Part shown: piece after piece, positions 1-64,000 of the stretch | How positions within the stretch are numbered: position 1 is the first letter of the stretch | How the letters are laid out: the number at the start of each line of letters is the position of its first letter | Assembly (NCBI GenBank): GCA_002104985.1 | Contig: MCGO01000017.1 | Span: 579,511 to 643,510 of the forward strand | Reading direction: 5' to 3' | DNA: 64,000 bases | Source: Rhizoclosmatium globosum | Taxonomy: Eukaryota; Chytridiomycota; Chytridiomycetes; Chytridiales; Chytriomycetaceae | The notes under the pieces: generated by a model | What the model was told of the DNA's origin: nothing | What the model saw: the letters and a program-made list of their open reading frames with translations, nothing else | Database searches by the model: none | Made by a program: the position numbers and the translations under genes

Positions 1-2630
1 GTGTCGATAGTTTAAAGCCACCGTCAATCCAATCACCATCCCACAAAACTCGAGATTCTCCTTTCTCATTTGACGTATCATTGCCGCCACTTCGCCTGTC
101 CGGAATCCCCTTGAAATCGAAAAACGCGTTCGACTTCAAACGAATGGAAAACATTCTCCATGACTAAAAGATCGATTTGATTCACAATCCCAGACTCCAA
201 ATTCTTTTGCTTGATTGAAAAGAACCCGAAAATTTTTGCGAGAACACTCGGTTTGTTTTTTTGGTTCAGGTATTCGAAGTATTGCGGAGCAAAGTCCAGT
301 AAATGATCTTTCTCGACAATGCTCCAGTTGGAAGCAAGCTGCTTGACAACAAATCGATCATCTTGTTGAGCAGTCCTTAATATTATTACATTTGCTTGTC
401 AAGTACTCACCCTGAGTCTTGAAAAATGCTGCCTTAGTTTTACCGCCAGATGCATTCCAGCTCGAACATCTTGCGAGTGATTCCACAAACCCAGATTCAA
501 TATCGCATCTTCGCCGAAGAGATTCAAATTCTGCAGCATAATATATTTTGCACGTGAAAACCATCTTATCTTCAGCAAACTCTATTTTCAAGTTTGATCA
601 GAACACTAAATGTCAAAAAAGTAGACACTTACTAAGCCTGATATGCTTCGGCGAATCTGTTGCGGTTTGTGCGAGAAAACGGAGCACTCCATTATGAAAT
701 CGGCAGCATCAATTGCGGGAGAACCAACTCCAAGCTGGAGAGCTTTTGAAGCAGTGTCCACAATACCCCCTGAGATCGTGAAAATTGCGGCTGATAAATT
801 GATTATTGGCGATGAAGACTTGGTGGATTCGGTGACGTCTGTGCCCCAGTTAGAGTTGTCAGTTTCGCCTTGAACTCTTCGCAACTAACGCAACAAATTC
901 AGCTCCTAAAAACATGATATATAAATATACCTCAGCGCATAAGCAAGTATTGAAGTAGGCTCAGTTTCGCGTACAATCACAGCGGACTTTGGATAAATAC
1001 GACAAGTAGATGATTGACAGTATTCGGTAATTGCCATGGAATCCGGTCCTTCATTCCTCCAAATTGCGCTTTCTGGAAAGCTTCAATAGCTTTCACGAGG
1101 TTTGCACTGGTTTCCTTGAACTTTCTCCTCACATCGTTCACCCACCAAGGCCACCGCTCATCGCATTGATCCAAAAGTGCCATGAGCTCTATCTCGGCTG
1201 AGGCAGTTTCCGTCATAAAAGCTGTAATTTGATTCTTTGCAGCAATTGTTTGTTCAGACTCTTGAATATCAGGAAAGCTCAACGAGTATGATTCCATAGC
1301 CTCAAGGCTGTTTAGTTGATGCGAAAAAGTACGATATTTCAAGACGAGTTCGTCGAATGCCGTCGTTGAATGATACTGGTAAGGATTCGAGCCTTTTTTG
1401 AGTTGTTTGGACGAGATACGTGTCTGCAAAGAAGAGGGGGCATGATTCAATGCCTCAGTGAGCATTTTACCTTGTACGATTGCCTCTTCATTTCGCGGTA
1501 GCACTTGAAGCTGAGGTAAAACAAGCGAAAACACATCAATTGCTTCAACCGAGAAAGACACGACGAATCCACCCCGCTGAAAATTCCATTGAATCAAATC
1601 GCGCTGATTATGATGAAGGCAAAGAGAATCCGGAACCAGTCTGGTGTGATAACATAGAAAGCTCAGAAATCTAATCAGAGGAAGCCTCAATGTTCAGCAG
1701 ACAGTGGTTTTGGGTTCGAGGACGCTTTGCAGAGAGTGCAAGTTGTCCACAAGGATGTACACGAATCAGAATCATTTGTAATGGTTAACGGTGACTCAGA
1801 GGATTTGACCGAAACTTCTATTCGGGAGTTGGAGTGAACGAAAATAGCTATGTGTGAACCTTTCTTGTGCTCGCATGAACTACTAGTGCATACATCATTC
1901 GAGGCGGTACAGACGAAATTATATAGTCGTCCAAAGATTTGTCCTCAGTTTGAAGTACAGGCCCAACGCAAATAGAGCCAGGATTCCAATAACTGTACGC
2001 CAAAAACTGAATGCTTTGAATGAATTTGATAGATTCTATAGAGTCCCAGATTTTGAAGTAAGGGGAATATTGCCTCCAAATTGACATGTATCGAGAATCT
2101 GAATCCGAATCGAAAGACGCCTTCCATTCGTTCAATAAATAGGCAGGGGTGACATGAGGTGAAATTGTTGGTAGACTTTCCAAACGATATGCGTTGATTC
2201 AATCAAATTGGGCTCGGATGGAGTGTCCGGCAATGGAGGAGAGTTCGGAGCAGATGCAGAAGAATCCCGCCGTATCCAAGAGAGGGCTTTACTTCATTGA
2301 TAGCTTGAGAGCGTGTTTGAGTTGTTTGGTTGGCTTCTTGTTATCGTTTGCCGATTGTGCCAGCCTCTCCTCAGTACGGTCCTCCAATGCGACACCCAAG
2401 TCGGTCAACAGAGCTTCTTCTTGTTGCAGTGAATGGAAGATGAGGCGGCATTGGTTGATGATATCCGATCCAACTTGGTCTGTCCCCTTTGATTCTGTTT
2501 CCGTGAAGTAATAAGGCCACTTCAACAGATGCTCTCTATCTTGAAGCGATATTGAACTCGAAGTGTCTGAGTTAAGGACATGCTGCACTAGCAGGTCAAG
2601 GTGGCGGCTTGAACGGCTGCTGAGTGGCAT
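1..2630 (-). CDS. FAB1: Fab1/PIKfyve-type phosphatidylinositol-3-phosphate 5-kinase, C-terminus off window
   Basis: Makes PtdIns(3,5)P2 from PtdIns3P on endosome/vacuole membranes. The minus-strand exon at 358-591 reads CKIYYAAEFESLRRRC, then ESLARCSSWNASGGKTKAAF, then after a clean GT-AG intron DDRFVVKQLASNWS. These are the entry and glycine-rich/lysine blocks of the Fab1 kinase core. Further on (about 130-300) come FAPQYFEYL, KIFGFFSIKQKN and DLLVMENVFHS. Upstream exons (977-1690, 1848-2183, 2289-2630) carry the linker, including IQFLAYSYWNPGSICVGP, resembling the CCR region. No FYVE zinc finger is visible between the first Met at 2630 and the next gene, so this may be a short form or the start may be missed. 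Frames switch near 2195 and 2285, most simply single-base errors. The kinase catalytic and activation loops lie left of the window. Confidence 0.85.
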
Positions 2631-2822
2631 TAAATTAGGAAGACAAGAAGAATAAGAAAAAGAATGAAAAGAGGTTTCTGGTTTATCACATCAAAGAGGT
2701 TTCATGAATAAGAATGAGGTCATCAGGATAGAACAGAAATACAGTAAGAGAATACGAGGCACAAACAACCTCCCAAGCAACCAACACTACAACACAACGC
2801 TAGGTAACACAGGCACAGAATG

Positions 2823-4300
2823 TCATCGGCCAGTACCATGCAACACCATCAACTTTCTCTCTCTAAACCCTTTTGGTTCAGCAACGCAAACAACCAATCC
2901 CTTGGGCACACCAACTGGATCCAACACAAACCCATTCAACGCCTCCATCGCAACACGAGCTTCCTCCTCATCACGAAAACTCACAAACCCAAACCCTTTG
3001 CTAACCCAATTCACCTCATCCATCATAACTTTCGCCGACACAATTGTTCCATATTCTGAAAAGAGCGCATACAGGTCCTGCGTATCGAAAATCGGATCAA
3101 TCGGCAAGTTCTTGACGTACAAGTTGCGTGGGTCTAATAGTGGTGCTGCTGCTGCTGAATACGATCCGTTCGAGGAATAAGAGTCACGGTGTGACGCGGC
3201 AGGGGTATTATTCAAGTCTGACTCGTAACTGGATGCAAGTACCGCGTGGGCAGGACTGATTGATTTCAAATCATCGAGTGTGATTGTCATGGATTCGTCC
3301 CATGTGTGTTCGGCGGGTTGTTTGGGGTCGTTCACAATCAGGGATGCATTCACAGTTGCGCGAGAGTGCCAGCCGGTTGTGGGAAGGATTGTAATTGTAC
3401 GTGGAGAGGTTGGAAGTGGGGAGGAATTGGTGCGGTCAGAATAAGGGTCGGTTCGCATCATCCAGTGAGCACGGTTTGGTGATGGATATGAACCATATGG
3501 AGTTGTTGGTTCTTCAGTGAGTGGTTGCTCCGTCCAACCGGCGCTGACGGCGAGACTGATACCGCCTTCAAGCCCAGAAGGCATGCGTTGCTGTTGCTGT
3601 TGCATTTGACTATAATTGGACATTGCACTCGATGATCGCATGGATGGATAAATGTGATTTGAGTTCTTGGGGAATTGCCAATTGAAAGTGCTAGTTTGTA
3701 ATATGAGTACAGCTGCTAGTAAACGGATTATGAGAGTACTTACAGAGCACTTCCTCGCAAAACGAATCCATTCATCTCAGCGATACAGTGCTCAGCAGCC
3801 AATTGCTCTTCAAACTGCAAGAGAGCATACGATTCCAATCCACCACGATCCATCATGACTTTACAAAAGATGATTCGCCCAAATGCTCTAACAGCGTCAT
3901 ACAACTCCAACGAAGTAACTTGAAGAGGAATGCGCTTCACAACAATCGTCTTGGATCCAGATGTGTTGGAGAAGTTCATGTTGGGATCTTTGAAGGTCAG
4001 ATGTACTTTGGAGCCCAAGAATGCAGAGCCATTGACAGTTGCAAAGAAGCGTTCAGCTGATATAAAAGGTTTGTTAAGGGTTTAAGGTAGTCAATTTAAG
4101 GGGCACCCATCCTGCTCACCATCTGGGATGTATCTGAATACTACTTTGACCCGAGGAGCTTGTGTCACTGGGTCCTTGTCAATAATGACTTTGGCTTCAA
4201 TCTGGTTGTCTGCCATTACATTGACTATGTCCAGCTCTGTAATGTTGGGTGGCAGACCGTTGATGAACAAAGTGGGAAAGGCATCCAACGGGTCAGCCAT
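2823..4300 (-). CDS. RNA-binding protein with three RRM domains
   Basis: Three exons: 4300-4120, 4056-3744 and 3690-2823, joined by GT-AG introns of 63 and 53 bp that keep the frame. RRM1 is divergent (TLFINGLPPNITELDIVNVM). RRM2 follows (KTIVVKRIPLQVTSLELYD ... GLESYALLQFEEQLAAEHC). A long Ser/Pro/Gln-rich linker with a polyglutamine run leads to RRM3 (RNLYVKNLPIDPIFDTQDLY ... SKGFGFVSFRDEEEARVAM). RNP1 and RNP2 are clear in RRM3 and weaker in the first two. The layout is that of fungal post-transcriptional regulators with a C-terminal canonical RRM, but I cannot assign an orthologue. The start was placed at MADPLD because the upstream in-frame stretch looks like untranslated leader. Confidence 0.8.
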
Positions 4301-4472
4301 AGTGGTTATGAGGTACGTGGAGTGAGTGTGGAAGGTGGTAGAAAAGAGTGACTGATGAGGTGTGCTTGGCTTGGAGAGGTTGGAACTCTCTTTGAGCAAA
4401 CAGCACTCGTTTTGGATTCAAAAAAGAAGATCACAAGCATTTTATTCCAGCTATACTCCAGCTATAGATATT

Positions 4473-6710
4473 CTACACAGTGCTTTGCAAAGCTGCCAGT
4501 AAAGGTTCCAAGTACTGATCGATTTGATCCATCGGAACCTGACACGAGAATGCAATAATCTTCCGCATCTTACTCACAGACTCTGAAAAGTCTCCATGTC
4601 CATGCACTCTTAATGCCGTCTTTTGGAGCCCTAACCGTCTCCCTTCTTCTTCAAGTTCATCAAACCTCGCTTGCAGGCGTTCAATTTCTTGCTCCAAATT
4701 TCCAAGAGGATTCGTATTATCAGCGTCTCGCATCAGCGCGTCTGTCTCTCCCAGTTCAGAAACAGCAGCAGATCCTGCATTCTCTTTGATAGGAACTTGC
4801 TGCTCTAGCTTGATTGGAGCAGCAAGTTCCGCCTCAATACTCTTTTGAATCATTCCAATACGATGTGCGGTCTCGCTCAATTTCACATTCTGTCCTCTCA
4901 AGCCCTTGTTCTTTTTCCGCAACTCTGCAACTTTGTCCATCAGGCCTGAGACATGATCTTCGGCTTCAATCAACGCCAACTCCTGAGAGTGAAGAGCTTT
5001 TGCATACACTGTTGAAAGTTCATTCATTAAGGTAAGACTGGTTGTTTGGATTTCTTGCGATTTAGCGACAAATTCAGGGTTGCCCAAGAAAGGCGTTGTG
5101 TCGTCAGTGTGTGGTTTAGGAGGCTCAACAGCGGTCGCAGGGATCGGAATAGGGGAAACCAAGTCAATGTCCATTGCTTTTCTTTTGCTGCGATGGCATC
5201 AGCTTTCTTCGCAGCTGTACCAAAAGGTGAGTATTTTTTAGTTTCGTAACGGCATGAACAATACCTTCAAATGACACAGGGTCGGTATATCAGAAGCACC
5301 CATTGAAATCAGCAAATCTGCAATGGGTCCGGCACCAGGAATACAACGACGAGCAAGACTGAGTGCCGTGTCACCATTCCAGTCCTTTTCATTCAAAAAC
5401 GAAACACTGGAAGATTCAAGTTTCAAGGAAGAAGACGAAGAAGTGGTAGAAGCGGATGAGGATATGCACCCTCTTGTGCTGGATGCAATAGCCCAAAGAC
5501 ATCCTTGATGCAGGACAAGTAATATACACAGGCTTCAATTGAGATGGACGATGCAATGACCGATGCAACAGCATGATGGAAAAGAGTCTGGTTGTGTGCA
5601 TCTTTCAGGTGCAGCAAGTCCTTTGTGGTAGAAGGGAAAGAATGAGATGACTTGCGGATGTGGTTGTTTGGAAGATGGAGGGCGCGCATTAGAGCAGTTT
5701 CTTGAGCATAGTTTACACTTGTGAGAGGGTTATCCTTGTGGGTTGCAGCAAAGGCCAAGATCTCTTGCAGAGTGTCAGTATGTCCTAGTGAGGCAGCCCA
5801 GTGCACTGCCGTGTTACCCTTCACATCAAGAGGAGTGGCCAGCGACAGATAGTCTGGCCAAGACTTCTTTGTAGCAGTAGTAGTTTGAGGAGTCGAAGAG
5901 ATGAAGAGGGAGAGAATGCCTTTGACTTGTCGCTCTAGTTGCATCTGGGCGAACAAAAAGAAGTGGTTTTGAAGGCGCGGCAAAGACCTCGTCTTCCGAG
6001 TCGTCCGTGCGCTGTTTCTTTGCGGGCACTTGGTTTCCGCCGTCGTCCGTGGCCTTTCTGCGTCCGCGTCGTCCCGGCTGCCCAACCGGTGTCGATGTTC
6101 CGCTTCCGGGATTGTCTGTTGTTTGGTGCAGAGAAAGAGGTGGTTTAGTGGTGGTAACAGAGTGAAGGTCGAAGAACAGACCGCCTTCTTTTGCACTGAG
6201 ATCACGGAGGCTGCTGCTGAGTTGGCTGGCGGGACATAGTCTACGAGCTGCTGCACAATCTTCTCAACCCCGTAGTCCTTAGCCAGCTGCAGTGCGTGTA
6301 CAACCGGCATCCTGGTACCAGCATTAGCCTCATTGTCCTGCAAAGTGATGTTGCGTGTTGTTGTTGCATTGAAGGCAAAAGAGATTTTTCGAGAAACCCT
6401 CTCTTACACACAACCAACCACAATCCAACACACAAAAAAGAAGTCTTTTAACTCACCATGTGCCTTGAAACTTTCCAGCCCCGCCCTGCACTTTCTCAAC
6501 AGGCCACCCCTCTCCGATGCATTTAACGTCCAATATGCGTGCACGTTTCGCTCGTTCAGTAACTCCTCCGATAGTCAGGATTTGCGTGCCATTGATGGCC
6601 AAATACCCAGATCGACGCAAAACTGACATGCCCTTGTATATCAACTCAATCACGGGCGTATTGGAGTAGGTGCTTGTCTTGATTGTTACTTCAGCATCTT
6701 TAGCAGTCAT
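4473..6710 (-). CDS. APSES/KilA-N plus ankyrin transcription factor, Mbp1/Swi4 (MBF/SBF) type
   Basis: G1/S cell-cycle transcription factor of the Mbp1/Swi4/Res family, nuclear, expected to bind MCB/SCB-like sites as a heterodimer. Exon 1 (6710-6457) encodes the DNA-binding core: VIELIYKGMSVLRR, YLAINGTQILTIGG, ERAKRARILDV and EKVQGGAGKFQGTW. The last Trp codon is split by a 145-bp intron (6456-6312), and exon 2 resumes MPVVHALQLAKDYGVEKIV, completing the domain. A basic segment PAKKQRTDDSEDE looks like a nuclear signal. Ankyrin-like repeats follow (GNTAVHWAASLGHTDTLQEI, QTLFHHAVA, WNGDTALSLARRC). The 3' part (5174-4473) is coiled coil ending VSKMRKIIAFSCQVPMDQID, typical of the Swi6/Res C-terminal dimerisation region. 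Several frame switches in the middle are probably a mix of introns and indels. It is divergent from HAP2. Confidence 0.85.
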
Positions 6711-7308
6711 TTTTTGTGAAGTTTCTTTCTTCTGCTTTTTTTAAAGGTCATTAATGTGATATTAGACTGTCCCAAATCGCAGACATTTATCTTCGTATTT
6801 CCACTGTATTTGTTTTCAACCATAATAACTTGTCGGCTTTTGGTGTGATGGGACTGCTTGGGTATCATTTCACCTCACTTCTTCACTAGAAAACTAAATA
6901 TAAACACCCTCCTTGCTAAGACTGCCTTTATTTCCTTCACAATTTCCATCGGCTGTTTCACCTTCCGTTTTTGGCATTGGGTTGGTTTTTTCTTTGTGCT
7001 CTTCGTTTTCCTATTGGCTCGCTGCTCCACCCAATCACAACCTCTCCTACTCTTTTGGCTTATCCGTGCTTGTGTGAGTAACCAGTCTTTTCACCCCTCT
7101 TTCGTCACCCCATCATCATCAACTGTCAGAGGGGATGTACGGGAATTGGCGCCTTAATCGCCAGCCTCTTCTCGTTTGCTTCCCTTTTACCACTCCTTTG
7201 TTGGTTTCTGTCAGGCTTTTCCAGCCGCCTTCTTTCGCTTCACTAACCTTCTTCTCAACTACAAGCTTCGTTCCGATCAGCCTATAACTTGTCTTTGATC
7301 GATCAAGC
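6711..7308. promoter_or_regulatory. Bidirectional promoter between the Mbp1-like gene and HAP2, with CCAAT boxes
   Basis: This 598-bp intergenic block separates two divergent transcription-factor genes. It is pyrimidine-rich on the plus strand near HAP2. Two CCAAT pentamers lie 14 bp apart: ATTGG at 7013-7017 and CCAAT(CA) at 7031-7035, about 280 bp upstream of the HAP2 start codon. HAP2 is the DNA-contacting subunit of the CCAAT-binding complex, so autoregulation is possible but not shown. I see no MluI-type ACGCGT cell-cycle box. Confidence 0.4.
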
Positions 7309-8198
7309 ATGAACTTCCAACAGCAACTTGATATTCAGACTGATTCTGAGTCTGCCGCAGCGGCTGCATACCTGGCGATGGGATTGCCCGGTTCTTCTCC
7401 ACAAGGTATAGTTTTTCTGATTAGGAGGTTCGGAGGAGTGGGGAGGAGTGTTTGTCCATTGTCCATTGTGTTCGATTGGTTGAAACTGTATTCCCCAACA
7501 GATTACCATCGCCGGTACCAACAACATGATCATAATTCATCCCCGTCTAATAATCCATCGGCACAACAACATCAGCAACAGCATCATCATCAGCAACAGC
7601 AACATCAGCAACAGTTTCAGCAGCAACAATCTCAGCCTCCATTGTTGTTGCTCCAACAGCACCTCCCCCCACAGTTCCAGCCCCAACCGCCCGCATTACA
7701 ACACCATCACAATAACCAACAGCATTTTCAACAATCGTCTCACCCACCTCACTCTACTGCTCATCCAACTCACCAACAACTCCACCACTCTCAACACCAA
7801 CAACAAAACCAACAACCACAAGAAGAACACCCATCTAACGTGAACGTGAAACAATACCACAGAATTCTAAAACGCAGAGAAGCACGCGCAGCCTGATGGC
7901 CAAAATCAAGCCAGGCCTTGTTGGAAAGCAAACAACGCCATACGCACACGAGAGCCGACACAAGCACGCCATGAGACGACCGAGAGGACCTGGAGGGCGG
8001 TTCTTGAGTGCAGCTGAGTTGGCGGCGTTGAAAGAGGTGGAAGCAAGTGGAAGTGGTGGGGGTGTGATGGAAGCGATTGCAATGGTTGCTTGCTGCTGCT
8101 GCGGCTGCTGCTACTGCGGGAGCGGGGGGAGGGAGGAAGGGAATGGACAGTTGTCGCGGGGTGCGAGTAGTTTTGGTTTTGTGGTGTTCTCTACATAA
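7309..8198 (+). CDS. HAP2: HAP2 / NF-YA, CCAAT-binding complex subunit A
   Basis: Sequence-specific subunit of the heterotrimeric CCAAT-binding factor. Exon 1 (MNFQQQLDIQTDSES...) ends at about 7405. A short intron (about 7406-7501) is followed by a His/Gln-rich stretch of roughly 110 residues, typical of NF-YA activation regions. The conserved core has the subunit-interaction helix VNVKQYHRILKRREARA, a linker, then the DNA-binding block YAHESRHKHAMRRPRGPGG, which matches the family nearly residue for residue. Between them, at about 7885-7897, the frame shifts by one base through a TGA. Because both flanks are strictly conserved, this is almost surely a sequencing indel. The last 40 residues after MEAIAMVA run through a GC-rich low-complexity tract and may also be out of frame. 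Confidence 0.9.
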
Positions 8199-8251
8199 TT
8201 TAAAGATTAATAAGTTACTGCTTTCTTTTTGTCTTAAACACACACACCCAA

Positions 8252-11012
8252 GATGACAGTTGGATCTTCGTGGCTCACTGCGCTTCCAAGTCTTGCGCCA
8301 ACACTGTTTCCAGCAAGCACGCCAGTGCCAGTACTTCACTCGTAGTTGTTCGCGGAACAACGACTGGCGACAGCGACTGTATTTCAGTGACGGCATCAAC
8401 GAGCGGGTCCGTCGTGCGTCTGTTGAACCTTGCGCGTGTGAAGAAATCGGCGGAGAATTCGAAGGCCGCGATTCAGGTGTGTTGTTTGGTGTTTCTTGGG
8501 TCTGCGTTGCTGACTGTGGTTGGTGCCTTGGAAAGGAACTCTCGCCTGGCGTTCCCTTCGAAGTTAAGTCGCTGGCTCTTAGCTCTAATGGGAAGCTGCT
8601 GGCACTGGCGGGTGAATTTCACGTGGCAGTTATGGTCCTGCCACCTTCGCTCAAGTACTCTGCTGCTTTGAAGACCTCGGAGACTTTACAAACTGTCAGA
8701 GAAGTCAAGTACGCTTTCTCTTTCTTGCTTGAGCTTATTATTAATAACTCAGCCCAGATTGCACACTATTGGTGACGTGTATCATTCGCAGAACAGCTCT
8801 CCAATTGCAAAGGTTGCATGGCACCCTCTCAGTGAAAAGCCATTGTCATCTCGTTGTTCTCACTGCTGATGGAATTTTGAGGTTTGAAATTGATACCGCT
8901 CAATGCGAAGGCTTACCTTGTATTTAAGAATGTACGACATGTCATCAGACCCAAGCGAACCAGAACAAGTCGCCTACTTTTCTGATCAGAGTGAATACGC
9001 TCCGTACAAATCGCCATCGTCTACTAACCCAAGTCCCGTTAAACGCACCAACTCGAAAGGTGTGTTTGGAATTGACTTGGATGAACGTGAAGCTGTATCG
9101 TTTGCGTTTGGACACTCTCCTCTCTCGCGGTCCTCCTCAGTTTCGCCAAATTCAGAAACCTTTCAAGGATGGACGCCATTCACTGTTTATGGATTAATGA
9201 AAAGTGGCCACATTTACGTTGTCTGCCCCTTTATTCCTTTCAAAAGGTGAGGAAAAGAGTCTATTTATTCTACGTTCCATGTATTCACTCACATTTGTCA
9301 AAAAATCAGCGTCTGGAGTTATACATATCTCACTCTCCTCAAATCTTTCAACGAAAGTGAATGGAAATCAACAAAATCTGGCAAGAACAAAGTATTCCTC
9401 GAGAAACAGTTTTATTGGCGTAACCGATGGCTTTGATGAAGCAATTGACAGCGCAAATGCTGGAATGCAGGAACAGTTACCCTCAGATGTGATTGGGTTC
9501 TCAGTGTCTCGGAATTTGCAGGCAAAACTGGTACCAACACGTCAAGGACCAGTTTCATTGGTACCCGAAGATGGAAGTGGTGCTGGAGACGATGACTTTG
9601 CCGGTAGATTTGTTTTCATTGGAGACTGAAGCAACCAGTGTGTTTGTTGCTGCCTTTGAAAGCGGTACCTTGAATGTGTGTATCGAAGTTGGTAAAGTGT
9701 GTGCAAAATGGAATCTTCCCGAAGAGGTTAGTTAAACATTGACTATATGGGAAAATCCTGCTGAAAAGTTTGGAATAGGATCTTGAAGGAAGTGCACCAA
9801 CCTTCCTATTGTATGAACGAATTCAACTTGTGTATCCAACTGATGAAGCCAACACTGGAATCAAGATTCACACTGACCCCAATCATTCAGATGCTTTCTT
9901 TGTTTCTCATTCTAAGGGAGCTCATTTGGTTTCTTTACGACCGTGGTTGCCCAAACTCAACCAAGAAGGAGGACCTAAGGAGCTATTTAACAGCGAAACA
10001 CACATTTCAAGTGATGTGCAGTGTTTGGTGGACCTTGATTTCAGGTAATTCCATATGAATACTCTTGGCCAACTGACAATCTTCATTTACAGCCCCAAAG
10101 ATAAAATCTCTTCGTTTACAGTTATTGGCGATATTCTTCTGGGATACTCGTTCCTTGTGACTACTTCCTCAAACCAGTTGCTTGCCCATCCATTATTCAT
10201 CCGACCAAGCTATCCTCTCCAACAAACCAGTGTCCTCAACAACCCCGCTTCCAAAATCCACCATCAATATTGTCCCATATGCACCAAAGATCAAAGCACC
10301 CTTTGAAACCCCAGCAATCCTCAACAAACAGCAACCACTCATTGTCTCTCAAAAGGACACTGCAGAGCCGATTGACGACGACGCCCTCTTGAAAACTATG
10401 GCCCAAAAAGTGACTGAAATTCGCACAGACATTGCAGCAATCAAAGCCGCTGGACTCACAGTCCAGCACCGCGTCGAGGATGTTCAAGAAGAAGCCATCA
10501 AACAACACAAGGCCCTTGAATCATACCAAGCCATCGTTGAAAACAATCTCACGGAGCAGTCTCGCCGTCTCGATGAACGTGTGGAGAAAACACAAAAGAA
10601 TCTAGAATCGATGCATTCTCGTGTCGATGCTGTTCTTCAATTGTTGATGGATCAGACGCAGCCTGAATTGAGTCCTGCTGAATTAGCATTTATGGAAGAG
10701 TTGAAGGAACTGGGGAGCCGAATTCGGAGTCATTTGAAACCTCGGTTAGGACAGGTTCAGCGACAGAAGGAGTTGTTGTTGAAGCAGGCGGAAACCGTCA
10801 AAGCTCAAGTTGGAAAGAGTTTCGCTCGAAGTGAGGAAGTGCTCTTGGATGCTCTGCAAGTGCAGAAGATGGATGAGGCGTTGGCTTTCGAGTTGAGTTC
10901 TTTGCAGTTTTTGCTTTCGTTTTTGACTGACCAAATATTCCTCCAATTTAGATTCAAGCTGCTTACTGAGACTTGGAAGAAAGTGGACGAAGTTCGGAAT
11001 TTGTTGAAGTAA
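8252..11012 (+). CDS. Nup82/Nup88-like nucleoporin
   Basis: Probable component of the cytoplasmic-side nuclear pore subcomplex that anchors mRNA-export factors. The N-terminal half reads as a beta-propeller with Nup88-like strands: FEVKSLALSSNGKLLALAG, AVMVLPPSLKY, then after introns LYERIQLVYPTDEANT and IHTDPNHSDAFFVSHSKGAHLVSL. The last is the His-rich strand typical of the family. The C-terminal part (10182-11012) is about 250 residues of predicted coiled coil (VTEIRTDIAAIKAAGLTVQH ... RLDERVEKTQKNLESMHSRV), ending KKVDEVRNLLK, as in Nup82/Nup88. About seven exons are implied. A frame change near 8320, just after the ATG at 8252, is probably an indel. The stop lies only 51 bp before the next start codon. 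Identity is by pattern rather than alignment. Confidence 0.6.
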
Positions 11013-11063
11013 TAAACGTTGTTCTACTTGTCCTTTCTTTCTTTTTTTCGTATCACAATAGAA

Positions 11064-12504
11064 TGGGGAAGGACGTTGCTAAGAAGGGAAAGACTGCGGC
11101 TCAGCCCGTTCCAGCGTCATCAAAGCAGATTGCTGATATTGCTGCAAAGGTTATAACTGTTTCTTATTTCACGGTCGTTTTAAACTGAACGTTTTGAATC
11201 AGATCGCTGAACAAACGACATTCAACCACGACTCGTCAGATGATGAAGATGATGACAACAGCGACGAAAGTGATGATGATGAAGATGAAGACGAGGGCGA
11301 GGAGGAAGGAGACTATGACGAGAAAGATGGGTGAGCTGATGTGAATGATCAGGGAAACTGACAAAGGATTTAACCCTTGCAAGAAATAGAGACGATGAAG
11401 ATGAGGATGACCAAGAGGAATCAAATGATGAGGACGATGAAGATGTAAATGAGTGGTTAGTTTGAACCAAAACCTGACACAACCCTTAGAATGAAGAAGA
11501 AGCTGAGAAAACTACAAAGAAGCGTTCAGCAGAAAGTGAAAACGCGTCATCTTCGAAAAAGGCGAAGGTGGAGAACGATGATACAACAAGTATGTTAACA
11601 ACTTGGAATTAATGCCGTGAAACTAACGAAAATACCTCCCTATTCATTTCTCGTTCCAAGTTTTCGTCGGAAATTTGTCTTGGGGAACCGATGAAAAGAG
11701 CCTCACAAAAGTCTTTTCAGAGGCTGGAAAAGTCCTTGGTGTCCGTCTCATCAGTGGCCCCGACGGAAAGAAAAAGGGCTTCGGATACATTGAATTCGAT
11801 ACCAACGCAGCTGCCACACTAGCACTCACATTCGGAGGACGTGAAATTGACGGCCGTCACATCCGTGTCGACAGGTCAACTCCAATCCAATCCAAAAAAG
11901 GCCCTACAACAACGGAATGCGACAGTTTATTCATTGGAAACCTCAGTGCGAATGCAACTGAAAAGAGTCTCAAGGAGTTGTTTGGAAAGCACGGGAAAGT
12001 GACTGAGATTCGTATCCCTACTGATAGGGAGAGTGGAACTCCAAAAGGATTTGCGTATATTACGTTTGCGGAAAAGAAGTCGGCTCAGGCTGCGTTGGAA
12101 GCATTGCATGGACATGAGTATGAAGGGCGTAACTTGAGACTTGATATTCGACGCCGCTGAAGAATGAAGGTGTAAGCATATTTTCAAACATGGGCGTGGT
12201 GGAAGAGTGGTGCTTTTAGAGGGCGGGGTGGATCTGATCGTGGTGGACGAGGAGGTTAGTCTGAAACGCTTGTTTGTTTTTGGTAGTCTTACTTTCTGTT
12301 TTTAGGTGGTCGAGGTGGTTTTAGCTCAGAAAGAGGCGGTAGAGGTGGTCGAGGCGGAAGCCGTGGTAAGTGCCTTCTTTAGAAGAGGGTTTCTGTTTCT
12401 CTAAACGTTCGTTTCAAGGTGGTCGCGGAGGTGGTTCAGATCGTGGAGGAAGGGGACGAGGTGGTAGAGGAGGAAACCGAGGAGCTCATTCAACTTCTGA
12501 ATAA
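11064..12504 (+). CDS. Nucleolin/Gar2/Nsr1-like nucleolar protein, paralog 1
   Basis: Nucleolar protein expected to act in pre-rRNA processing. It starts MGKDVAKKGKTAAQPVP (basic), then acidic blocks of Asp/Glu/Ser split over short exons with clear GT-AG introns (after IADIAAK, after DYDEKDG, after DEDDED). A basic patch KKAKVENDD precedes RRM1 (IFVGNLSWGTDEKSLTKVF ... KKKGFGYIEFDTNAAAT) and RRM2 (SLFIGNLSANATEKSLKELF ... GTPKGFAYITFAEKKSAQ). An RGG tail is spread over three small exons to 12504. At about 12145 the frame breaks to a stop where the paralogs read LDxSTP; loss of one T would explain it, so I read on into the RGG exons. First of three tandem paralogs. Confidence 0.85.
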
Positions 12505-12608
12505 AAAAAACCAATTCCATGGGAAATTCCTCGAGATGTGGTGACCTGGCAGAGCCATGTTTTCTTTTTCTTTTTGCAAACCGAAAAAAATCAAACTCGA
12601 AACACAAG

Positions 12609-13929
12609 ATGGGCAAAGAGGTCGCGAAGAAAGGAGCTAGCAAAGTAGCAGCTAAGGCTGCTCCAGCTGGAAAGGACACCAAGAAGGCTGCCGCAGTCTC
12701 AAAGAAGGTTACTATACAAACTCATTGCCCACAACCTTTGACTGCTCTCCTCTTGGTGCCTGTATCTAAAATAAACTACCTTTCTTTTCAAAGATTTCCA
12801 AAGAGGAGGACGATGAAGATGAGGAAGATGACGATGAGGATGAGTGCGTGTTTAACCTCGACAATATGTGTGTGTAACTTTGACTGATCGTTTCCCTCGT
12901 TTCCTTAATAGTGATGAAGACGACGAGGATGAGGACGATGACGAGGACGAGGAGGAAGATGAGGAAGAGGTTGGTTTGGGTGTTCTTGATCATGTTTAGA
13001 GCTGCCTCCCTAAATATTCATGAATTAGGAGGAGAAGCCAGCTTCCAAGAAGCGTGCTGCTGGAAGACAGCTCTGCATCTTCCCCAAAGAAGCAAAAGTC
13101 TGACGACGGTGCCTCAAAGACTAGTACGTTTAAATTGATCATTTACACCTCCTTTTCGCGCAGTACTCATCCTATCATTCCCTTAGTTTTCGTCGGAAAC
13201 TTGTCTTTCAAGGCTGATGAGGACATGATCACTGAGCACTTTTCCTCCGCCGGAGAAGTTGTCAGCGTTCGTATCATCAACGGACCAGACGGACGCAAGA
13301 AGGGTTTCGGTTACGTCGAGTTTGCCGACTCTGCTTCCGCCAAGAAGGCTCTCGAGCTTGCCGACTCTGAGCTTGATGGACGCAACATTCGTGTTGACCT
13401 TTCCGCTCCACGCCCAGAGAGGACCGAGAAGATTTCTGCCCCAGCTGACACCTTGTTTGTTGGAAACTTGAGCTTCGATGCTACTGAGGATGGTCTCAGA
13501 GAGCTTTTCAGCGAGCACGGAGAGATTGTTTCTTGCCGTCTCCCAACTGACCGTGAGTCTGGAAACCCTAAAGGGTGAGTTACATTTTTAATCCTAATTC
13601 CGAGATGCCAATTTGTTTCTTTGCTGACATATTATCCAGATTTGCTTACGTTCAGTACTCTGACATTGAGAACGCCAAGGCTGCTCTTGAGGCTCTCAAC
13701 GGTGCCGAATACGAGGGCCGCAAGATCCGTCTCGACTTTAGCACTCCAAGACCAGAGGGAGGTTCTGACCGTGGAGGTCGTGGTGGCCGTGGTGGTCGCG
13801 GAGGATTCGTGGGGGCCGTGGGGGAGCCGTGGTGGATTTGGCGGAGGTCGTGGAGGAGGCCGTGGAGGATTCGGTGGAGGCCGTGGACGTGGAGGAGGTG
13901 GTCGTGGACGAGGTCGTGGTGGTTTCTAA
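12609..13929 (+). CDS. Nucleolin/Gar2/Nsr1-like nucleolar protein, paralog 2
   Basis: Same architecture as its neighbour 104 bp upstream. It starts [20 protein letters not shown], with basic/Ala-rich repeats followed by Asp/Glu acidic exons (12795-12975). A Lys patch ([10 protein letters not shown]) leads to RRM1 ([19 protein letters not shown] ... [19 protein letters not shown]) and RRM2 ([20 protein letters not shown], then after an intron at about 13575-13640 [17 protein letters not shown]). The domain ends [11 protein letters not shown], followed by an RGG tail. The RGG tail changes frame twice between 13800 and 13830 inside G/C runs, then ends normally at TAA 13927-13929. This is the best preserved of the three copies. 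The acidic N-terminus would be a casein-kinase-2 substrate, by analogy with the family. Confidence 0.85.
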
Positions 13930-14110
13930 AGAAGCCCCTTTTGATTTCATTCACTCACTGCTGGAGCTTTCCTTCATTATTTTTAAGATATTTTCAAGCA
14001 AATACACTATTCTTTGGGAGACAGTTTATGTATCATTTGGGGGGGACGCCTTGTTTTTCTTTTTGTTTTTTTCGGGGAAGTGAAACTAGTCGCAAAAAAG
14101 GAATCCAATC

Positions 14111-17100
14111 ATGGCCAAAAGCGACGTCATCAAGAGTGTCAAGGGAGGAAAGGTCGAGAAGAAGGCTGCTCCAGTTAAGGAAGTCAAGAAGGCCGCTCCA
14201 GCTGCCAAGAAGGTTTGTTCAATATTGTCAGTCGATAATGTTATGGCAATCTCACTCCTACTTGTCAACCAATCAGCCTGTGAAGGAGGAGAGCTCAGAC
14301 GATGATAGCTCCGACGACGACAGCTCTGAGGAGGAAGCCCCAAAGAAGGTTGCCGCCAAGGTTGGTTCTTGTCAGTTGAAACCAGTAAATCTGTTATTGA
14401 TCATTCCAAAATAGCCTGCAGCCAAGAAGCCTGTCGAGTCTGAGTAAGTATTCTAATTGAATTCATGAATTTCCGCTAATATTGATCAATCTAGCTCTGA
14501 TGACCTGACTCAAGCGATGATTCCAGCGATGAAGAGCCTCCAAAGAAGGCACCAGCCAAGGTATTGTATTTTATCTATCCACTATCAATCGTTGGTATTC
14601 ATCGGTTGTAAAATGTAGGCTGTAGCCAAGAAGGAGGAATCCAGCGACGATGAATCTTCATCTGATGACGACAGCAGCGACGATGAGCCACCAAAGAAGG
14701 CTGCTCCTGTGAAGGTTGATTTAATTTTACAATTTTAAAAAATATCCTAACAATAAGTTTCAGGCTGCTGCCAAGAAGGAGGAGTCCAGTGACGAAGAGT
14801 CTTCCTCTGATGACGACAGCAGTGATGATGAGCCACCAAAGAAGGCTGCCGCCAAGCCTGTTGCCAAGGCTGTTGCCAAGAAGGAGGAATCCGATGACGA
14901 TGACTCTTCCAGCGATGATGACAGCGAGGACGAGAAGCCTGCCCCAAAGAAGGGCCGCTGCTAAGGTTTGTTTTGCTCCATTTTTTTGTATGGGAACTTG
15001 TCAGGGGATCTGACGGAGGGAGGGTTGCGGACTTCTCTTTTATTCTTTCTTTATTTATTTGTTTATTATCCGGTGGCTGTGTGGGAAAGCACCGGAAGGG
15101 GAAAATGTAAAAATAGAAACTACCTTGTGAACAAAGCAGCGTGCGAACGGGCTCTGTTGGTGGAGGGCGTCTGGAACAGGACGGGACGCCACCCGACATA
15201 CTTGAGCGAGGTGGCCTAGGTACGTTTCTCCCCCTTTCGAGCGTAGTGTCTAGCCTGAGTGTCGGGTTGACCTCCTGTAAGGGATGGAAGGGAGGCACCA
15301 TGACTGCAGGCATGTAAGGACAGGAGGGTTAGTACGGGTTTCAAAGCTGGATGGTTTCCCACCTACCCAGACCCGCGCTACGGGAATAGGGGACTGATCA
15401 ACGATCAACTGGGGATCACTGGACGGGTTCGGTGGATGTGGACCGAGGACAGTGATCGACTGCGGATGCGAACAGGACGGCTTGCGACAGGGATTCGCTG
15501 TAATGTGGGCTTGGACCTACTGGACGGACTGTGGGAAGGAGGGGACTTCCACTGGCGCATCCGAGATGAGGGGATCGGTGATAAGGTGATGTTTTCCTTT
15601 TTTATGTATGATGAGTGAGATACTATTGACTACGTGCTAGGTACCGTTACGTCAGACATGGACAACCTGACGTGCTTGGCGACGGCCGAGCCGGTATCCC
15701 GGTCACAGTGGGGGCCCAACACCAAATGCGAGTGTAGCGAGACGATTGGTCCGTCGATCGCTGGTCTTATTCCTCCGGCCTTCGGGCCGTCGAGATGATT
15801 ATTTATAGCGTTGAGCTTAGCTCCGCACTGCGTTGAGTTATACTCCGCCTCTATACAGGGCTCCGGCCTACCTTTATAAATGATGAAACTATGGTGTCGT
15901 AATGACACTGACAAATAGATGACTAATCATCGAGGATCACCAGCAACTACTACAACAACAACTACAACTACAACACCATACAACTCGAAATCGATTCGAA
16001 ACGATTCAGCATTGCAGTAAACACAGGACTGTGGAGATTGGAGGATGAAGGAGCAGGCTTATTCTAACTCCCCTAACACACCCCAACACCTTTTACACTT
16101 TATAATCAAATAAAACCCTTTATTTCACGAATATCAATCACTCGAGCCTTACCTGGTTGACAAAGACGTGAAGGAAGAAAAATGACAAATGAAATTTTTA
16201 GAAATATTCCGACTCACCAAAGGAATATGATTCTTTCTTTCCTTTTCCTTTTTTTCTTCACTTTCAAAAGAATGCAAACAAACCGTATGAACCTCGACCC
16301 GCCCGCTGGGCCGACCTCGACTGCAGCTGCTGCCAATAGAGCCGGCGAGTCTACTCACCCGTATACTAATCCTGCAAAGCAGGGGCGGTATTTCGAAACG
16401 AGGAGGTCGTAACCGTGTTGCTGCACGCAGCATGGATTCTTCTTGTCGAATAAGTCGGCAAACATTCGGCGCACAGGTGCGCTACCTTCGAGCCCTAAGC
16501 TCTACCTAATACTTATACTAATACAATTCATTTTATTATATTAGGTCGCGAAATGCCGGCTAACATTATTATTAACCAAAACAGCCACTTCATGGCAGAA
16601 TCGGCGAAGTTATTAGCCCATACGGTGCAGCTGATGGCTTCCATGGGTCAAAACTTGATGAACGAAGGCCTCCCTTACGACAAGGCTTGGGACGCTTGCC
16701 TCAAAACATCCAGCTTCCAATTGGAGCGACTCCTTGAACGCCAAAGAGAAGCCGACGCTATCGCTGCAGCAACACCACCTCTCCCACCACCTACCGAGGA
16801 GAACGCTACCCGTTACTTCCAACCTCAAGGAGGTCGCTACAGCCGTAACCATAACCAAGGCTCCTCCTCGAACGATACTACCACTCGTTCCGGACGTCCG
16901 TCCAATAGCACCAACCAGAACCCTGAGTTCATCCCAGTAAACGACCGAGAAGACGGAGAAATCCTAACCGATGCGCCCCGCTCGCCAGCTCAATCAAGTA
17001 AGGAGAACTTCATTCCCAAACTATATTTAACTGTAACACAGCCTCGGGTCTCACCGATGCCCTCGGCTCTACTGCGATCAACTAAAACAAGTAACAACAA

Positions 17101-20100
17101 AAACACTCCTCTTTTTTTTTGCGACCACTTTACAAAACCAATAAAATCTATTTGGAAAGTATAAACTTTGGACTTCTTCGAACAGACGTACCAAAACGAG
17201 AAGAACCACATCCCCAAAGTCAGAAACTTCGGAAAATTCCCAGATCCAACGCAGGTTTTCTTTTCTTCCTGCTCTTTTTTATTCTCCGAAAGAAAAATTG
17301 TGATTCACGTAACGATAACAGGAAGGTACAACCTTACCTTAATACGACCCCAACTAATCTACCTAATAGCATGAAAGTACAGCATAGCCCGAACAACATC
17401 AGAGCCAAACTCCGAAACCGAAACCTTCTCGGCCGTGAAAGAACGACGTTCAGTTTTAGTCAGTCACAAGCCGACAACTTTGTAAGGATTCGCTTATGAC
17501 AATTCCAAAAGAAGGTGATAAACTAGTGATTGAGTGCGATGCGTCCGGCACGGGACTCGGCGGAGCTCTTTTATTCAAGGGAATCAAACAAGAAAACTGA
17601 CCGTAAACCGGTCGCATTTATATCCAGAACACTTACAGACGTCGAAAAACGTTACTCGAATACAGATCGCGAAGGGCTCGCGGTGATATGGGCAGTAACA
17701 TGTTTCGATCGATATATCTTCAACCAACCGGCGACTGTCGAAACCGATCATAGCGCCTTATTAAGCCTTTTCAAAAATGGAGCACTTACAGGACGGTTCT
17801 CAAGATGGGCCTATGCCCTTTCGCATTACGACTTGACACTGGTCCATGTCCCGGCGACACGCAAATTGTGCCGATACTCTATCAAGAGTATATTTAGGAC
17901 GAAAAGAAAAGAATTTGAGAACGTTGGTACTCAGACAGAACCAACAACATTGGTTCAAGCTTTATCTCAAAACAATAAAACTGCTTTTATTAAACTTGCA
18001 AACCAAACAATCGACAAATTTACCTCACTTGGTGATACGATGCGAGGTATATGGAAGAAACTACAAAAGAAGAACGACCAGCTACGCGCTGTCAATAAAA
18101 AATCCCATCTTGAGGCCTATAAAAAAACCGCGAACCACTCGAAGGAACGCGATGCCCAAGTCTGAACTTCACGTCTCAGAATCTAAATGGTTTTAGTAAT
18201 TCATACACGCTTGGAAGAAGAGTAATACCGAAATAAATGAAGAACAGACCGAGGCTACAATTATGGAACAATACTTAGACATGTTAGGAGGAAGTGTCAT
18301 ATGTTTTCAAGAGACGCGACTGGGACGCAAGTCCACAAAACTCCTCTCACAAATGCAAACCCTTCCAAATTGGAGTTGCGCTATAAGCGACAACCTTTCG
18401 GGACATTACGGAGTAGCCACTCTATGGAGAAAGGACTTGAAAGGCGAGATTCACTCGTATGGCGCGATGGACGAGGCTGACCCGGAGGGTCGTATCCTTA
18501 CCATTACACTCGGCGACTTTGCTATTGTCAATTGTTACGCACCAAGTGGGAATAGAGATGAGAAAAGACATCTATTTAAAATAAACTTCCTTGAAAAATT
18601 AAAACGACACTGCCTACACCTACGTAAGAAACACTTTGTTCTGCTTATGGGCGACTTAAACATTGCCCCAGATTCGGAGAAAGATGTGATGCCGTTTGCC
18701 GTCAAAGAAAACTTGGTGGATTGTTTCGGTTCGACTATCAGCGCCGAAGAACAAATTTGGTTCAAATCAATGACTGAACACTTCCACGACGGCTTTCGAG
18801 TAAAACACCCAGAACCTCATGGCTCTACTTGGCTTTTAAAAGCATATGATAATAAAGTATACCCTTTTTGGAGAGTTGACCACATACTTATAGACAATAG
18901 GATTGATAAGAAACACTTCGACGTGAGGATCGACTCAAGAAAATGGGAAAGCGACCACGTCGCCCTGCAGTTACACACAACTTTCCACGGAAATGATAAA
19001 TCGATTTTGATTGACAGAACATCATGGACAAATAAAGAGAATCCTCAATACTATACCTTCTGTTCAGATGTAAACATTGATAACTTTGAAACAAATCTTA
19101 ACATAACATTACCGAATTCAGGTAAAACAGTTAAGGAAATCCGCGAACTTCAACTCGCCGATACCCACTTTGGCCCACTTTTAAGATTTCGCCAGTATGG
19201 TACAGTACCTGAACCAAAGGAGGGTGAAACAACTTTAACAAAAGATAACCTAATTGCATTGTCAAAGGACCTCATCGTCGACAGCAATGGACTCCTTTTC
19301 AAAATCCATAACGCCTCAAAACAACAAGTTCGAAAGCAACCAGCGCGCGTGACGTTATGTGTACCAGACAACATGCGACGAGAAATCCTGGATCTCCTCC
19401 ACTCAGACCTGTTTGCTGGACATTATGGGTTTGAGAAAGTTTATACACCCCTCCTTGATCGCTATTGGTGGCCAACAGTAAAGAACGATTTAGAAAATGA
19501 AATAAAATCTTGTCCTGAATGTAATACTGCCAAAGATTTCCGGCAAAAAGCTGGATATGTCTTTCCAATTCCAATTGGAAAACACCCTTGGGAAAGAGTG
19601 TTTGTTGACTTTATGCAACCACCAAAACCAGATGAGAAAACAGGTAACAAATACATCATGGTTGTTGTAGACTCTTTCACTAAATGGGCAGAAGCCATCC
19701 CAATACCGGACCTTAAAGCCAAAACAGTCGCTGAGGCGTTAGTGGAGAAAGTATTCTGCCATACCGGCGTCCCTGTTTACTTACATTCTGACGGTGGAGA
19801 ACCCTTCAACAGCAATCTTATGTTGCAACTCTCCAGGAGATTTGGATTTTATAAGACGTTCACCAGTCCCTACTGGCCCAGAGCAAATGGGATGGTCGAG
19901 CGACTTATCAAAAACTTATCAGAACGAATAAGACATTACATTAATAAATACACTTTTGATGATTGGGAAACCATACTCCCTTATGTTTTATTTGCGTATA
20001 GAACTCATGCCCATGGCACTACAGGAGAAACACCATTCTTTATGTTCCATGGATTTGACGCACGATTACCTTCTGACTTACTTCTGGGAATTAACCCCAT

Positions 20101-23100
20101 TGACATTGAAAAAGTCCTACCTGACTGTAAGGCAGACCTTACTGAAAAACCAACTTCTCTTGACCCCACCCCACAGACACTCACTATGACTTCCCAAGAA
20201 ACTGTTGAAGAACCATTCCCGGAAAAACTCCCTAAAATAGCCATCGCGTCCTACCGATCCTTTCGACAGTTTGTTCAAAGTAAACTATCCAAACATCTTT
20301 ATGGATACGAAACAGAATATAACCCACAACGCGTATTGAGGAAACTGTTTGAAAAATACAACTTAGATGCAATAGTCCTCATTCACAACTTACACCCAAA
20401 ACAAGATTATCGAACAGACTACCCAGTTCCATATACTTTTAAATTAGAAGATGGGACAGATATCCCAAGAATTGGGAACTTCCGCATTGGAGCGGCAACA
20501 GCGGATGGCAAAGTTAGAACTGTACTTGAGAACAAACCTGCAAAAAGAATAATAAATGTCTTCTCCCGAAAGAACTTAATACAAATAGGAAACAACTTAC
20601 CTGATAGTCTCCCTGAAGATAACCCTGAACCTCAGCTGTTCTTGGGAACACCAGGTATTTTACGCTGTATGTACCGCGCCTATAACTTTACCACTAAAAC
20701 ATATGTGGATTACATCATACCTTTAGTTGATGCAACTACTAAAGACTTTGTTGTAGTGAGAGGTGTCCCTTTGTGGGATGGAGCCACTCAATTCTTTACA
20801 GTTGGTGAATCCTTCTTATTTGATGAAGCTCCTATCCAAACTTTTATAATTAATGACTTTGAACCCACAAATGATGAAACTCCCATGACTTTGGTGAACG
20901 AGATGGACAGTGACTTTGATGATGTAGCGGTGGTTGGCGAAACCTCACCAGAAGACATCAAATCATTTACTGAGAGATTAGTAAGAGGCCTACAAGCTTC
21001 TAGATCTGTCATTATAGATAATGTTAATAAAGAACAAGAAAAGTATGCAACCCAAACAAATAGTAATGTTGACCCTTCTCATGAATTTAGAGTAGGAGAG
21101 CGCGCCTGGTTGGCGGTTCCCCTTACTGCTGAAGCGCAACGCCTTAAAGTTGGAAAGAAGTTTATTCCACGATGGGTTGGACCTGTTAGAATTGTTGACC
21201 GAGCGGAAGGAGACGCTCAAACAAAATATAGAGTCGTTGAACGATTCCCTGGTAACCAAATTGTTGTTAGAACAGTGCATGCTAGTCGACTCAGACCATT
21301 CACAGCGCGAGTACCTGTTGACAGTGCAGAGGATGCCATGAAATTAGCAGGTGATGACTTTGAGACTGAGTACAAGAAATGGTTAGACGATGAGAAGCTA
21401 ACAAGAAGACCTACCCACAAACAACAATATGCATCCGGCGCAAGCCCTTGGCTACTTGCAAAGATTGACCCTACTTTTAGTCAAGAAGACATCGATAACC
21501 CAAAATTAATTATTGATAAAATCTTAGATGTTAAAAAGACTGTCAATCCAACCTCCTTTGAGTATCTCACCAGTTGGGAGATGTGGGGACGAAAGGAACG
21601 CCATTGGCAACGAGAAGAGGATATGCCCTCGGAAGTTATAAGTGACTTCTGGGAACAAATAAAAGAAAGTATAGGCCTTTATGGAATGAATACAAAAAGA
21701 TGAAAGAGCGAATGTCTGAGAAAGTTAGTGGTGACTTAGCAATACCACTTGAGATTGACACGACTCCAACTGAAGTCCAACAGCAGAAAAGAAAGACAAA
21801 AGCCAAACCGGTAGAAAAGATTATCCAACCACCTGTAGTTACCGACGCCGTTGAACAAAGAGCTTTAAGATTACTTAAGAGGAATCAAAAAGAGGATGAG
21901 GCTACCCGCAAGTAGCCCCTTCCTAACACCACTTTTAGGTAATTAAATACAAGATCTTTGGATCCACCGGTGACCAGGGCACTACTAGGACGAACGCGCC
22001 TACTCATACAATTATGGCAAGAAAGGTGTTCTCATGGCTCGCGCCCTGGAGCGAGTTGAGAACAGCCCTTTCATTTCTTCAGCAGCTGGATGAGTGGTGG
22101 AGTTGGTTGTGTTGGTTTTTAGTTTCGTTTGGACATGTCGGTAGCCTTTCCTTGTTTCAGACTCTAGGTAACGGAGTACCTAGGGGTTTTTTGGAAAAGG
22201 GCCCACTGTCAGGGGATCTGACGGAGGGAGGGTTGCGGACTTCTCTTTTATTCTTTCTTTATTTATTTGTTTATTATCCGGTGGCTGTGTGGGAAAGCAC
22301 CGGAAGGGGAAAATGTAAAAATAGAAACTACCTTGTGAACAAAGCAGCGTGCGAACGGGCTCTGTTGGTGGAGGGCGTCTGGAACAGGACGGGCGCCACC
22401 CGACATACTTGAGCGAGGTGGCCTAGGTACGTTTCTCCCCCTTTGAGCGTAGTGTCTAGCCTGAGCGTCGGGTTGACCTCCTGTAAGGGATGGAAGGGAG
22501 GCACCATGACTGCAGGCATGTAAGGACAGGAGGGTTAGTACGGGTTTCAAAGCTGGATGGTTTCCCACCTACCCAGACCCGCGCTACGGGAATAGGGGAC
22601 TGATCAACGATCAACTGGGGATCACTGGACGGGTTCGGTGGATGTGGACCGAGGACAGTGATCGACTGCGGATGCGAACAGGACGGCTTGCGACAGGGAT
22701 TCGCTGTAATGTGGGCTTGGACCTACTGGACGGACTGTGGGAAGGAGGGGACTTCCACTGGCGCATCCGAGATGAGGGGATCGGTGATAAGGTGACGTTT
22801 TCCTTTTTTATGTATGAGTGAGATACTATTGACTACGTGCTAGGTACCGTTACGTCGGACATGGACAACCTGACGTGCTTGGCGACGGCCGAGCCGGTAT
22901 CCCGGTCACAAACTGACTTCGAGTTCTAGGAGGAATCCAGCGATGACGACAGCAGCGACGATGATGACGAAGAGGAGGAGGAAAGCCAGCCGCCAAGAAG
23001 CGTGTTGCTGAAGAAGAGGAGCAAGAGGAGGAGCCAGTTGCCAAGAAGCAGAAGTCTGAGGAGTCTGGAAGCGGTGAAACTAGAAACGGTATGTCCTTTT

Positions 23101-23943
23101 GACCAAAAGAAATCCTTAATAATTTGTTTTATTTGTTAGTGTTCGTTGGAAACCTCTCATGAATGCCGATGAGGATATGGTTGCTGCTCACTTTGCGGAA
23201 TGTGGAGAGGTTCTTGCTGTCCGTATCATCACCGACCAAGAATCTGGCCGAAAGAAGGGTTTTCGGTTACGTTGAATTTGCTGACGCCGAATCTGCCAAG
23301 AACGCTCTTAAGATGCACGAAACCGAGCTCGATGGCCGTGCTATCCGAGTTGACCTCTCTATCCAAAAGGAGCGTGCTGAGAAGAAGAGCTTCAACAACA
23401 AGAACAGCTTTACTCCATCTGCCCCAACTTCTGCCCCAGCTGACACATTATTTGTTGGAAACATGAGCTTTAACGCTCACGTTGATGGCCTCAAGGAACT
23501 CTTTGGAGAGTACGGAAACGTTACATCTGTCCGTATCCCAACTGATCGCGAGACTGGAGCTGTTAAAGGGTATGTGTATTCGAGGCTGATGTGTATTTGT
23601 TTCCTAAACTCTTTATTCCTCTAGTTTCGGTTACGTCTCATTCTCTAGTGTCGATGAGGCCAAGGCTGCCCTCGAGGCCCTTAATGGAGTTGACTATGAA
23701 GGACGAGGATTGCGTCTTGACTACAGCACACCAAGAGACAACGCTGGCGGTGCCGGTGGAGCTCGTGGTGGCCGAGGTGGGGGCCGTGGTGGATTCGGAG
23801 GTGACCGTGGAGGTCGTGGAGGAGCTCGCGGTGGCCGTGGTGGATTTGGTGGAGGTCGTGGAGGCGGTCGTGGAGGATTTGGAGCTCCAAGCCGTGGAGG
23901 TTTTAGCGCACAGCCAGCTGGAAAGAAAATTACTTTCGACTAA
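14111..23943 (+). CDS. Nucleolin/Gar2-like paralog 3 with repeated acidic exons, split by an LTR element in an intron
   Basis: It starts MAKSDVIKSVKGGKVEKKA. The N-terminal region is built of repeated small exons, each Lys/Ala/Pro-basic then Ser/Asp/Glu-acidic (for example AVAKKEESSDDESSSDDDS then PPKKAAPVK), separated by introns in the same phase. This recalls Nopp140-type modules. The intron 14966-22929 holds the 7.9-kb retrotransposon. After it come KPAAKKRVA-like basic residues, RRM1 (GRKKGF / GYVEFADAESAKNAL), RRM2 (DTLFVGNMSFNAHVDGLKEL ... FGYVSFSSVDEAKAALE), LDYSTPR, and a long RGG tail ending PAGKKITFD. Single-base frame breaks occur near 14510, 14953, 22985, 23158 and 23268; several are homopolymer length changes. 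The gene is probably functional if these are sequencing errors and the intron is still spliced. Confidence 0.75.
14999..15707 (+). repeat. 5' LTR
   Basis: 709 bp, starting tgtcagggga and ending cccggtcaca. It matches the 3' LTR except for three transitions and 1-, 1- and 3-bp indels. The first internal bases, from 15709, read TGGGGGCCCAACACC, which begins with TGG as a tRNA primer-binding site should, but I cannot name the tRNA. Confidence 0.93.
15708..16552. other. Leader between 5' LTR and gag-like ORF
   Basis: This 845-bp untranslated leader has a short GC hairpin (ccggccttcgggccg near 15777) and an imperfect direct repeat, gcgttgagcttagctccgc then gcgttgagttatactccgc, at about 15810-15850. 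Several short upstream ORFs exist but none resembles a protein domain. Packaging or translation signals may lie here; nothing in the sequence proves it. Confidence 0.4.
16553..17164 (+). CDS. Gag-like ORF of the LTR element
   Basis: 203 residues, MPANIIINQNSHFMAESAKL. The first 70 residues look helical (AKLLAHTVQLMASMGQNLMN ... SFQLERLLERQREADA). A Pro-rich hinge and a long Asn/Ser/Arg-rich disordered tail with RYSRNHNQ follow. No CCHC zinc knuckle is visible. The position directly after the leader suggests a capsid or gag remnant. It is short for a Gypsy gag and may be a 3'-truncated version, because the deletion that removed protease and RT begins just beyond it. Confidence 0.45.
   Translation: MPANIIINQNSHFMAESAKLLAHTVQLMASMGQNLMNEGLPYDKAWDACLKTSSFQLERLLERQREADAIAAATPPLPPPTEENATRYFQPQGGRYSRNHNQGSSSNDTTTRSGRPSNSTNQNPEFIPVNDREDGEILTDAPRSPAQSSKENFIPKLYLTVTQPRVSPMPSALLRSTKTSNNKNTPLFFCDHFTKPIKSIWKV
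17165..17495. other. Residual spacer where protease and reverse transcriptase are missing
   Basis: About 330 bp with no recognisable motif in any plus frame: no DTG/DSG protease motif and no YxDD box. In a complete element this interval would be well over 1.5 kb. It marks an internal deletion or rearrangement between gag and RNase H. Confidence 0.55.
17496..18165 (+). pseudogene. RNase H domain remnant plus coiled-coil linker of the LTR element
   Basis: From the ATG at 17496 the frame reads KLVIECDASGTGLGGALLF, which carries the first catalytic Asp. A frame change near 17585 then continues KPVAFISRTLTDVEKRYSN, TDREGLAVIWAV (catalytic Glu) and VETDHSALLSLF (second Asp), then RFSRWAYALSHYDLTLVHVP. 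This is the RNase H of Ty3/Gypsy polyproteins. The usual N-A-D-x-L-S-R end appears only in another frame, giving a second break near 17860. About 90 Lys/Asn/Gln-rich residues follow, possibly a linker, to a stop at 18165. The reading frames suggest an originally continuous RNase H-linker-EEP-integrase polyprotein. Confidence 0.75.
18263..21703 (+). CDS. EEP (ExoIII/AP-endonuclease-like) - integrase - chromodomain polyprotein
   Basis: An open frame of 1,146 codons. Residues 1-245 are an endonuclease/exonuclease/phosphatase fold: VICFQETRLG (catalytic Glu), GVATLWRKDL, EGRILTITLGDFAIVNCYAP, FVLLMGDLNIAPDSE (Asp/Asn pair), FWRVDHILID and WESDHVALQL (final Asp-His). The first strand (LNFTSQNLNGF, 18162-18194) sits upstream in another frame, so the true start is earlier. 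Residues about 380-420 form the integrase HHCC finger. The catalytic core follows: VFVDFMQ (about 446), LHSDGGEPF (about 507), then exactly 35 residues to the Glu of NGMVERLIK. About 330 residues I cannot identify follow. Then come an SH3-like C-terminal domain (FRVGERAWLAVP ... FIPRWVGPVRIVDR, about 935-1012) and a chromodomain-like end (IIDKILDVKK ... WQREEDMPSEVI, about 1081-1133). Confidence 0.85.
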   Translation: MEQYLDMLGGSVICFQETRLGRKSTKLLSQMQTLPNWSCAISDNLSGHYGVATLWRKDLKGEIHSYGAMDEADPEGRILTITLGDFAIVNCYAPSGNRDEKRHLFKINFLEKLKRHCLHLRKKHFVLLMGDLNIAPDSEKDVMPFAVKENLVDCFGSTISAEEQIWFKSMTEHFHDGFRVKHPEPHGSTWLLKAYDNKVYPFWRVDHILIDNRIDKKHFDVRIDSRKWESDHVALQLHTTFHGNDKSILIDRTSWTNKENPQYYTFCSDVNIDNFETNLNITLPNSGKTVKEIRELQLADTHFGPLLRFRQYGTVPEPKEGETTLTKDNLIALSKDLIVDSNGLLFKIHNASKQQVRKQPARVTLCVPDNMRREILDLLHSDLFAGHYGFEKVYTPLLDRYWWPTVKNDLENEIKSCPECNTAKDFRQKAGYVFPIPIGKHPWERVFVDFMQPPKPDEKTGNKYIMVVVDSFTKWAEAIPIPDLKAKTVAEALVEKVFCHTGVPVYLHSDGGEPFNSNLMLQLSRRFGFYKTFTSPYWPRANGMVERLIKNLSERIRHYINKYTFDDWETILPYVLFAYRTHAHGTTGETPFFMFHGFDARLPSDLLLGINPIDIEKVLPDCKADLTEKPTSLDPTPQTLTMTSQETVEEPFPEKLPKIAIASYRSFRQFVQSKLSKHLYGYETEYNPQRVLRKLFEKYNLDAIVLIHNLHPKQDYRTDYPVPYTFKLEDGTDIPRIGNFRIGAATADGKVRTVLENKPAKRIINVFSRKNLIQIGNNLPDSLPEDNPEPQLFLGTPGILRCMYRAYNFTTKTYVDYIIPLVDATTKDFVVVRGVPLWDGATQFFTVGESFLFDEAPIQTFIINDFEPTNDETPMTLVNEMDSDFDDVAVVGETSPEDIKSFTERLVRGLQASRSVIIDNVNKEQEKYATQTNSNVDPSHEFRVGERAWLAVPLTAEAQRLKVGKKFIPRWVGPVRIVDRAEGDAQTKYRVVERFPGNQIVVRTVHASRLRPFTARVPVDSAEDAMKLAGDDFETEYKKWLDDEKLTRRPTHKQQYASGASPWLLAKIDPTFSQEDIDNPKLIIDKILDVKKTVNPTSFEYLTSWEMWGRKERHWQREEDMPSEVISDFWEQIKESIGLYGMNTKR
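21700..21915 (+). CDS. Small basic ORF overlapping the integrase stop codon
   Basis: 71 codons. Its ATG shares bases with the preceding TGA (ATGA overlap), an arrangement seen where translation terminates and reinitiates. The protein is Lys/Gln/Glu-rich (QQQKRKTKAKPVEK, EQRALRLLKRNQKEDEATRK) with no recognised domain. It may be an independent small protein, or simply the rest of the integrase C-terminus separated by a one-base shift. Confidence 0.35.
   Translation: MKERMSEKVSGDLAIPLEIDTTPTEVQQQKRKTKAKPVEKIIQPPVVTDAVEQRALRLLKRNQKEDEATRK
22207..22910 (+). repeat. 3' LTR
   Basis: 704 bp, same ends as the 5' LTR. It is preceded by a purine run ggaaaaggg (22193-22201) that fits a polypurine tract for plus-strand priming. 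It is followed directly by aact, the right copy of the target duplication. Confidence 0.93.
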
Positions 23944-24101
23944 ATTTCAGACGGATTCTTGTTTCTACATATGAACAAATAAATGCTTCGTAAACTTCAA
24001 GTTTTATTGGGCGAATGGGCCCAGTTCTTTCTTTACTCGAGCCCTGATTTCTTGATGATAGCGGTTATCTTTGAAACCTGATCCCTCCTCAGCTTCCTTT
24101 C

Positions 24102-24732
24102 TCAATCTTCTTTCCACGCAAGTGCAAATTCGTAGGCAGCGTCATCCACTTCGTTGTCATGGTTGTCAGAATATTGTCCCTTCAGACTGGGCATTCCGTT
24201 GTTACTCAAAAGCTTCATCTTGTAGAATTCCTTCAACTATAGTCGCAAATCAAGTTAATCGAGGTGGTCAGGGTTGGGCAGAGGGCAGTAATACATTGTT
24301 GACGTCAAGGGCAGCCGCAACAGCCATTGTGACAGCGAGCGATGCAGAGAGGGTCAGGGCAGTTCCAGTCATGAATGCTCGACCAGCAAACAAGTAGGCT
24401 GCAAGTTTTGGGTCGGCGCCGGTGCAGCATGACTGGTCTCCATCAGCTTTGCAATTGGAAGCTCCATTTTGCCTGTAACAAGAGAAGTAAGACCAAGAAG
24501 ATCCCTCGAAGTAACGAATCTACCTGATCTCATTTTCATTGTGAACAGGATGCCTGAATAGAGTTGGTGGTGAGCAACAGGAACCACGTCACATGAACTA
24601 AACACCTCCAAAGACAGCCGCAGAGCCAAGACTGACAGCAATCCTAGAAAATGTTAATCTCAACCTTAGAAACCACCCAACTCACTTTCCGAATCGTGCA
24701 ACATTGCTGGTTTCTGGTTCGGTTTGAATCAT
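24102..24732 (-). CDS. Small two-helix membrane protein, TMEM242/Aim11-like
   Basis: The start is ATG 24732-24730 (MIQTEPETSNVARFGK). Spliced exons then read KIAVSLGSAAVFGGILFTMK (hydrophobic helix 1), RSGKMELPIAKLMETSH, and after a one-base frame slip near 24420 PKLAAYLFAGRAFMTGTALT, continuing into LSASLAVTMAVAAALDVNN (helix 2). A 60-bp intron leads to LKEFYKMKLLSNNGMPSLKG and an acidic tail ending AWKED. Small two-helix organisation, Gly-rich first helix, and a second helix ending ALxVxxxxEFxxKM resemble TMEM242 / fungal Aim11, linked to mitochondrial ATP synthase or complex I assembly in animals. The match is by pattern only. The frame after the stop also looks protein-like, so the true end could be about 24035. 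Confidence 0.45.
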
Positions 24733-25029
24733 TCTTTCTTTCTACTTCTGTGAGGAAAAAAAGAACGCTGCATAATCAAATGGTACTGTGGACGAATCCA
24801 ATCAATCCTCATCAGTTGATAAGAACGAGTATTTCAGAAGTGATGATTTCATCGTTGATGTTTATCTACTTTTTTGTGTTAACAACCTATGAGGCCAATA
24901 GTTCCTATTTATTGCAAATTTATGTGATTTCTTGTGGTTCATCTTTTCTCCACTGTCAATTGTTAGTTTGAAGTTCTCATCCTTTCTTGTCCATTTATTC
25001 TATTTTCCGTGGGTAAATCTCCATTTTAA

Positions 25030-26117
25030 ATGGCCACACCAACGCGGCCGCCACCAGGAGGCCACTCATCGCTCTCGTTGGCGCACGTTGACCGAACAGC
25101 GGCCGCGGGAGTTCCATCGTCGAACGCTTTGGGTGGGCGTGGATTCCGTGCGTTTGAGTCGAATGTGTGTTTGGCGACGACGGCGCTGGACGGACGGCGC
25201 AGGCGACAAGACGAGACGGTTTGAGTTTGTTTTTTTGGTGGTTGGTTGTTTGGCGGGTTGTCTGACGTGTGTGTTTTGTGGCAGGCGCAACTGAGTCAAC
25301 TTCGATTCAAACTCCGACTCGACGGGCGTCGACGGGTGTTCTGCCTGGCCATTCAACAGACGAACTTGTCCCGGTTTATCGACCTGGGAGGAAACCAGGG
25401 CCGCAGCATCGGCACTCTCTCGCCTTCTCCTCGGAAGCAGAACCACATCAACACCTGGGAAAGAAACGTGTTGTCTTGACTCCGCAATCTTCCTTCAAGT
25501 TGGTATATGATGAGTTGCCTGAAAAGCAATCGGTTAAATCGCTGCAACAACCAGCCCCTGCTGTTCAATCAACATCGGAAACTCATGCAGCTGGCAGAAG
25601 AAATGTCTTTGCAACACATAACATATTGAATCCTCCTGATGATATTGATTTTCCTCGTCCTCGTTCCGCAATGTCTTGCAGCAAAAACAAAAGCTCTATT
25701 TCATTCGCTTCTCCTCCATCTGGCGATATTGTGGAGCCAATTCGGCCTCATCGAAGACCACACTCAACATCATCCCTGAAAAGTAATATTGTCTTTGGAT
25801 CGAACGACTCAACTATACCCTCGACTTCTTCTCCGTCTCAATCAAAGTCTCGGTTCGGCCATTTGATGAACAAGAGCTCAATTATATTTGGGGACGATGG
25901 CGAACGCGCTGAGACCTGTCGGTTCCAAGATTCCCATCCGATACGCCGAACTTTTACACCAGAACCAAAGTTGACTTTTGCTGAATTTACGGGGAATTCG
26001 GGCACTTCTGATTCTATTCACACCAACTCATCTCCATCCCAACAAAGAAAGAAACTGGATCCAGCGTCTATCGAGATAGTTGCAGGCAAGGCATCTGGGA
26101 AACACCGTGTCTTCTGA
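25030..26117 (+). CDS. Disordered protein with repeated NxFxxxN / SSIxFGDD motifs
   Basis: Two exons are likely: MATPTRPPPGGHSSLSLAHV ... RRRRQDET, an intron at about 25222-25284, then TESTSIQTPTRRASTGVLPG onward to KASGKHRVF. The protein is Ser/Pro/Arg-rich without a folded domain. Short motifs recur: RGFRAFESNV, RRNVFATHNILNPPDD, LKSNIVFGSND and MNKSSIIFGDDGE. The spacing recalls Jupiter/HN1-type microtubule-associated proteins, whose repeats are also of the SSxxFG kind, but this is a weak resemblance. Phase across the intron is off by one, so either the donor is elsewhere or an indel is present. Confidence 0.5.
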
Positions 26118-26230
26118 TAATTATTATACGTTCGTTCGTTTATTTAGTTAGATTATATAACCATTAAATCACTTGTTTCGTGGGTTTAAGTAGTGTAATT
26201 GGCCGCATATTTTGTGATGAAGCCTCTTGT

Positions 26231-26632
26231 TTATCGTGGAGGACTCCCTTGGAGTCTGGAACAAACATAAAGAGGGAAAAGTCCCTGCGACCTCGTGCTC
26301 AAATTCATACCTCTGATCCATCCGTCATCAACACGTGTTGAATGAAAATATCGTCACCCGCTTGAACATTCAACTCATCGGCCAGGTTTTCTGGTATGCG
26401 TACTTGGCTTGAACGGTTTGGCCAGGTACAAAGTTTGAGGATGCAGCTGCAAGATTAGAATGTATCACTTGCTCCTCGTGTGTCAATGTCTTTTGAAGGG
26501 TTGGTTTTTGTTGAACTGATCGGTCACAATCAGAACCGCGATTCCAGAGGCAAGTACCAAAACGGAAGCGCACACAATTAGAGTTATGAACGCTGGAATA
26601 GATATTCCAAGAATACGAGGTGCGGGTGCCAT
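26231..26632 (-). CDS. Membrane-anchored SH3-domain protein
   Basis: The start MAPAPRILGISIPAFITLIV leads into a hydrophobic segment of about 30 residues (N-terminal membrane anchor) and VTDQ. A short spacer (VQQKPTLQKTLTHEEQVIHS) is followed by an SH3 domain: FVPGQTVQAKYAY, PENLADELNVQAGDDIFIQH, DGWIRGMNLSTRSQGLFPLY. All hallmark positions (ALYDY-like, E-L-x-x-x-x-G-D, GWxRG, G-x-F-P) are seen, but they lie in three frames, consistent with loss of single bases in the short runs near 26510, 26393 and 26340. It is divergent from the PhoD gene. The left arm of the great inverted repeat begins inside its first codons, so the right-arm counterpart has only the start codon region. Confidence 0.65.
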
Positions 26633-26883
26633 TTTCTATGTAAGTTCGATTTCATCTCAAGGTTTCTAGAAGGGATCCAAGAACCGCGATTTACGATTGG
26701 TTCTCACAATCCTATATTGTCGCCAAAAGATTCGCGAGGTGTGCGTGTCTGTTCATAGCGAGACGGGTTGATTTCTGCTTGACTTGAGCTTGGACGGCCA
26801 ACACGTGTTTGGCCACGCAGGGAAAGGGAGAATCTGATTGGTCGTTGAACCAACACTGAAACTTCACCTACAACAAACATCAT
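26633..26883. promoter_or_regulatory. Divergent promoter SH3 gene / PhoD with CACGTG E-box
   Basis: A 251-bp promoter. A near-perfect 19-bp palindrome at 26796-26814 centres on CACGTG (26802-26807), 77 bp before the PhoD start. An ATTGG (reverse CCAAT) lies at about 26837. CACGTG is the site of Pho4-type bHLH factors in phosphate regulons, so its place before an alkaline phosphatase gene is suggestive. Confidence 0.4.
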
Positions 26884-29077
26884 ATGGGCCGAATAACTGG
26901 AGGTGAGGCTATTCTCTTCTTAGCTGTGAAGCAGGTGTTCTGGTTCACTGATTCAAGACGTTCACATCCAGTCTTCCATCACGACCATCCCAAACGAACG
27001 TTATTCATAATCGCCGTCTTCTTAATAACCTCTGCCCGTTTCTCTCTCGTCGTTCCTCGATCCAAGCTGTTTGCTCACGATAAAATCGCAACAAGGATAT
27101 CAATCGAGACTGCAGAATCAGTACCATTCGTTCCATTCTCGCCTGAAATAGAAACCCTTGCGGTCACGGAAAATCTCGTGTATCAGCACGCTTCGGAGAG
27201 CCAGTTCTACAGCCAATGGACAACTGGTCGTGTAAAGTTCAACAAGAATGTGAGGGATTTACGACAACCCACTGGACATCCACCATTTTCTTCCACGGAG
27301 CCTCGATTTCTGCACGGTGTTGCAAGTGGTGACGCTCTCTCAGATCGTGTTATGTAAGGCGGACTTTCTCCTTCCTCCATTTTACTAAATTGTGCAACCA
27401 AAAGAATCTGGACCAAAGTTTCCCCACCGCCCGAAACCGCATCTTTCTATGTCCGATACGACATCTCGTTATCTGCAACAGAGCCTGATTCTTCCCTTCC
27501 GGGCTCTCCTTTTTCTAAACTCGAAACCTCAATCCGTTCTGGTGTCGTTTTGACCGGCCCTGAAGTTGATTACACTGTCAAAATTGACTTGACAGGCCTA
27601 GATCCCAAAACTGTCTACTATTTCCAGTTTTCAGCACCGTCCAATATCGCCGACCATAAATACGGAAAACCTCATTCACTGGTGTTTAGTCCTGTCGGGC
27701 AAACCAAAACTCTGCCAACAAAGGATGATCCCACCATTTCTTCTGTTCAATTCGCTGTTGTGTCTTGTTCCAACTGGCCTCGTGGGTTCTTCAATGTGTA
27801 CTCGTCGATCGCTGCAAGAGACGAAGTCGACGTTGTATTGCATTTGGGTGATTACATCTATGAATATAGGAATGGAGAATACGGCGACGGGAGCTCTATT
27901 GGAAGAATCCCGAAGCCGGACAGAGAGCTATTGACATTAGGAGATTATCGGTAAGAAATTGTTTGTGGCATGAAATGAACTCATTCGACCTTAAGTGAGC
28001 GTCACGCCCAGTACAAAGAAGATGAAGACTTACAGTCGCTTCATCGATTGAAACCGTGGATTGTGATTTGGGAGTAAGTTATTACCAACGCATTGAATTA
28101 TTTTGCTAAACTTGCTATGATAGTGACCACGAATTTGTGGGATGAAATATCTGGATTCTTCAACAGCGCCATTCAAATGAAACTCTTATTCGGATACCAG
28201 CCGCTATGCGAGCCTACTTTGAGTATCTACCCATCCGTGTCCCAAAAGAACTTCCACTACAAGCCAGCGCACCTTTCTCTCCAATCTCAGAACCGTGATC
28301 TTGCAATTGAAGCCGACCACACAACGGTATCTACCGAAACTTCCACTTCGGGAAGCTCCTAGACCTCATGATGCTGGATACTCGAATCCACGGCCGCGAT
28401 CGAAGTGACTGGGCAACTGTTTTGAACGAAGATCGAACCATTCTTGGTGATGATCAAGAACAATGGCTTGTTCAACAATTACAGGAGTCGTCAGATAGAG
28501 GAGCTGCATGGCGAGTGATTGGAAATCAAGTCGTCTTTGCTCAAATGGATTGGTGGGGCTTGATGTTCAACAGCGATGCATGGGATGGGTATCCAGCCAG
28601 TCGAAAAAGAATTTTGGAGGCAATAGAGAAGAGGGGCATAAAGGATGTTGTCGTCTTGACTGGAGAGTGAGGTTCATTCATTATAATCGCACAAGCTAAA
28701 ACCAATTCAGTGTCCACGCATCCCTCTCGTTCAATGTTCCGAAATCACTAGAGACATATAATTCCAAGACTGGGGAAGGATCTCTTTTGGTCGAATTTGT
28801 GGCTCCTGCTGTAACTTCTCCGTCGCCTTTGGAATCAATTCATATCGGCTTCTTGAATCCTGTGGCAGAAACGTTATTCCCTAGACTTGAACCTCATTTG
28901 CAGTTCATGGATCTTTCACGGCGAGGCTATATTATTCTGAAGATTGGAATTGAACGAACTCTCTGCGAGTACTGGTATAATAACAACGTACGAACGCGAG
29001 GTTCAGGAGAAAGTTTGGGTGTTCTTGTAGAGACTGATAGGGGTACTGGGCGAATAACAAGAGTGATGCTACAATAA
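26884..29077 (+). CDS. PhoD-like metallophosphatase (alkaline phosphatase D family), left-arm copy
   Basis: Secreted or membrane-anchored phosphomonoesterase/phosphodiesterase. An N-terminal hydrophobic segment (TLFIIAVFLITSARFSLVV) acts as signal or anchor. Family landmarks in order: FLHGVASGDALSDRV then, across an intron, IIWTKVSPP; a PhoD N-terminal beta domain; VVSCSNWPRGFFNVYSSIA; HLGDYIYEYRNGEY (metal-binding Asp); YRERHAQYKEDEDLQSLHRL; WDDHEFV split by an intron; MMLDTRIHGRDRSDW; VVLTGD, then after an intron VHASLSF (metal ligand His). It ends near RGTGRITRVMLQ. Introns are 50-60 bp. In this arm the WDDHE exon has small indels at about 28138 and 28168; the right arm keeps the correct reading there. 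Confidence 0.88.
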
Positions 29078-29593
29078 AATAATAGGCATTTTTGATAAAC
29101 GAAGAAGTGTCTTGTTGATTCAACGCTTACACAATATATTCATCGATTACTACTACTATGAGGAAGAATTGATTTGTTATTACGTTATTTGGCTTCTTAA
29201 AGTCAAAGGGTTCGAGTTTCTCTTTTACGATACAAAGTGATATTTAAAACCTTCCAAATAAATACCATGGAGTTGACTAACATTAATTCTTTCAAGACGA
29301 AATCAACCGTTTAAAGGCAAAATGGCTAAGGTTCAGGTTCAGGTTCTTTGTGTTTCCGACTGCCACTGGTGTCTATGGGTCATTTTGTGAGACAATAAAT
29401 TATGGAAGTAAATCTGCAAAATGGTTATTTGAAATCAACAAAGGACAGCAAGCTCAAGACAAACAAGGATGTGAAACTCCCAGCAAAAAGAAAGCAATTC
29501 AACAAAGTATGAGAACAGCAAGGACGAAAATAGAAGAACAAGACCCCAGCAAATCATTGACACACACAACTTCTCCACCACCAACTTAACCTC
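29078..29593. other. Intergenic spacer between convergent PhoD and Argonaute genes
   Basis: AT-rich, about 515 bp, with shared 3' untranslated sequence of two convergent genes. A short uninterrupted frame at 29350-29589 on the plus strand overlaps the antisense of the Argonaute 3' end and has no domain. I see no RNA gene. The mirrored spacer is 57448-57983. Confidence 0.4.
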
Positions 29594-32500
29594 TCAGAGA
29601 AGTACATTTTCGACTTCAGCTCCTCAACAACATTTTCAAAATCTTCTGCCCGAATCCGGCAGTCCCTGCTCTCGCGGTAGCTCAGTGCACGGATTGCCAC
29701 AATATTGGCGTAGCGAATTGCTGGAACCAACGCCGTAGTTCTCGTGCTATTTAAAAGTTGATGACATTCAAAACCTCAAACATTTTGAACAAACTTTGTG
29801 TCCAGACGGCATAATTTGAAGCACATCTCTTCAAGTTCCGAATTATTAAAGTTACTTTCATTGAGAATGACTCGGTAGTTTACAGGGGATTCTCCTCTTT
29901 CTCCTGAATGCAAGACAAAATCGTGGATGTGAGGCTCAGTTACACCTATCAGACGTGTAAACATTCACACCCAAAATAAATACTCTCACCAGAGTTCACC
30001 ACTGTCCCAAAATCAACTTCCTTTTTACTGTTGAGGCAGTCTTTCTGAAAAAAGAGTCGCCCGTGATTTCTGTTGACAAGGATAAAAGTGATCCTGCACT
30101 CCACACTTCAAGGCACCTTTCATGATATCAACTTCCCGTTTTGCGACGTAAGAACAATTTTCCTCAAGTACCCCGTCACGGAAGTAAATAACACGCGAAG
30201 GAGCTCGAAGCTTCGTTTCAAACTTTTTCAAAAGTCCACTAAATTTGGAAGACAAATTAGTGATGATTCTTTCGCGCGGACCTTGGACTCCAACTTCAGC
30301 GTTTGGTAACGTATCTGCAAGCAAAGTTATCGACATAATATGTTGTTTGAAGACTTACTCTTTGTCCATAGAAGCAACGACAGAGCCAATCGACGCCTGG
30401 CCTTGATACTGTGGCGGATGCATGATTGTACCAGCAACGAACATAGCCCCCTCAGTCTGTGATACGTCACTAAGGATATTAAAATCTGTGACAAAATTGA
30501 TCCCACCCAGCTTGGAGTTAATAAGCATCAGAAGATCTAGCATTTTGAAATGGCAATATTCTGGGTCAAGCGATTGGGTTCCGACGATGTATGTCAAATT
30601 CCAAGTTCTGTATCGGCACATCTTTCAATCAACTTCCGAGAGGCAATGCAACCACACATAATACAAATTTACTTGATCGAGAAGACTTGATGGTCGACAG
30701 AAACTCCGAATGCCCGCCCCGCCTTGATGGGCAATAGCGGGTCTTTTCCACAACCATGCCAAACTCCTCCCCAGTATTTTGAACCATTTTCACAAATTGA
30801 GCCGGATTTTCGGTGGTTAATCTTGTGGCTGAGTCAAAGACAGCAATTGTCCAACTTTCAAGACGTGTTGGACGCACAAACTAAAGTTCTTTAGACACAA
30901 TACCACCAATATCAACGACTAACCTGAACAAAATTAATACCCTCGCCAATTCTATTGATTTTTAACGCCAGGATCCAATAATCAGACAGGCTGGGAAGTT
31001 GCGCTCCCAACCAACCGTAATCCACAAAGCAAAAGACGACTTTGATACTTGGATTGAAGAATTTCGTGAGCTTCGAACAGCTGGCTTGTGCGTAATATCA
31101 TTCGTCATGAAACAAAAGATAGTCACAACAGCAACATCGCCATGCTGCTTCATCACCTCTGCCACAGCTCGAGCAGAGTATCTTGTACGTTCCATCATTC
31201 TTCCACACAAAGGTGTCACAATGGGCCTTCAATTCCACTCCATACTGAACACATGCCTCTTTGGTCTTATCAAAAAACAAAGTCGCCTTCTTCATGGCTT
31301 CTGGCGTCTCAGTTGAAAATACAGCGCATACACTACTGCCTATGTTGCCTGACTTGTGAACTTTGTACTGAGACAAAATTCGTTAATTTCGGGCTTTTAA
31401 GCAATGATAGTGGCTTACATCGGCAAGTTCCGAACTAAATGAGCTATCCTTAAGAACATGTCCATGCTTTCCTTGCATACGAGGCACCTTCATTATGTTG
31501 GCATTGACGCTCTTCATTTGACTCTCAACTGACATTCCCCAACGGGCCAAGAAATCTTTCTTTGCTTGCAACAACATGATTCCGTTCTCAATAAGTCGGA
31601 ATCTGTCATCGGGTGCAAGCGACATTCTCAGTTTTTGAGCGTCAGTTAACGGTCCAACATAAGTTTGCTGGCCTAACACCATCAAATCCTCCATTCTATG
31701 CAGTGAAACTACATTCTCTTGGTTGATGCAGGAAACAAGTGGGACAAGAGTAAAATACTTGGTGCGATCAAATTTTTCGGACAATGAAAAAATTTTGAGC
31801 GCACCAGTGATGGCATCAGAGGTGCAGACAACAAACAGCCCTGACAGAAATCCAGACAGTTGCTCGTACTCAACAGATCCAATTGTGATAATTTCTGATT
31901 CCAAATTTGGCTTCTTCAAATAGGCAGCAGCAAGCTCCGCGATTGAACCTTGGAGAGAATAATGCAAATTGTTAAAAGAGAAAGGGTACATTTTCGAGTG
32001 TAAAACCTTGATTGAAGACTAGGCAAGTCGTAACGCCAACATTTAAGAGGAGTTCGGAGCAGGTATACTCGACCGCAACCTGCCAGTTTCGAACAAGTTT
32101 AAGGCCCCCAGGAAAGTTGCTATCGATTGCTTTGGTGCTAAGGATGGATTTGGACTTGGGGGACTCTTCTTCAAAGACTGTGGAGACCAATACCGCATCA
32201 ATGAACGACAAACCTTGCTGAACTTGATGAGAAATTTCCAATTTTGATTCAGACTGGATGAACGCACGGACGTCTTTGAGGTCAAATGATGAAGGCTTTG
32301 CCAATGATACTTTATAGTGGCTGTCAGACAAATGTAATGAGCACAAGACGAAACAAGATATATCAAGAAATGAGTATTCTCACGTCGCGACATCTTCATC
32401 CATGATGGTAACATACGAAATGGCTGTAATATCAACCAGGTATGGTAAATAGACAGTGCCGAAACCGTCAAAGATAGCCGTCGCTAAGTATAGAGTGGGC

Positions 32501-32834
32501 AATTGTTTTTTCCATGCATTGAAGACGTGACGCTTGGCGTTTGATTCGGGAGTGGTTGTGAATGCTTATGACTCATCAATACCCCATTTGAGTCAATCAG
32601 AACAAACTCACTGTACGCAAAGATATGGCAATCTTGAATCGATATGGCGAAGCTGTTGGTGTGGAGGGCCGTGTCGGAACCACGGTGCAAGTGTTGAAGT
32701 TTGTTGTCGCTGGGAGTGGGTGGGGCCGTTACACTGTTCCCCGACGGCATTCGCTTACGAGGCGTCTTTGTTTGGGGCGGAATGCCACGGAATGGACTCG
32801 TTGGCTGCGAAGAGGCTGGCGTGATTGGATCCAT
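29594..32834 (-). CDS. Argonaute (PAZ-PIWI) protein, left-arm copy, slicer residues altered
   Basis: Small-RNA-binding effector of RNA silencing. The start is MDPITPASSQPTSPFRGIPP with a disordered N-tail. PAZ is seen around 31991-31640 (KFDRTKYFTLVPLVSCINQE, QQTYVGPLTDAQKLRMSL). The MID region includes RSSKFVLCVV and QSLDPEYCHFK. PIWI reads SKLGGINFV, MFVAGTIMHPPQYQGQASIG, SVVASMDKE, GVQGPRERIITNLSSKFSGL, YF(R)RDGVLEENCSYVAKREV, ITFILVNRNHGRLFFQKD, TEPHIHDFVLHSGERGE and PVNYRVILNESNF. The first catalytic Asp (G-A-D-V-T-H-P in active members) is Thr here, and the last His is Arg, in both arms. Small indels in the PIWI exon (about 30160, 30090) break this copy. The right arm ends properly in MYFS-stop; here one T is lost. 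Confidence 0.85.
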
Positions 32835-32976
32835 TTTGAGATGGATTTTCAGAAACCCTGTTTCTAACCTGTAGCATTCTTTCGTCGAACTAAACAATAA
32901 AATCTGTATTAATCTGAGACACCAGCAATAAACGCAATCTTTCTGCAATCACATCATTCTGCTCCTGTAACAGCTC

Positions 32977-34206
32977 TCACAAACTACATCCATCCAAACT
33001 CCTCACCAAATTTTCATACTTTGTCGTCGCTTCTTTCAATTGCCGCATAAGATGTTCTGACTTCTTGACATCTTTCGCAATAACAGCTGGGAATACAAAA
33101 ATATCAACCATGATCACATGCCATGCAAACATTCTTACCTGCTGAGAGGGCCTTCAAAAGTGTATTTTCAGCTTCTTCTTCATATATTCTCTCACCAAGT
33201 TGCTCCAATGGTTCCCTAATTCCAAATGAGTAATCATGGAAAAAACAAAAACAAAATGCACTCACTCAATAAGAAGTGAATTCGCAGCTTTTTTCCCGTC
33301 CGTAATCTTTTGAGAATAATCAGGTTGTTTGGGTGTCTTCAATTTTGAAGAAATCGGAGGCAGGTTCGTCCACGACGATGGTGCTGTTGTTTTCAAGTGA
33401 CGAACTAATTGTAAGCCACTTTCCACTGAAAGTGCGACAATTCGCTGTCGCTTATCGCTTGCAACGGATGCCGTCGCAGGGACGTAAGTACGTTTTGGTT
33501 TGAACTTTGAAGGGATGTCAAATATGTGTGTTTTCAACAATCGGATTCTCATTACCTCAAAAATCGGTCGAGCTTGCGACGCTGCTCTTGCATTTTGAAC
33601 CAGGATGCGATCAAGGGCTTCTTGTTCCAGCATACGATTGACGGATTTTTGTAAATCCGCCACGGTAAAGGATAGAAGTCCAATTTGTTTGATAGCAGCA
33701 GAGATAAACTCCTTGTAGTTGTAGAGCCAAGCAGTGAACATAGAAACAACAGTCAAATTGGGGGTAATAAATGCAAGCTGCCGGCTTCTGAGCAGTCTGG
33801 GCCCACAAGCAAATCCAAATTCATAACCGAGATTCTCTTTCATTTTGAGCATACTTTCAAGCTTCAAGAAATCCTTCACGAACTTCTGGTTTTCCTTGGG
33901 TTTCCCTGAGTTATACACTTCCGCCATACTATGAAGGTTGAAACCAGATATCGATCCGTCGTCAGAGACATACACGTCAAGAGCAGAATCGGTGTGGGCC
34001 TGGAACTCGGCCAAATTTACCACAAGCCGGAGACCAATGGGAATCGCCAGCTGCTCCAAAGGCGAATAGTTTTCGTTGTCGTTTTCGCTGTCGTTGTCGT
34101 TTTCGTTTTCGTTCTCACTCGCACTTCCGGAAATCAGGTCGGCGAAGGCGCTATGTGCGTGTGGCGTGGGTTCTGTCAATTGTGTCGCCATGAGTGCTTC
34201 TTGCAT
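32977..34206 (-). CDS. Protein of unknown function, left-arm copy
   Basis: About 360 residues in three exons. Exon 1 (34206-33262) starts MQEALMATQLTEPTPHAHSA. It has an Asn/Glu/Asp run (SENENENDND), then a folded-looking part: PIGLRLVVNLAEFQAHTDSA, LDVYVSDDGSISGFNLHSM, NQKFVKDFLKLESMLKM, SRQLAFITPNLTVVSMFTAW and FTVADLQKSVNRMLEQEALD. Two short exons add EPLEQLGERIYEEEAENTLL and KDVKKSEHLMRQLKEATTKY ending DGCSL. The C-terminus is coiled coil. I do not recognise the family. It lies 142 bp upstream of, and on the same strand as, the Argonaute gene, and 143 bp from the divergent helical gene, so it shares a promoter region with the latter. Confidence 0.6.
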
Positions 34207-34349
34207 TACGGATACCCTCTGGAAAAATTTGCAGACAACAGTCGATCATTGTCAATCCCCCATGTCACAGTCAATCAGCGCGGTGAGGATCGCCAATTGC
34301 TTTAATTATATCTATACCATTATCTGATCTATTACTACAGCTGCTGGAT

Positions 34350-36494
34350 ATGTTCTTTCGGTTTACAATTGATGGCGTTCACCAAGGAAGAATTGCTGAT
34401 GTTGCCGCCTTAACAGCACGGCTCCAACAGGCAGCTATCGCCATGGCTGATGGAGTCGATGACTTGGATGTGGAGAAGATTGCGGAAGGGTGGGTTTTAT
34501 TGTTCTCGGGCCTCTCTCATTTGCTGATCGGGTGTTCGCCAGGCCTCCTCCATTCACTGGAAACGTTGATCCCATCAAATCTGCGGAGCAAGCACAATTA
34601 AACACTGTCTTGATTGCACCTGATGTCCTCCTACCAGCGAATTCACATGGAATACTTCCATCAAACTTTGTTGAAGAGGTGACTCTTGCGTTATGCAATC
34701 CCCATTCCAACGACATAAAAATAGATTGACGCAAGCGACGAAGACAGTATGCTGCCCAAATTGCAAATGCTACTCTCTGCAATCCAAAATGATCGTTTGT
34801 CTTCTAATTTTGTGTATTGGCTTAACTGTTTGATAAAAAGCGCAACAAGCTATTTCATTTGGATGTAACATTGCCTTATTGAGCCTACTTGGTCGACTCC
34901 TTGATAGATTTTTAATCAAGAGCTGAAGGTATACATTTGTTTGGAGGACTGTTGCTGTGCTTATACATCCCAACACAACTAGGTGCAGATCCTTTACATT
35001 ATACTACGTCTGTCTGAACGCCAAGGGACACAAAGCTTAGTTTTTGGCAAGAATATTGGGGATATAATGATGGATGAGTCAACACAACTGTGTGTTAGAG
35101 TTGTTGAAAATACCAGAAGACTTAATACTACCGTTGCCAGCGCTATTGAGCAGTTGGGTCTGGTACAACAAGTATATGCCACTTATTTTGAGGTTTTAAC
35201 CATTTGTCCTTACAGGGCTTTGGTATCCTTGCCAATATTGGTGTCAACCCATCTCACATGAATATTCTGGTTGTATCCATGAGTCCATCGTTGTTTTACT
35301 GGAGTGGCATTATTTACTCACATGAGCATTTGGAAACATATGTTACGTTGACTGCCTCAAGTTTAAAGTTCCTACACTTGTCGTTGATGACACTTCTTGC
35401 AGTTGAAACACCTATGGTTTATGAACAAGTACGTCTGGATATTAAATTTATGATGTTGATAGACCTTTTCAGCTGCTGCAAGCTACTGAACATACATTGT
35501 GTTCAGTTCTCACTGGGCGAATTCCTGAATCGTGCAACGCGAAGCATGGGCTTGCATTGCATCTGCTTGCAACAAGTGTGATGTTTTGTCCGCACAGTGT
35601 TGTATGAGTTGGGACCAAACAAGACTTCAAGCCTTAACTACAATCCACATGTGTCAGCATTGCGCCCTCAATTGGCTCCAAAACTTGAAGCTGCTTTCAA
35701 TCAGTCCATAACACAAATATATGTGTGCAAGCTCTTGCTCAACTTGGCATTCACGCGCCTTGGGGCAAAGGTGACTTTTGGTTTCTATTTTCTTGCATGA
35801 TAAAACTAAGCATCAATTACAGTATCTTGTTGAAGTGAATCCGAAACTGGTTGAATCAATGGTAAAGGAATACCCAGCCTCATTCACTGAACCATTATTG
35901 CTGAGCTTGTGTCGTCATGATAGTCTTAGCTATGAAGTCCATATCTTTACGTCCTTGATCTTATCTGAATGTGACAAGGAATTGAATCATTTGAACATGC
36001 GTGGATATATTGCAACATATCACAGGATGACTCAGATTGTGCTCAAATCAAGCAGAGGTGCAACTTGGTTTGGCCACCCCCAAAATCGAACCAAACATAT
36101 CAAGGTTGCAATTGAATCCATCAAGTTTTTTTTGAAGAGAGAGGAATATTTTGAAGCCCTCATTGTTGTTAATTGTCTCGCGCGTCTTGCCCATCAGCGT
36201 TCTTCTGACATGCATGCTGAGTTTAGATTTCAATCCAGGAATTATAATGAGCTTCAGTCAGAGTTGATGAAGGTATGGACGTATGAAGAGCAAGAACGTA
36301 CAGAACTGGAGGAAACTTTCAAAAATGTGCTGCAGAAAGTAGTTCAGGAAATTGGAAGACACGACAATATGGAAGACGTTACAACAATGATTTTTCAGTC
36401 TGCTCAATCTGTCGTTCAAGACGAAGGATTGAAGTATCTTGTGTGTAAATCCCTGACTCAGTTTCTTGCTCAAATGAATCCCCAGCGACGTTAG
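34350..36494 (+). CDS. Large helical-repeat protein of unknown function, left-arm copy
   Basis: Starts MFFRFTIDGVHQGRIADVAA and runs through about six exons to a stop at 36494 (LTQFLAQMNPQRR). Recognisable exon pieces: LTARLQQAAIAMADGVDDLD, VGFIVLGPLSFADRVFARPP, ILRLSERQGTQSLVFGKNIG, GFGILANIGVNPSHMNILVV, YSHEHLETYVTLTASSLKFL, PQLAPKLEAAFNQSITQIYV and a last exon of about 220 residues (YLVEVNPKLVESMVKEYPAS ... EEQERTELEETFKNVLQKVV). It is Leu-rich and helical throughout, like HEAT/armadillo scaffolds, with no motif I can name. Introns are 50-70 bp with good GT-AG ends. At about 34486 this arm lost two bases in IAERVGF that the right arm retains. Confidence 0.55.
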
Positions 36495-39400
36495 GCTTTG
36501 ATAATTTTTTTTTGCTGTGCTGCATTCCCTTGGTCATTAGTATATATTGCTGCATTCCCTTTGTTTATGAGTATTTTTGCTGTACTCCCTCATCATCCAT
36601 CATTATTTTTTCTTGCTGCATTCGTGGTTGTCATTGCTTTTTGCAGAATATAATGTGTTCCATATGAGCAAATTAAGGATATTACAGCCATCATTCTGAA
36701 AGATTGTCTAAAGAACCTCTTGAACAGCCGCTCAACTCACACAGTCAACAAGTACTCTGGCAGAAAAGACCAAGGACCCCAGTATAGACGTTGACATTCT
36801 TACTTTAGGATTGACATCAGCTGAAAAATCTTGACTTTGCAGCAAATTTTAACTGATCCCTTTTCCAGTATTTACATAAAGCTGAACCACCATGTAATCT
36901 TTTTTGATTCAAAGCTTGCAACAAGTTCCAAGGGGCTAACAACATTCACTCTAACACAAAGAGGCTAACAACATTCACTCTAACACAAAGACGATGAAAA
37001 TACCAGTTGACCCTGAGAACAGCCACACAAAACTCATTTTGCGAGATGGTAGCAAAGTAGAAATATTAAGCTACAACGAGGAGAGAGTATTAGGGAACCA
37101 TTGAGTGCGTCAGTCAATTTTCGGAAAATCCAAGGAACAAAAAATCCAACAAAACCAACAGTCACATCTGGTTTCTATTTCCCAAATTTGATTCATAATA
37201 TTCAAAATAACAGCCCTAAATTAAAGAATAAAGCAACAAATAACTGTGGTTAGAAAGGGAATATCAAAACAGTTTTGTTGATGAAGATAATTGCAGAAGT
37301 AAGAGTTTTTGCATCAACCCAGCATCAGGACTTATAAAGCCCTTATTTTTTGTCCAGACTAAGAGCGCGTTTACGCATGCGCACATATCAACGCATTGAA
37401 GTTTGTCCAGTTGATTGAATTAAAGAAGTCCTGTCCAGTCAGGAGTAAATATTATTGCTGTTACACATCTTCTTGTTCAAGAAGAGCTTTCTTTTGCCTG
37501 CTTTATTCTAATCTCCTTCTCAATATCAAGAAAACTATTTGTTATTTTGAATTTCAATTTTATAGAGGCAATAAAGCTGATATTAGTTTCAATAAGCGAC
37601 TTTGAATTTCCACTGTGTTTTCAGCAGTGAACCTTTACCGATATCGATAAAATAACAATTAAAATCCTACTTTATTTGATATAGTAACAAGGAATCAATG
37701 GCTTTGGATTTTCCGAAAATTCCTCGGATCAAGCGACACACTCATTTATTTCTCAGCAGACAACAGAGGGACAATGTTGCTCAGAGAAATCAAAGAATAA
37801 GTAGAAACAACAGTCAACTCCCACAAAGAATCACAGATAAAACAGCAATATACATCAAAAATAATGTTCTTCTGGCACAAATCCAATACAGGTAGAAAAC
37901 ACTGGCACTTACAACAAAGGAAGTGAGTGTGTCACTTAATCTGAGAGACTTCCAGAAAATCCAAGGAACAACAAAACAACTTCTTTTGAGTGTCATCCCA
38001 AGAACTCCGAAACTTAACTTGTATAATCTTTACATATGAGTTAATATGAAATTTAAACGGCATAATAATATGTCCACTGTAACAGTTGCTGCAACAAGTT
38101 AATTAGTGTTAAACTCCATAGCTCCATATGAGCCATCTCTTCCTTCCCTCCCCTCCTTCAACCAGGACAATGTTTAAATCAATTACAATTGCTGCAAGTG
38201 AATGATTTAGGGAGGACGGCCACATACAAGTGGAGTTATTGAGTCCTTAGCTTTTGCCTTTCACTTCCAGCCTTGCATTTTCTTTGTTCCTCAACTGTTA
38301 TTTTCAATTCTCAAGTGCTTGTTGTGTGGCTGTGTGAGGTTGCTTGGAGCTGCAATATTGGTTCTATAGTATGTACTTTTGACATAGAATACAACAGAAA
38401 AATACCTGTTTCTCAAAATTCATATAGTGACACATTAGTCAAGTAGTTTTGTGCAACATGTGCTGCCTGGACAGCCAGTCACACAAGAATATGTGAATAC
38501 ATGGTGGCAAGCGTTTTCCAGCAAAATCCAGAAGCCGCTTATGCACATTATTATGCTCTGACAGGACAATATGGCTCAATCACCATACCAGACCAAAATA
38601 GGTAGGCCAATCAGATTGTTCCACAATTTGTTACTAGGTCAACCAATGAGAAAACACCCAGCAACTGTGACCGCTCAACTTCACCGACGCTTCTCGAAAT
38701 TTGTGTATAGCTTAATAAATACGTTTTGAACATCTTATTAAATTTTTAGAAGGTTTGAGAAAGAACTGAAGTTACGGCATTGAGTTGTGGCTCAAGTACA
38801 ATCCCAATGACTGTAGTCATGGATATCGCTCCAAAAGCCACCAAAAGCTGCGGAAATGCTATATTTATTTATCAAAGACACTCATATTCTCAGAATAGGC
38901 CCGAACTTCACTGTTCTCCTTACATTGTTCAGGACCCTCACGCTACTCCGGAACGGCACCGAATACGACTATAAATAGTATTTCAGTCAGTTTAAAATTA
39001 CTCACACGCCTTATTTTTTTCAGTCGCTACTTCGCGAACTGTACCGTTCTCGCGGTAGATTCTCGATTAACCCTCCTTTTTCAAGTTCTAACATCAGCTG
39101 ACAAAGTCATAATAAACGACATGTTCTATTGCAATAAACATATATATTCTCGAATTTTACACTTGTTATATTGTGTTAAGGAGTCATCAAGCTCACACTG
39201 AACGGAGTGAATCTAACCAAACACCACCAACACACCACCAACACACTCTCAAACATTCCAGTTTACAGAAGGAGCTAATGGTTTCTATTTTTTGCGCTTT
39301 TTATTATCCATATTCCAAATCCCCTCTTTTTTCCTTCTTTCTCCTTACTCTTTTCAAGTTGAGCTGGACCGGTACGGGAATTGAGCCAACAATATCCTCA

Positions 39401-41642
39401 ACAGGGCCAGTTTCCCAATCAACCAATGCAACAGTACCCTTGTTTGCAACAGAATCATATCCTCCACCTCTGCAGTAAAGGTTATAGATTTGTTTGTTCA
39501 CTGCCTTGTATTGTAAAGATTTATACATTAACCACTCAGAAATAAAATAGATCATGGAATTTACCTTGGCTCTACTGTTTCTATAAGGTACACTTTGGTT
39601 GAGGTCTTGTTTATGTTTGGCATTTTTTAGGCAGGTTGTGCTTTTTGCTGCTGTGTATTTTAGTTTTTGCTTTGATATCTGCTTAAGATTCTTGAGAGAG
39701 GTGCTGAACTGCAGAATTTTCAATTTTCAAGTTCAGCTTATCTTTCTTCACCGTATCTCTTTGGCTCAAGAACTAAATGCAAATTGCAATTGCTGTAGTC
39801 ACAAAGTAAGTGAGTGCCAAGGGAAGTGACAGGAGGAGTGGAAAAGCTGGTGAACGCACAATAAAGTTGGCATATCTCATTTTTTAAACCAGCAAAAGTT
39901 GCATGATCAATTGGCTGTCTGCAGTGAGCATTTTTCACATGTAAAAAAAGTCCCATAATAGTTAAGGCCCTGATCAGTGACAAAAATTGCTATTTGTTGG
40001 GTGGTGATTTAGTGTGACTTTAAAAAAATATTCATCAATTTTTGCCCATTTTGTTTGTCCATTTTTGCTTCTTTTGGTTTCTGCAAAAAGGCGCATTTTG
40101 GCAGGATTGCAATTATAAACGGTTTTGAGAACATCACTACTTTGGTGCAGATGAGTCTTGGGGTTGGGTGTCTCAGCAACAGAGAATGCCGGCAGACATC
40201 AATATATAATATAACCCACACATAGCTAACAAACTAGTAGATTTGGAGACTGTTTGGTGCTTGCAACTATGCAGCTAATCAAATAGAAAGCAATAACACT
40301 TTCTTCATTGAGAAATGAAGAAATCAATTTGGTTATCCTGAGGTTATATCAATTTCAGTGGCTGCCTGCCTGTCAGAAATCTGTTACCCAACCTTACCAA
40401 CCGCACAAGGTGCAAGAAAACCTTTGTCTTTTGGCGCAGAACAATTGTGATATAACAAGATGCAATGAAGTTGGCAGCAGGAGACCTGGGTCTGTCAGAT
40501 TGATGATCCAAGACGTGAGCTATTCAGCTTCTGTACCATAGTGTTGGGGTTACAAACACTTTGGTTATCAATGTATTTATATTGAGATTGAAGATAGGGA
40601 AGAATGAAATTAAAGACTTAATGTTTTGCTTTATTTGCTTCATTCAAAAAACTATTCGAACCAACGGTTGAAATACCAGTTGAAGGCATCCAGTTCTGAA
40701 TTACTTGAACAGTGATTGGAGAATTGTCATCCTGGTTTGACACCGTTCTGCTTTGGATGATCTCAGCACCATTGTTGTGCCTCTTACACGAAATTCATGT
40801 CTCTGCATGCACTTGTCAAACCATTTGTGTGCTGGCCAAGTTGAGTCCAAATGCTTTTTCAGGTGCAATTTTGTGGCCAATGCAATTGAGTGGGCAATGG
40901 ATCAGGCTTCCAGAAAAGATTGTATTGCCATCAGCACAATCTCCAGTCTTTTCCTTCACTCTGTAGTAGGATAAAGCTTGATCTATGTGGATTCAAACGG
41001 TTGGCAACCAAAATAGTCTAATTGACTGATTAGTTGTTCTTGGTCATATCAGCAAGAACTTGCTTCTTGATTGTGTTGTGGTCCTTGTCTTTGGCAGCCT
41101 GTGAAGCAGACTATTGTTTTCCTTTGATCGTGCGGTGGAGGGCTGGAGAGGTTTATTGCACATGATTTTACAACTGAAAGGTAAGAAGCAATTGCCGTTT
41201 TCTCAGTAAATTTGCTAGATTAACAGACTCACTCAGTGTAGAATGTGCTGGAACATTGTAAAAGAGAGCCCAAGCTCATGACAAGAGCTAAATAAATCAG
41301 TAATTTGATATTGTTTTATTCCCATCATAAAGAAGTATGGCGTCGTCCTGGATTTAACTTGGGCCAGGTTTGTGGTTTGAGTTTTGGTTGAACACCACTT
41401 GGCTGTGACTCGGGAACAACTAATGTGAAATGCCTGAAACTGCACATAAAAATTAATAAAGTTAATATAAATATCTGGTTAAAATATTGAATAGATTGAT
41501 GAAATATTAAATTGAAGCCAACACACGTTACTCAGGACCCTGAGCCGTTATCAGGAAAACAGCTATAGGGTGCCTTTGTATTTTAGTGTTTCATCATTTA
41601 CTGAAGTTGGAGGCAAGGATTGAGGGAGGAGATAGGTTTTCT
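36495..41642. other. AT-rich gene-poor block with short repeats, left arm
   Basis: About 5.1 kb with no gene I can support. It contains (i) diverged tandem copies of a ttgctgcattccctt unit at 36514-36630; (ii) a 31-bp unit twice in tandem at about 36935-36993 (ggctaacaacattcactcta...); (iii) three copies of a roughly 40-bp motif with core cggaaaatccaa at about 37104 (+), 37700 (-) and 37924 (+); (iv) short frames kept open in both arms, the best being 39304-39723 minus (139 codons, CRGGGYDSVANKGTVALVDW) and 39738-39983 minus. Two CCAAT pentamers at about 38608 and 38643 precede a tataaat-like site. It may be decayed mobile DNA or long untranslated sequence; not resolved. Confidence 0.45.
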
Positions 41643-43307
41643 ATGACGTGGTGTGCAAACTTATGGCATCACAAACAAAGTGTCACACAAAGAGCATCGT
41701 CAGCGGCTAGCACAACAACTGAATGTCCCGGAAACAAGAATCACAGTGAGTCCTCAAGCAAACCCCCACGCTACGATATTGCATTCATATCCTCCCGTCA
41801 ACAATCAAAACTTCAACCCACAAGAACCAGTCAACTGGATTATCTTCCACACACACCCTCCATTGTAGCTAGTGTCATATAACTCCTCTCTCATTTCTAA
41901 CGAATCCCACAGAATTTCTTTCAAAACAAAGGCGCGAAACATAGAAAGATTCTGCGTCAACAAGAAGCTACTGCAGTTGCGATTTCAGCTGCCCCTGCCG
42001 CAGAATCCGAAGGACTTCAAAGCGCTATTGAGCATACAGTCCGAGAATCCGCTGCAAGCATTGTTCGGATGCGACAGGATTTGAAGAAGACATCGACAAC
42101 CAATGCATGGCTAGAGTATAAGAAGGACCACATTGAAAGCGCGAGTATGTGTTTAATTTTTGATTTGTTATACATTGGCACTAATTGGGCTATTAAGTGG
42201 CAACAGTTGCCGAACAGCATCCAAATGTCCCAGAGGAGGATCGCATGCCCCTCGCAAGCACTATTCTCTCCACGAGTTGGAATAGTCTAAAAGATACCAA
42301 CAAAGAAGCGGCGGATGTTTACTTTACGCGAGCGAAGGAGAAGAACTTGCGTCCAGAAATTGACACCACGGACTTGACTGAGGACGAGAGGGAAAAGTTG
42401 ATCCGAGATAGCTTGGACGGAATCAAACAGTTACAAGAGAACTTAAGTGAGTACCTTCAGAGACTGAATGCATTGATTCTGATGTTATTTGGTAAAAATA
42501 GAAGCCCTCAACGTTGCGAGCAACTTCAATGCCATTGATCAAGCAGATGATAAAGTCTTTCAGTCGACATACGGAGAAAGTGCTCATATGATGGTGGAAA
42601 ATCTACTTCGTCAGAACCTCGTTTTGTGCCAACTACTTACGTTGGCTAGCCAAATGGTTCGACACATCCCTCAAGCAACACAGATTATGAAAGTGGAAAA
42701 CACTATTGCAATCGAAGATTACAAATTGGGAATCAAGAAAATCGTAAACAATGCGTTGAGTCGTGCCGGGAAGCCACCGGTGAAGAAAAGTGTGGACTGG
42801 AAGTCCCTGTTGAAGTTTAAACTGCACAAACGCCGTATTTATTTGTCGGGGTGGCCCGAAAACATTACGTTTGGACCTCGACAAAAACTATCCAACTTGA
42901 AGGTATTGAACAGTCTCATGAAGGACGGATTGATTCGCATTGAGTGGGGAAGTGCTGCAGCCCAATCTGAGAACGTTGAAAACTTTGACGTAAATGAATC
43001 TGTGAAGGGAGACGGCGAAACAGACGTTCTGGACTGGGAAGCGTTTAATATCAAGTTTCACAGCAAATACGGGTTTACTGAAGTACAATGGTTGGGGGAT
43101 GAATCTCAAGTGGATTTAGATGATGCTATTACTCATACTCAATTGGCAGATGAAAACAGATTTATGTTCAAGACTTGGGTCAAGAAACTTTGTGACGCCA
43201 AAATACGAGCAGGACTGAGTTTGTTGGCAACAGAAGCTGAGATCGATCAAGATGCAGAAGAAGTCGAGCATGAGACAGAGGACATGGAATACAGTGTTGG
43301 AGTCTAA
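41643..43307 (+). CDS. HMG-box-like protein of unknown function, complete copy spanning arm and centre
   Basis: Exon pieces read VSHKEHRQRLAQQLNVPETR, ISAAPAAESEGLQSAIEHTV, RMRQDLKKTSTTNAWLEYKK, DHIESA, then after an intron VAEQHPNVPEEDRMPLASTI, LSTSWNSLKDTNKEAADVYF, TRAKEKNLRPE. The NAWLEYKK ... W-x-x-L-x-D-x-x-K-E-x-A-x-x-Y-x-x-x-A-K spacing fits an HMG-box, weakly. A last exon (about 42500-43307) of about 270 residues contains LHKRRIYLSGWPENITFGPR and ends EDMEYSVGV; this part has no family I know. The start is uncertain, because the first frame begins without a clear ATG. The gene crosses the inner boundary of the left arm at 42309, so only its 5' part is repeated in the right arm. Confidence 0.4.
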
Positions 43308-43351
43308 GTGTTCGTCTAAGTGTGTTGACAATGATATTTCTTTAATAATAA

Positions 43352-44710
43352 CTACAAATATATAATTGAATGAATTCCTTCATCAAATCCTCTCTGAACT
43401 TCCTCCAGAGCAGACGTCAGTCCTGCTAATTCCACTTTGCTTCGCAACTCCACACCGAGATTAAAACACTTCATGGCTAAATTTTGATGATACGTCACAT
43501 GTTTCCACGTATGAAACTGAGCAGCAAGGACAAGGTCGTGATCGAGTGAATGATGAAGAGCAAGTCGAGTTTCCAATTCCTCCCCAATCCTTTCATACTT
43601 CAACTTTTCCGTTTCATGATACAAATTTGCTCGAAGCAGATCAATTAAAGCAAAAAATAAGTCTTCAACAAATCGCCAGTATTGTTCCGAGACTGAGTTG
43701 GGGTTACCTAAGCAAGCGGTAGAAGCAGCGGTAAGTCCAACTAACGCAAGGTAGCCACACTTACCATGAAGCGTTTCAACCACCAACTGAGCTTGTACTT
43801 TCGAGAAAACAAGTTGCTCTCTTGCGGAAAACCCAACCACTGTCATCCCATCGTTTGAAACACTCAGTTCTGATCCCTTCGAAGCCAGCTTGTGAATCAA
43901 TATTGCCTGTTGCTTGAATGTTGTCGTCACAATAGTCAGGGAGTGCATTGAAAGCTGTCATAAGTTCTCGAATGTCTTTCAGAATAGTCTTCAACCGCAT
44001 AGCTAAATTGCCTGCGGCTTTTGTGCCATGAATCAGTTTGGAACCCCTTTTAATGCCGTTAAATTCGACAGCAAGAGTACAGAGTTTGGACCAAATCTTT
44101 AAAGCTTCGTCTTGTACATGAGGCGCCTTGGCCTTCAAATAATTGAATCCTGAGACTTCAGCTTCTCCAAAACTATCACGCGGACTCCGTCTGAATACAG
44201 TTGTTCGAGTCTAATTTGAAGAGTTAGTTGTTGTTCAACACAGTAAAACAGTCACACCTGAATATTCTCCTGTACAGTGATGGAATAACTTTTGATTTCC
44301 ACCGACTCAAACGACTCCAAAGTGGATTTTACTGATGCAATGCGTAATAAGGCTGTTTCAATTGACTTTTCAATGACTGATAAGAATGCCTTGTTCTTGG
44401 CTACTGTATTGAACTCCACCATCAAAAATATACTGTCAAGACGATTCTCAAAAGTCATGATTTGAAGTGGACCAGCATGACTCTCGATTTCAGCCCACAG
44501 TCGTTCAATCACTTCGCCATCAAACGTCCCAGATCCAAGAGATACTTTGGGGCCTAAAGCAACTTGACAGCCGCTCCCGTGCACAAGAACATGAAGCATG
44601 GGAACTAGTGCGAGATATGGTTGAAACTTAACGCCTTGAGCCTTTCAGTGCGTAACGTAAGGTAAAACGAAACCCGCCAATCATTACTAACCTTCATATG
44701 AGTCAAAAGT
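43352..44710 (-). pseudogene. KDZ-type (Kyakuja-Dileera-Zisupton) transposase fragment, 5'-truncated
   Basis: Read on the minus strand, the segment at 44599-44252 gives MLHVLVHGSGCQVALGPKVS, GTFDGEVIERLWAEIESHAG and TFENRLDSIFLMVEFNTVAK. This matches the KDZ signature of a His-x-x-x-H...C-Q strand, G-x-G-x-x-D-G-E-x-x-E-R-x-W, then a short block with N/H-R-x-D. Downstream pieces (44138-43776, then 43948-43352) are helical and fit the long KDZ C-terminus (KTILKDIRELMTAFNALPDY, YERIGEELETRLALHHSLDH). Catalytic N-terminal blocks are absent, because the fragment starts exactly at the junction with the right arm (44710). Frames break repeatedly. The KDZ identity is by motif only. Confidence 0.6.
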
Positions 44711-45375
44711 GCTTCTTTGTTGGTATCTTTTAGACTATTCCAACTCGTGGAGAGAATAGTGCTTGCGAGGGGCATGCGATCCTCCTCTGGGACATTTGGA
44801 TGCTTTCGGCAACTGTTGCCACTTAATAGCCCAATTAGTGCCAATGTATAACAAATCAAAAATTAAACACATACTCGCGCTTTCAATGTGTCCTTCTTAT
44901 ACTCTAGCCATGCATTGGTTGTCGATGTCTTCTTCAAATCCTGTCGCATCCGAACAATGCTTGCAGCGGATTCTCGGACTGTATGCTCAATAGCGCTTTG
45001 AAGTCCTTCGGATTCTGCGGCAGGGGCAGCTGAAATCGCAACTGCAGTAGCTTCTTGTTGACGCAGAATCTTTCTATGTTTCGCGCCTTTGTTTTGAAAG
45101 AAATTCTGTGGGATTCGTTAGAAATGAGAGAGGAGTTATATGACACTAGCTACAATGGAGGGTGTGTGTGGAAGATAATCCAGTTGACTGGTTCTTGTGG
45201 GTTGAAGTTTTGATTGTTGACGGGAGGATATGAATGCAATATCGTAGCGTGGGGGTTTGCTTGAGGACTCACTGTGATTCTTGTTTCCGGGACATTCAGT
45301 TGTTGTGCTAGCCGCTGACGATGCTCTTTGTGTGACACTTTGTTTGTGATGCCATAAGTTTGCACACCACGTCAT
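44711..45375 (-). pseudogene. 3'-truncated copy of the HMG-box-like gene
   Basis: Mirror of 41643-42309. It contains the VSHKEHRQRLAQQLNVPETR and DLKKTSTTNAWLEYKK exons and the start of the next exon up to LKDTNKEA. There the duplicated sequence stops and the frame runs into unrelated DNA (LLTHMKVSND). The last 270 residues of the gene are missing, so this copy cannot make the full protein. The truncation point is the inner breakpoint of the inversion. Confidence 0.6.
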
Positions 45376-48300
45376 AGAAAACCTATCTCCTCCCTCAATC
45401 CTTGCCTCCAACTTCAGTAAATGATGAAACACTAAAATACAAAGGCACCCTATAGCTGTTTTCCTGATAACGGCTCAGGGTCCTGAGTAACGTGTGTTGG
45501 CTTCAATTTAATATTTCATCAATCTATTCAATATTTTAACCAGATATTTATATTAACTTTATTAATTTTTATGTGCAGTTTCAGGCATTTCACATTAGTT
45601 GTTCCCGAGTCACAGCCAAGTGGTGTTCAACCAAAACTCAAACCACAAACCTGGCCCAAGTTAAATCCAGGACGACGCCATACTTCTTTATGATGGGAAT
45701 AAAACAATATCAAATTACTGATTTATTTAGCTCTTGTCATGAGCTTGGGCTCTCTTTTACAATGTTCCAGCACATTCTACACTGAGTGAGTCTGTTAATC
45801 TAGCAAATTTACTGAGAAAACGGCAATTGCTTCTTACCTTTCAGTTGTAAAATCATGTGCAATAAACCTCTCCAGCCCTCCACCGCACGATCAAAGGAAA
45901 ACAATAGTCTGCTTCACAGGCTGCCAAAGACAAGGACCACAACACAATCAAGAAGCAAGTTCTTGCTGATATGACCAAGAACAACTAATCAGTCAATTAG
46001 ACTATTTTGGTTGCCAACCGTTTGAATCCACATAGATCAAGCTTTATCCTACTACAGAGTGAAGGAAAAGACTGGAGATTGTGCTGATGGCAATACAATC
46101 TTTTCTGGAAGCCTGATCCATTGCCCACTCAATTGCATTGGCCACAAAATTGCACCTGAAAAAGCATTTGGACTCAACTTGGCCAGCACACAAATGGTTT
46201 GACAAGTGCATGCAGAGACATGAATTTCGTGTAAGAGGCACAACAATGGTGCTGAGATCATCCAAAGCAGAACGGTGTCAAACCAGGATGACAATTCTCC
46301 AATCACTGTTCAAGTAATTCAGAACTGGATGCCTTCAACTGGTATTTCAACCGTTGGTTCGAATAGTTTTTTGAATGAAGCAAATAAAGCAAAACATTAA
46401 GTCTTTAATTTCATTCTTCCCTATCTTCAATCTCAATATAAATACATTGATAACCAAAGTGTTTGTAACCCCAACACTATGGTACAGAAGCTGAATAGCT
46501 CACGTCTTGGATCATCAATCTGACAGACCCAGGTCTCCTGCTGCCAACTTCATTGCATCTTGTTATATCACAATTGTTCTGCGCCAAAAGACAAAGGTTT
46601 TCTTGCACCTTGTGCGGTTGGTAAGGTTGGGTAACAGATTTCTGACAGGCAGGCAGCCACTGAAATTGATATAACCTCAGGATAACCAAATTGATTTCTT
46701 CATTTCTCAATGAAGAAAGTGTTATTGCTTTCTATTTGATTAGCTGCATAGTTGCAAGCACCAAACAGTCTCCAAATCTACTAGTTTGTTAGCTATGTGT
46801 GGGTTATATTATATATTGATGTCTGCCGGCATTCTCTGTTGCTGAGACACCCAACCCCAAGACTCATCTGCACCAAAGTAGTGATGTTCTCAAAACCGTT
46901 TATAATTGCAATCCTGCCAAAATGCGCCTTTTTGCAGAAACCAAAAGAAGCAAAAATGGACAAACAAAATGGGCAAAAATTGATGAATATTTTTTTAAAG
47001 TCACACTAAATCACCACCCAACAAATAGCAATTTTTGTCACTGATCAGGGCCTTAACTATTATGGGACTTTTTTTACATGTGAAAAATGCTCACTGCAGA
47101 CAGCCAATTGATCATGCAACTTTTGCTGGTTTAAAAAATGAGATATGCCAACTTTATTGTGCGTTCACCAGCTTTTCCACTCCTCCTGTCACTTCCCTTG
47201 GCACTCACTTACTTTGTGACTACGAGCAATTGCAATTTGCATTTAGTTCTTGAGCCAAAGAGATACGGTGAAGAAAGATAAGCTGAACTTGAAAATTGAA
47301 AATTCTGCAGTTCAGCACCTCTCTCAAGAATCTTAAGCAGATATCAAAGCAAAAACTAAAATACACAGCAGCAAAAACCACAACCTGCCTAAAAAATGCC
47401 AAACATAAACAAGACCTCAACCAAAGTGTACCTTATAGAAACAGTAGAGCCAAGGTAAATTCCATGATCTATTTTATTTCTGAGTGGTTAATGTATAAAT
47501 CTTTACAATACAAGGCAGTGAACAAACAAATCTATAACCTTTACTGCAGAGGTGGAGGATATGATTCTGTTGCAAACAAGGGTACTGTTGCATTGGTTGA
47601 TTGGGAAACTGGCCCTGTTGAGGATATTGTTGGCTCAATTCCCGTACCGGTCCAGCTCAACTTGAAAAGAGTAAGGAGAAAGAAGGAAAAAAGAGGGGAT
47701 TTGGAATATGGATAATAAAAAGCGAAAAATAGAAACCATTAGCTCCTTCTGTAAACTGGAATGTTTGAGAGTGTGTTGTGGTGTGTTGGTTAGATTCACT
47801 CCGTTCAGTGTGAGCTTGATGACTCCTTAACACAATATAACAAGTGTAAAATTCGAGAATATATATGTTTATTGCAATAGAACATGTCGTTTATTATGAC
47901 TTTGTCAGCTGATGTTAGAACTTGAAAAAGGAGGGTTAATCGAGAATCTACCGCGAGAACGGTACAGTTCGCGAAGTAGCGACTGAAAAAAATAAGGCGT
48001 GTGAGTAATTTTAAACTGACTGAAATACTATTTATAGTCGTATTCGGTGCCGTTCCAAGTAGCGTGAGGGTCCTGAACAATGTAAGGAGAACAGTGAAGT
48101 TCGGGCCTATTCTGAGAATATGAGTGTCTTTGATAAATAAATATAGCATTTCCGCAGCTTTTGGTGGCTTTTGGAGCGATATCCATGACTACAGTCATTG
48201 GGATTGTACTTGAGCCACAACTCAATGCCGTAACTTCAGTTCTTTCTCAAACCTTCTAAAAATTTAATAAGATGTTCAAAACGTATTTATTAAGCTATAC

Positions 48301-50510
48301 ACAAATTTCGAGAAGCGTCGGTGAAGTTGAGCGGTCACAGTTGCTGGGTGTTTTCTCATTGGTTGACCTAGTAACAAATTGTGGAACAATCTGATTGGCC
48401 TACCTATTTTGGTCTGGTATGGTGATTGAGCCATATTGTCCTGTCAGAGCATAATAATGTGCATAAGCGGCTTCTGGATTTTGCTGGAAAACGCTTGCCA
48501 CCATGTATTCACATATTCTTGTGTGACTGGCTGTCCAGGCAGCACATGTTGCACAAAACTACTTGACTAATGTGTCACTATATGAATTTTGAGAAACAGG
48601 TATTTTTCTGTTGTATTCTATGTCAAAAGTACATACTATAGAACCAATATTGCAGCTCCAAGCAACCTCACACAGCCACACAACAAGCACTTGAGAATTG
48701 AAAATAACAGTTGAGGAACAAAGAAAATGCAAGGCTGGAAGTGAAAGGCAAAAGCTAAGGACTCAATAACTCCACTTGTATGTGGCCGTCCTCCCTAAAT
48801 CATTCACTTGCAGCAATTGTAATTGATTTAAACATTGTCCTGGTTGAAGGAGGGGAGGGGAAGAGATGGCTCATATGGAGCTATGGAGTTTAACACTAAT
48901 TAACTTGTTGCAGCAACTGTTACAGTGGACATATTATTATGCCGTTTAAATTTCATATTAACTCATATGTAAAGATTATACAAGTTAAGTTTCGGAGTTC
49001 TTGGGATGACACTCAAAAGAAGTTGTTTTGTTGTTCCTTGGATTTTCTGGAAGTCTCTCAGATTAAGTGACACACTCACTTCCTTTGTTGTAAGTGCCAG
49101 TGTTTTCTACCTGTATTGGATTTGTGCCAGAAGAACATTATTTTTGATGTATATTGCTGTTTTATCTGTGATTCTTTGTGGGAGTTGACTGTTGTTTCTA
49201 CTTATTCTTTGATTTCTCTGAGCAACATTGTCCCTCTGTTGTCTGCTGAGAAATAAATGAGTGTGTCGCTTGATCCGAGGAATTTTCGGAAAATCCAAAG
49301 CCATTGATTCCTTGTTACTATATCAAATAAAGTAGGATTTTAATTGTTATTTTATCGATATCGGTAAAGGTTCACTGCTGAAAACACAGTGGAAATTCAA
49401 AGTCGCTTATTGAAACTAATATCAGCTTTATTGCCTCTATAAAATTGAAATTCAAAATTTAAACAAAATAGTTTTCTTGATATTGAGAAGGAGATTAGAA
49501 TAAAGCAGGCAAAAGAAAGCTCTTCTTGAACAAGAAGATGTGTAACAGCAATAATATTTACTCCTGACTGGACAGGACTTCTTTAATTCAATCAACTGGA
49601 CAAACTTCAATGCGTTGATATGTGCGCATGCGTAAACGCGCTCTTAGTCTGGACAAAAAATAAGGGCTTTATAAGTCCTGATGCTGGGTTGATGCAAAAA
49701 CTCTTACTTCTGCAATTATCTTCATCAACAAAACTGTTTTGATATTCCCTTTCTAACCACAGTTATTTGTTGCTTTATTCTTTAATTTAGGGCTGTTATT
49801 TTGAATATTATGAATCAAATTTGGGAAATAGAAACCAGATGTGACTGTTGGTTTTGTTGGATTTTTTGTTCCTTGGATTTTCCGAAAATTGACTGACGCA
49901 CTCAATGGTTCCCTAATACTCTCTCCTCGTTGTAGCTTAATATTTCTACTTTGCTACCATCTCGCAAAATGAGTTTTGTGTGGCTGTTCTCAGGGTCAAC
50001 TGGTATTTTCATCGTCTTTGTGTTAGAGTGAATGTTGTTAGCCTCTTTGTGTTAGAGTGAATGTTGTTAGCCCCTTGGAACTTGTTGCAAGCTTTGAATC
50101 AAAAAAGATTACATGGTGGTTCAGCTTTATGTAAATACTGGAAAAGGGATCAGTTAAAATTTGCTGCAAAGTCAAGATTTTTCAGCTGATGTCAATCCTA
50201 AAGTAAGAATGTCAACGTCTATACTGGGGTCCTTGGTCTTTTCTGCCAGAGTACTTGTTGACTGTGTGAGTTGAGCGGCTGTTCAAGAGGTTCTTTAGAC
50301 AATCTTTCAGAATGATGGCTGTAATATCCTTAATTTGCTCATATGGAACACATTATATTCTGCAAAAAGCAATGACAACCACGAATGCAGCAAGAAAAAA
50401 TAATGATGGATGATGGGAGTACAGCAAAAATACTCATAAACAAAGGGAATGCAGCAATATATACTAATGACCAAGGGAATGCAGCACAGCAAAAAAACAA
50501 TTATCAAAGC
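45376..50510. other. AT-rich gene-poor block, right arm
   Basis: Mirror of 36495-41642, with the same short tandem and dispersed repeats in opposite order. The minus frame of the left block is kept open here as 47296-47715 plus (139 codons, one residue changed). At 48028-48225 minus, a 65-codon frame is uninterrupted (ends NGTEYDYK), whereas its left-arm counterpart is shifted near the end. I see no gene that I can name. Confidence 0.4.
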
Positions 50511-52656
50511 CTAACGTCGCTGGGGATTCATTTGAGCAAGAAACTGAGTCAGGGATTTACACACAAGATACTTCAATCCTTCGTCTTGAACGACAGATTG
50601 AGCAGACTGAAAAATCATTGTTGTAACGTCTTCCATATTGTCGTGTCTTCCAATTTCCTGAACTACTTTCTGCAGCACATTTTTGAAAGTTTCCTCCAGT
50701 TCTGTACGTTCTTGCTCTTCATACGTCCATACCTTCATCAACTCTGACTGAAGCTCATTATAATTCCTGGATTGAAATCTAAACTCAGCATGCATGTCAG
50801 AAGAACGCTGATGGGCAAGACGCGCGAGACAATTAACAACAATGAGGGCTTCAAAATATTCCTCTCTCTTCAAAAAAAACTTGATGGATTCAATTGCAAC
50901 CTTGATATGTTTGGTTCGATTTTGGGGTGGCCAAACCAAGTTGCACCTCTGCTTGATTTGAGCACAATCTGAGTCATCCTGTGATATGTTGCAATATATC
51001 CACGCATGTTCAAATGATTCAATTCCTTGTCACATTCAGATAAGATCAAGGACGTAAAGATATGGACTTCATAGCTAAGACTATCATGACGACACAAGCT
51101 CAGCAATAATGGTTCAGTGAATGAGGCTGGGTATTCCTTTACCATTGATTCAACCAGTTTCGGATTCACTTCAACAAGATACTGTAATTGATGCTTAGTT
51201 TTATCATGCAAGAAAATAGAAACCAAAAGTCACCTTTGCCCCAAGGCGCGTGAATGCCAAGTTGAGCAAGAGCTTGCACACATATATTTGTGTTATGGAC
51301 TGATTGAAAGCAGCTTCAAGTTTTGGAGCCAATTGAGGGCGCAATGCTGACACATGTGGATTGTAGTTAAGGCTTGAAGTCTTGTTTGGTCCCAACTCAT
51401 ACAACACTGTGCGACAAAACATCACACTGTTGCAAGCAGATGCAATGCAAGCCCATGCTTCGCGCTTGCACGATTCAGGAATTCGCCCAGTGAGAACTGA
51501 ACACAATGTATGTTCAGTAGCTTGCAGCAGCTGAAAAGGTCTATCAACATCATAAATTTAATATCCAGACGTACTTGTTCATAAACCATAGGTGTTTCAA
51601 CTGCAAGAAGTGTCATCAACGACAAGTGTAGGAACTTTAAACTTGAGGCAGTCAACGTAACATATGTTTCCAAATGCTCATGTGAGTAAATAATGCCACT
51701 CCAGTAAAACAACGATGGACTCATGGATACAACCAGAATATTCATGTGAGATGGGTTGACACCAATATTGGCAAGGATACCAAAGCCCTGTAAGGACAAA
51801 TGGTTAAAACCTCAAAATAAGTGGCATATACTTGTTGTACCAGACCCAACTGCTCAATAGCGCTGGCAACGGTAGTATTAAGTCTTCTGGTATTTTCAAC
51901 AACTCTAACACACAGTTGTGTTGACTCATCCATCATTATATCCCCAATATTCTTGCCAAAAACTAAGCTTTGTGTCCCTTGGCGTTCAGACAGACGTAGT
52001 ATAATGTAAAGGATCTGCACCTAGTTGTGTTGGGATGTATAAGCACAGCAACAGTCCTCCAAACAAATGTATACCTTCAGCTCTTGATTAAAAAATCTAT
52101 CAAGGAGTCGACCAAGTAGGCTCAATAAGGCAATGTTACATCCAAATGAAATAGCTTGTTGCGCTTTTTATCAAACAGTTAAGCCAATACACAAAATTAG
52201 AAGACAAACGATCATTTTGGATTGCAGAGAGTAGCATTTGCAATTTGGGCAGCATACTGTCTTCGTCGCTTGCGTCAATCTATTTTTATGTCGTTGGAAT
52301 GGGGATTGCATAACGCAAGAGTCACCTCTTCAACAAAGTTTGATGGAAGTATTCCATGTGAATTCGCTGGTAGGAGGACATCAGGTGCAATCAAGACAGT
52401 GTTTAATTGTGCTTGCTCCGCAGATTTGATGGGATCAACGTTTCCAGTGAATGGAGGAGGCCTGGCGAACACCCGATCAGCAAATGAGAGAGGCCCGAGA
52501 ACAATAAAACCCACCCTTTCCGCAATCTTCTCCCACATCCAAGTCATCGACTCCATCAGCCATGGCGATAGCTGCCTGTTGGAGCCGTGCTGTTAAGGCG
52601 GCAACATCAGCAATTCTTCCTTGGTGAACGCCATCAATTGTAAACCGAGAAAACAT
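50511..52656 (-). CDS. Large helical-repeat protein of unknown function, right-arm copy
   Basis: Mirror of 34350-36494 with the same exons and splice sites. It starts MFSRFTIDGVHQGR (second codon pair differs: Ser for Phe). Here IAERVGFIVLGPLSFADRVF is uninterrupted, so this copy is better in exon 1. Near 50935 an indel in the HPQNRTKH segment breaks the last exon that is intact in the left arm, and another sits near 51465. Each arm corrects the other, which supports sequencing error rather than decay. Confidence 0.55.
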
Positions 52657-52799
52657 ATCCAGCAGCTGTAGTAATAGATCAGATAATGGTATAGATATAA
52701 TTAAAGCAATTGGCGATCCTCACCGCGCTGATTGACTGTGACATGGGGGATTGACAATGATCGACTGTTGTCTGCAAATTTTTCCAGAGGGTATCCGTA

Positions 52800-54030
52800 A
52801 TGCAAGAAGCACTCATGGCGACACAATTGACAGAACCCACGCCACACGCACATAGCGCCTTCGCCGACCTGATTTCCGGAAGTGCGAGTGAAGAACGAAA
52901 ACGAAAAACGAAACGACAGCGAAAACGACAACGAAAACTATTCGCCTTTGGAGCAGCTGGCGATTCCCATTGGTCTCCGGCTTGTGGTAAATTTGGCCGA
53001 GTTCCAGGCCCACACCGATTCTGCTCTTGACGTGTATGTCTCTGACGACGGATCGATATCTGGTTTCAACCTTCATAGTATGGCGGAAGTGTATAACTCA
53101 GGGAAACCCAAGGAAAACCAGAAGTTCGTGAAGGATTTCTTGAAGCTTGAAAGTATGCTCAAAATGAAAGAGAATCTCGGTTATGAATTTGGATTTGCTT
53201 GTGGGCCCAGACTGCTCAGAAGCCGGCAGCTTGCATTTATTACCCCCAATTTGACTGTTGTTTCTATGTTCACTGCTTGGCTCTACAACTACAAGGAGTT
53301 TATCTCTGCTGCTATCAAACAAATTGGACTTCTATCCTTTACCGTGGCGGATTTACAAAAATCCGTCAATCGTATGCTGGAACAAGAAGCCCTTGATCGC
53401 ATCCTGGTTCAAAATGCAAGAGCAGCGTCGCAAGCTCGACCGATTTTTGAGGTAATGAGAATCCGATTGTTGAAAACACACATATTTGACATCCCTTCAA
53501 AGTTCAAACCAAAACGTACTTACGTCCCTGCGACGGCATCCGTTGCAAGCGATAAGCGACAGCGAATTGTCGCACTTTCAGTGGAAAGTGGCTTACAATT
53601 AGTTCGTCACTTGAAAACAACAGCACCATCGTCGTGGACGAACCTGCCTCCGATTTCTTCAAAATTGAAGACACCCAAACAACCTGATTATTCTCAAAAG
53701 ATTACGGACGGGAAAAAAGCTGCGAATTCACTTCTTATTGAGTGAGTGCATTTTGTTTTTGTTTTTTCCATGATTACTCATTTGGAATTAGGGAACCATT
53801 GGAGCAACTTGGTGAGAGAATATATGAAGAAGAAGCTGAAAATACACTTTTGAAGGCCCTCTCAGCAGGTAAGAATGTTTGCATGGCATGTGATCATGGT
53901 TGATATTTTTGTATTCCCAGCTGTTATTGCGAAAGATGTCAAGAAGTCAGAACATCTTATGCGGCAATTGAAAGAAGCGACGACAAAGTATGAAAATTTG
54001 GTGAGGAGTTTGGATGGATGTAGTTTGTGA
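52800..54030 (+). CDS. Protein of unknown function, right-arm copy
   Basis: Mirror of 32977-34206. The first exon begins MQEALMATQLTEPTPHAHSA. The simple GAAAAC-type run encoding the Asn/Glu stretch (52889-52940) differs in length from the left arm, shifting the frame, after which ENYSPLEQLAIPIGLRLVVN continues unchanged to the end (DGCSL). The repeat-length change could be a true allele difference or an assembly error in a low-complexity run. Confidence 0.6.
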
Positions 54031-54172
54031 GAGCTGTTACAGGAGCAGAATGATGTGATTGCAGAAAGATTGCGTTTATTGCTGGTGTCTCAGATTAATA
54101 CAGATTTTATTGTTTAGTTCGACGAAAGAATGCTACAGGTTAGAAACAGGGTTTCTGAAAATCCATCTCAAA

Positions 54173-57100
54173 ATGGATCCAATCACGCCAGCCTCTTCGC
54201 AGCCAACGAGTCCATTCCGTGGCATTCGCCCCAAACAAAGACGCCTCGTAAGCGAATGCCGTCGGGGAACAGTGTAACGGCCCCACCCACTCCCAGCGAC
54301 AACAAACTTCAACACTTGCACCGTGGTTCCGACACGGCCCTCCACACCAACAGCTTCGCCATATCGATTCAAGATTGCCATATCTTTGCGTACAGTGAGT
54401 TTGTTCTGATTGACTCAAATGGGGTATTGATGAGTCATAAGCATTCACAACCACTCCCGAATCAAACGCCAAGCGTCACGTCTTCAATGCATGGAAAAAA
54501 CAATTGCCCACTCTATACTTAGCGACGGCTATCTTTGACGGTTTCGGCACTGTCTATTTACCATACCTGGTTGATATTACAGCCATTTCGTATGTTACCA
54601 TCATGGATGAAGATGTCGCGACGTGAGAATACTCATTTCTTGATATATCTTGTTTCGTCTTGTGCTCATTACATTTGTCTGACAGCCACTATAAAGTATC
54701 ATTGGCAAAGCCTTCATCATTTGACCTCAAAGACGTCCGTGCGTTCATCCAGTCTGAATCAAAATTGGAAATTTCTCATCAAGTTCAGCAAGGTTTGTCG
54801 TTCATTGATGCGGTATTGGTCTCCACAGTCTTTGAAGAAGAGTCCCCCAAGTCCAAATCCATCCTTAGCACCAAAGCAATCGATAGCAACTTTCCTGGGG
54901 GCCTTAAACTTGTTCGAAACTGGCAGGTTGCGGTCGAGTATACCTGCTCCGAACTCCTCTTAAATGTTGGCGTTACGACTTGCCTAGTCTTCAATCAAGG
55001 TTTTACACTCGAAAATGTACCCTTTCTCTTTTAACAATTTGCATTATTCTCTCCAAGGTTCAATCGCGGAGCTTGCTGCTGCCTATTTGAAGAAGCCAAA
55101 TTTGGAATCAGAAATTATCACAATTGGATCTGTTGAGTACGAGCAACTGTCTGGATTTCTGTCAGGGCTGTTTGTTGTCTGCACCTCTGATGCCATCACT
55201 GGTGCGCTCAAAATTTTTTCATTGTCCGAAAAATTTGATCGCACCAAGTATTTTACTCTTGTCCCACTTGTTTCCTGCATCAACCAAGAGAATGTAGTTT
55301 CACTGCATAGAATGGAGGATTTGATGGTGTTAGGCCAGCAAACTTATGTTGGACCGTTAACTGACGCTCAAAAACTGAGAATGTCGCTTGCACCCGATGA
55401 CAGATTCCGACTTATTGAGAACGGAATCATGTTGTTGCAAGCAAAGAAAGATTTCTTGGCCCGTTGGGGAATGTCAGTTGAGAGTCAAATGAAGAGCGTC
55501 AATGCCAACATAATGAAGGTGCCTCGTATGCAAGGAAAGCATGGACATGTTCTTAAGGATAGCTCATTTAGTTCGGAACTTGCCGATGTAAGCCACTATC
55601 ATTGCTTAAAAGCCCGAAATTAACGAATTTTGTCTCAGTACAAAGTTCACAAGTCAGGCAACATAGGCAGTAGTGTATGCGCTGTATTTTCAACTGAGAC
55701 GCCAGAAGCCATGAAGAAGGCGACTTTGTTTTTTGATAAGACCAAAGAGGCATGTGTTCAGTATGGAGTGGAATTGAAGGCCCATTGTGACACCTTTGTG
55801 TGGAAGAATGATGGAAACGTACAAGATACTCTTGCTCGAGCTGTGGCAGAGGTGATGAAGCAGCATGGCGATGTTGCTGTTGTGACTATCTTTTGTTTCA
55901 TGACGAATGATATTACGCACAGCAGCTGTTCGAAGCTCACGAAATTCTTCAATCCAAGTATCAAAGTCGTCTTTTGCTTGTGTGGATTACGGGTTGGTTG
56001 GGAGCGCAACTTCCCAGCCTGTCTGATTATTGGATCCTGGCGTTAAAAATCAATAGAATTGGCGAGGGTATTAATTTTGTTCAGGTTAGTCGTTGATATT
56101 GGTGGTATTGTGTCTAAAGAACTTTAGTTTGTGCGTCCAACACGTCTTGAAAGTTGGACAATTGCTGTCTTTGACTCAGCCACAAGATTAACCACCGAAA
56201 ATCCGGCTCAATTTGTGAAAATGGTTCAAAATACTGGGGAGGAGTTTGGCATGGTTGTGGAAAGACCCGCTATTGCCCATCAAGGCGGGGCGGGCATTCG
56301 GGAGTTTCTGTCGACCATCAAGTCTTCTCGATCAAGTAAATTTGTATTATGTGTGGTTGGGAATGGTGACATTGCCTCTCGGAAGTTGATTGAAAGATGT
56401 GCCGATACAGAACTTGGAATTTTGACATACATCGTCGGAACCCAATCGCTTGACCCAGAATATTGCCATTTCAAAACCGTGCTAGATCTTCTGATGCTTA
56501 TTAACTCCAAGCTGGGTGGGATCAATTTTGTCACAGATTTTAATATCCTTAGTGACGTATCACAGACTGAGGGGGCTATGTTCGTTGCTGGTACAATCAT
56601 GCATCCGCCACAGTATCAAGGCCAGGCGTCGATTGGCTCTGTCGTTGCTTCTATGGACAAAGAGTAAGTCTTCAAACAACATATTATGTGTCGATAACTT
56701 TGCTTGCAGATACGTTACCTACAACGCTGAAGTTGGAGTCCAAGGTCCGCGCGAAAGAATCATCACTAATTTGTCTTCCAAATTTAGTGGACTTTTGAAA
56801 AAGTTTGAAACGAAGCTTCGAGCTCCTTCGCGTGTTATTTACTTCCGTCGTGACGGGGTACTTGAGGAAAATTGTTCTTACGTCGCAAAACGGGAAGTTG
56901 ATATCATGAAAGGTGCCTTGAAGGACTGTGGAGTGGTGGATTGCAGGATCACTTTTATCCTTGTCAACAGAAATCACGGGCGACTCTTTTTTCAGAAAGA
57001 CTGCCTCAACAGTAAAAAGGAAGTTGATTTTGGGACAGTGGTGAACTCTGGTGAGAGTATTTATTTTGGGTGTGAATGTTTACACGTCTGATAGGTGTAA

Positions 57101-57447
57101 CTGAGCCTCACATCCACGATTTTGTCTTGCATTCAGGAGAAAGAGGAGAATCCCCTGTAAACTACCGAGTCATTCTCAATGAAAGTAACTTTAATAATTC
57201 GGAACTTGAAGAGATGTGCTTCAAATTATGCCGTCTGGACACAAAGTTTGTTCAAAATGTTTGAGGTTTTGAATGTCATCAACTTTTAAATAGCACGAGA
57301 ACTACGGCGTTGGTTCCAGCAATTCGCTACGCCAATATTGTGGCAATCCGTGCACTGAGCTACCGCGAGAGCAGGGACTGCCGGATTCGGGCAGAAGATT
57401 TTGAAAATGTTGTTGAGGAGCTGAAGTCGAAAATGTACTTCTCTTGA
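54173..57447 (+). CDS. Argonaute (PAZ-PIWI) protein, right-arm copy, slicer residues altered
   Basis: Mirror of the left-arm Argonaute and the better reading of the two. The PIWI exon runs without break from VRPTRLESWTIAVFDSATRL through RSSKFVLCVVGNGDIASRKL, MFVAGTIMHPPQYQGQASIG, VIYFRRDGVLEENCSYVAKR and ITFILVNRNHGRLFFQKD. After an intron at about 57053-57099 it gives TEPHIHDFVLHSGERGE and PVNYRVILNESNF, and ends LKSKMYFS-stop at 57445-57447, matching the MYF[AVC] end typical of Argonautes. Thr replaces the first catalytic Asp and Arg the last His; the middle Glu (R-E-R-I-I) and Asp (R-D-G-V) remain. A one-base loss near 54225 shifts the N-tail; the left arm is right there. Confidence 0.88.
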
Positions 57448-57983
57448 GAGGTTAAGTTGGTGGTGGGGAGAAGTTGTGTGTGTCAATGATTTGCTGGGGT
57501 CTTGTTCTTCTATTTTCGTCCTTGCTGTTCTCATACTTTGTTGAATTGCTTTCTTTTTGCTGGGAGTTTCACATCCTTGTTTGTCTTGAGCTTGCTGTCC
57601 TTTGTTGATTTCAAATAACCATTTTGCAGATTTACTTCCATAATTTATTGTCTCACAAAATGAATGTCCCATAAACCTCATAGACACCAGTGGCAGTCGG
57701 AAACTACAAGGTCAGAACCTGAACCTGAACCTTAGCCATTTTGCCTTTAAACGGTTGATTTCGTCTTGAAAGAATTAATGTTAGTCAACTCCATGGTATT
57801 TATTTGGAAGGTTTTAAATATCACTTTGTATCGTAAAAGAGAAACTCGAACCCTTTGACTTTAAGAAGCCAAATAACGTAATAACAAATCAATTCTTCCT
57901 CATAGTAGTAGTAATCGATGAATATATTGTGTAAGCGTTGAATCAACAAGACACTTCTTCGTTTATCAAAAATGCCTATTATT
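57448..57983. other. Intergenic spacer between Argonaute and PhoD, right arm
   Basis: Mirror of 29078-29593. It is AT-rich and shows nothing beyond shared 3' untranslated sequence. Confidence 0.4.
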
Positions 57984-60739
57984 TTATTGTAGCATCACTC
58001 TTGTTATTCGCCCAGTACCCCTATCAGTCTCTACAAGAACACCCAAACTTTCTCCTGAACCTCGCGTTCGTACGTTGTTATTATACCAGTACTCGCAGAG
58101 AGTTCGTTCAATTCCAATCTTCAGAATAATATAGCCTCGCCGTGAAAGATCCATGAACTGCAAATGAGGTTCAAGTCTAGGGAATAACGTTTCTGCCACA
58201 GGATTCAAGAAGCCGATATGAATTGATTCCAAAGGCGACGGAGAAGTTACAGCAGGAGCCACAAATTCGACCAAAAGAGATCCTTCCCCAGGCTGGTGGC
58301 TCTGCCCAACTTTTTGCCATCCTCGAAACCCTCAAAGTTGGGCAATCCTCATTTCCTGGTCCAAAGCATCAAGTGACCACAGAAAAAACAGGTCACTTGA
58401 CAATGGAGATTTGTAGGGTTAAACCGATGATCCTCGAGCTTACCAAAGTCCAATTTTCTACAACCTTTTCCTAAGCACCATTTGTAACGTTATTCCGTGA
58501 TTAAGTCAATCGTACTTTGTAAAACCAACGGCCCTTACTTACAATAATTTATTTACAAATCTATTTACGCGTCAAACCAAATTAAAACGTTCTAAGAGTT
58601 GTTTCAAAATGTCTTTTGCCTTCAGTTGTTATAAGAACTCGTCATACATAAATATACATAATCCATACCATTTCTCTTATCTCAGAAGTTCCGAGATAAG
58701 CATCGGAACACACAATCGGAAAACGGAAACGTCGGAGGGAGATAGATTTAACAGCGGCAAGGAGATGTATTTCAGGCCCAGACCACCAAAGAAAAGGTTC
58801 GTTTCCAGCTCCGCAGAAAAAAAGGTGGAGAGCCACCAGCCTGATCCTTCCCCAGTCTTGGAATTATATGTCTCTAGTGATTTCGGAACATTGAACGAGA
58901 GGGATGCGTGGACACTGAATTGGTTTTAGCTTGTGCGATTATAATGAATGAACCTCACTCTCCAGTCAAGACGACAACATCCTTTATGCCCCTCTTCTCT
59001 ATTGCCTCCAAAATTCTTTTTCGACTGGCTGGATACCCATCCCATGCATCGCTGTTGAACATCAAGCCCCACCAATCCATTGAGCAAAGACGACTTGATT
59101 TCCAATCACTGCCATGCAGCTCCTCTATCTGACGACTCCTGTAATTGTTGAACAAGCCATTGTTCTTGATCATCACCAAGAATGGTTCGATCTTCGTTCA
59201 GAACAGTTGCCCAGTCACTTCGATCGCGGCCGTGGATTCGAGTATCCAGCATCATGAGGTCTAGGAGCTTCCCGAAGTGGAAGTTTCGGTAGATACCGTT
59301 GTGTTGGTCGGCTTCAATTGCAAGATCACGGTTCTGAGATTGGAGAGAAAGGTGCGCTGGCTTGTAGTGGAAGTTCTTTTGGACCACGGATGGGTAGATA
59401 CTCAAAGTAGGCTCGCATAGCGGCTGGTATCCGAATAAGAGTTTCATTTGAATGTGCGCTGTTGAAGAATCCAGATATGTCATCCACAAATTCGTGGTCA
59501 CTATCATTAAGAAGTTTAGCAAAATAATTCAATGCGTTGGTATCAACTTACTCCCAAATCACAATCCACGGTTTCAATCGATGAAGCGACTGTAAGTCTT
59601 CATCTTCTTTGTACTGGGCGTGACGCTCACTTAAGGTCGAATGAGTTCATTTCATGCCACAAACAATTTCTTACCGATAATCTCCTAATGTCAATAGCTC
59701 TCTGTCCGGCTTCGGGATTCTTCCAATAGAGCTCCCGTCGCCGTATTCTCCATTCCTATATTCATAGATGTAATCACCCAAATGCAATACAACGTCGACT
59801 TCGTCTCTTGCAGCGATCGACGAGTACACATTGAAGAACCCACGAGGCCAGTTGGAACAAGACACAACAGCGAATTGAACAGAAGAAATGGTGGGATCAT
59901 CCTTTGTTGGCAGAGTTTTGGTTTGCCCGACAGGACTAAACACCAGTGAATGAGGTTTTCCGTATTTATGGTCGGCGATATTGGACGGTGCTGAAAACTG
60001 GAAATAGTAGACAGTTTTGGGATCTAGGCCTGTCAAGTCAATTTTGACAGTGTAATCAACTTCAGGGCCGGTCAAAACGACACCAGAACGGATTGAGGTT
60101 TCGAGTTTAGAAAAAGGAGAGCCCGGAAGGGAAGAATCAGGCTCTGTTGCAGATAACGAGATGTCGTATCGGACATAGAAAGATGCGGTTTCGGGCGGTG
60201 GGGAAACTTTGGTCCAGATTCTTTTGGTTGCACAATTTAGTAAAATGGAGGAAGGAGAAAGTCCGCCTTACATAACACGATCTGAGAGAGCGTCACCACT
60301 TGCAACACCGTGCAGAAATCGAGGCTCCGTGGAAGAAAATGGTGGATGTCCAGTGGGTTGTCGTAAATCCCTCACATTCTTGTTGAACTTTACACGACCA
60401 GTTGTCCATTGGCTGTAGAACTGGCTCTCCGAAGCGTGCTGATACACGAGATTTTCCGTGACCGCAAGGGTTTCTATTTCAGGCGAGAATGGAACGAATG
60501 GTACTGATTCTGCAGTCTCGATTGATATCCTTGTTGCGATTTTATCGTGAGCAAACAGCTTGGATCGAGGAACGACGAGAGAGAAACGGGCAGAGGTTAT
60601 TAAGAAGACGGCGATTATGAATAACGTTCGTTTGGGATGGTCGTGATGGAAGACTGGATGTGAACGTCTTGAATCAGTGAACCAGAACACCTTTCACAGC
60701 TAAGAAGAGAATAGCCTCACCTCCAGTTATTCGGCCCAT
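57984..60739 (-). pseudogene. PhoD-like metallophosphatase, right-arm copy, disrupted by MITE
   Basis: Mirror of 26884-29077. SGDALSDRV, GDYIYEYRNG and DTRIHGRDRSDW are present and the WDDHEFVDDISGFFNSAHS block reads correctly here. The final exon is interrupted by the 553-bp MITE at 58290-58842, between NSKTGE and GSLLVEFVAPAVTS. There is also a change near 59110-59150 that breaks the AWRVIGNQVVFAQ segment. Unless the MITE is spliced out, the protein would lose its last 100 or so residues. Confidence 0.75.
58290..58842. mobile_element. MITE, 553 bp, 14-bp terminal inverted repeats, 11-bp target duplication (MULE-like)
   Basis: The ends aggctggtggctct and agagccaccagcct are perfect inverted repeats of 14 bp. 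The flanking 11-bp gatccttcccc occurs on both sides (58279-58289 and 58843-58853) and only once at the empty site in the left arm. An 11-bp duplication is in the range of Mutator-like elements (9-11 bp) and too long for hAT, Tc1 or KDZ elements. There is no coding capacity beyond short chance frames, so it is non-autonomous. Similar subterminal T-runs inside both ends extend the symmetry imperfectly. Confidence 0.9.
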
Positions 60740-61001
60740 ATGATGTTTGTTGTAGGTGAAGTTTCAGTGTTGGTTCAACGACCAATCAGATTCTCCCTTT
60801 CCCTGCGTGGCCAAACACGTGTTGGCGTCCAAGCTCAAGTCAAGCAGAAATCAACCCGTCTCGCTATGAACAGACACGCACACCTCGCGAATCTTTTGGC
60901 GACAATATAGGATTGTGAGAACCAATCGTAAATCGCGGTTCTTGGATCCCTTCTAGAAACCTTGAGATGAAATCGAACTTACATCGAAAATGGCACCCGC
61001 A

Positions 61002-64000
61002 AAGTCAGCCAAACACCTTAGAGGACCAATTCCAGTGATTTTAAACAAGAATCATCTTTGCACAGTCTCTGGAGAGCCAGAAGCACACTCAAAGTGGTTG
61101 GTTTGGTTGTATCCTGACTGCGGATTTTGCATATGGTGAGAATCCGCAGTCAGCCCAAACACCTTAGAGGACCAATTCCAGTGATTTTAAACAGAATCAT
61201 CTTTGCACAGTCTCTGGAGAGCCAGAAGCACACTCAAAGTGGTTGGTTTGGTTGTTTCCTGACTGCGGATTTTGCATATGGTGAGAATCCGCAGTCAGCC
61301 CAAACACCTTAGAGGACCAATTCCAGTGATTTTAAACAAGAATCATCTTTGCACAGTCTCTGGAAAGCCAGAAGCACACTCAAAGTGGTTGGTTTGGTTG
61401 TTCCTGACTGCGGATTTTGCATATGGTGAGAATCCGCAGTCAGCCCAAACACCTTAGAGGACCAATTCCAGTGATTTTAAACAAGAATCATCTTTGCACA
61501 GTCTCTGGAGAGCCAGAAGCACACTCAAAGTGGTTGGTTTGGTTGTTTCCTGACTGCGGATTTTGCATATGGTGAGAATCCGCAGTCAGCCCAAACACCT
61601 TAGAGGACCAATTCCAGTGATTTTAAACAAGAATCATCTTTGCACAGTCTCTAGAGAGCCAGAAGCACACTCAAAGTGGTTGGTTTGGTTGTATCCTGAC
61701 TGCGGATTTTGCATATGGTGAGAATCCGCAGTCAGCCCAAACACCTTAGAGGACCAATTCCAGTGATTTTAAACAAGAATCATCTTTGCACAGTCTCTGG
61801 AGAGCCAGAAGCACACTCAAAGTGGTTGGTTTGGTTGTATCCTGACTGCGGATTTTGCATATGGTGAGAATCCGCAGTCAGCCCAAACACCTTAGAGGAC
61901 CAATTCCAGTGATTTTAAACGAATCATCTTTGCACAGTCTCTGGAAAGCCAGAAGCACACTCAAAGTGGTTGGTTTGGTTGTTTCCTGACTGCGGATTTT
62001 GCATATGGTGAGAATCCGCAGTCAGCCCAAACACCTTAGAGGACCAATTCCAGTGATTTTAAACTTGAATCATCTTTGCACAGTCTCTAGAGAGCCAGAA
62101 GCACACTCAAAGTGGTTGGTTTGGTTGTATCCTGACTGCGGATTTTGCATATGGTGAGAATCCGCAGTCAGCCCAAACACCTTAGAGGACCAATTCCAGT
62201 GATTTTAAACTGAATCATCTTTGCACAGTCTCTGAGAGCCAGAAGCACACTCAAAGTGGTTGGTTTGGTTGTTTCCTGACTGCGGATTTTGCATATGGTG
62301 AGAATCCGCAGTCAGCCCAAACACCTTAGAGGACCAATTCCAGTGATTTTAAACTTGAATCATCTTTGCACAGTCTCTAGAGAGCCAGAAGCACACTCAA
62401 AGTGGTTGGTTTGGTTGTATCCTGACTGCGGATTTTGCATATGGTGAGAATCCGCAGTCAGCCCAAACACCTTAGAGGACCAATTCCAGTGATTTTAAAC
62501 AAGAATCATCTTTGCACAGTCTCTAGAGAGCCAGAAGCACACTCAAAGTGGTTGGTTTGGTTGTATCCTGACTGCGGATTTTGCATATGGTGAGAATCCG
62601 CAGTCAGCCCAAACACCTTAGAGGACCAATTCCAGTTATTTTAAACTTGAATCATCTTTGCACAGTCTCTAGAGAGCCAGAAGCACACTCAAAGTGGTTG
62701 GTTTGGTTGTATCCTGACTGCGGATTTTGCATATGGTGAGAATCCGCAGTCAGCCCAAACACCTTAGAGGACCAATTCCAGTGATTTTAAACGAATCATC
62801 TTTGCACAGTCTCTAGAGAGCCAGAAGCACACTCAAAGTGGTTGGTTTGGTTGTATCCTGACTGCGGATTTTGCATATGGTGAGAATCCGCAGTCAGCCC
62901 AAACACCTTAGAGGACCAATTCCAGTGATTTTAAACAAGAATCATCTTTGCACAGTCTCTAGAGAGCCAGAAGCACACTCAAAGTGGTTGGTTTGGTTGT
63001 TTCCTGACTGCGGATTTTGCATATGGTGAGAATCCGCAGTCAGCCCAAACACCTTAGAGGACCAATTCCAGTGATTTTAAACTTGAATCATCTTTGCACA
63101 GTCTCTAGAGAGCCAGAAGCACACTCAAAGTGGTTGGTTTGGTTGTTTCCTGACTGCGGATTTTGCATATGGTGAGAATCCGCAGTCAGCCCAAACACCT
63201 TAGATAACCAATTCCAGTGATTTTAAACAGAATCATCTTTGCACAGTCTCTGGAGAGCCAGAAGCACACTCAAAGTGGTTGGTTTGGTTGTATCCTGACT
63301 GCGGATTTTGCATATGGTGAGAATCCGCAGTCAGCCCAAACACCTTAGAGGACCAATTCCAGTTATTTTAAACTGAATCATCTTTGCACAGTCTCTAGAG
63401 AGCCAGAAGCACACTCAAAGTGGTTGGTTTGGTTGTATCCTGACTGCGGATTTTGCATATGGTGAGAATCCGCAGTCAGCCCAAACACCTTAGAGGACCA
63501 ATTCCAGTGATTTTAAACAAGAATCATCTTTGCACAGTCTCTAGAGAGCCAGAAGCACACTCAAAGTGGTTGGTTTGGTTGTATCCTGACTGCGGATTTT
63601 GCATATGGTGAGAATCCGCAGTCAGCCCAAACACCTTAGAGGACCAATTCCAGTGATTTTAAACTTGAATCATCTTTGCACAGTCTCTAGAGAGCCAGAA
63701 GCACACTCAAAGTGGTTGGTTTGGTTGTATCCTGACTGCGGATTTTGCATATGGTGAGAATCCGCAGTCAGCCCAAACACCTTAGAGGAACCAATTCCAG
63801 TTATTTTAAACAGAATCATCTTTGCACAGTCTCTGGAGAGCCAGAAGCACACTCAAAGTGGTTGGTTTGTTGTATCCTGACTGCGGATTTTGCATATGGT
63901 GAGAATCCGCAGTCAGCCCAAACACCTTAGAGGACAATTCCAGTATTTTAAACTTGAATCATCTTTGCACAGTCTCTAGAGAGCCAGAAGCACACTCAAA
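61002..64000. repeat. Tandem satellite, about 145-bp unit, about 20 copies, continues past window
   Basis: The unit contains cagcccaaacacc, gtgattttaaac, atctttgcacagtctct, gccagaagcacactcaaagt and ggttggtttggttg. Each unit carries a perfect hairpin: CTGACTGCGGATT, a 14-nt loop ttgcatatggtgag, then AATCCGCAGTCAG. Units differ at a few recurring sites (caagaatc/cttgaatc/cgaatc; ctggagag/ctagagag; gtatcc/gtttcc; gtgat/gttat), mixed without an obvious higher-order order. Frames of about 60 codons inside it are by-products of the repeat. Array size beyond the window is unknown. Candidate centromeric, subtelomeric or heterochromatic satellite. Confidence 0.95.

What the first reader, a model, noticed from the sequence alone, without database searches (positions are those of the whole stretch)
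18162..21703. Complete EEP (ExoIII/AP-endonuclease) domain joined to integrase in an LTR retrotransposon
All catalytic blocks of the EEP fold are present in order (N in LNG, QET, GDLN, WRVDH, SDH), immediately before an HHCC finger, a D-D-35-E integrase core and a chromodomain in one frame. EEP/APE domains are the hallmark of non-LTR (LINE) elements; Ty3/Gypsy elements use only integrase. An LTR element encoding both may nick or process its target or cDNA ends with a second nuclease, or use the EEP as an abasic-site repair enzyme. I do not know of a described family with this order.
Basis: partly seen in the sequence, partly recalled or inferred. Interest (0 to 1): 0.88.

Follow-up and report, generated by a model that had tools for sequence, protein, structure and literature searches.

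The report
LTR retrotransposons carrying a DNA-repair nuclease
Many LTR retrotransposons in this probably fungal genome encode, in the same polyprotein as reverse transcriptase and integrase, an enzyme of the kind cells use to repair damaged DNA, and they have kept it through long evolution, which suggests they need it to copy themselves.

Summary
The EEP-integrase fusion is real, not a nested LINE or assembly join. The window element is an LTR retrotransposon (LTRs 14999-15707, 22207-22910; TSD AACT) whose reverse transcriptase is deleted; the first EEP block is in another frame. A 13.06-kb copy (C113) has one 3,609-codon open frame with CCHC, RT, RNase H, EEP, H2C2 and integrase; protease and chromodomain matches are sub-threshold. 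Of 60 Integrase_H2C2 loci in this genome, 46 have an EEP within 6 kb upstream on the same strand (0.26 expected). All 35 matches above the curated ExoIII/APE1 cut-off are among these 46; the other 11 fall below, two of them with intact frames. Catalytic residues are invariant in ten divergent EEPs, under purifying selection. Two EEP clades match two integrase clades; EEP lies between RNase H and integrase, or before RT. Identical LTRs and 4-bp TSDs show recent, ordinary integrase-type insertion in the window family. Most likely role, inferred: an AP endonuclease/3'-end cleaner acting on cDNA, comparable to retroviral dUTPase. Precedent: EEP reported as sporadic in animal Kuafuorterviruses. New variant of a known kind.

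The parts
14995..14998 (.). target-site duplication AACT (left)
   Evidence: matches 22911-22914
14999..15707 (+). 5' LTR (TGTCAG..GTCACA)
15709..15723 (+). primer-binding-site-like stretch one base after the LTR
   Evidence: sequence; assignment by recall, tRNA not identified
15708..17475 (+). 5' untranslated region and start of the gag part; collinear with full-length copy C113 (98% over 14999-17475)
17475..17476 (+). junction of internal deletion (5,131 bp present in C113 are missing, RT among them)
17590..17829 (+). RNase H remnant (RT_RNaseH PF17917, frame-broken)
18162..18196 (+). first EEP block (QNLNGF) in a frame different from the rest of the EEP
   Evidence: sequence; in-frame counterpart
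18200..21700 (+). open frame of 1,167 codons: EEP - H2C2 - integrase - chromodomain-like C-terminus (first ATG 18263)
18296..18958 (+). EEP domain, ExoIII/APE1 type (PF03372; TIGR00633 at 18266-18970, 106.6 bits, from model position 20)
   Evidence: conserved E38, Y113, D152/N154, D227, D252/H253 counted from 18200
19361..19534 (+). Integrase_H2C2 zinc finger
19583..19900 (+). integrase core, D-D-35-E (D 19607, D 19790, E 19898); best relative among PDB sequences is Ty3 Gag-Pol 7q5b
21509..21655 (+). chromodomain-like stretch (below Pfam cut-off)
22183..22206 (+). polypurine-tract-like stretch before 3' LTR
   Evidence: sequence; assignment by recall
22207..22910 (+). 3' LTR (3 transitions in 704 aligned bases and 5 gap columns against the 5' LTR)
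22911..22914 (.). target-site duplication AACT (right)

Best explanation
The window holds an internally deleted copy of a 13-kb Ty3/Gypsy-type LTR retrotransposon. Its lineage captured a class-II AP endonuclease of the ExoIII/APE1 family and keeps it as a domain of its polyprotein, usually shortly before the integrase. Shown by sequence: the architecture, its conservation in many families, purifying selection, invariant catalytic residues, and recent insertion with 4-bp TSDs in the window family. Inferred: the polyprotein is packaged and cleaved by the element's protease; the EEP acts inside the particle or pre-integration complex on reverse-transcribed DNA; it incises abasic sites, removes blocked or mispaired 3' ends and so raises the yield of integrable cDNA. 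Integration itself is done by the DDE integrase in the ordinary way. In logic this resembles the dUTPase of some retroviruses.
For: Architecture. ExoIII/APE1 type: nine of nine LTR-element EEPs given to NCBIfam pass TIGR00633 (106.9-136 bits, cut-off 99.05), and so does P0001 (134.6). Genome-wide 35 of 67 matches pass and all 35 are integrase-linked (cross-read by hand). Four LINE-type EEPs of the same genome score 84, 64, 41 bits and nothing. Catalytic columns are invariant in ten EEPs with down to 21% identity to the first. Selection: families B against C, EEP pN 0.102, pS 0.78 over 276 codons. EEP and integrase trees give the same two clades. The EEP is kept despite two positions in the polyprotein. 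Transposition: 4-bp TSDs in 7 of 8 LTR pairs (6 independent sites), LTRs identical in 5 of 8. [quoted passage not shown] Retroviral dUTPase also sits at variable places in pol (PMC2427051, passages).
Against: No biochemistry and no expression data. Of the 46 integrase-linked EEPs, 11 do not reach the ExoIII cut-off. Most of these are cut or broken, but C383:78629 and C301 (68 bits, frames of 1,873 codons without stops) overlap the LINE scores of up to 84-85 bits, so the cut-off alone does not separate the two kinds. The linker between EEP and finger is conserved nearly as well (pN 0.133), and between families A and C the EEP (pN 0.334) changes faster than RT (0.241) or integrase (0.26). The protease is weak (PF13650, 18.7 bits, cut-off 24.3), so cleavage and packaging are assumed. 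Nothing in the sequence separates repair from the other known activities of this enzyme family. In the window family the residue before the first catalytic Asn is Q instead of W. No uracil glycosylase or dUTPase appeared in the C113 pieces scanned (the gag part was not scanned).
Confidence: 0.5

Rival explanations
1. The EEP is a second nuclease of integration: it trims cDNA 3' ends, removes extra bases or helps process or nick the target together with the adjacent integrase.
For: Position shortly before the H2C2 finger, 325-764 nt upstream in 39 of 46 linked loci. Family-A TSDs (6 sites) all fit R-A-M-N in the element's orientation.
Against: TG..CA ends and 4-bp TSDs need no second nuclease. 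Four loci and P0172 have the EEP before RT instead. Family-C right flanks show no such bias.
Confidence: 0.2
2. The EEP supplies an extra RNase H or primer-removal activity, as the added archaeal-type RNase H may do in Tat, Chronos and Archon elements.
For: It usually follows the element's RNase H; human APE1 has RNase H activity (PMC2923195). Added RNase H domains have been captured repeatedly (PMC5348765, passages).
Against: The element's own RNase H keeps DASG and TDH motifs in the three families read, so it is not being replaced. RNase H is a side activity of this enzyme family (recalled).
Confidence: 0.12
3. The EEP acts on the host (DNA damage response, counter-defence against cDNA editing or silencing) rather than on cDNA.
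For: APE1 has several roles in its host (PMC2923195).
Against: It is embedded in the polyprotein with RT and integrase, which argues for a role with them.
Confidence: 0.07
4. The junction is a nested LINE fragment, an assembly join, or a passenger domain without function.
For: In this copy the first block is out of frame and RT is deleted.
Against: 11 copies, several families, single frames, invariant catalytic residues, purifying selection; LINE EEPs group apart, though with unstarred support (90/92).
Confidence: 0.03

Closest known systems
Ty3/Gypsy (Metaviridae) LTR retrotransposons, chromovirus-like
   Same: LTRs with TG..CA, RT-RNH-INT order, YVDD, H2C2 and D-D-35-E; best relative among PDB sequences is Ty3
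   Different: adds an ExoIII/APE1 domain; chromodomain weak; very large single frame (3,609 codons in C113)
ExoIII/APE1 class-II AP endonucleases (TIGR00633 xth)
   Same: 35 integrase-linked matches pass the curated cut-off; catalytic columns kept; matching fold
   Different: encoded inside a retrotransposon polyprotein; 11 linked matches fall below the cut-off
LINE (non-LTR) elements with an APE-type endonuclease
   Same: an EEP and an RT in one protein
   Different: LTRs, integrase and 4-bp TSDs present; EEP not grouped with the LINE EEPs of the same genome
Kuafuorterviruses (PMC11673190, one passage seen)
   Same: LTR elements in which Exo_endo_phos is noted as sporadic
   Different: animal elements with IADD, VADD or LADD in RT; here YVDD, EEP common and conserved
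dUTPase-bearing retroviruses (PMC2427051, passages seen)
   Same: captured DNA-quality enzyme in the polyprotein at variable positions
   Different: dUTPase prevents uracil incorporation; an EEP would act on lesions and ends

Membership tests
LTR retrotransposon | two LTRs with TG..CA ends and a target-site duplication | tested here: met
   window and 6 of 7 further family-A LTR pairs; C286 has no matching flanks. Family B (C366) has a 664-nt LTR pair but its ends and TSD were not resolved
Ty3/Gypsy type | RT-RNH-INT order with Ty3-like integrase | tested here: met
   copy C113; Ty3 best PDB relative of the window integrase. Not met in the window copy itself, whose RT is deleted
Chromovirus | chromodomain at the integrase C-terminus | tested here: inconclusive
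   PF00385 14.9 bits in window, 15.1 in C113, 23.8 in P0001; cut-off 25.1
ExoIII/APE1 (xth) family | score above curated cut-off of TIGR00633 | tested here: met
   window copy 106.6 bits against 99.05; 35 of the 46 integrase-linked loci reach it, 11 do not
ExoIII/APE1 (xth) family | catalytic residues N, E, Y, D-N, D, D-H (naming of residues partly recalled) | tested here: met
   invariant in the alignment of ten; in the window copy the first N is in another frame
ExoIII/APE1 (xth) family | AP endonuclease activity | not testable with these tools
   needs protein
LINE | no LTRs and no integrase | tested here: not met
Kuafuorterviruses | RT motif IADD, VADD or LADD | tested here: not met
   YVDD in families A, B, C

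The most novel reading that the evidence does not exclude
A deep group of LTR retrotransposons in which a captured AP endonuclease has become an obligatory partner of reverse transcription or integration, so that cDNA is proof-read, repaired or end-processed by the element itself. This would be an LTR-type replication strategy with two DNA nucleases, possibly gained more than once (TE1, TE2, P0172).
Probability: 0.35. Interest if true: 0.87.

Novelty: new variant of a known kind. Interest (0 to 1): 0.72.

Why it matters
Reverse transcription is error-prone, and element-encoded care for the cDNA is known mainly through dUTPase (recalled, and PMC2427051). Here a repair-type nuclease is fixed in a diverse and partly very young set of LTR elements, giving a natural system in which its role can be tested. 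It also weakens the rule of thumb that an APE-type domain marks a LINE (PMC10799480 lists PF03372 under LINE; passage seen), so such elements may be misclassified. Two domain positions and EEP-less elements in the same genome allow comparison.
Full report
What is in the window. The finding lies inside an LTR retrotransposon with LTRs at 14999-15707 and 22207-22910 (TGTCAG...GTCACA) and a 4-bp target-site duplication AACT. The long frame 18200-21700 has, in order, an EEP domain (PF03372), an Integrase_H2C2 finger, an integrase core and a weak chromodomain. The integrase has D-D-35-E, and its best relative among PDB sequences is the Ty3 Gag-Pol protein (7q5b, E 4.7e-26). The first EEP block is in a different frame from the rest, and the chromodomain is below Pfam's cut-off. 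The copy is also internally deleted: 5,131 bp present in copy C113 are missing at 17475/17476, the RT among them.

Other copies. The genome (unnamed, 56.9 Mb) has 11 full-length matches to the finding at 98-100% DNA identity, the window included, plus one partial match at a contig end. Some are probably the same locus on two contigs: C79 and C68 share both flanks, C286 shares the right flank, and C55 and C112 share a right flank. Copy C113 spans 13,059 bp from LTR to LTR and has one open frame of 3,609 codons. In the pieces scanned this frame has a CCHC knuckle, a sub-threshold aspartic protease, RT (130 bits), RNase H, H2C2, rve and a sub-threshold chromodomain. Its EEP, cut in two by the piece border, scores 42.8 bits whole. 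Seven of the 11 copies keep an EEP above the ExoIII cut-off (C25, C113, C286, C68, C79, C384, C168); C112, C257, C189 and C55 do not.

Recent movement. Eight LTR pairs of the window family were compared. Five pairs are identical over 706-711 bases; the window and C68 differ by 3 transitions in 704 (5 gap columns), and C286 by 5 in 701 (11 gap columns). Seven of the eight have a 4-bp TSD (six independent sites); C286 does not. Copies C168, C55, C112 and the C268 fragment were not tested, for lack of a complete left LTR in the sequence held. In family B (C366) an LTR pair of 664 nt, 99.7% alike, was found, but its ends and TSD were not resolved.

How general it is. PF03372 gave 83 matches and PF17921 (integrase finger) 60 in this genome. 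Of the 60 fingers, 46 have an EEP within 6 kb upstream on the same strand, against 0.26 expected by chance. Thirty-nine are 325-764 nt upstream. Three are about 1,965 nt upstream (C146, C347, C411; no RT or RNase H was listed on those contigs). Four are 3.0-3.35 kb upstream with RT and RNase H in between (C368, C412, C383, C301). In 32 of 46 the two matches report the same open-frame length, taken as one frame (counted by hand). Fourteen fingers have no EEP upstream; two of these (C55, C189) are copies of the window family with broken EEPs. Counts include probable duplicate contigs, and the tool calls them lower bounds.

Outside this genome. Two protein searches listed 193 different proteins (75, and 120 of 125), and two of them carry PF03372 in the precomputed domains. 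P0001 (1,710 aa, ENA, unnamed) has RNH-EEP-H2C2-INT in one protein, 45% identical to the window protein over the EEP-integrase part. P0172 (2,499 aa, ENA, unnamed) has EEP-RT-RNH-H2C2-INT with a sub-threshold SET match. The third search, with ten EEPs, listed seven proteins, two of them named: Obelidium mucronatum and Blyttiomyces sp. JEL0837, both Chytridiomycota. Both are partial, and whether an integrase follows was not seen. The host is therefore probably a chytrid. That is an inference; no host gene was tested.

What the EEP is. Nine of nine LTR-element EEPs given to NCBIfam pass the curated cut-off of TIGR00633, exodeoxyribonuclease III, and so does P0001. The tenth EEP, L054, was not given; its locus (C383:78629) and its relative C301 score 68 bits, below the 99.05 cut-off. 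Four LINE-type EEPs of the same genome (L031, L032, L036, L047) score 41, 64, no match and 84 bits. Of 67 genome matches to TIGR00633, 35 reach the cut-off and all 35 are in the list of 46 integrase-linked loci; 11 of the 46 do not reach it, most of them cut or broken (cross-read by hand). So the best ExoIII-type matches here are all in LTR elements, but the cut-off does not separate every such EEP from LINE EEPs. The host's own AP endonuclease, if split by introns, would not reach it, so this is no claim that the host lacks one. Ten EEPs as little as 21% identical to the first keep the catalytic columns (residue roles partly recalled). The window EEP matches ExoIII, plant ARP and APE1 by sequence. 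The predicted fold (mean pLDDT 73) matches the same family, but its alignment included ExoIII rows.

Selection and co-inheritance. Between families B (C214) and C (C416) the EEP has pS 0.78 and pN 0.102 over 276 codons; RT, RNase H and integrase have pN 0.075, 0.080 and 0.057; the linker between EEP and finger has 0.133 and the C-terminal part 0.227. Synonymous sites are saturated, so no exact ratio can be given. Between A and C the EEP (pN 0.334) changes faster than RT (0.241) and integrase (0.26). The EEP is thus under clear purifying selection, somewhat weaker than that on the core enzymes. The EEP tree (37 rows) gives two starred clades, TE1 (99/99) and TE2 (100/100). LINE rows (90/92) and bacterial and archaeal ExoIII rows (85/84) group apart, without stars. 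Whether TE1 and TE2 join is unresolved (81/25). The integrase tree (36 rows) gives the same two clades (100/100 each), and two EEP-less integrases of the same genome fall elsewhere. TE2 contains both domain orders, so the EEP was kept while its place changed. TE2 integrases are very divergent, and the rve match of the two scanned is below cut-off.

How it most likely works. Shown: the gene structure, its conservation and integrase-type insertion. Inferred: the EEP travels with RT and integrase and acts on cDNA. [quoted passage not shown] The best analogy is the dUTPase of some retroviruses, which is placed variously before protease, between RT and integrase, or after integrase, and is expected to be packaged (PMC2427051, passages). 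I therefore favour repair and end-cleaning of cDNA (about even odds) over a part in integration or primer removal. Direct target nicking is the least needed, since TSDs and LTR ends of the window family are those of ordinary integrase reactions.

What is known. The survey of LTR retrotransposons in fungi (PMC3248453, passages) mentions complex elements with extra domains, but no EEP in the passages seen. Kuafuorterviruses are said to carry Exo_endo_phos sporadically (PMC11673190, one passage). I found no description of this order in the searches listed under Tried and rejected, in a library that lacks most subscription journals. The kind, an LTR element with a captured enzyme, is known; the enzyme, its conservation across two clades and its two positions are the new variant.

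Noticed in passing
window 14599-14998 and 22911-23975: The element appears to split the acidic tract of a nucleolin-like RRM gene (read from the translations, not tested by a domain search); contig C68 carries the same insertion.
   Followed up: partly
P0172: This EEP-bearing polyprotein also has a sub-threshold SET domain match between RNase H and integrase.
   Followed up: no
P0001, residues 1009-1086: A weak, sub-threshold retropepsin-like stretch lies after the integrase.
   Followed up: no
G000 contigs C146, C347, C411: EEP about 1,965 nt before the H2C2 finger, with no RT or RNase H listed on these contigs; RT may be too diverged for PF00078.
   Followed up: no
L056, L057, L058 (C397, C383, C368): TE2 integrases form a very divergent, fully supported clade; possibly a new LTR lineage.
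   Followed up: partly
family A TSDs: Six TSDs (AACT, GACA, AAAT, GAAC, GACG, GAAG) all fit R-A-M-N in the element's orientation; family C right flanks do not.
   Followed up: partly
L055, 1679-2572: A giant-virus-like contig encodes a stand-alone ExoIII-type nuclease.
   Followed up: no
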